The position numbers and the translations under genes are program-made. Shown here piece after piece: positions 1 to 42,548 of a stretch of DNA of 42,548 nt. The notes under the pieces are model-generated. The model was given only the letters and a program-made list of their open reading frames with translations, made no database searches and was not told where the DNA came from. Source of the DNA: Thermoanaerobaculia bacterium (GTDB taxonomy: Bacteria > Acidobacteriota > Thermoanaerobaculia > Multivoradales > JAHZIX01); assembly GCA_027069135.1 (NCBI GenBank), contig JALXFE010000465.1, positions 1-42,548 of the forward strand, in the 5' to 3' direction. Position 1 is the first letter of the stretch. Every line of letters begins with the position of its first letter.

Positions 1-1
1 T

Positions 2-634
2 CTTACCGGAGTCCCCACCTTTGCCACCGAGATCACCTACCACGCCAACGGCGCCCTCTCCCAAGTGATGCACGCCAACAGCACCACCGACACCGTGGGC
101 CTCGATGCCAACTGGCTGCCTCGGCCGGACCATCTCTCCGTCACCGGTCCCGGCGGCACGACCCTGTGGGACACCGGCCCCTACGCCTTCGACGGCTCCG
201 GCAACATCCAAGCCATCGGCACCGACACCTACGCCTACGACCGCGTCGGTCGTCTACTCCAAGCCAGCGTCACAGAAGGCGCCACCACCACCACCGAAAC
301 CTACACCTACGATCACTTCGGCAACCTCACCAGCCTGGGAACGGCCGGCAACACGCGCACCTACGCCATCGAGGCCCACACCAACCGTCTCGACGACCCC
401 GCCTACATCTACGACCCCGCCGGCAACCTCACGGCCAGCCCCGCCGGCACCTTCACCTACGATCCCTTCAACATGGTCACCACCGCCACCGGCACGGCCA
501 AAAACGAGCACTACCTCTACACCGCCGACGACGAACGCATCGCCCAGCTCGACCTCCAAACCCAACCCCCCAGCCTCGAGTAGACCCTCCGTGGCCTCGA
601 TCAGAAAGTCCTACGCACCTACGCAAGCGACCTA
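2..634 (+). pseudogene. RHS/YD-repeat protein, C-terminal remnant with nonsense codon
   Basis: The frame is open from base 2, so the gene enters from the left of the window. The translation is full of YD-repeat signatures (YDRVGRLLQAS, YDHFGNLTSL, YDPAGNLTAS, YDPFNMVTTA), the beta-shell repeat of RHS polymorphic-toxin and wall-associated proteins. It stops at TAG 581-583 after PPSLE. The same frame continues past the stop with TLRGLDQKVLRTYASDL (584-634), which matches the usual RHS continuation 'W-TLRGLDxKVLRTY'. The stop therefore most likely replaces a TGG Trp codon. After about 634 the similarity fades: no core DPxGxxDGxN-type motif and no C-terminal toxin or immunity gene follows. I read this as a decayed or orphan RHS end. 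An assembly error at one base could also give the stop, but not the later loss of homology. Confidence 0.8.
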
Positions 635-1077
635 CGCCGACCCGGATGGACCATACAAGGCACTAACAGCCAGGAACACTGGCGTCCTGTTTCCTCTATG
701 GGCGCAGTATGTGGGGAAGGGTAGGACTCGGGACCAAAGGAAAGCTAGTCCATAGCATACGCTAAAATAACGGCAGTCTATCAAGACGAGATATTTCATG
801 ATGCGGCATTTGGCACTGACCTCCATTCTACCTGTACAAGAGAGTTCCTGTTAGGTTCGGGTGAAAGTGTCACCGACCGCCTCAATCCGGCCATCCATGA
901 TCGCCTAGGTCCGACCACTACGCCTCGCAGATCTGGCGCTTCCAGCCTCTCAGCATAGACTGAAATTAGCCACACGAAACACTAGGAAGGAAGGGCCCGG
1001 GAGCTAGCATGACATCGCAGAGATATGCTAAAGTGTAAATATGACAATCAACCGCCCGGACCCCGGAGGAATTCAAA
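635..1077. other. Intergenic stretch, no gene seen
   Basis: About 440 bases separate the RHS remnant from the next gene. No ORF with a ribosome site or family resemblance is present on either strand. The only clear signal is a strong Shine-Dalgarno sequence GGAGGA (1065-1070) belonging to the next gene. The stretch 1022-1040 is AT-rich and could hold that gene's promoter, but no good -35/-10 pair is visible. Confidence 0.5.
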
Positions 1078-1362
1078 ATGCGAAAACAACCCCGGCTCAT
1101 GGCCACTCTTCTCACAGCCCTAGCCTTATTTCCAGCCCTGGCCCTAGCGCCCGTTCTCCAGAATGAACACTTCTCGGGAATCGGTCAGGAAAGCGTGCCC
1201 ATCGACGTGGCCACGGCGGTGACGACCTCTTGTGCCTGTGCTTGTGCCGGTCCGATCTTCGAGCTTCATGATTTCGAGACCACGGGAAGCTGTCAGCAGT
1301 ACCTCTTTCAGCCTTGCCAGACTCAGATGGGGGCTGGCATCTACATCTCCTGTAGAGGCTGA
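1078..1362 (+). CDS. Small secreted cysteine-rich protein, unknown function
   Basis: 94 residues. The start is supported by GGAGGA seven bases upstream. The N-terminus (MRKQPRLMATLLTALALFPA) is a typical Sec signal peptide, with likely cleavage near ALA-P at residues 22-25. The mature part carries six cysteines at residues 52, 54, 56, 72, 80 and 92, beginning with a CACAC cluster (C-x-C-x-C, then x15-C, x7-C, x11-C). Such spacing suits disulfides or metal binding in the periplasm or outside the cell. I do not recognise a family. It stands alone between the RHS remnant and a small membrane protein gene. An ORF on the opposite strand covers the same bases but lacks a convincing ribosome site. 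Confidence is moderate because the protein is short and unassigned. Confidence 0.6.
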   Translation: MRKQPRLMATLLTALALFPALALAPVLQNEHFSGIGQESVPIDVATAVTTSCACACAGPIFELHDFETTGSCQQYLFQPCQTQMGAGIYISCRG

Positions 1363-1465
1363 CAAAGGGTTCTTTGAGGCGATTGGGGGCGGCTCGTGGA
1401 TCCGGAGGCACCTGGGGTTGATCAGCTAACCTTGGAAGCCTCCGGGCTGCTAAGCTCGGGCCCCG

Positions 1466-1879
1466 ATGTCGTCTTCAGCTCCCAAGCCGCTCCGGCACCG
1501 ATTCCTTCTTCTGGGTCTCCTTCGGGGGAGCCTGGTCCTCGGTGCCCTCTACGATCTGGTCTTTGCCGGCCTGATGGTGCTGGCGCCGGACCTTCCGGGT
1601 CGCCTGCTGTCTCTGCCGGTCCCCAACGAAGATTTCTATCTCTGGCTCATGGCCATTTTCCTGGCGATGCTGGCGGCTTTGTATCTGGTGGCTGCGAAAG
1701 ATCCTCGCCGCTATAGCGCGGTGATTGCCGTCGCCATCGCCGGTCGAAGCCTGGGAGGGATGGCTTTCCTGCTGGCGACCTGGGACCGGCCGGAGCTTTG
1801 GGGGCTCAAGCCCTTGGCGGCGGCGGACCTGGCCATTGCCCTCTCCCACGCTGTTTTTTGGATTCCTTTGAGGCGCTAG
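1466..1879 (+). CDS. Small four-helix integral membrane protein, unknown function
   Basis: 137 residues with four hydrophobic segments, roughly residues 13-37, 56-77, 84-104 and 117-134, separated by short polar loops, with a basic end (PLRR). The pattern is that of a small inner-membrane protein of the DoxX/DUF4345-like size class, but no diagnostic motif allows a name. The ATG at 1466 has no strong Shine-Dalgarno sequence, so the exact start is uncertain. It lies about 120 bases upstream of the nucleotide-sugar operon on the same strand and may or may not be co-transcribed with it. Confidence 0.6.
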   Translation: MSSSAPKPLRHRFLLLGLLRGSLVLGALYDLVFAGLMVLAPDLPGRLLSLPVPNEDFYLWLMAIFLAMLAALYLVAAKDPRRYSAVIAVAIAGRSLGGMAFLLATWDRPELWGLKPLAAADLAIALSHAVFWIPLRR

Positions 1880-1998
1880 GAGACGGCCCGGGACACGATT
1901 TTGGGACCGTTTGGGACCGGCGGGTTTGTCTATGGTTCCGATTCGGCATAACATCCCGGTTCGCGGGAGCCTTATTCCACTCCCGAGGCAACAAACCC

Positions 1999-2976
1999 AT
2001 GTGCGCACATATACTCGTAACCGGCGGTGCCGGCTTCATCGGCTCTCATCTGACCCGGCGCCTCCTGCGCCGAGGCGATCGGGTGACGGTCCTCGACGAT
2101 TTCAACGACTTCTACGATCCCGCTCGCAAACGGCATAACGTCGAAGAGCTGCTCTCACGCGACGACTATCGCCTGGTCGAAGGCGACATCCGCGATGCTG
2201 CGCTGGTTGATTCGACGTTTCGGGAAGGCCGATTCGACGGAGTCGTCCACTTGGCCGCTCGTGCCGGGGTACGGCCGAGCCTGAGCGAGCCGATCCTCTA
2301 CGAAGACGTCAATTGCATCGGCACGCTGCGGCTGCTCGAGGCGGCCCGCGCCCACGGCCCCAAGACCTTTATCTTCGGCTCGTCGTCCTCGGTATACGGC
2401 ATCAACGAGAAGGTGCCATTTGCCGAGACGGACGACATCAACCAACCCATCAGCCCCTATGCGACCACCAAGCGCACCGGCGAGTTGATGTGCTACAACT
2501 ACCATCATCTCTATGGTTTGCGGGTGGCTTGCCTGCGCTTCTTCACGGTCTACGGACCGGCCCAACGGCCGGAAATGGCGATTCACAAATTCACCCACCT
2601 GTTGGCCCATGGGGAGAAGATCCCGATGTTCGGGGATGGTGCTAGCCGTCGGGATTACACGTATATCGACGACATCGTCGACGGTGTCGTCGCCTCCCTA
2701 GACCTGGCGCCGGATTTCGAAGTCTTGAATCTGGGCGGAGCAGAGACCACGTCCTTGGCGGATCTCATTCAGACGATCGCCGAGAACCTCGGGGTCGAGG
2801 CCAGCATCGATCGGCTGCCGACCCAACCCGGCGATGTCCCCATCACCTACGCGGATGTGACCAAGGCCGGTAGGGTGCTAGGGTACTCACCTAAAGTGCC
2901 CATTCGAGAAGGCCTTCGACGCTTTGTGGCCTGGTACCGGGAGAACTACCCGGTGCCGTCATCCTCTGCTCCGTAG
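1999..2976 (+). CDS. NAD-dependent epimerase, UDP-glucuronate 4-epimerase-like
   Basis: 325 residues from ATG 1999. The open frame extends further upstream, but this ATG is followed at once by the Rossmann strand MCAHILVTGGAGFIGSHL, so it is the natural start. It is an extended short-chain dehydrogenase: GGAGFIG at residues 9-15 binds NAD, and Y154-x3-K158 (YATTK) is the catalytic pair, with FGSSSSVYG supplying the Ser. The RFFTVYGPAQRPEMA and RDYTYIDDIVDGV segments are typical of UDP-glucuronate 4-epimerases, which interconvert UDP-glucuronate and UDP-galacturonate in the cytoplasm. UDP-glucose dehydrogenase and a UDP-xylose synthase-like gene follow, which supports UDP-glucuronate as substrate. 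UDP-glucose 4-epimerase or a dTDP-sugar enzyme is possible but less likely. Confidence 0.85.
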   Translation: MCAHILVTGGAGFIGSHLTRRLLRRGDRVTVLDDFNDFYDPARKRHNVEELLSRDDYRLVEGDIRDAALVDSTFREGRFDGVVHLAARAGVRPSLSEPILYEDVNCIGTLRLLEAARAHGPKTFIFGSSSSVYGINEKVPFAETDDINQPISPYATTKRTGELMCYNYHHLYGLRVACLRFFTVYGPAQRPEMAIHKFTHLLAHGEKIPMFGDGASRRDYTYIDDIVDGVVASLDLAPDFEVLNLGGAETTSLADLIQTIAENLGVEASIDRLPTQPGDVPITYADVTKAGRVLGYSPKVPIREGLRRFVAWYRENYPVPSSSAP

Positions 2977-3022
2977 CAGTGGGTTCCGGTAGCGACGGAC
3001 CGAAAGAGATCAGGGAAGCCTT

Positions 3023-4363
3023 ATGAATATCTGTGTTGTAGGAAGCGGCTACGTCGGGTTGGTGACCGGAGCCTGCCTCGCAGACTTCGGCATGCAAGTC
3101 GTCAGCGTCGACAAGGACAGTGCCAAGGTCGAAGCTCTGCGGCGCGGAGAGATCCCCATCTACGAGCCGGGCCTGGACACCCTGGTACGGAAGAATGCAG
3201 AAGCGGGCCGGCTGAGCTTCACCACCGGGATCGGTCCCGCCATCGAACAGGCGACGGTGGTCTTCATCGCCGTCGGCACTCCGTCCCGAGCGGACGGCTC
3301 AGCGGATCTCAAATACGTCCGTGAGGTCGCCGCGTCCATAGGTCAGCACCTCAACGGCTACAAGGTCATCGTAACGAAGAGCACGGTCCCCATCGGTACC
3401 GGGAAGATGATCGACGAGTTGGTTCGCCAGGAGGCTCCGGAGGGCGCCCGGTTCGCGGTGGTCAGCAATCCGGAATTCCTGCGCGAGGGTTCGGCCATCG
3501 AAGACTTCATGATGCCGGACCGGGTCGTGATCGGTACCCAGGACCCCAGGGCCGCCGAGATCATGTTGGATGTCTACTCTCCCTTGCGCTTGGCGGATGT
3601 TCCCTTCGTGGTGACCAACGTCGAGAGCGCCGAGCTGATCAAATACGCCTCCAACGGCTTCCTCGCCACCAAGATCTCTTTTATCAACGAGGTGGCGACC
3701 CTCTGCGAGGCTCTCGGCGCGAATGTCGAGGTGGTCGCTCGGGGAATGGGCTTGGATAAGCGTATCGGCCCCCGCTTTCTGCACCCCGGCCCGGGATTCG
3801 GCGGGTCCTGCTTTCCGAAGGACACCCGCGCCGTCGCCCAGATCGCTGAAGAAAAAGGACTCCGGTTCCACATTATCGAATCGGTGTTGGAAGTCAATGA
3901 GGCGACCACCCTGCGCATGGTCGACAAGATCCGGCAGGCTTTCGGCGGCCTCGAGGGCAAGATCGTCGCCGTCCTCGGTCTGGCCTTCAAGCCCGAGACC
4001 GACGACATTCGCGAGTCTCCGGCCCTGGCGATCATCGAGAATCTACAAAAACAAGGAGCTCAGGTTCGCGCCCACGATCCGGCGGCGATGGAAGCGAGCC
4101 GCCCGGTGCTGCCGGGAGTTGAGCTGGCGGAGGATCCCTACACCGCCGCTAAGGGTGCGGATGGGTTGGTGATCGTCACCGAATGGAATCAATTCCGAGC
4201 CTTGGAGCTCGATCGCCTACGGGATCTCCTGCGCCAGCCTTTGGTGGTCGACCTACGCAACGTCTACGAGCCGGAAAAAATGGCAGCTGCGGGCTTTCGC
4301 TACGAATCCATCGGACGCCCTGAAGGCTCATCCAGTCCCCTGCTCATGAAGGAGAGACCTTGA
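3023..4363 (+). CDS. ugd: UDP-glucose 6-dehydrogenase
   Basis: 446 residues, the usual length. It oxidises UDP-glucose to UDP-glucuronate with two NAD+ in the cytoplasm. The N-terminal Rossmann motif is [19 protein letters not shown] (5-23). [11 protein letters not shown] (117-127) and NPEFLREG (149-156) are family signatures. The catalytic cysteine is C263 in [10 protein letters not shown]. The C-terminal UDP-binding domain begins near [20 protein letters not shown]. An AGGGA-type ribosome site precedes ATG 3023. It follows the epimerase by 46 bases, and its stop overlaps the TTG start of the next gene, so the three nucleotide-sugar genes look like one operon. All key residues are present. 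Confidence 0.97.
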
Positions 4364-5325
4364 CCACATCACTCATCACCGGCGGTGCCGGCTTTCTCGG
4401 TTCTCACCTCTGCGAGCGCCTCTTGTCGGAAGGGCATCGGGTGGTCTGTGTCGACAACTTGATCACCGGCCGTCTGGCCAATATCGAAGCCCTGCAAGTT
4501 CGAGAGGACTTTCGATTCGTCGAACACGATGTCTCCAAGCCCTTTCTCATCGATGAGCCCTTGGACTACGTACTGCATTTCGCTTCACCGGCCAGCCCCA
4601 TCGACTACTTGGAGCTACCGATTCAGACCCTCAAGGTAGGCTCCTTGGGCACCCACAACGCGCTGGGTCTGGCCTTGGCCCATGGAGCTCGTTTTCTGCT
4701 CGCATCGACTTCCGAGGTCTACGGCGACCCCTTGATTCATCCCCAACCGGAATCCTATTGGGGCAATGTCAACCCGGTCGGACCGCGAGGTGTCTACGAC
4801 GAGGCCAAACGGTTCGCCGAGGCCATGGCCATGGCCTACTACCGGGTCCATGGGCTGGAGGTCCGCATCGTGCGTATCTTCAATACCTACGGACCGCGGA
4901 TGCGGTTGAAGGACGGGCGGGTGGTGCCGGCCTTTGTGCAGCAAGCGTTGGAAGGCAAGCCCATGACCGTCTTCGGGGATGGCTCTCAGACCCGCTCGTT
5001 CTGCTTTGTCTCCGATCTGGTCGAAGGAATCTGGCGCCTGCTGATGAGTACCGAGAAAGAACCCGTCAATATCGGCAATCCTCAGGAGATGACCATCCTC
5101 CAATTCGCCGAGGCGATCCGGGACCTCACGGATTCCAAGAGCTCCATCGCCTTTCGCCCGCTCCCGGAGGACGACCCCAAGATTCGACAGCCGGATATTC
5201 GCAAGGCAAATGAGCGGCTCGGCTGGCAACCGGAGGTTTCCCTCGAGGCCGGGTTGGCGGCCACCGTGGAAGATTTTCGACAACGCTTGGCCGCGGCGGC
5301 CGAGCCTCCTACCCCAGTAAGTTGA
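4360..5325 (+). CDS. UDP-glucuronate decarboxylase (UDP-xylose synthase)-like
   Basis: 321 residues from a TTG start that overlaps the previous stop (TTGA at 4360-4363), with AAGGAG ending about seven bases upstream. It is an extended SDR: GGAGFLG (8-14) binds [12 protein letters not shown] (116-124) carries the Ser and the Glu119 characteristic of UXS enzymes, and Y146-x3-K150 (YDEAK) is the catalytic pair. [20 protein letters not shown] is the classic UXS segment. UXS oxidises and decarboxylates UDP-glucuronate to UDP-xylose. Translational coupling to the UDP-glucose dehydrogenase gene supports direct supply of substrate. A dTDP-glucose 4,6-dehydratase is the main alternative, but the Glu119 motif and context favour UXS. 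Confidence 0.9.
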
Positions 5326-5340
5326 TGCGGAGGTCCCAGC

Positions 5341-5592
5341 ATGAGTGAATCCCTCCACTGTGCCCGCTGTGGCAAGGACAAGGCCCCTCTTCCCAAGGCC
5401 CCGGTTCCTGGACCCTTGGGCGCTGAGATCCTTCGCTCAACCTGCGACGATTGCTGGCAGGAGTGGCAGCAGATGGAAGTCATCGTCATCAACGAGCTGC
5501 GGCTGAATTTCATGGATCCGGAAGCCCAGGACGTCCTGACCCAAAACATGCGCGAGTTCCTGCAATTGGAGCTGCCCAAGACGTCTTCCTAA
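5341..5592 (+). CDS. YggX-like Fe(2+)-trafficking / oxidative-damage protection protein
   Basis: 83 residues from ATG 5341 with GGAGG eight to ten bases upstream, 15 bases after the previous gene. The layout matches the YggX (Iron_traffic) family: an LG-x2-I segment (LGAEI), W-x2-W (WQEWQ), an INE-x2-LN-x2-D/N element (INELRLNFMDPEA) and an M-x2-FL end (MREFL). E. coli YggX is about 91 residues and is linked to iron handling and Fe-S protection in the cytosol. Unlike E. coli YggX, with its single N-terminal Cys, this copy has CARC near the start and CDDC in the middle, a possible zinc-ribbon-like metal site. Its place behind sugar-nucleotide genes gives no functional clue. Confidence 0.8.
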   Translation: MSESLHCARCGKDKAPLPKAPVPGPLGAEILRSTCDDCWQEWQQMEVIVINELRLNFMDPEAQDVLTQNMREFLQLELPKTSS

Positions 5593-5667
5593 TGTAGGAT
5601 CCTTCTGTCTCCCCCATGGCGAGTTCTTGGCAGGCCCTTCCGCCCCGATGAGCTCCCCAGGAATCCC

Positions 5668-6399
5668 ATGAGCTCACCCGAACCACCACGATCCCTACGT
5701 CGGTCAGCCCTGGGTTTCGCCATCCTGGCCGCCCTCTTCTTGGCAACCCTGGCCGCGCTGCGCTGGACTCCGCTGGGGGAGCTCGCGGACCGCGAGACCA
5801 TGATCGGGTTGCTGGAGAATCTCCGGCAAAAGCCCTGGGCGCCGCTGGCGCTGCTGGCCTTGTACCTCGTTCTCACCCCCCTTGGAATGCCGACCAGCCC
5901 GCTGATGGCCGCGGGAGGGGTGGTCTTCGGAGTCTTCTGGGGCTCCGTCTACAATTACCTTGGGTCCGTCCTAGGAGCCATTGTCAGCTACTTCCTGGCT
6001 CGAGGTCTAGGTCGCGATTTCATCCTGCACCTGGTCGGCGAACGCCTGGCCAAGCTCGAGAATTTAATGCATAAACACGGCTTCTGGGCCGTGGTTCGGA
6101 TCCGATTTTTCCCCATTCCTTTTCCCATCATGAATTTCGGGCCGGCGCTCCTGGGCATCAAACCGACCCCCTTCATTCTCGCCACCGCCCTGGGACTACT
6201 CCTACCCATCCCGGTTTGGACCTATTTCTGGGCCACCCTCATCGGAGCCGCTTCCGGAGAAGCAACCTCCGTCGGCCGCAACACCGCTCTGGCTATGGGT
6301 CTTTTCCTCATTCTCAGCTTCGCTCCACGCCTCTGGATGAAGCTGCGCCGGCGACGCCGGTACCAAGAACTGATGAGTAGAAGGCGAGACCGCAGATGA
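5668..6399 (+). CDS. TVP38/TMEM64 (DedA/VTT-domain) family membrane protein
   Basis: 243 residues with about five or six hydrophobic segments. The VTT-domain hallmarks are present: a GVVFGVFWGSVYNYLGSVLG stretch, then AIVSYFLARGLGRDF and a later VRIRFFPIPFPIMNFGPALL with conserved R and P-rich re-entrant motif. The family includes TVP38/TMEM64 and DedA proteins, inner-membrane proteins implicated in lipid scrambling or flux and envelope homeostasis. The C-terminus is strongly basic (KLRRRRRYQE), pointing to a cytoplasmic tail. ATG 5668 has only a modest ribosome site (AGGAA). Family membership is secure; the transported lipid or substrate is not known from sequence. Confidence 0.88.
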   Translation: MSSPEPPRSLRRSALGFAILAALFLATLAALRWTPLGELADRETMIGLLENLRQKPWAPLALLALYLVLTPLGMPTSPLMAAGGVVFGVFWGSVYNYLGSVLGAIVSYFLARGLGRDFILHLVGERLAKLENLMHKHGFWAVVRIRFFPIPFPIMNFGPALLGIKPTPFILATALGLLLPIPVWTYFWATLIGAASGEATSVGRNTALAMGLFLILSFAPRLWMKLRRRRRYQELMSRRRDRR

Positions 6400-6444
6400 G
6401 GTATGCTGTGCGCAGGGCTGCTTTCATTGTTGGAGACTCGAACC

Positions 6445-7572
6445 ATGAAACGGCTTGAAAGCAAACTGAACTTCCTCTTTATTCTCATTTTCTCATGGAT
6501 CGCTCTCACGTGGCTCCCCGCCGCCGAGGCGCGAGTTCTGGCCTTCGTCCCGAAAGCGCTCCCTCAGGAACTGACGGTCATCGATACCGCGACGGATACG
6601 GTGATCGACAACATTCCGCTGCCGATTCGCCCTGCGGGCGTTGCCGTCAATCCGCCGCGGCGACGAGCTTACATCTGGGGACAAACCTCGGGGCCACCCA
6701 CGACACACCTGGTCCTGGTCCTGGATACGGAGACCTTGACTGTCGTAGACACCATTCCCGTGCCGAGCGTCGACACGATTGTCGCGAGCCCGGACGGTTC
6801 TACCTTTTATATGGTGGTGCTCGGTGACGCCATCTGGGTCATGCGAGCGAGTGACAACGGGTTCACGACGTCGATTCGCGGCTCTGAGCTCGAAAGAGTT
6901 TCCAGCTTGGCAGTGTCAGCGGACGGCTCTCGTCTCTACGCGCCCTCCCGGCCTACAACCCCGGGGCGCCCCTTCGTGGCCGTGATCGACACCAGCACCA
7001 ACACCATCATCGATGGCTGGCTCGATACCCAGGATCAACTCGGCCAAGATATCGTACTGGACCCCACCGGGATGATCGCCTACGTCACGGGTCGATTCCA
7101 GAAGATCTTTGTCGTCGATATTGCATCCGGTTCAATTCTCGAAACGATTTCGGCGGGCCTCCCCGCCGAGCCGCAGTCCTTGGCTCTGAATGCCGACGGC
7201 TCGCTCCTCTTCCTCACCACTGGGGTCGATGATGCCCTCTTGTTCGTCGATACGGCGACCCGGACTGTGGTGGCGAGCACCCCTTCCGGCTCCGGGACTG
7301 CAGCTGTAGCGGTCCACCCGGACGGGAGCCGCGTCTATGTGATCAATTGCGGATCCACCTTCGTCTCGGTCTTCGACCCTGGGACCCATGTGCGCATCCA
7401 GAGAATTACTACGGGGATGCCAGCCTGTTTTGATGGTGACTTCCTTGGAGATTTCATCGACCGACCGCCGGAGATTTTCGCCGACGGTTTCGAGAGTGGT
7501 GACACCTCCGGTTGGTCAGCCAGCACCGTCGCTGCAAATCCTCCCGCACCGATTGCCCTCTCGTTGCTCTAA
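6445..7572 (+). CDS. Secreted YVTN-type beta-propeller protein
   Basis: 375 residues from ATG 6445, preferred over the upstream in-frame ATG 6403 because GGAG lies about ten bases before it and a signal peptide begins there (KLNFLFILIFSWIALTWLP, cleavage near AEA). The body is a run of seven-bladed-propeller repeats of the YVTN/40-residue type: ELTVIDTATDTVIDNIPL, HLVLVLDTETLTVVDTI, FVAVIDTSTNTIIDGWL, FVVDIASGSILETISAG and LLFVDTATRTVVAS, each followed by a 'xPDGSxxY' element. It ends with FADGFESGDTSGWSA, a short tail motif seen at the end of many secreted proteins of Acidobacteria and some gammaproteobacteria. Probably extracytoplasmic; no catalytic residues are apparent. Confidence 0.85.
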   Translation: MKRLESKLNFLFILIFSWIALTWLPAAEARVLAFVPKALPQELTVIDTATDTVIDNIPLPIRPAGVAVNPPRRRAYIWGQTSGPPTTHLVLVLDTETLTVVDTIPVPSVDTIVASPDGSTFYMVVLGDAIWVMRASDNGFTTSIRGSELERVSSLAVSADGSRLYAPSRPTTPGRPFVAVIDTSTNTIIDGWLDTQDQLGQDIVLDPTGMIAYVTGRFQKIFVVDIASGSILETISAGLPAEPQSLALNADGSLLFLTTGVDDALLFVDTATRTVVASTPSGSGTAAVAVHPDGSRVYVINCGSTFVSVFDPGTHVRIQRITTGMPACFDGDFLGDFIDRPPEIFADGFESGDTSGWSASTVAANPPAPIALSLL

Positions 7573-7603
7573 GAATTCCGCGGTGCTGTAAGAATCTCGC
7601 GGT
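7570..7603. repeat. Imperfect 15-base direct repeat in front of the FG-GAP operon
   Basis: TAAGAATTCCGCGGT (7570-7584) and TAAGAATCTCGCGGT (7589-7603) match at 13 of 15 positions with starts 19 bases apart. The first copy includes the stop codon of the propeller gene, and the pair lies 60-90 bases upstream of the next start. It could be an operator for the FG-GAP pair or chance. Confidence 0.35.
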
Positions 7604-7660
7604 CTTAGCGTATCTTCCTTCGTAGGTGCCTCAGCAGCCCGTACGCAGGAGGATCTGTAG

Positions 7661-9451
7661 ATGTTGGGTTCCGCCCTTTTCGGAAAATCTCACAGGAAGC
7701 GGGATGCGTGTCTAGGCATGCTCCTGCTCCTGGCAGCGTCGCTTCCGGCTCTCGGCGCCCGCCGGGAGTTGGACCTCCGTCTCCAACGATTGGACCTTCC
7801 CGGGGCCCCTGCCGCCATCGTGGCGACGGATCTCGACGGGGACGGGCGTCGGGATCTAGCGATTGCGGTGGTCTACACCGTCTGGGATCAGCTCGAGCTG
7901 GAAGAACAGACCGAGATGGACGAGATCGAGGGTCTCGTCGAGGTCCTGACCATCGTCTCAGCCCTCCTCGATCATCGCGAGCTCTTCCTGTTCCTCGGAC
8001 GGGAGGATGGAACCTACCAGCCCCTGGCGGATCCCCTGAGGCTCCCGACCTCGATTCTCTCCATCGAAGCGGGCCCCGAGGACCGTGGCCTGGTCGCTCT
8101 CACCGACGAGGGGCTGGCTCAGCTCGCCCTCCCGGATGCCGAGGGGGAGGCTCCGTCCTGGGAGCTCATCATCGAGGAGGCGCCGGTCCTCGCCGGTACC
8201 GGGGCCTTCTTTCCGCCCATGGGCCTGATCCGGGAGCTCGACGGCCACCCCGGGGAAGACGTCCTCTTACCGGCGACCCATGGTTACTCCGTCTACCTGA
8301 ACGGGGAAAACGGTCTTGAGAGCAAAGCCGCTCAGCGGGGACTGCTGCCCGCCTTCGAGAATCTTCCCAACCGGGCTTCCGGCGCCTTCATCCGCTTCTA
8401 CCCCCTTCCCGAGGTCCGCGATACCGATGGCGATGGCCGACCGGACCTGCTCTTTCCCCATCCCCAAGACCATTGGAAAGATTTCCGCCGGGCCGAGAAT
8501 CTCGGTGGGCGCTTCGGTGCCTTCTCTGCTCCCCTCGAAGGCTTTTCACCCCTCGAGCGCCCAGAGTTACCTCCGAGGAGTAGCGAAGATTCGGGCGCTG
8601 AGGGAGAGGGTGCTGAGGGAGAGGGTGCTGAGGGAGAGGGTGCTGAGGGAGAGGGTGCTGAGGGAGAGGGCTCTGAAAGCGGGATGCCAGAGGAAAACGC
8701 CGTGCTTTTCGAGGACATCGATGGCGATGGCCGGGCTGAGCTGATCACCCAAGAGCAACTCGACCAAGATGCCGAAGGCCTGCGAGAGGGATTGGAGGAA
8801 GCCCGGCGACCGGAGTTTCGCTACCGAATATATCCGCAAGGTCCGGGTGGAGCCCTCGTCAAGGAGCCCGCCTTGGATTTCCAGGTGACCGGCTACGCTC
8901 TGGCCGGCGACCCGGACTTCCCCTTTCCCGGAGGGTTCGAGGACCTCGACGGGGACGGGCGCAAGGATCTGATCACCCTCACCCTCGACTTCTCCTGGAT
9001 GCAGGCGGTCAAGATCCTGGCCACCCAGCGCATCAGCATCGGCCTCGACTTCCACATCTGGTGCCAGAGACCCGATGGATCCGGTTTCACCCAGGTCCGA
9101 GGTCTGGACCTTTCCGGAAAGTTCAAACTCAATCTCAACAATCTCCGGACCCACCAGCTCTCCCAATTCGCGGGAGATTTCAACGGCGACGGTCGGGCGG
9201 ACTTTCTCCAGATCGGCCGCGGCAAACAAGTTTCGATCCATCTGGGCCAGGAGGGCTGCGCCTACCCGGCCAAAGCGGATTTGCAGCTGGAACTGGCGGA
9301 GAAGCCCGAGGATCTAAGCCTCGTCCAGGTCCGAGACCTCGACGGGGATCAGCGCTCCGACTTGATCTTCATTCAGCCCCGGCGCTCGGAGACTACCGAG
9401 GGCTCTATTCCGGTTCGGCTGGATCTCTACCTCAGTGGAGGTGAACGATGA
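7661..9451 (+). CDS. Secreted FG-GAP/VCBS-like repeat protein with AEGEG insert
   Basis: 596 residues; AGGAGG lies about nine bases before ATG 7661. A signal peptide (KRDACLGMLLLLAASLPALG) is preceded by a basic N-terminus. The mature protein carries at least six DxDxDGxxD loops: DLDGDGRRDLAI, DTDGDGRPDLLF, DIDGDGRAELIT, DLDGDGRKDLIT, DFNGDGRADFLQ and DLDGDQRSDLIF. These are the calcium-binding signature of FG-GAP/VCBS propeller blades as in integrin-alpha-like surface proteins. Between blades, near residues 313-337, sits a five-fold AEGEG repeat encoded by 15-base DNA units. The stop overlaps the start of the next FG-GAP gene (ATGA at 9448), so the two proteins are made together and may act as a pair. 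Substrate or partner is unknown. Confidence 0.85.
   Translation: MLGSALFGKSHRKRDACLGMLLLLAASLPALGARRELDLRLQRLDLPGAPAAIVATDLDGDGRRDLAIAVVYTVWDQLELEEQTEMDEIEGLVEVLTIVSALLDHRELFLFLGREDGTYQPLADPLRLPTSILSIEAGPEDRGLVALTDEGLAQLALPDAEGEAPSWELIIEEAPVLAGTGAFFPPMGLIRELDGHPGEDVLLPATHGYSVYLNGENGLESKAAQRGLLPAFENLPNRASGAFIRFYPLPEVRDTDGDGRPDLLFPHPQDHWKDFRRAENLGGRFGAFSAPLEGFSPLERPELPPRSSEDSGAEGEGAEGEGAEGEGAEGEGAEGEGSESGMPEENAVLFEDIDGDGRAELITQEQLDQDAEGLREGLEEARRPEFRYRIYPQGPGGALVKEPALDFQVTGYALAGDPDFPFPGGFEDLDGDGRKDLITLTLDFSWMQAVKILATQRISIGLDFHIWCQRPDGSGFTQVRGLDLSGKFKLNLNNLRTHQLSQFAGDFNGDGRADFLQIGRGKQVSIHLGQEGCAYPAKADLQLELAEKPEDLSLVQVRDLDGDQRSDLIFIQPRRSETTEGSIPVRLDLYLSGGER
8597..8671 (+). repeat. Five tandem 15-base units inside the FG-GAP gene
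   Basis: GCTGAGGGAGAGGGT is repeated five times head to tail at the same phase (8597, 8612, 8627, 8642, 8657); only the last base of the fifth unit differs. Each unit encodes AEGEG, so changes in copy number keep the reading frame. The near-perfect identity points to recent expansion by slippage. Confidence 0.95.
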
Positions 9452-11016
9452 GGCTATCGCGAGCTCCGGTGACGTTGCTCCTTGGGTTGGGCTCGATTCT
9501 TCCCTTCTGCCAGCCTCCCCGGGCTGCGGCTCAGCAGCAAGACGAGCCGCCATCTGCAACTCACGAGACCGTCCCGCCTTCCTCGAGCACTCATGGCCCG
9601 ATGGCGGCGGTCACGCTCAACACGGTCGAGGGTGCCCGGCGGTGGCAGCTGGTCTTGCCCTATCCTCTGCGAGACACCCTCCTACTGCCGAAATCCGGAG
9701 GAGGCCATCGAGTGATCCTGCTCCTCGGGGAACACAGGGAAGGCGGCGGCGGCCGCGACCCGGCCAGTCAGGTTCTCTCCTTCGATCTCGAGACCCCGAC
9801 CGAAATCGTCCCCTTGACGACCCCGCAGCAGCATCGCCCCGTAGAGATCACTCTTGCCGGGGACCTCAAGAGCGGCAAGGTTCGCCCCTTTGCCCTCACT
9901 GCGACGGGCGTTCTCGCGTTGGATCTCGACGGGCCGGAAAGGGCTCGGGAGGTCTTGAGGCATCCTCCGGGAAGCCGTCCCGGCTTCCCCGAGAAAGGGC
10001 TCTCAAACACCCCGGGAAGCTCGATCCTGCCGTTGGTCCAGGCCGGATCTATCTCCCTGTATCGCCCGACGGTCGACGCCCGGTTGCTGCCCGCCGGCAC
10101 CCACCGCCTACCCGTCCGAGCCCAACGCAAATCCCATAGCCTCCGACTCGACTCCCCGCCGGTCACCCTGCTCGACCGGCCCGAGGGCTCGCCTCTCTTG
10201 GTCATCGGCCCGGAGGCTCAGGGCCCTCGCCGCTTACGGACCCTTCTGGTCGATCCCTCGAAACCTGAGGACCCAGAGCCGACCGAGGCCTGGTCGCTGC
10301 TTCCCGCAACTGAGGAGGTCGCCTCGAGCTGGTACGCCTGGGTCGACGGCCGACCGATTCTCCTGGTGACGACCTACAGCGCCGACAAGGTGGGCGTTTT
10401 CGAGAAGCAGAAGCTCCGCGTCTTCTCCCTACGACCGGATCGCACGCGCCGGGGATCCTCCCCGTCGCTTGCCCGGCTCACCGCGAGTCGCCGCTGGCAG
10501 ATTCTCGACCCCGTCCTGGCAGATGTCGACGCCGACGGGAAGCAGGATCTCGTGGTCATCCAGCCGGAAGGCCTCGGGGGCGGCAAACTCATCCTCGAGG
10601 CACACTCAAGTCTCAGCCTCGGGCGTTTCCGACAAACCCCACGCAAGACGGTGATTCCCGTCACGGGGCAGGTCTGGAGCTATGGCGAGGATGTCAATGG
10701 CGATGGAATCCCGGATTTAGCCGCCGTCGAAGAAAATCAGGTCCTCATCTTCTTGGGCAACCCAGATCCACGGAAGCGTTCTTTCATGGAACGAAAAGCT
10801 CGCTGGTCCCTACCGCTGTCACAGGGCCCTAAAGAGAGCGAAGACGTGTTTGTCACGGTGGGCACCGGAGACATCGACGTCGACTCGAGCTCGGTCCATT
10901 CTCCCAACGCCCTGAGATTGGCGGATCTGGACGGCGACGGTCGAGCCGAGATTCTCGTCTCCCGTGCCGGCGGAGAAGATCGGAGCCTTGTGGAGATCTT
11001 TCAACTAGACCTGTAG
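9448..11016 (+). CDS. Secreted FG-GAP-repeat protein, partner of the preceding gene
   Basis: 522 residues; the ATG overlaps the upstream stop (ATGA). The N-terminus MRLSRAPVTLLLGLGSILPF is a signal peptide ending near AAAQQ. FG-GAP calcium-loop motifs are concentrated in the C-terminal half: DVDADGKQDLVVI, DVNGDGIPDLAAV and DLDGDGRAEILVS. The first half is a long, less repetitive beta-rich region. It is probably exported and either surface-bound or periplasmic. Organisation and overlap argue for co-expression with the 7661 gene. Its last 12 bases overlap the end of the convergent kinase gene on the other strand. The family (FG-GAP) is clear, the exact role is not. Confidence 0.82.
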   Translation: MRLSRAPVTLLLGLGSILPFCQPPRAAAQQQDEPPSATHETVPPSSSTHGPMAAVTLNTVEGARRWQLVLPYPLRDTLLLPKSGGGHRVILLLGEHREGGGGRDPASQVLSFDLETPTEIVPLTTPQQHRPVEITLAGDLKSGKVRPFALTATGVLALDLDGPERAREVLRHPPGSRPGFPEKGLSNTPGSSILPLVQAGSISLYRPTVDARLLPAGTHRLPVRAQRKSHSLRLDSPPVTLLDRPEGSPLLVIGPEAQGPRRLRTLLVDPSKPEDPEPTEAWSLLPATEEVASSWYAWVDGRPILLVTTYSADKVGVFEKQKLRVFSLRPDRTRRGSSPSLARLTASRRWQILDPVLADVDADGKQDLVVIQPEGLGGGKLILEAHSSLSLGRFRQTPRKTVIPVTGQVWSYGEDVNGDGIPDLAAVEENQVLIFLGNPDPRKRSFMERKARWSLPLSQGPKESEDVFVTVGTGDIDVDSSSVHSPNALRLADLDGDGRAEILVSRAGGEDRSLVEIFQLDL

Positions 11017-12141
11017 GCGAAAGATTGAACCCCGGGGCTCGTTGGGCTCCATCCAGAGCCTCCCACCGTGGGCCTCGGCGACCTGGCGGGCGAAGGTCAA
11101 CCCGAGACCGATCTGGGGGCCCTTCGTCTCCCCCATCTCCACGACCTTGAACATGTCGAAGATCATCTCTCGTTGCTCCACCGGTATTCCGGGTCCCTCG
11201 TCCGTGACCCGTAGCTCTACCTCCGGGGACTCCGGCTCGGCATCTCCCGAGGACATTGGGTAGAAGACCTCGAGCCGGACGCTTTGGCCGCCTCGGGAAA
11301 CTTTGAGGGCGTTGGAGAGCAGGTTGTCCAGTACCCGGCCGAAAAGACTGGCATCGAGCTCCAACACGGGAGACTCTAAAGGCAGGTCGAAGTGTAGGTC
11401 GACCCCCCGGGACTCCGCGACGGCGCAGTGGACCTCACGGAGGCGGTTTACCAATTCGTTGACGTCGACCGGATTCCTTTGCAGGATCAGCTTGCCACCT
11501 TCCATCTTGGCGATCTGCAGCATGTCGTTGACGAATCCATCGAGGCGGCGAGCCTGGGAATCCACTACCTCAAGGTCCGTACGATCTTCTGAGCCCAACT
11601 TTCCCCGTTGGCGCATCAGCTCGCAATAGAGCATGATCGCGCCCAGGGGCACCCGCATATCGTGAACGATCATGTTGGCCAGATCCTGACGCAGCTTCAA
11701 GGTAGCTCGTAGCCGATCGTGTTGCCTCTTGATCCGCAACATGGTTCGGATTCGTGCCCTAAGCTCCGGACCGTTGACCGGCTTGGCAAGGAATTCATCA
11801 GCGCCGGCATTGAGCCCCCGGATCAGGTCTTCCCGGCTATCGAGAGCGGTGACCAAAATGATGGGAATGCTACGCCAGAGCGTGCCTGATTTCAGCGCTT
11901 GACAGACCTCGAAGCCATCCATGCCGGGCATCATGACGTCCAACAGGATGACGTCCGGCCGGATCTCCGGCAGATTCGCCAACAGACTTTGACCACTTTG
12001 AGCGAAGGCTAAATCATACTCTTCCGAGTGGAGAAGAGCGGCACAATTCTCGCGGGCGATGCGGTCATCATCCACGATGCAAATCTTTGAATGAATCATC
12101 GCCTTGAAGGACTCAAGAGACCGTCCGCCTCTCCTTTTCAC
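11005..12141 (-). CDS. Soluble receiver-histidine kinase
   Basis: 378 residues from a GTG at 12141; an internal ATG at 12099 (MIHSKICIVDDD) could be the true start. Order: receiver domain (about residues 17-135) with the acidic pocket IVDDD, phospho-acceptor Asp in VILLDVMMPGMDG and Lys in FLAKPVNG; then HisKA with VHDMRVPLG as H-box; then HATPase_c with N-box LDNLLSNALK, G1 DEGPGIP and G2 GLGLTFA. No membrane segment is present, so the protein is cytosolic and takes its signal through the receiver. It lies 14 bases downstream of the LuxR-type regulator on the same strand, so the two probably form one phosphorelay operon. It is convergent with, and overlaps by 12 bases, the FG-GAP gene. Confidence 0.92.
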   Translation of the reverse strand: MKRRGGRSLESFKAMIHSKICIVDDDRIARENCAALLHSEEYDLAFAQSGQSLLANLPEIRPDVILLDVMMPGMDGFEVCQALKSGTLWRSIPIILVTALDSREDLIRGLNAGADEFLAKPVNGPELRARIRTMLRIKRQHDRLRATLKLRQDLANMIVHDMRVPLGAIMLYCELMRQRGKLGSEDRTDLEVVDSQARRLDGFVNDMLQIAKMEGGKLILQRNPVDVNELVNRLREVHCAVAESRGVDLHFDLPLESPVLELDASLFGRVLDNLLSNALKVSRGGQSVRLEVFYPMSSGDAEPESPEVELRVTDEGPGIPVEQREMIFDMFKVVEMGETKGPQIGLGLTFARQVAEAHGGRLWMEPNEPRGSIFRLQV

Positions 12142-12155
12142 TCGGCCCGGGCTCC

Positions 12156-12791
12156 TCAGGTCACCAGCCCCTCCCGCAGGGCATAGCGCATCAACTCGGC
12201 GTTGTTCTTGAGCTCCATTTTTTCCAGAATTCTGGCCCGATAGGTGCTCACCGTCTTGACGCTGAGGAAGAGCTCGTCAGCGATTTCCTTGGGCGTCTTA
12301 CCCATGGCGATCATGGACATCACTTGATATTCACGATCTGAGAGCCGCTCGTGGGGAGCTGCGTCCCTGCCCGGGTCGAGGCTCATGACCAGTTGCTCGG
12401 CCATCGCCGGGCTGACGTAGCGACCGCCCGAGGAAACTCTCCGGATCGCCTCTAGAAGCTCCTCCGTGACCGATCCCTTGGTCACGTACCCGGAAGCTCC
12501 CTCCTTGAGGCAGCGGATCGCGAGATGGTCCTCCGGGCGACCGGAAAGCATGAGGATGGCGGTCCTCGGTAGGACCCTCTTCAAGTCTTGAATGGTTTCG
12601 ACGGCTCCACGGCCCGGCATGATGACGTCGCATATGACCAAATCTGGTTTGGTGCGATTCGCCACGTCGATCGTCTCTTGGCTGGAGGAGGCCTCGCCGA
12701 CCACCTCCATTCCGCCGGCACCTTCGATGAGCCGGGTCAGTCCATCCCGGAAGATCGGATGGTCGTCTGCGATGAGGATTCGAATCTTCAT
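12156..12791 (-). CDS. NarL/FixJ-type response regulator with LuxR DNA-binding domain
   Basis: 211 residues, standard for the family. The N-terminal receiver has IADDHPIFRDGL (acidic pocket), the phospho-acceptor Asp in LVICDVIMPGRGAVE and the switch Lys in GYVTKGSVTEE. The C-terminal LuxR-type helix-turn-helix runs from LSDREYQVMSMIAMGKTPKE through LFLSVKTVSTYRARILEKM. It would bind DNA as a phosphorylated dimer. It is the first gene of the minus-strand operon with the receiver-kinase, its probable partner. Target genes cannot be told from the window. Confidence 0.93.
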   Translation of the reverse strand: MKIRILIADDHPIFRDGLTRLIEGAGGMEVVGEASSSQETIDVANRTKPDLVICDVIMPGRGAVETIQDLKRVLPRTAILMLSGRPEDHLAIRCLKEGASGYVTKGSVTEELLEAIRRVSSGGRYVSPAMAEQLVMSLDPGRDAAPHERLSDREYQVMSMIAMGKTPKEIADELFLSVKTVSTYRARILEKMELKNNAELMRYALREGLVT

Positions 12792-12930
12792 ATCTTGCCG
12801 CGTCTCGGACGCCGCCGAAATTGTACTCTACCCCTGCTCATCCGGGAACGAGATCTCGCAGATCCCGAGCCCTTTTCCATCATTCATTTCACATTACAGA
12901 AACATCAACAGAGGAATAAACTTTAGAAGC

Positions 12931-12936
12931 ATTATA
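12931..12936 (-). promoter_or_regulatory. Possible -10 element for the response-regulator operon
   Basis: The minus strand reads TATAAT here, a perfect consensus -10, in an AT-rich intergenic stretch about 140 bases before the regulator start at 12791. The bases 17 upstream do not resemble TTGACA, so it would have to be a weak or activated promoter. Confidence 0.3.
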
Positions 12937-12981
12937 CCTCAATGTATCCGCCGAAGCTCATGGGACCGAAGTACTTCGAGC

Positions 12982-13824
12982 TTATTGGGGGAGAGGACGC
13001 AAGGAAGCCGGAGAAATCCGGACCGTCAACCCTTCCGGAGAAGACTCGATTCGGGGTTGTCGCGCGGTATCCATCGCAGCATCGATGACCAGTCTAAGTT
13101 TGTCTCGATGGTCACCGATGCGGATTCGGGAGGCGAGGTGATGCTCCAGATCGATGACCTTTGGGCATCGAACCGTCCAATTTCCTGGAAGATCCAAGAC
13201 TATGCGCCTCGGTTCCTCCAGGGTAAAGGACTGGAAGTCCTCGATCGGCCGCCCGGCGACGACGACCAATTGCAACCGCCCGCCCTGACCCTCCCCCCGA
13301 ATCCCTCGGAGTACCCATGACACCGGGGAGTCGACCACCTCGAGGATGGGCTGGGCAATCTCGACTTCAGGATTGTCCGACTCGACCGTCATCGGCTCCT
13401 GGGGACTCTTCCTCGCCCCGTCGATCACCGACGGATCAGAATCCACCCGTGGGGGCTCGAAAGACGGAGTCTTTTCTTCGACCTCGGGAGGGACTGCCAC
13501 CTCGGTGGCCAAAGTCTTAGGAGGCACGGTCTTGGGAGGCACGGTCTCGATGAGCTCCGAGGAAGGCTGCAAGTAGCCGAGTGTCCGTATGGCGAATACG
13601 GCCATCAAGGCGATGGCCCCCCCGAAGGCGACCACCCGGGGAAGGTTGAACAGGCTCCCGCTTCTTCGCCAGAACCGGCCTTGGCAGGACCGGCATCGGT
13701 ACGGCAACATCGGATGGAACAGAGTAAGAACTCTTTCCCAGATACGGCGAGCAGATCGCCGAACATTCAAGCTATAGCACCGCGGACATCGCATGGTCAT
13801 GCGTTGTGAGTCCCGCTGTCTCAT
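12982..13824 (-). CDS. Zinc-ribbon, single-pass membrane protein with C-terminal AMIN-like domain
   Basis: 280 residues; AGGGAGGGGG about eight bases upstream supports the ATG at 13824. Order: a zinc-ribbon-like module with CPRC (13-16) and CRSC pairs; one transmembrane helix near residues 64-80 (VVAFGGAIALMAVFAIRTLG); a long Pro/Glu-rich linker; and a C-terminal beta domain resembling AMIN (FTLEEPRRIVLDLPG, then LRLVIDA and PEGLTVRI). AMIN domains bind or localise to the periplasmic envelope in amidases and secretin systems. The topology would put the zinc ribbon in the cytoplasm and AMIN outside. No amidase or secretin gene is adjacent. The domain assignment is by pattern. Confidence 0.7.
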   Translation of the reverse strand: MRQRDSQRMTMRCPRCYSLNVRRSARRIWERVLTLFHPMLPYRCRSCQGRFWRRSGSLFNLPRVVAFGGAIALMAVFAIRTLGYLQPSSELIETVPPKTVPPKTLATEVAVPPEVEEKTPSFEPPRVDSDPSVIDGARKSPQEPMTVESDNPEVEIAQPILEVVDSPVSWVLRGIRGEGQGGRLQLVVVAGRPIEDFQSFTLEEPRRIVLDLPGNWTVRCPKVIDLEHHLASRIRIGDHRDKLRLVIDAAMDTARQPRIESSPEGLTVRISPASLRPLPQ

Positions 13825-13965
13825 AGGGACCCCCTCCCTCTAGCCGCCGTAACACGGTCGGCTCGATTTTCTAGCAAGCTGCCCTCTCCGATGGGGCCAG
13901 GCTCTTACTTCTGGCTCCTAGGCAGCGTCGAGGCTCATCCTTGGGGGGGGAAATCCTAATTCATA

Positions 13966-13995
13966 TTGCCTGGGCAAATCTTGCCCGGGCAAATC
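13966..13995. promoter_or_regulatory. Twin palindromic sites in tandem, candidate operator
   Basis: TTGCCTGGGCAAATC (13966-13980) is followed at once by TTGCCCGGGCAAATC (13981-13995), differing at one base. Each starts with a 12-base dyad; the second (TTGCCCGGGCAA) is a perfect palindrome. The pair sits 140-170 bases before the start of the minus-strand AMIN-protein gene and past the end of the AAA+ gene. No T-run follows on either strand, so it looks like a paired protein-binding site. Confidence 0.45.
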
Positions 13996-14058
13996 GAAAC
14001 CTACCCGGATAGCTTATACCGTTTCCTGCCCTATCTCCAAGGCCGGAACGCCCGTAGA

Positions 14059-15141
14059 TTAGGGGCCTTCTCCATCGAGGGCTCGGTCCACCTCCGGCTC
14101 GTCCAGCATCAGGGCGCTGCCGGAAGCCTTGGCCAGAGAGGGATCGAACTCATAATCCCGAATCACCCGGCGGAAGACCTCTTTCAGCGCCCGCGCCCCG
14201 AGGCGAGGATGAGCGGAGGCCTCTACCGCGATCCGCCGCACAGCGGAGGGGGAGATCGCCAACCGGAGACCCTGGCTGGCGAAATACTCCTGGGCCTGAT
14301 GCAACCCGGAGTCCTCGGTCTCGAGAAAGATACGGATCAATTCGTCCACGGCGAGGTCCTCCAGCAGGACCATCGAATCGAATCGAGCCAGGAATTGGGG
14401 GCTCATCCCATACTCGAAGAGGTCGTCGTAGCGCAGCCATTCCTCGAGGCGAAATTGCAATTCTTCCCGGATCTTCCCGTCGTCAACCACCGTCACGCTC
14501 TTGAGGGCGCCCTTGTCGGCACCGATGGTCACCCGGTTGTAGACGGCGTCGTAAAGGCCCTCGAAGGCGCCGGCAGCGACGAAAAGCAAGCCGCTCGAGT
14601 CCACCGACTCCCGACCTCCCCCCGCCCAGTCCGGAAGGGTGAAGGGAACCGAATCGTTCTCGATCAAGGTCAGCAAAGCCTCCTGGGCGCGGATCCCAGC
14701 GGAATGTAACTCCCCCCCGACGTGTGAACGGATCTTGTCGACCTCGTCCACGAAGACGATGCCCCGCCGCACCCGGACCAACAGCTGCTCCCGGGTGGCA
14801 TCGTCCCCCAGACTCTGCCGCGCTTTCTCGAGAAGACGCCGCAACACCACTTCCCCCGGCCGCCCCTCCTCGGCCAGATCCGCCAGCACCTTGGCGTGAA
14901 ATCGAATCACCGTCGAGTGCTCGCCGAATCTCGGATTCTCGGAAAGATAGGTCTCGACAGCCCGCATCAGGGTGGTCTTGCCGGTACCGGAGGGACCGAT
15001 GAGCAGGATATTGCTGGAGCGCAACCCGGCCAAGACCTTGGCCAAAGCGATGGACATCTCCCGAACCGCGCGGGTTTGACCGATCACCCGGCCTTGGAGC
15101 TCGGTGGCGATCTGCTTCGGGGTCGGTGGCGGAGTCGTCAT
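14059..15141 (-). CDS. ClpX-like AAA+ ATPase lacking zinc-finger, GYVG pore loop and IGF loop
   Basis: 360 residues from ATG 15141, with AAGGG upstream. The AAA+ core is clear: Walker A GPSGTGKT (49-56), Walker B GIVFVDEVDKI (127-137), and sensor-2 region HPRLGARALKEVFRRVI near residue 313. The order and the ISPSAVRRIAVEA helix match ClpX/HslU. Differences from ClpX: no N-terminal four-cysteine zinc domain, the pore-loop GYVGED is replaced by GRPGEV after VLADLAEE, and I see no IGF-type ClpP-binding loop. It is therefore probably not a ClpP partner, but a remodelling ATPase of unknown target. A 13-base tandem repeat lies just upstream. It is divergent from the TPR-protein gene. No protease gene is next to it. 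Confidence 0.82.
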   Translation of the reverse strand: MTTPPPTPKQIATELQGRVIGQTRAVREMSIALAKVLAGLRSSNILLIGPSGTGKTTLMRAVETYLSENPRFGEHSTVIRFHAKVLADLAEEGRPGEVVLRRLLEKARQSLGDDATREQLLVRVRRGIVFVDEVDKIRSHVGGELHSAGIRAQEALLTLIENDSVPFTLPDWAGGGRESVDSSGLLFVAAGAFEGLYDAVYNRVTIGADKGALKSVTVVDDGKIREELQFRLEEWLRYDDLFEYGMSPQFLARFDSMVLLEDLAVDELIRIFLETEDSGLHQAQEYFASQGLRLAISPSAVRRIAVEASAHPRLGARALKEVFRRVIRDYEFDPSLAKASGSALMLDEPEVDRALDGEGP

Positions 15142-15166
15142 GACGGGAACCCTTATTTCTAGCTCT

Positions 15167-15218
15167 GCTGTCTAGCTTGGCCGTCTAGCTCGGCTGTCTA
15201 GCTCGGCTGTCTAGCTCG
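15167..15218. repeat. Four tandem 13-base repeats between divergent genes
   Basis: Units are GCTGTCTAGCTTG (15167), GCCGTCTAGCTCG (15180), GCTGTCTAGCTCG (15193) and GCTGTCTAGCTCG (15206), with a partial TCTAGCTCT just before. Each contains CTAG. The array begins about 25 bases upstream of the AAA+ start and lies within the divergent intergenic region, where it could act on either promoter. Confidence 0.85.
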
Positions 15219-15378
15219 ACGTTGGGGCGAACGACTGAATTCTACCCTGTACCGGAAACGTCCAGGGGCTTTGGCGTTGTGCCCTACCCACAGAGCCTTC
15301 GGGGCGCCGACATGGCTCGGGCAAAAGATCTCCTGCGGAGGATTTCCCCAGACCTGGTTGGCGGTAGAATTAGCAGCT

Positions 15379-16341
15379 ATGGGAAATGTGATCGCGCCCC
15401 TTCTCGTTTGCTGGACATTCGCCGCGGCTCTGGTCTCCGCTCAGACCCCGGTGGGTTTGGCACGGACCCAGGAGCTTCTGGATCAAGGGCAGGCCCAAGC
15501 CGCTCTCGAGAGCTTGGCCGGCAAGACCCGCAAGAATAGCCGGGACGCTGAGGCGTTCCTGCTCCAAAGTACAGCCCACTTCATGCTCGGTGATCGCCAA
15601 CGGGGGGAAAAGGACCTCGATCGGGCCCTCGCCATCAACCCACGCCTGCGCCAGGGGTGGCTTAACCGAGCCGCCGTGCATATCGCCGACCAGCACTACG
15701 AGGTCGCCCTGGCAGCCTTGGAGACCGCGGAACGCCTCGACCCCGACGCCGCGGACAACGCCCTGAATATCGGCGCTGTGCTCTTGCTCCAGGGCAATCT
15801 ATCCGCGGCCAGCCAGAGGTTCGAGCGCTATCTGGCACAGGAAGAAAACTCATCCGAAGCTCATTACCTGGTCGCCACCAACTACGCCCTTTCCGGGTAT
15901 GTGAATCTCTCCGTGGCGACGCTTCGAAGAGCGATCGAGCTCGAGGAACGCCATCGGCGCCGGGCTCGAACCGACTCACGTTTCAACGACATCGCGGAGA
16001 AAGCTCCGTTTCAGGCGCTGCTTCACGAAGACACTTACCAGCTTCCGCCCGGGGCCTATTTTGCCCGACGCACCGTCGCTACACCGTTCGATGCGCAGGA
16101 CGGAAGGCTCCTCGGGGCCGTTCTCGATGCCTTGAAAGAGGCCGGCATATCTTTTGATCCTCGGGTCGAAGTGACCGACCGGTGGGCGTTGATCTGGGGT
16201 GACCTGCGGGTCAAGGTCACCGGCAGCTCGGGGGATGGAATCGTGGAGGTCAGCGCTTTGGCGGAGGACTTCTCCCCCAAACAGTGGCATCAACGATTGG
16301 ACGCATTCCTGGAACATCTGACCCGCCATCTGGAACCGTAG
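15379..16341 (+). CDS. Secreted tetratricopeptide-repeat protein
   Basis: 320 residues from ATG 15379. An open frame extends further upstream, but this start gives a clean signal peptide (MGNVIAPLLVCWTFAAALVS, cleavage near VSAQ). TPR units follow: ARTQELLDQGQAQAALESL, AFLLQSTAHFMLGDRQRGE with DRALAINP, and AALETAERLDPDAADNALNI, then one around ASQRFERYLAQEENSSEAHY. The C-terminal 110 residues are a non-TPR domain I do not recognise. TPRs mediate protein-protein contacts; the protein is likely periplasmic. Its TAG overlaps the GTG of the next gene (TAGTG), so it may be co-translated with the nucleotidyltransferase. Confidence 0.8.
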   Translation: MGNVIAPLLVCWTFAAALVSAQTPVGLARTQELLDQGQAQAALESLAGKTRKNSRDAEAFLLQSTAHFMLGDRQRGEKDLDRALAINPRLRQGWLNRAAVHIADQHYEVALAALETAERLDPDAADNALNIGAVLLLQGNLSAASQRFERYLAQEENSSEAHYLVATNYALSGYVNLSVATLRRAIELEERHRRRARTDSRFNDIAEKAPFQALLHEDTYQLPPGAYFARRTVATPFDAQDGRLLGAVLDALKEAGISFDPRVEVTDRWALIWGDLRVKVTGSSGDGIVEVSALAEDFSPKQWHQRLDAFLEHLTRHLEP

Positions 16342-17306
16342 TGTCGCCCGCGACCTTCCCCCTGGTCATTCTCGGCGGCGGTGATTCCAGGGCATCGCAG
16401 CTCCCGGAATCCGGCCGCGACAAGCACCCTATCCAAGGGTATAAAGCCGTCGACCTGCGCATCGGAGGAAGGCCTCTGATCTCCCTGCTCCTCGAAAGGC
16501 TAAGGGCCAGTGGCTGCTTCGATCCGATCGTTATCGCCGGCCCCGAGAGAATCTATGCACCGGTCTGTCCGAAGGTCCCGATCCTCGACACCGACGGATC
16601 CTTCGGCCAGAACATCCGCGCCGCCATCGAGGGTATCGAGACGCAGCTTGAGGGACGCTACGCAGCCTTCATTTCTTGCGATGTGCTCCCGGACCCGGAC
16701 GAGATGCGCCACCTCCTCGAAGATTTCTATCGACACGAAGACCTCGACTTCTGGATGCCCCAGATCCGAGTGCCCGAAACCGAGGAGTCTCTCGGGGAGT
16801 CCGGCTGGAAACCTCGGTATCGCCTGGTTCCGGACGGTGAGACCGAGGCCGTCGACAGCCTCCCGGGACATTTGATCCTGGTCGACCCCAGGGCCATCCG
16901 CCGGGATCTGCTCTTCCGTCTCTTCGACCTGAGCTACCAGACCCGGAACCGCCCGGTGGCCTACCGTCGGGCGGTGATCGCCCGCCATGTGCTCTTCAAC
17001 CTGCTCCTGGCGGATCTGCGCTCATTGGGCCGATTCGAGCTGCCGACGACCACCTGGGACATCGTCCGTAACGGCCTTGCCATTGCCCGCGGCTTGAGAG
17101 CCGGCACCATGACCGCCCAAGATTTGGCCCGCCGGGTACGCAAGGTATACATCCGGCGCCGCCATCGCAAGCAATTTCCCCACCGCCGGGGCCGCATGCC
17201 GGTTCTCCCGGGGCTCTCGCTGGCCAAAGACATCGATACTCAGGAAGAAGCCCGGGAAGCCGAGAGACGATTCGCCCAAGACCCCGTCCCGAAGGAGGCT
17301 CCATGA
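16341..17306 (+). CDS. MobA-like NTP-transferase
   Basis: 321 residues from GTG 16341, chosen because it overlaps the TPR stop by one base and places the strand FPLVILGGGDSRASQLPE at the N-terminus; the longer frame upstream lies within the TPR gene. The fold is the MobA/GlmU nucleotidyltransferase type: an LGGG loop, K-x3 'DKHPIQGYKAVDLRIGGRP' with GRPLISLLLERL, later AAFISCDVLPDPDEM, where the Cys-Asp (SCD) marks the metal-binding Asp of NTP-transferases. The substrate cannot be read: it could activate a sugar, molybdenum cofactor or similar alcohol or phosphate. The C-terminal 70 residues are rich in Arg and Lys. It ends overlapping the polX start (ATGA). Confidence 0.72.
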   Translation: MSPATFPLVILGGGDSRASQLPESGRDKHPIQGYKAVDLRIGGRPLISLLLERLRASGCFDPIVIAGPERIYAPVCPKVPILDTDGSFGQNIRAAIEGIETQLEGRYAAFISCDVLPDPDEMRHLLEDFYRHEDLDFWMPQIRVPETEESLGESGWKPRYRLVPDGETEAVDSLPGHLILVDPRAIRRDLLFRLFDLSYQTRNRPVAYRRAVIARHVLFNLLLADLRSLGRFELPTTTWDIVRNGLAIARGLRAGTMTAQDLARRVRKVYIRRRHRKQFPHRRGRMPVLPGLSLAKDIDTQEEAREAERRFAQDPVPKEAP

Positions 17307-19063
17307 GCACCAATCGCGAGCTCGCTCACTTATTTCAGCAGACGGCGGCCGCCCTCGAGCTTCTTGGGGAGAACCGGTTCAAGGTCAACGCCAATACCCG
17401 GGTGGCCCGCCTACTCAAGGATCTCACTCGGGATGTCGAAGAGATCGTCCGGCAGGATCCGGAGACCGCCGTCAAGCGCCTGACGCAGCTCGACGGGGTC
17501 GGCAAGGGAATCGCGGAGCGGATGGTGGAATTCGTCCGGACCGGGGCTGTAGCGGAGCATGAGGAGCTCCTCGAACGCATCCCTAGAGGCCTCTTCGACA
17601 TTCTGGACATCCCCGGCCTCGGGCCGAAGGCCGTCAAGCTGATGTGGGAAGAGCTCGGGATCACCTCCGTCCAAGAGCTCAAAGATCGGCTCGATTCCCC
17701 TGAGTTTCTGGCCCTTCCTCGCATGGGTAAGAAAAGCATCGAGAACATCCGGAAGGCCATCGAATTCAGCGAGAAATCCCAAGACCGCATCCCTTTGGGA
17801 ATCGCCCGCCCCGTCGCCCTTGAGTGGCTCGCCGAGCTTCGCTCCTTACCGGGGGTCCAAAAGGCCGACTACGCCGGCAGCCTCCGACGAGGCCGAGAGA
17901 CCCTCGGTGACTTGGATTTTCTCGTGGCGTGTGAGGACCCGGCGACGGTGCGGGAACATTTCGTCACCCGCCCCGCCGTGACCCAGGTGCTGGCCAAAGG
18001 TGAGACCAAGTCCTCCGTTCGCTTAGAGATCGCCGGAGTGCCGTTCCAGGCGGATCTGCGCATCGTCGATCTATCCGCCTACGGAGCCGCCCTGATGTAC
18101 TTTACGGGCTCCAAGGAGCACAACGTACGCCTGCGGGAATTGGCCATCAAGAGTGGACGCCGCCTCAACGAATACGGACTCTTCGAGGGCAAGGAGGAAC
18201 GCCCTCAGGACGGTGGCGCCGAACCGTTGGCGGCGAGGACGGAAGAGGAGATCTACCAGGCCCTCGGCCTGGGCTTCATCGCGCCGGAGCTGCGAGAGGA
18301 TCGAGGCGAGCTCGAGGGAATCCCGCCCCGGCTGATCGAGCTGGCAGACCTCAAAGCGGAGCTTCATGCCCACACCCGGGCCAGCGATGGTCGCCTGAGC
18401 CTCGAGGAACTCGCTCAAACCGCCAAAGATCACGGTTTTCACACCCTCGCGGTCACGGACCACTCCCAAAGTTCGGTGATCGCCAACGGCCTCAAACCGG
18501 ATCGGCTGCGCCGACATATCGCTGCCATCCGGGAGGCGGACGAGCGCATCGACGGCATCAAGATCCTCGCCGGCTCCGAGGTGGACATCCTGACGGACGG
18601 CCGATTGGACTACGAAGACGATCTTCTGGCCCAGCTCGACATCGTCGTCGCCTCCCCTCACGTGGGTCTGCGCCAGGACCCCGCGGTAGCGACCCAGAGA
18701 CTGCTGGCCGCCATCCGCCATCCCTTGGTTCATATCATCGGCCACCCGACGGGACGGATCATCAACAAACGGGAGGGGCTCTCTCCGGACATGGAGGCCA
18801 TCTTCGGCGCGGCTGTGGAGCACGATACCGTGCTGGAGCTCAACGCCAACTGGCAACGCCTCGACTTGCGGGATCACCACCTTCGGGGCGCCCTGGCCCA
18901 CGGGGTCAAGATCTCCATCGACACCGACGCCCACGATGCGCCCCACTTCGATTTCGCGATCTACGGTGTTCTCACCGCCCGGCGGGCGGGCATGAGCCCC
19001 GACTCCTGCATCAACACCTGGCCCGCCGAGCGCCTCCACGCCTGGTTGCGGTCCAAGCGCTGA
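17303..19063 (+). CDS. polX: DNA polymerase X with PHP exonuclease domain
   Basis: 586 residues, near the usual 570-580. AAGGAGG precedes ATG 17303, which overlaps the previous stop. Order: helix-hairpin-helix/8-kDa region ([27 protein letters not shown] and [12 protein letters not shown]), polymerase-beta-like palm with the metal pair in [15 protein letters not shown], then a C-terminal PHP domain with [22 protein letters not shown] and HIIGHPTGR, and the later DTDAHD metal ligands. Bacterial PolX fills short gaps in base-excision repair and has 3'-5' exonuclease through the PHP domain. All metal motifs are present. The upstream genes and murB are not obviously related in function. Confidence 0.97.
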
Positions 19064-19067
19064 GACG

Positions 19068-20171
19068 ATGAAGGCTCCCTCCCGCCTGGCCAAAAACGTA
19101 TCTCTGGCGCCCTTCACCACCTTCGAGGTCGGGGGCCCGGCCCGGTTTCTCGCCCGATGCTCCGTAGCCGAAGAGCTCCGCGAGACTCTCGCCTGGGGCA
19201 ACGACCAGGGCCTCGAGATCGTCCTTCTCGGCGGCGGTAGTAATCTGCTGGTTTCCGATGCCGGCTTCGAGGGTCTCATCGTCCAACTCACCGACCGGCG
19301 GCTGGAATTCCACCGGGAAGGAGACACGGTACGCCTCGAGGTAGGAGCAGGCCTGGGGTGGGACGAGCTCGTCACCCATTCCGTCGCTCGGGGCCTCGCA
19401 GGAATAGAAACCTTGGCCGGTATCCCGGGAACTGTTGGCGCCGCCCCCATCCAGAATATTGGCGCCTACGGCCAGGAGCTCTCAGACACCTTGGAGGCGG
19501 TCGACGTCGTCGACCTCGAGACCGGCGAGCAGTCTCGCCGGGCCGCCGACGCCTGTGAGTTGGGGTACCGCAGCAGCCTTTTCAAGACCCGCTGGGCCGG
19601 TCGTTTTGCCATCACGGCTCTCTCCCTGCGGCTGCGCCCGGGAGGGTCCGGCGCCGTCCACTACCGGGATCTCGAGGAGCGCTTCGCCGACGCCTCTTCC
19701 GTGACGCCCGCCGAGGTGCGCCGGGCGGTGCTCGAAATCCGCCGGGCCAAGTCCATGGTCCTGGATCCCACCGACCCCAACCGCCGTAGCGCCGGTTCCT
19801 TCTTCGTCAATCCGGTGCTCCCGAACCTGGAAGCGGATGGGGTACGCGAGCGCGTCGCCGCCCTAAGGGGCGAGGAAGCTGCCCGAGCCATGCCTCGCTT
19901 CCCCAGGGCCGCGGGGCAGGCCAAGCTCTCGGCAGCATGGTTGATCGAGGCCGCAGGTTTTCACCGGGGCTACGGCCTGGGCGCCGCCGGAATCTCCACC
20001 CGTCACGTTCTCGCGTTGATCAATCGCGGCGGAGCCCGTGCTTCAGATCTCGTCGAGCTGGCGGCTAGAGTCCACCGACGGGTGCGGCAAGCCTTCGGAG
20101 TGGCCCTCCACCCGGAGCCGCGCTTCCTCGGCTTTGAAAAGACCGCGGACGAGCTTCTCGAATCGAGCTGA
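19068..20171 (+). CDS. murB: UDP-N-acetylenolpyruvoylglucosamine reductase
   Basis: 367 residues. It reduces the enolpyruvyl group of UDP-GlcNAc-enolpyruvate to lactyl with NADPH, the second committed step of peptidoglycan synthesis in the cytoplasm. FAD-binding signatures: FTTFEVGGPARFLA, LGGGSNLLVSD and IPGTVGAAPIQNIGAYGQE. The substrate-domain motif YRSSLFK is the type I (E. coli-like) form, with the catalytic Ser in SAGSFFVNPV and the terminal Glu in HPEPRFLG. The ATG lies four bases after polX, with only a weak ribosome site, so translation may be coupled. Confidence 0.97.
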   Translation: MKAPSRLAKNVSLAPFTTFEVGGPARFLARCSVAEELRETLAWGNDQGLEIVLLGGGSNLLVSDAGFEGLIVQLTDRRLEFHREGDTVRLEVGAGLGWDELVTHSVARGLAGIETLAGIPGTVGAAPIQNIGAYGQELSDTLEAVDVVDLETGEQSRRAADACELGYRSSLFKTRWAGRFAITALSLRLRPGGSGAVHYRDLEERFADASSVTPAEVRRAVLEIRRAKSMVLDPTDPNRRSAGSFFVNPVLPNLEADGVRERVAALRGEEAARAMPRFPRAAGQAKLSAAWLIEAAGFHRGYGLGAAGISTRHVLALINRGGARASDLVELAARVHRRVRQAFGVALHPEPRFLGFEKTADELLESS

Positions 20172-20222
20172 GGAAAGAGCCTTTCATCTTCTGTCTCCCG
20201 GCCCCGGCAGGTGATTCTATTT

Positions 20223-20266
20223 CCGTTCATTTACTGTTCATGAACGGCGTCGCCGCTCCGGCGACG
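20223..20266. promoter_or_regulatory. Two adjacent dyads between murB and the Calx-beta gene
   Basis: CCGTTCAT (20223-20230) and ATGAACGG (20240-20247) form a perfect 8-base inverted repeat with a 9-base spacer that includes a further small dyad GTTCATGAAC. Next, CGTCGCCG-CTC-CGGCGACG (20248-20266) is a perfect 8-base hairpin. It is followed by A7, not T, so it is not a standard terminator for murB on this strand. Either an operator for the Calx-beta gene or an RNA hairpin. Confidence 0.4.
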
Positions 20267-20393
20267 AAAAAAACTCTCACTTTTCCCGTTCGTCACCTCC
20301 TGTTAATAAACCCTTCTGTATCCTCCTTCCAGAAGTTGAGGAAAGCGCCCCGGGAATAGGCGCAGAGCTCCACGAAGCAACACTTCCAGCCAT

Positions 20394-20411
20394 CCACTTT
20401 AGTGGTTTTTT
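20394..20411 (+). promoter_or_regulatory. Small hairpin with T-run just before the Calx-beta ribosome site
   Basis: CCAC-TTTA-GTGG followed by TTTTTT ends five bases before the AGGAG ribosome site of the Calx-beta gene. It resembles a mini terminator and could work as an attenuator in the leader RNA. The stem is only four or five base pairs, so the call is weak. Confidence 0.3.
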
Positions 20412-20427
20412 GATAGGAGAATATATC

Positions 20428-22470
20428 ATGGGAAAGAAGTATCTATATCAGCTTTCACTCGCACTGCTCGCCCTTGTTCCGGCCTCTTGGAGCTGGGCTC
20501 AAACCCCGGGAGAGTTCAAGATTGACGAGAGATCTTACTCGGTGATCGAAGAGCAAGGATCGTTGACGATCATCATCGAGCGATCCCGAGGCGAAGACGG
20601 TGCGGTGAGTGTCGACTACGCCACCAGCGACGGCAGCGCCACCGACGGTGCCGACTACGTCGGCGCCTCCGGAACCCTCAGCTGGGATGACCAGGATGGC
20701 TCAGATCGGGTGATCACTCTGACGATTCTCGACGACGCAGAGGGCGAAGGTCCGGAAACCTTCCAGCTTACGCTCTCCAACCCCACCGGCGGCGCCATCA
20801 TCCGGGCCGGCCGCGGTGAGAGCTTGATCACCATTCAAACCAGCGACGGCGGCGATGGTGGTGGCGGTGGCGGTGGTGGTGGCACCGGCGACGACGATGA
20901 TGACGACGACGACGACGATGATGACGACGATGATGACGACGATGATGACGACGATGATGACGACGACGACGATGATGATGACGACCAGGACGCTGGCGAA
21001 TTCCGCTTCGACGACCACGACTTCGTCATCGCCGAAGAGGCTGGTTTCGCCCTGATCACCGTCGAGCGCAAGAGCGGTGAGACCGGTGCTGTGACCGTCG
21101 ACTACAGTGTTGCCGATGGAACGGCGGAGAGTGGAACAGATTACGACACCGTGTCCGGCACTCTTTCCTGGGACGACGGCGACGACAGCGACCGGACGTT
21201 CATGGTGCCGATCATCGACGATGCCGATGCCGAAGGCGACGAGACGGTCCTGCTGGCTCTTTCAAACCCCACCGGCGGCGCCACCATTCGCTCCGATCGC
21301 GGTGAGGCCGTGCTGATCATCCTCGCCAATGACGGCGGCACCGGCGGTGGTGGTGGCGGTGGCGGCGGTAACCGCGCCGGCACCTTCAAGTTCGACCAAC
21401 GGGGCTTCGTCTCCCTGGAAGGCGTCAACTTCGCGGTGATCACCGTCGAGCGTTCCCGGGGCGAGAACGGGGCGGTGAGTGTGGACTACGCCACCAGCGA
21501 CGGTTCCGCCACCGAAGGCGACGACTACACCGCAGCCTCCGGCACCCTCTCCTGGAACGACGGTGACGGCAGCCTGCGCACCTTCACAGTGCCCATCATC
21601 GACGACGCGGACGCAGAGCCCAGCGAGACGGTGAACCTGGCGCTCTCGAATCCCACCGGCGGCGCGATCATCGACTCGATCCGTGGCACCGCGGCCTTGA
21701 CCATCCTCGACAACGACGGCGGTGGCGGTGGTGGAGGCGGTGACCAGACCGACCCGGGCACCCTGAAGTTTGGCTCTGCCACCTTCCAGGTGATCGAAGG
21801 CAATACCTTCGCTACCATCCGAGTGGAGCGATCTGGTGGCGGCGCCGGCGAGGTGAGCGTGGACTATGGGACAGCGGACGGCAGCGCGGCGGATACCGTC
21901 GACTACCTCGGGACCTCCGGGACCCTGACCTGGCCTGCCGGTGACGAGACCGACCGCTCCTTCGACATCCAGATCTTCGACGACACCGATTCCGAGGGCA
22001 ACGAGACCGTGCTGCTCTCCCTGGCCAACGCCACCGGCGGTGCCACCATCGATCCGGTGCTCGGCGAAGGGACCTTGACCATCTTGGACGACGACGGCCA
22101 GACCCTGGCCTGCGTGCCGGGAGCCAACAGTCAATGCTTCCTGGGGGGCCGCTTCAAGGCGACAGTGAACTGGCGGACCCGCAACGGCGCCAGCGGTCGT
22201 GCCGTGGCTTCCCCGCTGTCGGATACCTCCGGCCTGTTCTGGTTCTTCAACGAAAACAACGTCGAGATGCTGGTCAAGGTGCTGGACGCCTGCGACACGC
22301 CCCGGTTCAACAAGTTCTGGGTATTCTTCGCCGCTACCACCAACGTCGACTTCACCCTCACTGTCACGGACACCGCGACGGGCTTGGTGAAGGAATACCA
22401 GAACCCATTGGGACAGGCGGCGGTACCGGTGCAGGACACCTTCACCTTCGAGACCTGTTCGACGAAATAA
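20428..22470 (+). CDS. Secreted Calx-beta repeat protein with poly-Asp run and C-terminal domain
   Basis: 680 residues from ATG 20428, with AGGAG eight bases upstream. Signal peptide KKYLYQLSLALLALVPASW, cleavage after WAQ region. Four Calx-beta domains of about 105 residues follow, each with VSVDYxTxDGxA, a 'GTLxWxDGD' element and xETxxLxLSNxTGGA. They are joined by Gly-rich linkers (runs of eight or nine Gly), the first linker also containing 32 consecutive Asp. Calx-beta domains bind calcium. Domains 1 and 3 share long identical stretches (AVSVDYATSDGSAT), suggesting recent duplication. The last 115 residues form a separate domain with GRFKATVNW, LFWFFNENNVEMLVKVLDA and TDTATG, also found twice in the ELWxTDGT protein at 32109. 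Probably a surface or extracellular protein. Confidence 0.88.
   Translation: MGKKYLYQLSLALLALVPASWSWAQTPGEFKIDERSYSVIEEQGSLTIIIERSRGEDGAVSVDYATSDGSATDGADYVGASGTLSWDDQDGSDRVITLTILDDAEGEGPETFQLTLSNPTGGAIIRAGRGESLITIQTSDGGDGGGGGGGGGTGDDDDDDDDDDDDDDDDDDDDDDDDDDDDDDDDQDAGEFRFDDHDFVIAEEAGFALITVERKSGETGAVTVDYSVADGTAESGTDYDTVSGTLSWDDGDDSDRTFMVPIIDDADAEGDETVLLALSNPTGGATIRSDRGEAVLIILANDGGTGGGGGGGGGNRAGTFKFDQRGFVSLEGVNFAVITVERSRGENGAVSVDYATSDGSATEGDDYTAASGTLSWNDGDGSLRTFTVPIIDDADAEPSETVNLALSNPTGGAIIDSIRGTAALTILDNDGGGGGGGGDQTDPGTLKFGSATFQVIEGNTFATIRVERSGGGAGEVSVDYGTADGSAADTVDYLGTSGTLTWPAGDETDRSFDIQIFDDTDSEGNETVLLSLANATGGATIDPVLGEGTLTILDDDGQTLACVPGANSQCFLGGRFKATVNWRTRNGASGRAVASPLSDTSGLFWFFNENNVEMLVKVLDACDTPRFNKFWVFFAATTNVDFTLTVTDTATGLVKEYQNPLGQAAVPVQDTFTFETCSTK
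20890..20985 (+). repeat. Run of 32 aspartate codons
   Basis: Thirty-two successive GAC/GAT codons form a low-complexity tract in the first linker of the Calx-beta protein. Much of it follows a 12-base period GACGACGATGAT, repeated about four times in the middle. The 5' flank encodes a Gly run. Confidence 0.97.
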
Positions 22471-22510
22471 AGAGCCTCCTTCGGACCTCTCCCCCGAGGT
22501 CTGCTACGCG

Positions 22511-22542
22511 CCCCGGCGGCTTCGGCCGTCGGGGTTTTTTTT
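22511..22542 (+). terminator. Rho-independent terminator after the Calx-beta gene
   Basis: CCCCGGCGGC-TTCG-GCCGTCGGGG is a ten-pair stem (one G-U) with a stable TTCG tetraloop, followed by eight T. It starts 40 bases after the stop and should end transcription before nth. Confidence 0.93.
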
Positions 22543-22624
22543 AATAGCGCAGACGCCGTGAGCCATGATAGGAAGCCCCACAAACAAGAACGGGGGGGCT
22601 TTCAAGCCTTCGAGGAGATACGTT

Positions 22625-23305
22625 GTGACACGGCAAGAAAAAGCGCAGAGAATCCAGCAGATCCTCGACGAGCTCCATCCCCGGGTACCGATCCCACTCA
22701 ATCACGTCGATCCCTACACTCTGCTCATCGCGGTGCTCCTCTCCGCCCAGACCACGGACAAGAAAGTCAACGAGGTCACTCCTGCCCTCTTCGCTCGGGC
22801 CGCCACGCCCGAAGCCATGGCCGAGGTTCCCCTCGAAGAGATCCACCAACTGATCCGCCAAATTGGCCTGGCGAAGCAGAAGGCGAAGAACATCAAGACC
22901 TTGAGTGGGATGCTGGCCGCTCAAGGGGGCAAGGTGCCCCGGACCTTCGAGCAGCTCGAGGCCCTGCCCGGGGTCGGTCACAAGACCGCCTCCGTGGTCA
23001 TGGCCCAGGCCTTTGGATTTCCGGCCTTTCCCGTCGACACCCACATCCACCGCCTGGCGGCCCGCTGGGGTCTTTCAAACGGCAAGAACGTGGTCAGGAC
23101 CGAAGAGGATCTGAAGAGGATTTTCCCAAGAGAAGCCTGGAACAAGCTCCATCTCCAGATCATCTACTTCGGCCGGGAGCATTGCCCGGCCCTCTACCAT
23201 GATCTCGAAACCTGCCCCATCTGCTCTTGGGCGGCGACCAAGAAACGCAAGGCGCAAGAACAACAAGCCCGCCGGGCCTCCACCCGCCGACGCCGAAAAA
23301 GCTGA
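22625..23305 (+). CDS. nth: Endonuclease III with altered iron-sulfur cysteine motif
   Basis: 226 residues from GTG 22625, preferred over ATG 22565 because GGAG lies eight bases upstream and the protein then starts at the normal Nth position. It is a DNA glycosylase/AP-lyase for oxidised pyrimidines. The helix-hairpin-helix is LPGVGHKTASVVM, with the catalytic Lys in GHKTAS and catalytic Asp in VDTHIHRLAARWGL; LLSAQTTDKKVNEVTP is the classic N-terminal helix. Near the C-terminus the canonical C-x6-C-x2-C-x5-C cluster motif is replaced by HCPALYHDLETCPICSW: C-x9-C-x2-C with no fourth cysteine after it. The tail is strongly basic (RRASTRRRRKS). It is convergent with yhbY. Confidence 0.93.
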   Translation: MTRQEKAQRIQQILDELHPRVPIPLNHVDPYTLLIAVLLSAQTTDKKVNEVTPALFARAATPEAMAEVPLEEIHQLIRQIGLAKQKAKNIKTLSGMLAAQGGKVPRTFEQLEALPGVGHKTASVVMAQAFGFPAFPVDTHIHRLAARWGLSNGKNVVRTEEDLKRIFPREAWNKLHLQIIYFGREHCPALYHDLETCPICSWAATKKRKAQEQQARRASTRRRRKS

Positions 23306-23387
23306 GCGGCGCGAAATGAGTGAGCGGCAGGCTGTCCTAGACGCCGATGCCGAGATCGACCTTCAGAGTCCGGGTCATTCGTTGAAG

Positions 23388-23690
23388 TCAGCGCCTCGGC
23401 AGGCGGATTTTGCGCCTTTCCGGATCCCGCTGCTGGCGGAAGAAGATCGCCTGATGGCCGAGGATGGTGATGAGCTCGGCGTCGCAACGTTCGGCCAAGG
23501 TGGCCGAAAGCTCTTTCTTGTCTTCCTTGAAATCCATGAATCGAACCTTGACCAACTCGTGGTGGTCCAAGGCTTCTCTGAGCATGGTCGTCACCCCTCC
23601 CGAAAGGCCGAGCTTGCCGACCTGGACGAGAGGCTTGATGCCGTGAGCTTGGCCGCGAAGAAAGCGGCGCTCGAATCCTTGCAATGCCAT
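23388..23690 (-). CDS. yhbY: CRM-domain RNA-binding protein, YhbY family
   Basis: 100 residues. The CRM domain covers nearly all of it: RRFLRGQAHGIKPLVQVGK with the GxxG-type element VGKLGLSGG, then EALDHHELVKVRF, and the final ITILGHQAIFFRQ with a basic tail (RRKIRLPRR). YhbY binds RNA and is associated with pre-50S ribosome assembly. It lies 25 bases downstream of the E1 gene on the same strand and could share its transcript. The start at 23690 is the normal N-terminus. Confidence 0.93.
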   Translation of the reverse strand: MALQGFERRFLRGQAHGIKPLVQVGKLGLSGGVTTMLREALDHHELVKVRFMDFKEDKKELSATLAERCDAELITILGHQAIFFRQQRDPERRKIRLPRR

Positions 23691-23715
23691 CGGGGTACCT
23701 TTTTCGGGCCTGTGC

Positions 23716-26097
23716 CTAGCGGTAGAAGAGGGGGAAATGTTTCGGATCGGTTTCGTGCATCAACTCGTAACAGGCCTCGAAGACATGCTCGGGTTGAGGC
23801 TTGGACCAATAATCACCGTCCGAGCCATAGGGAGGCCGGTGCGCCGCGGCGGCCAGGGTGCGGGGCGCGGCGTCGAGCCAGTAGAAGGCCTCTTGCCGCT
23901 CCAGGATTTCCTGGAGCATATAGGCCGTCGCCCCACCGGGGACGTCCTCGTCCAAGACCAGGAGTCGATGGGTCTTGTGCAACGACTCGACGATGCGGTG
24001 ATCGATGTCGAAAGGCAGAAGGGTTTGGACGTCGAGGATCTCCACCTCGACTCCCACCTCCGCGAGAGTCTTGGCGGCGTCCTGGGCGACGCGGCAACAA
24101 GCACCATAGGTGACGATCGTCACGTCGCTCCCTTCCCGAAGAACCTCCGGCTGGCCCAGAGGCAAGGTGAACTCCGCGACGTTCTCCGGCAAATCTTCCT
24201 TGATTCGATACCCGTTGAGGACCTCGACGACCAAGGCCGGCTCGTCCCCTCGAAGCAGGGTGTTGTAAAAGCCTGCCGCCTGGGTCATGTTGCGAGGCAC
24301 GCAGAGATGAACGCCGCGCAGCAGATGAATCGCTGCTCCCATGGGGGAACCGGAGTGCCAGATCCCCTCGAGGCGATGGCCCCGCGTGCGCACGATGACC
24401 GGAGCTTTCTGTCCCCCTTTGGTGCGGTATTGCACCGTCGCCAAGTCGTCCGACATGATCTGTAGAGCGTAGAGAAGATAGTCCAGGTACTGGATCTCCG
24501 CGATGGGACGCAGACCGCGCATCGCCATCCCGATAGCTTGGCCGAGAATGGTGCACTCGCGGATTCCCGTATCGGCGACCCGCACGGCGCCATGCTTGTC
24601 CTGCAAGCCGGTGAATCCCTTGTTGACGTCCCCCAGGCGGCCGAGGTCTTCACCAAAAGCCACCAGCTGAGGGATCTTGGTGAGATTCCCGTCGAAGCAG
24701 GCGTTGAGCACCTCCGAGCCGTTGACCCGCCGCGGCTTGTCACCGTAGATCGGTGGAATCGACTCGACCTTCGAGGCCGCGGCGTCCGAAGCGCTGTGGA
24801 GGTGGGAGCTATAACGGCCTTCAGCCACCTTCTGAAGCTCGTCACGCCAAGCGATCAGGTGCTGGCGCCCGGGGCTGTCTTCTTCTCGAATCGCGATGAG
24901 AATCTTCTGGGTCGCCACCATCAAATCTCGACGCAGGGGCCTCTTGGCCGTGGCGACGGGACGGGCGAGCCCTTCGACGACATCCTTCTTGCGAGACGTC
25001 GCAGCAACCTGGGCCGCGAGATCTACGAAGGTTTGTACGTCCTTGCGAATCGGCTCCAGGTAGTCTCCCCAGGCCTGATCTCGGGCCGCTGCCACCTTCG
25101 CTGCCGCCGTTGTTTCCAACGCTTCCAACTCGTCCGTCGAAGCGATCTTCTCCGCCTCGAGCCATCCGCGCATGCGGCTCAGGCAGTCGAATTCCTCTTC
25201 CCAGGCAAGGCGTTCCGGCGATTTGTAGCGCTCATGGCTCCCCGAGGTCGAATGGCCCTGGGGTTGAGTGACCTCGACCACATGAACCAGGGCCGGGACG
25301 TGCTCCCGGCGGACGATCTGCGAAGCCATCAAATAGGTTTCACACAGCTGCGGATAATCCCAACCCCGAGCCTGATAGAGATCAAAGCCCTGGGGCTCGT
25401 CCGGGGTCCGCTGGAACCCGCGCAGCAACGCGGAGATGTCCTGTTTGGCGATCTGAAGCTCGTTGGGAACCGAGATGCCGAAGCCGTCATCCCAGACCGA
25501 GACCAGCATGGGAACCTGCAAGACACCGGCGGCGTTGAGAGTCTCCCAGAACATCCCTTCGGCACAGCTCGCGTTGCCGATGGTGCCCCAAGCGACCTCG
25601 TTGCCACCGCGGGAAAATGCCTCGAAGCCCTCGAGCCCCAACTCCCGGTACATCTTCGAAGCCTGGGCAAGCCCCAACAGGCGAGGCATCTGAGAACCCG
25701 TCGGGGAGACATCGGCGGAGGAGTTCTTGACGTCGGTTTGGGATTGCCACCGGCCCTTCTCGTCGAGGAAACGAGTCGCGAAATGGGAATTCATGCATCG
25801 GCCACCGGTGGCCGGATCCGCCTCAATGTCGGCGTGGGCGTAGAGTTGGGCGAAGAACTGCTCCACGCTCAGGAGACCGGAAGCGAACATGAAGGTCTGA
25901 TCTCGATAGTAGCCGGAACGAAAATCTCCCGCCTTGAAGGCCTTGGCCATGGCGACCTGGGCGACTTCTTTGCCGTCGCCGAAAATGCCGAATTTGGCCT
26001 TGCCGGAAAAGACCTCATTCCATCCCATCAAGCTGACTTGCCGGCTCTCGAAGGCGATCCGGTAGTCGCTCAGAACTTCCTCTCTCTTATTCTTCAA
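23716..26097 (-). CDS. Fused alpha/beta 2-oxoacid dehydrogenase E1 (thiamine-dependent)
   Basis: 793 residues from a TTG at 26097, with AGAAAGG upstream. The first half is an E1 alpha subunit: YYRDQTFMFASGL, GRCMNSHFATR, and the thiamine-diphosphate/Mg region from WGTIGNASCAEGMFWETLNA to WDDGFGISVPNE. The second half is an E1 beta subunit: VAFGEDLGRLGDVNKGFTGL, GQAIGMAMRGLRPIAEIQY, RTRGHRLEGIWHSGSP and the transketolase C-terminal region VTIVTYGACCRVAQDAA. Fused alpha-beta E1s of this size occur in Bacteroidetes and Acidobacteria, usually as branched-chain or pyruvate-type 2-oxoacid dehydrogenases. No E2 or E3 gene is adjacent, so the substrate (branched-chain 2-oxoacid most likely) is an inference. 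Confidence 0.9.
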   Translation of the reverse strand: MKNKREEVLSDYRIAFESRQVSLMGWNEVFSGKAKFGIFGDGKEVAQVAMAKAFKAGDFRSGYYRDQTFMFASGLLSVEQFFAQLYAHADIEADPATGGRCMNSHFATRFLDEKGRWQSQTDVKNSSADVSPTGSQMPRLLGLAQASKMYRELGLEGFEAFSRGGNEVAWGTIGNASCAEGMFWETLNAAGVLQVPMLVSVWDDGFGISVPNELQIAKQDISALLRGFQRTPDEPQGFDLYQARGWDYPQLCETYLMASQIVRREHVPALVHVVEVTQPQGHSTSGSHERYKSPERLAWEEEFDCLSRMRGWLEAEKIASTDELEALETTAAAKVAAARDQAWGDYLEPIRKDVQTFVDLAAQVAATSRKKDVVEGLARPVATAKRPLRRDLMVATQKILIAIREEDSPGRQHLIAWRDELQKVAEGRYSSHLHSASDAAASKVESIPPIYGDKPRRVNGSEVLNACFDGNLTKIPQLVAFGEDLGRLGDVNKGFTGLQDKHGAVRVADTGIRECTILGQAIGMAMRGLRPIAEIQYLDYLLYALQIMSDDLATVQYRTKGGQKAPVIVRTRGHRLEGIWHSGSPMGAAIHLLRGVHLCVPRNMTQAAGFYNTLLRGDEPALVVEVLNGYRIKEDLPENVAEFTLPLGQPEVLREGSDVTIVTYGACCRVAQDAAKTLAEVGVEVEILDVQTLLPFDIDHRIVESLHKTHRLLVLDEDVPGGATAYMLQEILERQEAFYWLDAAPRTLAAAAHRPPYGSDGDYWSKPQPEHVFEACYELMHETDPKHFPLFYR

Positions 26098-26300
26098 AGC
26101 AAACCTTTCTCAAAGCTCCTCCGCCGGTGACATGCCAGCCACCCAACGCCATCAGAGGGATTTATTTGGGTTTGAAGACCCGATGCGGCCGCAGCCGCGG
26201 AAAGACGGAAAAACTTCGGCCAAGCTCCAGATGGTAGCACACGGGGCCGGAGTGCTCCCCCGGGACCGCCAGGTCGCGTTCTGATTTGGGACTCAAGCCT

Positions 26301-27212
26301 CTACGAAGGGAGATCGGCTCGCAGGCTTCCTCGGCGTCGGCGGAAATGAGCTTCCAGGGAGAAGATCGCCACTGCGATCCAGATGAGGATGAAGCTCTGC
26401 AACTGGACTGCAGAGAAGGGCTCCCGGTAGAGCAGCACGGCCAGCAGAAATTGGCCGGTCGGGGCAATATATTGGAAGAATCCCAAGGTCGAAAGAGGGA
26501 GGCGACGGGCGGCGTTGGAGAACCACAGCAGGGGCAGAGCGGTCATCACGCCGGTGAAGGCCAACAGCCCCAAGAGGGAAGGCTCGGCTCGAACGAAGGC
26601 CGCCTCCCCTCGGGCCAGGAGAAAAAAGAGATACCCCGCCGCTACCGGTACCAAGAACGCAGTCTCGAGATTCATCCCCAGGAGGGCATCGGCCGGGGCG
26701 GTCTTGCGCACCAGGCCGTAGATCCCAAAGCTCACCACCAAGGTCAACGAAATCCACGGAAAAGCACCGGTCTGGGTGGCCAAACGAGCCACCGCCAAAG
26801 CCGCCAAGCCCACGGCCACCCATTGGGCGGGACGCAGACGCTCATGGAGGAAGACCATTCCCAAGACCACATTGAAGAGGGGATTGATGAAGTACCCGAG
26901 GCTCGCCTGCAGGATTTGATCACTGTAGACCGAGTAGAGATAGAGGTACCAATTGATCCCGATGAGAACGGCGGATACGGCGAAAGTGCGCACCACCCGG
27001 GGCGACCGTAACGCTTGGCGAAATTCCCCCCCGCGCCGACGCCACAGCAGGAGGCCGAAGAGCAGAACCATGCCCCAAACGACCCGGAAGGCGAGGACCT
27101 CGAGAGCCGGGAGATCGGCCAGAAACTTCCAGTACAGGGGACTGATCCCCCAGGCCCCATAAGCGGCGACGGCGTACAGCACGCCCGCAGCAGAAACGCG
27201 GCTTTCCGTCAT
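26301..27212 (-). CDS. rarD: EamA-family transporter, RarD-like
   Basis: 303 residues with ten predicted membrane helices in two EamA repeats. RarD hallmarks: N-terminal GVLYAVAAYGAWGISPLYWK, ALEVLAFRVVWGM, NWYLYLYSVYSDQILQASLG followed by GYFINPLFNVVLG, and ALPLLWFSNAARRLPLSTLG with GFFQYIAPTGQFLLA. RarD proteins are inner-membrane permeases; early work linked rarD to chloramphenicol sensitivity, and the substrate is not settled. It is upstream of the E1 gene on the same strand, separated by about 200 bases with no gene. The family call is firm and the substrate unknown. Confidence 0.92.
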   Translation of the reverse strand: MTESRVSAAGVLYAVAAYGAWGISPLYWKFLADLPALEVLAFRVVWGMVLLFGLLLWRRRGGEFRQALRSPRVVRTFAVSAVLIGINWYLYLYSVYSDQILQASLGYFINPLFNVVLGMVFLHERLRPAQWVAVGLAALAVARLATQTGAFPWISLTLVVSFGIYGLVRKTAPADALLGMNLETAFLVPVAAGYLFFLLARGEAAFVRAEPSLLGLLAFTGVMTALPLLWFSNAARRLPLSTLGFFQYIAPTGQFLLAVLLYREPFSAVQLQSFILIWIAVAIFSLEAHFRRRRGSLRADLPS

Positions 27213-27257
27213 GGGAGGTGCGAGATTCCTTGGTCGAAAACGTTGAGATATGAATGG

Positions 27258-27647
27258 CTACAGGAGAGCAAACGTCACCGCGGCCTTGGCCACCAGCTGG
27301 CCCTCCTGGGTGACTTCCCCTTCGGCAAAGGCCAGGCGACGACCGACCTTGAGGGCCCGCCCGGTGCCGATGAGCCGGCCCGGCCGTGCCCTTCGCAGAA
27401 GCTGCACCTGGATCGCCGTCGGAACGACCGACCGACCGACGGCCTCAGCCGCTGCGACTTCCGCCAAGGTGGTCAAAACGGCAAAATGAACCGTCCCCGG
27501 GATGACTTCGTGCTCCGGCCGGGTGGTAAGAGCGATCGAGCCGTCCGCCAAAGCCTCGAGACCGAGCGATGCGTTGAATCCCGCCATCGGCACACTATAC
27601 AGCTCGAAGGTGGCCGACGGAGTCTCCTCGAGGCAACCCGGGATCAT
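27258..27647 (-). CDS. PaaI-type hotdog thioesterase-like protein
   Basis: 129 residues, about the size of PaaI/YbgC hotdog thioesterases. The hotdog core is visible: LEALADGSIALTTRPEHEV, then the helix VHFAVLTTLAEVAAAEAV, then PTAIQVQLLRRARPGRLIGT, GRRLAFAEGEVTQEGQLVAK. Such enzymes hydrolyse acyl-CoA thioesters. The usual N-terminal catalytic HG-x3-D pattern is not clear; the equivalent may be HEVIPGTVHFA. A later Met (MAGFNASL, residue 21) could be the start. It is divergent from the metallopeptidase gene with only 45 bases between starts, and lies just upstream of rarD on the same strand. Confidence 0.75.
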   Translation of the reverse strand: MIPGCLEETPSATFELYSVPMAGFNASLGLEALADGSIALTTRPEHEVIPGTVHFAVLTTLAEVAAAEAVGRSVVPTAIQVQLLRRARPGRLIGTGRALKVGRRLAFAEGEVTQEGQLVAKAAVTFALL

Positions 27648-27692
27648 AGACGATAGGATCCGGCCCGGACGAACCCCACGAGGAGACCCGAA

Positions 27693-29795
27693 ATGCTCAA
27701 CCTATCCTTGCAGATCCCTCTCGCCGCCCTCTTCCTGTTGGCGGTGGCCTTGCCCATCTCTGCCCTCGGGCCCGCGATTTCCACCCCGTCGTCTCCTGGA
27801 AGCGCGACCTCCGGCGCCGTGTCCCCGGAGGCCCGGGAAGCAGCCCGGGAAGCCCTGGTGGAACGATACGGCGAAGGGGAGAGAGAACGCATCGAGCGGG
27901 GGATCGCGCAGGTGGCGAGCCTTTGGGGCACCGGCGACGGGGACGACGAGGCCTTTAGCGCCTTCGTCGCACAGGAGTTCCTTCCCCGGGGAGACGATCT
28001 CGACACCACCTTCGAGCGCTTCGAATTCATGCTCGAGCGAGCCGAGGGCTATTTCACGTCGATGATCCGAGATCTTCGACGCCCGGTGGATCTCGACACG
28101 GGCCCTCTGCTTTCCATCGACGCTCGTTCCGCTGGCTTCGACCCTTCAGCCCATCTGACGGACGACCTTTTCTCAAATCAGATCGCCTTTGTCGCTCTGC
28201 TCAATTTCCCGATGTCCACTTTGGACGAACGCCTGGAAGGGGGCATGGCCTGGACCCGGCGGCGGTGGGCGGAGACCCGTCTTACCCAACGTTTCAGCGC
28301 CCGGGTACCCGCCGCGGTGACTCAGGCGCAGACCCGGGCCACCGCTGCCGCCGACGCTTACATCGCCGACTACAACATCTACATGCACCACTTGCTGACG
28401 GAAGACGGCCGGCGCCTCTTCCCGGAGGGCCTCCGCCTCATCTCCCATTGGGGCCTGCGGGATGAGCTGAAGGCTCGCTATGCCGACCCCCAGGGGCTCG
28501 AGATGCAAAAGATGATTCAGAAGGTCATGGAGAGGGTCGTGCGGCAGGAGATTCCCCGAGCGGTCATCAACAACCCGGGCTACGATTGGCGCCCGGGATC
28601 CAATCGAATTCTGGCAGCGGGACGACCCGGCGGCGGAGCCCCCGCCGCCCGCGAGGAAGACACTCGCTACCGCCATTGGTTGGAGGTCTTCAAAGCCCGG
28701 AGCTTAGAAGACCCCTATCGACCGGACAACCCGAGTCATATCGCCCGCCGCTTCAACGTCGACCGGGAAATCCCGGAAGCCGACGTTCGCAATCTCCTGG
28801 AATCGGTCTTGGACGTGGATCTGGCCAAGCGGGTCGGCGCCCTGGTCGAGGCACGCCTCCGGCGCCCCTTAGAGCCCTTCGACGTCTGGTATGTGGGCTT
28901 CAAGCCCCGAGGGGCCTATGAAGAAACCACCCTCGACGCCAAGACCCGACAGCGCTACCCCACCGCTCGAGCCTTTGCCGACGACCTGCCGCGAATCCTC
29001 GAGGAGCTGGGCTTCTCTGAGGAGCGCTCGCACTTTCTAGCCGAACACATCGCCGTCGATCCTTCCCGCGGGGCGGGCCACGCCTTCGGTGCGACCCGCC
29101 GGGACGACTTGGCCCACCTGCGCACCCGGGTCGGGCAGGACGGCATGGACTACAAGGGCTACAACATCGCGGTCCATGAGCTGGGGCACAATGTCGAGCA
29201 GGTTTTCTCCGTTACGACCATCGATCACACCCTGATCCACGGGGTACCCAGCACCGCCTTCACCGAGGCCTTGGCCTTCGTCTTCCAGGGACGGGATCTC
29301 GAGCTTCTGGGATTGGCGGAGGAAGACCCAACGGCCGAGCACCTCAAGGCTCTCGACACCTACTGGAACGCACGCGAGATCTCCGGCGTCGCCTTGATCG
29401 ACATGGCTGCCTGGCGTTGGCTTTACGATCATCCGCAAGCGACCCCAGCCCAATTCCGGGACGCCGTCGTCGGCATCGCCCAGGAGATCTGGAATCGTTT
29501 CTTTGCACCGGTCTTCGGCATCGAGGATCAGACACTCCTCGCGGTCTATTCCCACCTCATCGACGGGGCGATGTACATTCCGGACTACCCCCTGGGACAC
29601 CTCATCGCTTTCCAGATCGAAGAGCATTTCAAGAAACCCGGTGTCGATTTTGGGGAAGAATTCGAACGCCTCTGTCAGCTGGGACGCTTGACCCCGGACT
29701 CCTGGATGCGCCAGGGCGTCGGCGCACCGCTCTCAGCGACCCCGCTGCTCGCTGCCACCAAGCACGCCCTCGCTGACGTCGTGGCGCCTCGTTAG
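27693..29795 (+). CDS. Secreted HELGH zinc metallopeptidase (gluzincin-like)
   Basis: 700 residues; GAGGAG lies about eight bases before ATG 27693. The signal peptide is MLNLSLQIPLAALFLLAVAL with cleavage near LGPAIS. The zinc motif H495-E-L-G-H499 (29175-29189) is followed 25 residues on by FTEALAFVF, whose Glu would be the third ligand as in M3/M2-type gluzincins. Upstream are a long helical region and conserved-looking aromatic patches (NIYMHHLLTEDGRR). The helix-rich architecture and position of the motif at about 70 percent of the length recall oligopeptidases of the M3 clan, but I cannot place it in a named family. Likely periplasmic or secreted. It is convergent with dusA across a hairpin terminator. 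Confidence 0.8.
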   Translation: MLNLSLQIPLAALFLLAVALPISALGPAISTPSSPGSATSGAVSPEAREAAREALVERYGEGERERIERGIAQVASLWGTGDGDDEAFSAFVAQEFLPRGDDLDTTFERFEFMLERAEGYFTSMIRDLRRPVDLDTGPLLSIDARSAGFDPSAHLTDDLFSNQIAFVALLNFPMSTLDERLEGGMAWTRRRWAETRLTQRFSARVPAAVTQAQTRATAAADAYIADYNIYMHHLLTEDGRRLFPEGLRLISHWGLRDELKARYADPQGLEMQKMIQKVMERVVRQEIPRAVINNPGYDWRPGSNRILAAGRPGGGAPAAREEDTRYRHWLEVFKARSLEDPYRPDNPSHIARRFNVDREIPEADVRNLLESVLDVDLAKRVGALVEARLRRPLEPFDVWYVGFKPRGAYEETTLDAKTRQRYPTARAFADDLPRILEELGFSEERSHFLAEHIAVDPSRGAGHAFGATRRDDLAHLRTRVGQDGMDYKGYNIAVHELGHNVEQVFSVTTIDHTLIHGVPSTAFTEALAFVFQGRDLELLGLAEEDPTAEHLKALDTYWNAREISGVALIDMAAWRWLYDHPQATPAQFRDAVVGIAQEIWNRFFAPVFGIEDQTLLAVYSHLIDGAMYIPDYPLGHLIAFQIEEHFKKPGVDFGEEFERLCQLGRLTPDSWMRQGVGAPLSATPLLAATKHALADVVAPR

Positions 29796-29879
29796 AGCCC
29801 TTGTTGTAGGAGGTATCGATAGAGAATCCGCAACGGGGGGTTTCGGGGCCACGGCCCCTCTTCCACCACGCCAGGAGTC

Positions 29880-29909
29880 CGGCCCCGGAGCATCTCCTCC
29901 CCGGGGCCG
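29880..29909. terminator. Hairpin between convergent genes
   Basis: CGGCCCCGG (29880-29888) and CCGGGGCCG (29901-29909) pair perfectly over nine bases with a 12-base loop, followed on the plus strand by TCTTTGGTTT. It lies between the ends of the peptidase and dusA genes and may stop transcription from either side. Confidence 0.6.
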
Positions 29910-29936
29910 TCTTTGGTTTACTTCGAGAATCCCACC

Positions 29937-31010
29937 TTAGTTCTGCCCAAGGAGTGCGACTGGAGCCGGATTCGGGACAGCGGGCCGGGAGTCCAGCACC
30001 TCGGCGGGCACCTTGGCCATCGCCGCCTCCACCACCTCCGGGCCGGAGCCCGGCTTGTGGGCATTCTCGCTGAGGTGACGCCTCCAGGCTCGGGCACCTT
30101 TTTGGCCAGCGAACAAGCCGAGGATATGCCGCGTGATGTGATTCAGATGGAGATCTCGCCGACACCAGGATTCGACATAAGGGAGCAGGGCCTTCACCAC
30201 CTCGCGGCGACTCCGGGGCGGCGGTGAGTCGCCAAATAATTCACCGTCGGCGGCGGCCCACTGATAAGGATCCTCGTAGGCGGCCCGCCCCACCATCACC
30301 GCATCGACCCGCCGCAAGTGGCGCTTGGCTTCGGGGACGGTCCGGATGCCACCGTTGATCTCGATGGCCAGGTGGGGGAGCTCGTCCTTGAGGCGGTAGA
30401 CATCCTCGTAGCGCAACGGCGGAAGGGTCCGGTTCTCCTTCGGGCTCAAGCCCTGGAGCCAGGCCTTGCGGGCATGGACGGAAAAGCGAGCGCAAGGAGC
30501 CCGGGCGACCACCTCTACAAAATTCAACATGTCCTCGTAGCGGTCCTGGTCGTCGATACCTACCCGGTGCTTGACTGTTATGGGTAAATCCGCTGCCTCG
30601 GCCATCGCTTCGACCGCCGCTGCAACCCGCTCCGGCTGTGCCATGAGACAGGCTCCGAATCGTCCTTTCTGGACCCGATCGCTGGGGCAGCCGACGTTGA
30701 GATTGACCTCGTCGTAGCCCCACTCTTCAGCGATCCGGGCGCAAGACGCGAGCTCCCGGGGATCGTCCCCTCCGAGCTGCAATGCCAGCGGATGCTCCTG
30801 CGGGTCGTAGCCCAGAAACCGGTCCCGGTCGCCCTGCAAGAGCGCTCCGGTGGTGAGCATCTCGGTGTAAAGAAGTGCCCGGCGTGAGATCTGGCGAAGA
30901 AAAAAACGGAAGTGGCGATCCGTACGGTCCATCATCGGCGCGATACTCAAGGGCGGAGCCGGGATCGGGAGCTGGGGCGAGGAGGTTGGGTGCGCGATCA
31001 TCGGGGCCAA
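29937..31010 (-). CDS. dusA: tRNA-dihydrouridine synthase, DusA type
   Basis: 357 residues from a TTG at 31010 (ATG at 31001 is an equally good start). The enzyme reduces uridine to dihydrouridine in the tRNA D-loop with FMN and NADPH. FMN barrel signatures: LSIAPMMDRTDRHFRFFLRQ, PLALQLGGDDPRELASCA, the catalytic loop NVGCPSDRVQKGRFGACLM with the active Cys in GACL, ITVKHRVGIDD and the phosphate-binding INGGIRTV with VMVGRAAYEDPY. HARKAWLQGLSPKENR is the DusA-specific segment. It is followed by no further gene in the operon. Assignment is secure. Confidence 0.96.
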   Translation of the reverse strand: MAPMIAHPTSSPQLPIPAPPLSIAPMMDRTDRHFRFFLRQISRRALLYTEMLTTGALLQGDRDRFLGYDPQEHPLALQLGGDDPRELASCARIAEEWGYDEVNLNVGCPSDRVQKGRFGACLMAQPERVAAAVEAMAEAADLPITVKHRVGIDDQDRYEDMLNFVEVVARAPCARFSVHARKAWLQGLSPKENRTLPPLRYEDVYRLKDELPHLAIEINGGIRTVPEAKRHLRRVDAVMVGRAAYEDPYQWAAADGELFGDSPPPRSRREVVKALLPYVESWCRRDLHLNHITRHILGLFAGQKGARAWRRHLSENAHKPGSGPEVVEAAMAKVPAEVLDSRPAVPNPAPVALLGQN

Positions 31011-31253
31011 AGCGAAAGAGCTATATAGAATCTGCGGTCCGGAACCAGGATACCATCCGGTACTTTTTCTCGAGACAAGCGGCTACGTCGTCAAGGGTCC
31101 GAGACATTCACCCAGGGTCCAAGAATCCGGCGGCTCCTGTAGAATGGGGAAGTTCGTTCTCATCACCAGTTCCACTCCGGTAAGGGCCCGTCATCGGCCC
31201 GTCGCCAGGGTGGAACCATGATCTCATCTCATCTAGGAGACAAGGAGCCCACA

Positions 31254-31955
31254 ATGTTCAAATGGAAGCAAATCTCGCTACTCACCGCAGCCCTACTCGT
31301 CGTCATGCTGGTTGCGCCCGAGGCCGCTGCCCGCAAGAAGAAACACCGCGTCAAGAAAGAGCCCGCCGTCGCTACGGGTACTCTCGATGATGGGAGTCTC
31401 GAAGTGGCTTGGTTCTCCGAGGATGGTCTGGCCTTTGTCGAGGCCGATCGCATCGACTACTTCTGGGTACGGGAAGGATTCTCCATGGAGGGCAAGACCT
31501 TCCACTTCGAAGAATGGCCGGAACCGGAATTCCTTGGCGAGGACGCTTCCGAGCGGGACGAAAACGACCGCCGCCTGGCTCGTCAGATGAACTCGGAGAT
31601 GGGCCGTTCCTTCGCGGAAACTCTCGGTCCTGTCTTTGGCAGCAAGGCCAAGACATCAACCTCCGAGGGAGATATAAGGGTCCAGGGACGCATCGTCGAT
31701 TGCAGCACCGGCAACACTGCTGCCAAGATGTTGGTGGGCTTTGGTGCAGGCGCCGGATTCACGACCGTCGACCTCAAATTCACGGAGACATCCTCCGGCC
31801 AGCTCGTGGCGGCCATTCATCACCGAGTGGTCAGCGGTACATCCTGGTCCACCACCGACAGCAAATTCTTCAAGTGGATCCGCAAGATGGGGGAGAATTT
31901 GGAGGAAGACGGCTTCTGGGGTCTCTACCAGGACGGCGAAAGCATCGACGACTAG
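31254..31955 (+). CDS. Secreted DUF4410-like protein
   Basis: 233 residues from ATG 31254, chosen because AAGGAG lies six bases upstream and a signal peptide starts there (QISLLTAALLVVMLVAPEAA). A basic stretch follows (RKKKHRVKK). The C-terminal half, with VQGRIVDCSTGNTAAKMLVG, FGAGAGFTTVDLKFTETSSG and AAIHHRVVSG, resembles the DUF4410 fold: a G-x-I strand, a glycine-rich GFGAGxG turn and a V-D/E-L-x-F-x-E-x-x-S/T-G hairpin. Function of the family is unknown; members are periplasmic or lipoproteins. No lipobox is visible here. It is divergent from dusA. Confidence 0.75.
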   Translation: MFKWKQISLLTAALLVVMLVAPEAAARKKKHRVKKEPAVATGTLDDGSLEVAWFSEDGLAFVEADRIDYFWVREGFSMEGKTFHFEEWPEPEFLGEDASERDENDRRLARQMNSEMGRSFAETLGPVFGSKAKTSTSEGDIRVQGRIVDCSTGNTAAKMLVGFGAGAGFTTVDLKFTETSSGQLVAAIHHRVVSGTSWSTTDSKFFKWIRKMGENLEEDGFWGLYQDGESIDD

Positions 31956-32108
31956 CAGCCCGCTTTGTCCCGGGACGTCCACGTCGGACGCCCCCCCCTC
32001 TTCACCGCCCACAAAGAGGAAAAGGCGCTAATATTCGACAACGCATGGCACCACGACATAAAATAGCAGGGAATCACGGATTTGATCTCGACCTGAGGAC
32101 TTATATCT

Positions 32109-35100
32109 ATGAGGCTCCGTGCCCAACCTCTTGTGTGGACTCTGGCCTTCACAATCGCTACCGCAGCCGCTGCCGGCCCCAGACTGCTCAAGGATCTGGA
32201 GCCCGGAACCATCTCCTTGCAAATCCCGTCCTTCCAACTTCTGGCGGCGGGGTCGCAAGCATTCTTCCTGAATTTCCTCCCGGAGCGGGGAATAGGGCTC
32301 TGGACAACGAGCGGAGCTCCCGGAGGAACTCAGCTGATTCGGGACCTTGCCCGCGGTGGCGGCGGCTCAGGTATATCCGCCCCCCTCGTCCTCGGTGATC
32401 GACTGATCTTCGCTCTAAAGAATCGGAATCTTGGCCAGGAGTTGTGGGTGGCGGACAGCAGCGCCCAGGGGGCCCGGCCCCTGAAAGACATCTGCCCCGG
32501 CGCCTGCTGGGGGGTCGACCAGGTCTTGGGCATCAATGCCGGGAAGGTCTTCTTCGATGGAATAGATCCCGAATTTGGAAACCGTCTCTGGACGACCGAT
32601 GGGACTGCCGAGGGGACTCAACCGGTCAAGGATTTGTTCCAGGGACCCCTCGATGGGGCGATCACCTTCTGGGCACCCCTGGGCCCCGGCTTCGTCTTCG
32701 CCACCCGTACCTTTGAGAGTCCCACCAAGACCCTCTGGCAGACGGATGGAACGAGTGAGGGAACCCGCATCATCCGCGACTTCGACGAGACCCCCATTCT
32801 TCTCGGAGCGTCCTCCGAAGCTCTCGGCGACCAGGTTCTCTTTCGCCTCGTCGAGCCGGGGATCCCGGAAGCCCTTTGGATCACCGACACCACGGCCCCG
32901 GGAACCCACCTCCTGCGGACTCTGCCTACCGACGATGGTTTCCATAGGAGGATCCAGTCGGCGGTAGCATCCGACGGAAATGTGTTCTTCTTTGTCTTCA
33001 AAGAGCAGGAAGACAACTACGGAGCTTCCGATTGTGAGCTCTGGAAAAGCGACGGCACAACGGTTGGTACAACCCGAATCATCAGCCTCCGGGAGCTCCG
33101 GGGGACAGGTGATGGCCAGCCTCCTCCGGCCCAATGTCCTTTCGAGTTTGCGGCCCTCGGTGGCCGGATTTTCTTCAGCTTCTCCTCCCCCGAGTCCGGA
33201 AATGAGCTCTGGGCCACCGATGGGACCGCCACGGGAACGGGGCTCTTTGCGGACCTCCTTCCCGGCGAAGCGGGGAGCTATCCGGCGATGTTGACTCGCT
33301 TCCAAGATCGCCTCTGGTTTAGGGCCCGGAACGGCACGGCTGTCCAGCTCCTTACCAGCGATGGCACGGTTTCGGGAACGCGAGCGATCCAGGCTCTCGA
33401 CCGAGTAGGATCGTTCCTCCCTTTCTCCGAGCAGATGCTGGTCTCAGTTTTCTCCCCGGACAGAAGATCCGAGTTGTGGCTCACCGACGGTACCGAAACG
33501 GGCACGACCCTCGCCTACCAGGCTCCTCCGATCCCGGGCTCTTCTTCCTCCAACCAATTTCTACGAATCGGCGACCGGATCCTCTTTTCCGCCAGAACCA
33601 ACTCCACCGGCTCGGAGCCTTGGACGACGGACGGTACCCCGGAAGGCACGGAAATCCTGGACTTGAGCCCTGGCCTCGCTTCGACATCCACCGAAGGAAT
33701 CCGCAGATTTGGCCGGCGAGCCTACTTCACATCTGGCTCGGCTCTTTGGCGAAGCGACGGAACCGCCCGAGGTACCCGCAAGCTGGCGGACCTCGCACAA
33801 GGCAACGGCATTCCTTTAGGAGGCTTTGTGTATCTGGCCCGAGAAGGGGGCCTGGAGGAAGGCTATGAGCTCTGGCGAACCGACGGAACCGCCGAAGGGA
33901 CTTCTTTGGTCAAGGACATCTTCCCCGGTTCCTCCCACGACCCGGAGTATCCGGACGAGCAGATCGCCCATTCCTCCTTCCCCCGCCTCCTCGAGCGTTT
34001 GGGGGATAGGATTATCTTTGTCGCCGCGGATTCCTCCCATGGCAGGGAGCTTTGGGTGACCGATGGGACGAGCTCCGGGACCCTGCTGCTCGCAGACCTT
34101 TCGCCCGGGTCCAACTCCAGCTATATCGCTCAGACCACCTTGTTGGGCGATCGCCTCTTCTTCTCCGTCGGGGGTACTCTCGGGGTCACCGACGGCACTC
34201 CCACCGGTACTCGCCTGCTCGTGGAACCTCCCGTGCGCGCTTTTCGTACTCTATCGTCCCTGGTGGCATTCCGTGGCCGGCTCATGGCGGTGGCGTTCCG
34301 CACGAGATCAGACCTATCCACTTCAGTGTCTCTGTGGAGCAGCGACGGAACCCCGGCGGGAACCCTTAAGGCTTTCGATTTCCCGGAGACCCTGGAGCTC
34401 CAAAGCGGACTCACGGTGGTGGGATCCCACCTCTTTCTGGCGGCCTGGGACCGGGAGCGGGGAACGGAGCTTTGGAGCACCGACGGCACCGCCGAGAGCC
34501 TCACCCGGGTAAGAGACATCTTTCCAGGCAACCAAGGCTCCAACCCCCTGAATTTTCAAGCCGTGGATGGGGTACTCCTCTTCGCTGCCGAAACCCCCGG
34601 CGAAGGCTATGAGCTCTGGCGTAGCGATGGCACAGAGGAAGGTACCCGGTCCGTCAGCAGCCTCGAGCCCGGAGTCGGATCATCGCTACCCGGAGGCTTT
34701 ACTCCTCTCGGCGACCAGGTGCTTTTTTCCGCCTACCAATCCAGCTCCGGCCGCGAGCTCTGGGCCGTTGCTCGCGACGAAATCCGTGCCTCCTGCTCTC
34801 CCGGACCCGGTCGCCTTTGCCTGGCGAAGGGTCGTTTTGAGGTGGTGGTGGACTGGCACAACCAACGTACCGGTGCCCGAGGGACAGGAACCAGCGCCGG
34901 CTTCAGTGACGACACCGGCTTCTTCTCCTTCTTCAACGAAGCCAATGTCGAGCTACTGGTCAAGATGCTCGACGGCCGACAGAGCAATGGTCGACATTGG
35001 TTCTTCTCCGGGGCCCTCTCCGATGTCGAGTACTGGACCACGGTGACGGATTTCCAAACCGGTCGAGTGGAGACCTTCCACAATCCCCCCTTCAACATCT

Positions 35101-35603
35101 GCGGCCGGGGAGAGACTCGGATCTTCGATGATCTCGACGTCACCCCTGCTGCTCCGCTTTTCTTTCAAAAGTCCTCGACGGTTCCCCCGCCCGCCCCCGA
35201 GATCCTTGCCGCCTCCGAGACAGATTGCTCCATCGGACCGGAGGCCCTCCGCCTCCGTCAGGATCGTTTCGCCGTCGAGGTCTCCTGGCACAATCACCGA
35301 AACGGCGCTACGGGTAAGGGCACGCCGGTGGCCGGCACCGACCAGAGCGGCTATTTCTGGTTCTTCAACCCGGATAACCTGGAGCTGACGGTCAAGCTTC
35401 TCGACGGCACCACCAACAACGGCCATTTCTGGTTCTTCTCCGGCGGCCTCTCGGACGTGGAGTACGAGATCAAGGTCACCGACACGACGACCTGCCGCCA
35501 GAAGATCTACCTCAACCCCCCAGGAGAAATCTGCGGCCAGTCGGATCTCTTTGCTTTCGGCGCTTCCACCGAGCCGACGAGCCGGGGGCCGGCCCAGGAG
35601 TGA
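32109..35603 (+). CDS. Secreted ELWxTDGTxxGT-repeat protein with two copies of a C-terminal domain
   Basis: 1164 residues. A short signal peptide (RLRAQPLVWTLAFTIATAAA) leads into about 17 repeats of roughly 50 residues, each marked by ELWxTDGTxxGT or a variant: RLWTTDGTAEGT, TLWQTDGTSEGT, ELWATDGTATGT, ELWLTDGTETGT, ELWRTDGTAEGT and others, then a 'LF.A...GxELW' strand. Such repeats form beta-propeller-like solenoids in secreted proteins of Acidobacteria and Myxococcota. The C-terminus carries two copies of a domain of about 110 residues (near 34789-35130 and 35221-35570) with GRFEVVVDWHNQRTG or RFAVEVSWHNHRNG, a FFSFFN/FWFFNxxNxEL element, VKxLDG and a WFFSGxLSDVEY core. The same domain ends the Calx-beta protein. 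No enzyme motif is seen. Confidence 0.88.
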   Translation: MRLRAQPLVWTLAFTIATAAAAGPRLLKDLEPGTISLQIPSFQLLAAGSQAFFLNFLPERGIGLWTTSGAPGGTQLIRDLARGGGGSGISAPLVLGDRLIFALKNRNLGQELWVADSSAQGARPLKDICPGACWGVDQVLGINAGKVFFDGIDPEFGNRLWTTDGTAEGTQPVKDLFQGPLDGAITFWAPLGPGFVFATRTFESPTKTLWQTDGTSEGTRIIRDFDETPILLGASSEALGDQVLFRLVEPGIPEALWITDTTAPGTHLLRTLPTDDGFHRRIQSAVASDGNVFFFVFKEQEDNYGASDCELWKSDGTTVGTTRIISLRELRGTGDGQPPPAQCPFEFAALGGRIFFSFSSPESGNELWATDGTATGTGLFADLLPGEAGSYPAMLTRFQDRLWFRARNGTAVQLLTSDGTVSGTRAIQALDRVGSFLPFSEQMLVSVFSPDRRSELWLTDGTETGTTLAYQAPPIPGSSSSNQFLRIGDRILFSARTNSTGSEPWTTDGTPEGTEILDLSPGLASTSTEGIRRFGRRAYFTSGSALWRSDGTARGTRKLADLAQGNGIPLGGFVYLAREGGLEEGYELWRTDGTAEGTSLVKDIFPGSSHDPEYPDEQIAHSSFPRLLERLGDRIIFVAADSSHGRELWVTDGTSSGTLLLADLSPGSNSSYIAQTTLLGDRLFFSVGGTLGVTDGTPTGTRLLVEPPVRAFRTLSSLVAFRGRLMAVAFRTRSDLSTSVSLWSSDGTPAGTLKAFDFPETLELQSGLTVVGSHLFLAAWDRERGTELWSTDGTAESLTRVRDIFPGNQGSNPLNFQAVDGVLLFAAETPGEGYELWRSDGTEEGTRSVSSLEPGVGSSLPGGFTPLGDQVLFSAYQSSSGRELWAVARDEIRASCSPGPGRLCLAKGRFEVVVDWHNQRTGARGTGTSAGFSDDTGFFSFFNEANVELLVKMLDGRQSNGRHWFFSGALSDVEYWTTVTDFQTGRVETFHNPPFNICGRGETRIFDDLDVTPAAPLFFQKSSTVPPPAPEILAASETDCSIGPEALRLRQDRFAVEVSWHNHRNGATGKGTPVAGTDQSGYFWFFNPDNLELTVKLLDGTTNNGHFWFFSGGLSDVEYEIKVTDTTTCRQKIYLNPPGEICGQSDLFAFGASTEPTSRGPAQE

Positions 35604-35626
35604 GAGCAGGGAAGAGTCACCAACCG

Positions 35627-35671
35627 CCGGGGCTTAAGCCCCGGGCTGTTTTCGAGCCCGCCTGAAGGCGG
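35627..35671. repeat. 18-base perfect palindrome followed by a second hairpin
   Basis: CCGGGGCTTAAGCCCCGG (35627-35644) is a perfect palindrome; after GCTGTTTTCGAGC comes CCGCC-TGAA-GGCGG (35658-35671). The pair sits between the convergent ends of the ELWxTDGT gene and the hybrid kinase. It may be a bidirectional terminator or a REP-like dispersed element. Confidence 0.6.
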
Positions 35672-35760
35672 CCCGGGACTCAAAGAAGCCTGTGGATCCG
35701 AGGTCAACCCAAATCTTGACTCATCGGGTCGGAAGTGCGAGCAGGAGCACCGCTAGGCTT

Positions 35761-37875
35761 CTATAAGCCTGGAGCCTCCTGCTCTGCTAGAACCGCGACC
35801 TTCCGCCGGATCCCTCGCCGACCAGGGTCTCCCTGGGAAACGGCGACCTCGAGGACTCTCTGGCCCAGGAGATCCGGCTCGTAGGGCTTTTCGAGGTACC
35901 CGGCCAGCCCATCGAAGAACTTCGAGGCCTCTTCTTCCAAACGGGCACTGCATAGGATGACCTTCACGCCGGACCGGATAAGGCGCAGCTCCTGGAGTGT
36001 TTCTCTACCACCGAGCCCGGGCATATTGAGATCGAGAAGCACGACGTCTATCTCTTCGGCATGTTTAGCGAAGATGCTGATGGCACTCCGGCCGTTCTCA
36101 GCAAGCAGGACTTTGAAACCTAGAACTTTCAAGCTGGCCTTGGCAACGAGGCGGCAGGTCTCGTCATCATCGACGACCAGGACCGTCCCGGGGCTGGGCC
36201 GGGCACCGGACGCGGGCGTGTTCTCTCCCTCCGCGATATTCCTCGCCCCGACCACCGCACCGTTCGATGCAGGCAGGAGCAACCGGAAGGTAGACCCCGC
36301 TCCCTCCTCGCTACGTACCCGGATGGCTCCTCGGTGGCCTCGAACGATCCCGAGCACCGAGGCCATCCCGAGCCCTCGCCCCTCCGGCTTGGTGGTGAAG
36401 AAAGGTTCAAAGAGCTGTCGGCGGGTCGCAGCGTTCATCCCGCAGCCGTCGTCCGAGACCTCGACAAAGACATACCGACCCGGATCCACAGGGTTGCTGA
36501 GATCCTCTTGCGAGTCTGCGATCTCTTCAACGCCTGTGAACACGCAGATCGTTCCGCCTCGGTCGCCAAGAGCATCGGAGGCGTTGGTGATCAGGTTCAT
36601 GATCACCTGCCGAATCTGGAGGGTATCGATCTCGACGACGGGCAGCTCGGCGGCGGTACCGGACAACGACAGACGAGCCTTGCTCGAGATCGAGGCTCCG
36701 AGCAATGGTTCCATCTCCTTGACCAACCGCCCCAGATCGCTGGCCTCGAGGACAAGGCTGCCGCGTCCAGCGGAAGCCAGCATCTGCTTGACCAACTCGG
36801 CGCTGAGCTTCGCTGCGGAGACAGCTGCCTCAACATAGCTCCGGGCCGAAGAATCGGGAGGCAATTCGTTCAAGGCGAGGCTGGCGTTGCCCAGCACCCC
36901 TACCAGGAGATTGTTGAAATCATGGGCGATACCACCCGTGAGGACGTGGAGGCTCTCCAGTTTCTGGGCTTCCTGAAGGCGCGACTCGAGGGCAATCCAG
37001 GCCCGCGCTCTACGCGTCTCGTAGACGATCAGGAGCAGAAAGACAACGAAGACCGCACCGACCATGAGGACGATCTGGATCATGGAAGAGCGCCGCTGTG
37101 CGTCCAGGCCCGGTGCGGTCGAGAGGACCACCTCGTCGATCTGACCCTCGAGGGCACGAATTTCCTCCAGGATTCGTCCGAAGCGTAGAGAGCTCTGAGA
37201 CGTTGCGAGCTCGAGCTCGAGGGTGCCCTCCATGGCCTCGAAGATAAGGTCCCGGTAGTCCTCGATAGCCCCGAGCAACGGCGACGGAAGCGATGCGGAG
37301 GGCAGTGCCTGAATACTCCGAGCTAGCATTTCCGTGTCGTGGAGCAACTGCTCGGCGTGCCCCATATTGAGGGAGTTGCTGAATTCCTGCTCCCTCAATT
37401 GGATATCCGCGAAACGTAGCCTCAACTCGGGCAGATGCTCGAGCAGTACCCTGATGGAACCTTCGACGCCTTCCAGGTCCTGAAGGAGGCCCGGCTCTCC
37501 GGCTCGCCCCAGCCGCTCTAGAATTTTGATGGAGCTGTCCACCGCAGATCGATACCGACGGACCGTCTCCTGGACAATTGCCAGCTGCCCCGCGATCTCA
37601 GCGCCGTGGTAACTCCCCTCGAGGACTTGCCAACCTTCGTCGGCCTCGACCATTCGCTCTTCGAAACGCTGTACCGGATCCGCACCACCCTGGAGCAACA
37701 GGGTCGATTCCTCGTTGCGGGCGAGGAGGATGAGCCGCTCGACGCGCGCCAAGGAGGTCTTGAATCTCAGGTAGCGGCGTTGCTCCTCGAGAAGGGAATC
37801 CTGAGCAATCTTGTATCGGGAAGTCACGAAGCTCAGACAAAGGACGAGCAGGATCGCAGTGGCGATCAGCCCCAC
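35761..37875 (-). CDS. Membrane hybrid histidine kinase with C-terminal receiver
   Basis: 704 residues from a GTG at 37875; the open frame runs further upstream without a normal start, so a few N-terminal residues could be missing. Order: TM1 at residues 1-18 (IATAILLVLCLSFVTS); a helical extracytoplasmic sensor of about 250 residues; TM2 near 270-290 (VLMVGAVFVVFLLLIVYE); HisKA with GGIAHDFNNLL as H-box; HATPase_c with N-box MNLITNASDAL, DDGCGM and FEPFFTTKPEGRGLGMA; receiver with TVLVVDDDE, phospho-acceptor Asp in VVLLDLNMPG and Lys in YLEKPYEP. The HDFNNLL class phosphorylates its own receiver. It is 64 bases downstream of the YHS lipoprotein gene on the same strand. No separate response regulator is adjacent. 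Confidence 0.93.
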   Translation of the reverse strand: MGLIATAILLVLCLSFVTSRYKIAQDSLLEEQRRYLRFKTSLARVERLILLARNEESTLLLQGGADPVQRFEERMVEADEGWQVLEGSYHGAEIAGQLAIVQETVRRYRSAVDSSIKILERLGRAGEPGLLQDLEGVEGSIRVLLEHLPELRLRFADIQLREQEFSNSLNMGHAEQLLHDTEMLARSIQALPSASLPSPLLGAIEDYRDLIFEAMEGTLELELATSQSSLRFGRILEEIRALEGQIDEVVLSTAPGLDAQRRSSMIQIVLMVGAVFVVFLLLIVYETRRARAWIALESRLQEAQKLESLHVLTGGIAHDFNNLLVGVLGNASLALNELPPDSSARSYVEAAVSAAKLSAELVKQMLASAGRGSLVLEASDLGRLVKEMEPLLGASISSKARLSLSGTAAELPVVEIDTLQIRQVIMNLITNASDALGDRGGTICVFTGVEEIADSQEDLSNPVDPGRYVFVEVSDDGCGMNAATRRQLFEPFFTTKPEGRGLGMASVLGIVRGHRGAIRVRSEEGAGSTFRLLLPASNGAVVGARNIAEGENTPASGARPSPGTVLVVDDDETCRLVAKASLKVLGFKVLLAENGRSAISIFAKHAEEIDVVLLDLNMPGLGGRETLQELRLIRSGVKVILCSARLEEEASKFFDGLAGYLEKPYEPDLLGQRVLEVAVSQGDPGRRGIRRKVAVLAEQEAPGL

Positions 37876-37939
37876 GATGGCTCGTGAGCGGTAAACCTTC
37901 CCGAGGTCCCGTTGCGTGCTTTGGGGGTTGTAGAGCAGC

Positions 37940-38476
37940 TCACTCCTCCAACTGCTGTGCGGTCTTTTTCCGAATCTGCGGCCAATTTGCTACGACCCGC
38001 GCGAAATTGGCATCTTCGTCGCCCAGGAATTTGCTTTGGACGTCCCTGTTGAGGAAGACGTGGAGCCGGTCATCGCGGATCATCCAGACTTCGGGGTCGC
38101 CATCGAACTTTTTCCCCAGGACGATACCGAAGGTGCAAAAACCGCCGTGGTGGGGCACGTAGCGGGTCGGCTGCTCGAGGAACGCGGTGCGGTGGGTCTC
38201 ATCGGCAAATAGATACGTGGCTCCATCCCAGCTCACGTAGATGTCCTCGTGACCGGGAACCGCTTGGCCGTCTTCGAAATAGGCGACCGGATCGTAGCCC
38301 CGGAGGCCACGGCCACGCTCATCCAGATTCAAATCCGGCCGCGGGGGACGGGCCGCGGAGGTGTCCGCCGTCGTTCCTTGTGGGGCCAGGTCTGCTGCCG
38401 GCTCCGGGCTCGGGCCACAGCTGACGAGGGCTAGAATGCCGGCCAGGACCGGGATGAGCCGTATGTTGATCTTCAT
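37940..38476 (-). CDS. YHS-domain lipoprotein
   Basis: 178 residues. N-terminus MKINIRLIPVLAGILALVSC is a lipoprotein signal with the lipobox LVSC, so Cys20 is the lipid anchor. After a Pro/Ala-rich linker, a YHS domain spans about residues 58-140: GLRGYDPVAYFEDGQAVPGH, YVSWDGATYLFADETHRTAF and PTRYVPHHGGFCTFGI. YHS domains are linked to metal handling, often copper, in the periplasm. The gene precedes the membrane hybrid kinase on the same strand, which makes it a candidate signal-input protein. No catalytic role is visible. Confidence 0.85.
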   Translation of the reverse strand: MKINIRLIPVLAGILALVSCGPSPEPAADLAPQGTTADTSAARPPRPDLNLDERGRGLRGYDPVAYFEDGQAVPGHEDIYVSWDGATYLFADETHRTAFLEQPTRYVPHHGGFCTFGIVLGKKFDGDPEVWMIRDDRLHVFLNRDVQSKFLGDEDANFARVVANWPQIRKKTAQQLEE

Positions 38477-38596
38477 CGGACGTGTAACTCTTGGCAGGGC
38501 CTCTGATCCAGAGATCGGTTATGCTCCAAAGTATAGCTACGACCAACGTAAGGCACAATTCGGCTCCGATAAGCTCGAGGAAAAGGAGGGCTCGAA

Positions 38597-39313
38597 GTGC
38601 AGCAAGAGATCTACTTCCGCCAACTTCTAGCGGGACGCGAGCTAGCTCAAGCGAATCCGGCAGCGGGCCAGATGCGCAATTTCATGTATCTGATCGGGGA
38701 TCCGGCCAAACGGGAGGCGGTCATCGTAGATCCTGCCTGGGACGTCATGAGCCTCCTGAAGGTCGCTCAGGAGGACGGTTACAACGTGGTCGGTGCCCTG
38801 GTGACCCACTACCACCCGGACCATTGCGGCGGCAGCCTCTTCGGATTCAAAGTGGAGGGGATCGCCCGGCTGCTGGAGGAGCAGGGCATGCCGATCTTCG
38901 TCAACAAGCACGAGGCCGACGGCCTCAAGAAAGTGACGGGAGTTTCCGATACCGACCTTCACAAAGTGGACGATGGCGACACCACCCGAGTTGGAGACGT
39001 GGAAGTCCGCTTCCTCCACACCCCAGGGCACACCCCCGGGAGCCAATGCTTCATGATCGGCAACCGCCTGGTGGCCGGTGACACCCTCTTCGTCCAGGGC
39101 TGTGGACGGGTCGACCTCCCCGGCGGCGACCCGGAGGCCATGTACTACTCCCTCACCGGCAAGCTCGCCAAGCTGCCGCCGGACACCATCCTCTACCCCG
39201 GCCACGACTACGGCGGCTCCCCGACCTCCACCATCGCCGACGAGCTACGCCAGAACTACTACCTCAAGGTCCATTCCCTCGAGGATTGGCGACGGTTGAT
39301 GGGCCTCGCCTGA
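38597..39313 (+). CDS. MBL-fold hydrolase (glyoxalase II-like)
   Basis: 238 residues from GTG 38597; AAAAGGAGGG ends seven bases before it. The metallo-beta-lactamase fold motifs are complete: THYHPDHCGG (H-x-H-x-D-H), FLHTPGHTPGSQCFMI with the third metal His, AGDTLFVQGCGRVDLPGG with the bridging Asp, and LYPGHDYGG with the final His. The layout and GCGRVDLPGGDPEAMY match glyoxalase II/persulfide dioxygenase-type enzymes: the former hydrolyses S-lactoylglutathione, the latter oxidises glutathione persulfide. Glutathione usage is unproven here, so the substrate is open. It is divergent from the YHS lipoprotein gene. Confidence 0.9.
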   Translation: MQQEIYFRQLLAGRELAQANPAAGQMRNFMYLIGDPAKREAVIVDPAWDVMSLLKVAQEDGYNVVGALVTHYHPDHCGGSLFGFKVEGIARLLEEQGMPIFVNKHEADGLKKVTGVSDTDLHKVDDGDTTRVGDVEVRFLHTPGHTPGSQCFMIGNRLVAGDTLFVQGCGRVDLPGGDPEAMYYSLTGKLAKLPPDTILYPGHDYGGSPTSTIADELRQNYYLKVHSLEDWRRLMGLA

Positions 39314-39537
39314 AGCCTCTAAGCCCCGAGAACAAACCCTCCTCACCTTTCCTCACTCCCTCCCGGGCACTTCCTCACACTTCCTAACGGTCTGCTGCCT
39401 ATCGCGGCTAAGGCCTTCCGACCACAGTGACATCAACAGCTAGAGCACGGCTCTTGTAGCAGGCTCAGTAGACACGACCCGGAGCCTGATTTGCGGCGCA
39501 GGCACAGTGCCTCATCACCAGAAGGGGGTAGAACCAG

Positions 39538-40749
39538 ATGCTTCAATCTCATCACTCCAAAGCTTCCGTCTCCCCGCAGGGAGAACCCACGTCGAGGGTA
39601 GGCATGCTGGGGGTTCGCTGGAGCCGCTACGGCCTGGTCATTCTCTTCTTCCTCGTTGTTGCAATCTTGCGCGGTGTCTTCGTGGATGGAATCGACGGTT
39701 CGAGGCCGGAGCTCCGGAACCTGCCCACTCCACAAGCCACCAACGCCAGCCTCGAAGAGCTAGCCGTCGCGCCCACGGGTGGTGACGCACGCCCTCCCAC
39801 TCTCAATCTATCGGGCCCGTTGCGTATCGAGGCCGAGCCTTCGGGAAATCTCTTTGTGGTCGAGGATTGGGGCGCCGTAGACGAGACCCTGCGGCTTCTT
39901 TCGAAAAAAGGTGAACTCCTGCGAACCTTCCCTCCCACAAGTGCCCCTTTCGCCCGGTCCATTACTGACCTCGTGGCATCAAGAGACCGACTCCTGGTCG
40001 CCGATCTCATCGCTGGTGCGATCCATACTCTGGACCGTAGAACCGATCGGTGGACTACCATCCAACACGATCCGGCGCCCTATCGAATCGAGGTCGATCG
40101 AGCCGGCGACCTCATCACGATGCACATTGGCGAGATGGCGCTCTTCACAAGAAACTCGGCGAGTGGTGAGGAATCGGCCTCTTTCGGCGAGCTCCTTGTC
40201 GACCCGGAAGAGCACTCTCTGGTTCTCGATGGCTTCGTCACCCGCGCGGGGAAACGGATGATCTACGCCGGCAAGCATCTAGGGATTATTGCTTCCTACT
40301 TCACAGGAGGTGAGCTCGAATACCTGGTGCAGACGATATCGAATCCTCCGATTCCAATCGTGATGCGAGGAAAGAACCGATCCCGGTCAGTGCAGAGAAA
40401 TCCGCTACCGGCGACCCTGGACGTCACCGCCGATGAGGAGACCATCTATCACCTGGCCCCCCGATTAGTCGGCCTTCGGGTCCGCGCTGGAATAGACCTC
40501 TACAAGGCGTCGAACGGCAGCTATTACCGCACCTTCTTACTGCCAGCAGATCAAAAATGGTCATCGATCACCATGGGAAACGATGCCCTTTATGCTGCCG
40601 GAACACAGTCGATAATCTCGTGGCCGAAAGCTGAGCTCTCGGCCACCTCGAATTCTACCAAGACTCCGACTGGACGAGTGATCGTTCTGATCGGTCCAGA
40701 AGAAAAAGCCCCTGAAAACATTCAGGAGAAAGGAGGAATCGATGTGTAA
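39538..40749 (+). CDS. Membrane-anchored six-bladed beta-propeller-like protein
   Basis: 403 residues; GAAGGGGG lies upstream of ATG 39538 (a second Met at residue 23 is possible). One transmembrane helix at about residues 31-48 (YGLVILFFLVVAILRGV) leaves a short cytoplasmic N-terminus. The outer part looks like an NHL/six-bladed propeller: PLRIEAEPSGNLFVVEDWG, LRLLSKKGELLRTF, SRDRLLVADLIAGAIHTLDR, PYRIEVDRAGDLITMH, YLVQTISNPPIPIV and TLDVTADEETIYHLAPRL, then SSITMGNDALYAAG. Related propellers in Bacteroidetes occur beside NVEALA peptides. Here a decayed and two intact small Cys-peptides and a MauE-like protein follow on the same strand, suggesting a functional unit. Assignment rests on repeat pattern only. 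Confidence 0.75.
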   Translation: MLQSHHSKASVSPQGEPTSRVGMLGVRWSRYGLVILFFLVVAILRGVFVDGIDGSRPELRNLPTPQATNASLEELAVAPTGGDARPPTLNLSGPLRIEAEPSGNLFVVEDWGAVDETLRLLSKKGELLRTFPPTSAPFARSITDLVASRDRLLVADLIAGAIHTLDRRTDRWTTIQHDPAPYRIEVDRAGDLITMHIGEMALFTRNSASGEESASFGELLVDPEEHSLVLDGFVTRAGKRMIYAGKHLGIIASYFTGGELEYLVQTISNPPIPIVMRGKNRSRSVQRNPLPATLDVTADEETIYHLAPRLVGLRVRAGIDLYKASNGSYYRTFLLPADQKWSSITMGNDALYAAGTQSIISWPKAELSATSNSTKTPTGRVIVLIGPEEKAPENIQEKGGIDV

Positions 40750-40868
40750 AGACTTCCAATCTGCCAAGTATCCTCTCAGCGATCGTCTTCGCGGCAGCGT
40801 GAACCACTGCGGAGGCAGATGCAGCCAAAGCCACCAACACCTGTAACGACAGCAGGAGTCTTTGTTAG
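40742..40868 (+). pseudogene. Decayed third copy of the small Cys-X6-Cys peptide
   Basis: AAAGGAGG (40729-40736) and ATG 40742 overlap the propeller stop (ATGTGTAA), an ideal start. The frame from this ATG gives only 34 unrelated residues. Shifting by one base after the third codon gives a leader (SNLPSILSAIVFAAA), a TGA stop, then TTAEADAAKATNT and CNDSRSLC, ending at TAG 40866-40868. The hydrophobic leader, the TAEA element and C-x6-C spacing match both intact peptides downstream. I infer a peptide gene broken by a frameshift and an in-frame stop, perhaps also truncated. Sequencing error could account for the frameshift. A 34-residue peptide translated from the strong site is the alternative. 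Confidence 0.55.
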
Positions 40869-40942
40869 ATGTTAGCTGGGGTCTACAGATCTCTCAAACC
40901 CCTCTGTCTTTTACCAACAAACAAACACAAGGACCCAAAGAA

Positions 40943-41134
40943 ATGAAACGAGCACTCAATGCGATCAAAGCCACCCTCTTACTAACCGCCTTCGCAGCAA
41001 CGACATGGGCTGTTACCAGCACCGAACCGGCATCAGCCGGAGGTGTTCTAAAATGCTCCGGGTCCGGACACTCTTGCCATGTCAAGGTCAACGGAGTTAC
41101 TTATCATTCCAAGGTCGACAAGCCCTCCGTATAA
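40943..41134 (+). CDS. Small secreted Cys-X6-Cys peptide 1
   Basis: 63 residues from ATG 40943, AAGGA nine bases upstream. The basic start (MKRALNAIKA) and hydrophobic stretch TLLLTAFAATTWAVT form a leader, followed by EPASAGG at about 28-34, which could be cut by signal peptidase (ASA) or after the Gly-Gly. The core has two cysteines, C38 and C45 (KCSGSGHSCHV), then NGVTYHSK. It aligns without gaps to the next gene product: shared residues include M1, K2, L5, K9, A10, G33, G34, C38, G40, C45, N50, G51, T53 and K57. No known family is certain. The leader-core layout resembles NVEALA-type peptides of Bacteroidetes. Likely exported, with a C38-C45 disulfide. Confidence 0.75.
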   Translation: MKRALNAIKATLLLTAFAATTWAVTSTEPASAGGVLKCSGSGHSCHVKVNGVTYHSKVDKPSV

Positions 41135-41269
41135 GAGAGTCTAAGATCATCCTACACAAAACGGCAATCCACTGAGCCTGCGAGCTGGGGCTAGAAATTG
41201 CAGGAATTGCCAAGAAAAAACAATCATCGATCCGCTGCCGTCAACGAGCAGCAGAAAGGAACAACCATC

Positions 41270-41461
41270 ATGAAAAATATTTTGAGATATTGCAAGGCGA
41301 TCCTTATCATGGGAGCTTTGGTCCTGGTCGCTTCATCGGCAACCGTAAGGACCGCCGAGGCAAGCGGGGGCACCCAGCTTTGCGCAGGGGTCGGGACATC
41401 CTGTGAGTTCACGCATAACGGCCATACCCACTATCTCAAAGGATGTTGCGTCGCGTACTAG
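41270..41461 (+). CDS. Small secreted Cys-X6-Cys peptide 2
   Basis: 63 residues from ATG 41270, with AGAAAGGA about ten bases upstream; an earlier in-frame start exists but lacks a ribosome site. The leader is MKNILRYCKAILIMGALVLV, then ATVRTAEASGG ending at residue 34 with the same Gly-Gly as peptide 1. The core has C38 and C45 (LCAGVGTSCEF), then NGHTHYLK and a further pair CC at 59-60 absent from peptide 1. The gene lies twelve bases before the MauE-like gene, so the two are probably co-translated. It is the closest relative of peptide 1 in the window and of the decayed copy at 40742. Function is unknown. Confidence 0.75.
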   Translation: MKNILRYCKAILIMGALVLVASSATVRTAEASGGTQLCAGVGTSCEFTHNGHTHYLKGCCVAY

Positions 41462-41473
41462 GGGGCTACCACG

Positions 41474-41977
41474 ATGACTAATCCAAGTGCCACACCGGGA
41501 CCCCTTCGGGGTCGATCTTATCTCTTGCTTGATAATTCCGCTTGGGTTTTTGTCGCCGCCTTTATGGCCCTCGCAGGCATCGACAAATTGTTCCATTACC
41601 CAGGATTTGTCAATGCCATCAACGACTATCGCATCTTGCCCATTCCACTGGGCAAGTATCTGGCGCCGGTACTCATCTCTCTCGAGCTGGGTGTCGGCGC
41701 CGGTCTCTGCCGACGTAGCTGGCGACGATCGGCAGCGCGTCTGTCAACTCTCCTTCTCGTCATCCTGACCATCGCTTGGAGCGCGAACAAGGCTCTTGGT
41801 GCACGGGGAATTTGCGGCTGTTGGTTCAGCATCAATATGGGTAACGACCGCGTGCATCTGATTTTGAATATCACGTTAATCTTCTTGAGCCTCTTGATCT
41901 GGTATGGCGAGGCCGACCGGCCTCTCGCCCTCGATTCGACATCGGAGCGAGTCCTTCGTCGAAGGCCCCTTGACTAA
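41474..41977 (+). CDS. MauE/DoxX-type redox-associated membrane protein
   Basis: 167 residues with four membrane helices (about 23-40, 62-80, 88-107, 126-144). The MauE pattern is clear: AGIDKLFHYPGFVNAINDYR, ILPIPLGKYLAPVLISLELG, then ILTIAWSANKALGARG with C114-G-C116 (ICGCWFS), the redox-type CxC seen in the family, and HLILNI. MauE is needed for disulfide formation in methylamine dehydrogenase small subunit; DoxX relatives act in quinone-linked redox chemistry. No mauA, mauB or mauD gene is present, so it is an orphan here. Position right after two Cys-X6-Cys peptides suggests it oxidises or supports them. That link is inference. Confidence 0.85.
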   Translation: MTNPSATPGPLRGRSYLLLDNSAWVFVAAFMALAGIDKLFHYPGFVNAINDYRILPIPLGKYLAPVLISLELGVGAGLCRRSWRRSAARLSTLLLVILTIAWSANKALGARGICGCWFSINMGNDRVHLILNITLIFLSLLIWYGEADRPLALDSTSERVLRRRPLD

Positions 41978-42003
41978 GGTGAACCGGAAGGTCTTACTCA
42001 ACC

Positions 42004-42548
42004 ATGTTCAGCACCCTAGCAAACACTCGCAGGCGTTTCCCGGGAGGGCCCTTCCTCGCCATCCTCTCTACCCTTGCCCTCGGAATCGCAGGGGCGACAA
42101 TCGTCTTCTCGATGATCTCCGGAACAGGCATTCTCGCTACTTTCCAGGGGGAGGGGACGGTCTTCTGGGTCATGGAGGAGTATCCGAGGTGGGGTGCGAA
42201 GACATCCCCCTCTCCAGCGACCTTCGAGGCGTGGAGAGGTTCTCTGAAATGTTGTCAAGTTGAGGGTCTTGCTCTCGGAGAAGGGGGGCTTCGCTCCGAC
42301 GGTGGCGCCCGCCGGATCTATACGGCGTCGGTCACCAGTGGACTCTTCGGCTTGGTCGGGGAGAGCCCTCTCGCTGGCAGCCTCCTGAGCTCACCGGATA
42401 GCGACGACGGGGGCGGGATCGCCTTGATCAGCCGGCAGTTGGCAAACCAACGCTTTGGGAATCCTCGGAAGGCTATCGGGCAGACGATTTTTGTAGACGG
42501 TAATCCATTGGGCATTGTCGGCGTCGTCTCGAACCGCTTCCTTGGCAA
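42004..42548 (+). CDS. MacB/ADOP-type ABC permease, N-terminal part (runs off the window)
   Basis: 181 complete codons from ATG 42004; the gene continues beyond the right edge. The first helix (FLAILSTLALGIAGATIVFS) matches the MacB_PCD start 'LTLALGIGANTAIFS' common in acidobacterial duplicated orphan permeases. The periplasmic core region then shows YTASVTSGLFGLVGESPLAG, IALISRQLANQRFGNPRKAI and GQTIFVDGNPLGIVGVV, all standard for the MacB periplasmic core. MacB-type permeases export peptides, lipoproteins or drugs with an ATPase partner, which may be outside the window. It follows the MauE-like gene by 26 bases, so it may be co-transcribed and export the peptides. Confidence 0.85.
   Translation, partial: MFSTLANTRRRFPGGPFLAILSTLALGIAGATIVFSMISGTGILATFQGEGTVFWVMEEYPRWGAKTSPSPATFEAWRGSLKCCQVEGLALGEGGLRSDGGARRIYTASVTSGLFGLVGESPLAGSLLSSPDSDDGGGIALISRQLANQRFGNPRKAIGQTIFVDGNPLGIVGVVSNRFLG

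Follow-up and report, generated by a model that had tools for sequence, protein, structure and literature searches.

Two Peptide Genes between a Propeller Gene and a MauE Gene

The window, i.e., the whole stretch of 42,548 nucleotides that was analysed, carried near its right end two small genes lying between the gene of a propeller protein and that of a MauE/DoxX-family membrane protein, the latter being followed by the start of a permease gene (Table 1). An earlier reading made from the sequence alone had placed at 40943 and 41270 two genes of 63 residues each, aligning end to end without gaps and sharing a set of landmarks. Both open reading frames were found there, each with an ATG start preceded by an AAGGA ribosome-binding-like sequence, and all the landmarks listed (G33, G34, C38, C45, N50, G51, T53 and K57) were identical in the two peptides. 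The residues G40, G42 and S44, missing from that list, were identical as well.

Table 1. Position of the peptide genes and of their neighbours in the window.
Feature	Position	Strand	Description
Propeller protein	39538..40749	+	403 aa; N-terminal TM helix ~28-48, predicted six-bladed NHL-type beta-propeller ~70-385
Peptide 1	40943-41134 (including stop)	+	63 aa; predicted signal peptide 1-32 (...EPASA), mature part GGVLKCSGSGHSCHVKVNGVTYHSKVDKPSV
Peptide 2	41270-41461 (including stop)	+	63 aa; predicted signal peptide 1-31 (...RTAEA), mature part SGGTQLCAGVGTSCEFTHNGHTHYLKGCCVAY
MauE/DoxX-family membrane protein	41474..41977	+	167 aa, CGCWF; Pfam MauE 3e-16
ADOP-type permease, start (MacB_PCD, FtsX family)	42004..42548	+	ends at contig edge; Pfam MacB_PCD 1.2e-11

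Without gaps, 19 of the 63 positions were identical (BLASTP E-value of 3e-8 for this single comparison), and 11 of 31 in the mature halves. Not one of 100,000 composition-preserving shuffles of one of the sequences, with its leader and mature halves shuffled separately, matched the score or the identity of the real pair, and likewise none reached the score of the mature halves. The predicted mature parts, about 31–32 residues long, contain two and four cysteines, respectively, and the sole two of peptide 1 align with the conserved cysteine pair of the family described below. The AlphaFold2 model of peptide 2 showed a helix at 2–31 and a beta-hairpin at 44–57 with a turn at N50-G51, at low confidence (pTM 0.33), so that it is too weak for claims on the fold. 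A search of PDB sequences with the peptides gave chance-level matches only.

Directly behind the propeller gene, the segment 40743-40868 of the forward strand reads VKTSNLPSILSAIVFAAA, stop, TTAEADAAKATNTCNDSRSLC, stop, a single TGA interrupting the frame and no start being evident. When all six frames of positions 39300-42548 were scanned with a profile that excluded the window peptides, this segment was the best match after the two real peptides (9.6 bits, E-value 0.003-0.005), and it retained the AxA site and the C-x6-C spacing. Tentatively, this segment is probably a decayed third copy of the peptide gene.

The AlphaFold2 model of the propeller protein (mean pLDDT of 80, pTM 0.79) consisted of one TM helix and a beta-propeller, which aligned with the NHL domain of Brat over 254 residues (VIA-align Z of 22.7, rmsd of 3.1). 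According to this model, the fold is of the six-bladed NHL type. No Pfam family, NHL and DUF5128 included, matched the 403 residues; among the other propellers of the family, three matched SGL and two matched DUF5128/NHL. The MauE gene starts 12 bases past peptide 2, and its product scored 60.3 bits against PF07291, above the Pfam gathering cut-off of 27.

The last 127 bases of the window (42422-42548) are exactly the first 127 of contig C252 of the same genome (G000:C252:1-127). This overlap joins the contigs and extends the permease frame to approximately 783 aa, a convergent gene lying thereafter. Against TIGR03434 the fragment in the window scored 64.6 bits (E-value 5e-18) and its continuation on C252 289 bits, the two parts being scored separately and the cut-off being 622. 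The protein is ADOP-like, no ATPase gene is visible, and approximately 20 full-length ADOP-type permeases are encoded elsewhere in the genome, so that the link between permease and peptides may be loose.

The Peptides Recur in a Three-Gene Cassette

A first profile, built from the two window peptides, found a tandem pair in genome G024 and single genes in G001, all of which adjoin a homologous propeller and a MauE gene. Most of its weak matches were due to chance, and the real ones were told apart by their neighbourhood (G024, G001 and, at an E-value of 0.89, G007). A second cassette was present in the genome of the window itself, on contig C119, with the order MauE, peptide, propeller and TPR protein. 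Profiles of the propeller and of MauE, together with the scan of one named genome, added further loci in G416, G106, Acidobacteriota OFTM268 (two loci), Gpa_5, a Thermoanaerobaculum MAG (L062) and a genome labelled candidate division KSB1 (L063). In total, at 11 of 11 cassette loci, the window included, a peptide gene lies beside or between the MauE and propeller genes, and at all ten loci other than the window propeller homologues adjoin the peptides. The hosts live in soil and in the sea and represent at least two phyla (Acidobacteriota and that of the single KSB1-labelled genome). Searches of plasmids and of viral contigs found none.

The majority order was MauE, peptide, propeller. The window and locus L060 showed the order propeller, peptide, peptide, MauE, permease, and in L063 a peptide gene lies on either side of the propeller gene. 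The latter is frameshifted, reading in two overlapping frames (L063:9015-10059) through a frameshift or a sequencing error. In the G416 cassette, a signal peptidase I gene (L052:3451-4173) directly follows the propeller gene, an arrangement that fits processing at an AxA site. Genes for MacB/FtsX-type permeases were found in or near five cassettes (the window, L060, L053, L063 and L052), and RND pump genes flank those of L061 and L065. At three cassettes no adjoining exporter was observed: L066 and C119, where a TPR protein is encoded, and L062. A pair of ECF-sigma factor and Ser/Thr-kinase genes is divergent from the cassette at L066, L064 and C119, which suggests that some of the cassettes respond to envelope signals.

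The alignment of 14 family members revealed a common anatomy made of a basic start, a hydrophobic stretch, an A-x-A-type end and a mature part of approximately 25–45 residues. The first half of the precursor, judged by these features, is predicted to be a Sec-type signal peptide with an AxA-type end. The mature core is C-x-G-x-G-x-x-C, relaxed in some members; the form tested was C-x-G-x(4)-C, which is present in both window peptides. C38 is invariant, and C45 and G51 are nearly so. The length ranges from 58 to 74 aa, and the equal length of 63 aa is thus not a trait of the family. The Gly-Gly at 33-34, a landmark of the sequence-only reading, is identical in the two window peptides but is not one of the family, as it sits just past the AxA-type site and is found there in only a few of the 14 members. 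A double-glycine bacteriocin leader of the C39-processed kind was rejected, the GG not being general and the leader being signal-peptide-like. Pfam and NCBIfam gave isolated weak matches, placing none of the 14 peptides convincingly in a curated family. The peptides form a newly recognised family of putatively secreted Cys peptides not covered by the families of Pfam and NCBIfam.

Controls, Rarity and Selection

When the peptide profile was trained without the locus under test and run on all ORFs of that locus, the peptide ranked first at 11 of 11 loci, with E-values from 5e-6 to 6e-13 at ten of them and of 0.03 at one. Profiles trained on the other loci recovered window peptides 1 and 2 with E-values of 5.8e-13 and 1e-9, respectively. 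The two window ORFs are, therefore, genuine genes with relatives in other genomes. The phylum scan also supplied 19 other MauE/DoxX loci as controls, where neither propeller nor peptide was present. A homology-free definition (50–80 aa, signal-like, AxA, at least two Cys, near MauE on the same strand) picked out a peptide at 9 of the 11 cassette loci versus 0 of the 19 control loci (Fisher p of 4e-6). C114, G115 and C116 of MauE are invariant in the 11 cassette members, with the motif CGC[WL]F. All the MauE homologues examined possess the CGC, including the 19 controls, and CGC by itself is, therefore, no marker of peptide oxidation.

The scan of 396 genomes of the phylum yielded five MauE genes scoring above 160 bits, in four genomes, one of which has two, and all five lie in cassettes. 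The MauE ranking next scored 84 bits; it is a decayed fragment with an ADOP permease behind it and neither peptide nor propeller. In the phylum of L063, a cassette-type MauE was present in 1 of 82 genomes, the one to which L063 belongs. With 4 genomes in 396 and 1 in 82, the cassette is rare and patchy.

The cassettes of C119 and L064 are orthologous and contain the closest orthologous pair of peptides; their dN/dS ratios were calculated by NG86 and LWL85. The peptide gave 0.12 and 0.16, respectively, MauE 0.17 and 0.16, and the propeller 0.29 and 0.27, above the values of the peptide; the ratios are rough, since the dS of 1.4-1.9 indicates synonymous sites near saturation. The peptide is clearly under purifying selection. 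The proposal that the two window genes belong to a selected small-peptide family is, therefore, borne out by this constraint and by relatives at 10 or more further loci. It had been made on the understanding that a lack of homologues would speak for coincidence, and the profile search found such homologues.

Looser Loci That Pair Propellers with Cys Peptides

Three loci showed looser arrangements. In G117, a Cys peptide, a thioredoxin-like protein and a propeller are encoded consecutively without MauE (L056:2344-4324), with an ABC exporter nearby; the thioredoxin-like protein seems to replace MauE. In G227, two tandem Cys peptides (L110:10945-11422) are followed by a propeller-type protein (L110:11590-12726), near a sigma-54 activator and again without MauE, an arrangement related to the cassette yet separate from it. 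In G414, several Cys-rich small proteins alternate with propeller proteins (L111:705-5383). As L056 and L110 lack MauE, this protein is not universal among loci that combine a propeller with a Cys peptide, and the three loci constitute a looser set surrounding the MauE cassette.

A Model for the Cassette

We propose a model in which the genes form a dedicated envelope cassette, with small secreted Cys-peptide precursors, MauE and the propeller taking part in a pathway that leads from Sec through disulfide formation and docking to a pump. This model is probable to a modest degree. The results above establish the family, its signal-peptide-like anatomy, the selection acting on it and its association with MauE and the propeller, whereas the disulfide, the docking, the export and the effect of the peptide are inferences. 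In the first step, Sec would carry the precursor over the inner membrane and signal peptidase would cut at the AxA-type site, leaving about 31–32 residues; both events are suggested by the anatomy of the peptides. MauE would then assist, via its Cys-Gly-Cys, the formation of the C38–C45 disulfide in the C-x-G-x-G-x-x-C loop. In methylamine dehydrogenase, MauE has been proposed as the protein that introduces the disulfides of the small subunit (PMC7794033). The oxidised peptide would dock on the membrane-anchored six-bladed propeller and might there be held or presented in the periplasm. Finally, where such an exporter is present, the MacB/FtsX-type permease or the RND pump would move the peptide through the outer membrane or away from it. 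Our best guess is that the peptide plays an intercellular or antagonistic role.

Part of this pathway has a counterpart in STII and SDP, Sec-exported and disulfide-bonded peptides which are handled by MacAB-TolC or YknXYZ (PMC5985334). Compared by description, the cassette shares with them a Sec-type signal, a small Cys peptide and, at five loci, MacB/FtsX-type permease genes, but it adds a dedicated MauE and a propeller, and no ATPase is visible for its ADOP-like permease.

Another likeness is to Bacteroidota. There, NVEALA peptides (PF14055) pair with six-bladed propellers (DUF5128). The cassette peptides are likewise small, exported and rich in Cys and Gly, and two propellers of the family match DUF5128; however, the NVEALA motif is absent from the cassette peptides. 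No PF14055 match was found in the whole genome (E-values up to 10) or among the 14 family peptides (E-values up to 1), and identity with NVEALA was rejected on this HMM result. Literature searches on NVEALA, and on MauE with a beta-propeller, yielded nothing usable, and the three-part cassette was unreported in the papers found.

The product might instead be RiPP-like or bacteriocin-like, with MauE modifying it, the propeller acting as immunity or binding protein of the producer, and the pump exporting or clearing it. In Streptomyces, decRiPPter lists candidate RiPP clusters in which MauE genes adjoin precursors with at least eight Cys, in genomes that, as here, lack other mau genes (PMC7794033). 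The paralogous precursors that lie in tandem in the window and L060 would suit such a product, as would the rare and patchy occurrence of cassette-type MauE (4 of 396 genomes, one of them holding two, and 1 of 82). The comparison with the window is by description: the Streptomyces precursors have at least eight Cys versus two and four in the window mature parts, the phylum is different, and no propeller is mentioned in the part of the report consulted (PMC7794033). Moreover, the leader is of the Sec signal type and differs from the cytoplasmic leaders of RiPPs, and the genes observed around the cassettes included no cyclase, radical SAM, YcaO or C39 peptidase. A product of this kind is unlikely in our estimation. 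Among the published work found, the MauE-containing candidate RiPP cluster is nonetheless the nearest idea, the combination with the propeller being what differs.

The strict adjacency of peptide and propeller could also mean that the peptide stays with the propeller for good, as a small subunit or ligand that is never released, and serves as a redox or stress sensor within the envelope, regulating the neighbouring pump or the ECF-sigma/kinase genes. The divergent sigma-factor and kinase pair at L066, L064 and C119 is consistent with it, as is the fact that the peptide is more constrained than the propeller. A fixed subunit would be less likely to occur in two diverged copies, as the peptide does in the window, L060 and L063, and the window lacks the regulator link. 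We regard this explanation as rather improbable.

In the mauBEDA (MADH) system, a membrane protein of the MauE family occurs together with an exported subunit that is small and rich in Cys and with a partner of propeller fold. The cassette pairs all three of these ingredients, so that it might encode a miniature amine-dehydrogenase-like enzyme matured by MauE, with a small Cys subunit and a propeller subunit. This is highly improbable and was largely refuted: the window mature peptides, with only about 31–32 residues, are far smaller and contain no Trp, two of which are needed for TTQ, the MADH light-chain family PF02975 is absent from the genome (E-values up to 0.1), none of the 11 propellers matched an amine-dehydrogenase family (Pfam, up to an E-value of 0.1), and the closest folds are six-bladed NHL domains. 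Coincidental similarity between chance ORFs, for which the mere 30% identity of two short ORFs might speak, is refuted by the homologues and has a negligible probability in view of the shuffles (0/100,000), the recovery by profiles from other loci, the conserved neighbourhood and the dN/dS.

Returning to the model of a dedicated envelope cassette, a broader and more tentative proposal is that it represents an undescribed envelope peptide system, used for signalling or antagonism. A Cys peptide secreted by Sec would be served by a dedicated MauE that forms its disulfide and by a dedicated propeller acting as its receptor. Depending on the lineage, the system would be coupled to a MacB/FtsX-type or RND pump or to the ECF-sigma/kinase pair, and the G227, G117 and G414 loci would form a wider halo with another protein in place of MauE or with none. 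This proposal is possible, if somewhat doubtful. Little is known of the small peptides that Acidobacteriota secrete, in part because such peptides are often passed over by gene callers and family libraries. With a fixed three-gene cassette as a guide, they can be sought and tested, as it predicts for each peptide an oxidase, a receptor and sometimes a pump. It may also reveal the roles of many stand-alone MauE and propeller genes in poorly studied bacteria.

Repeats Elsewhere in the Window

A protein of 686 aa with Calx-beta domains is encoded at 20410-22470 on the forward strand, with a 12-base tandem repeat at 20889-20985. The mutual resemblance of antisense ORFs in this region probably exists only because of the repeats. 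A near-perfect 15-base tandem repeat of 5.2 copies was located at 8593-8670, within the gene of an FG-GAP-repeat protein.
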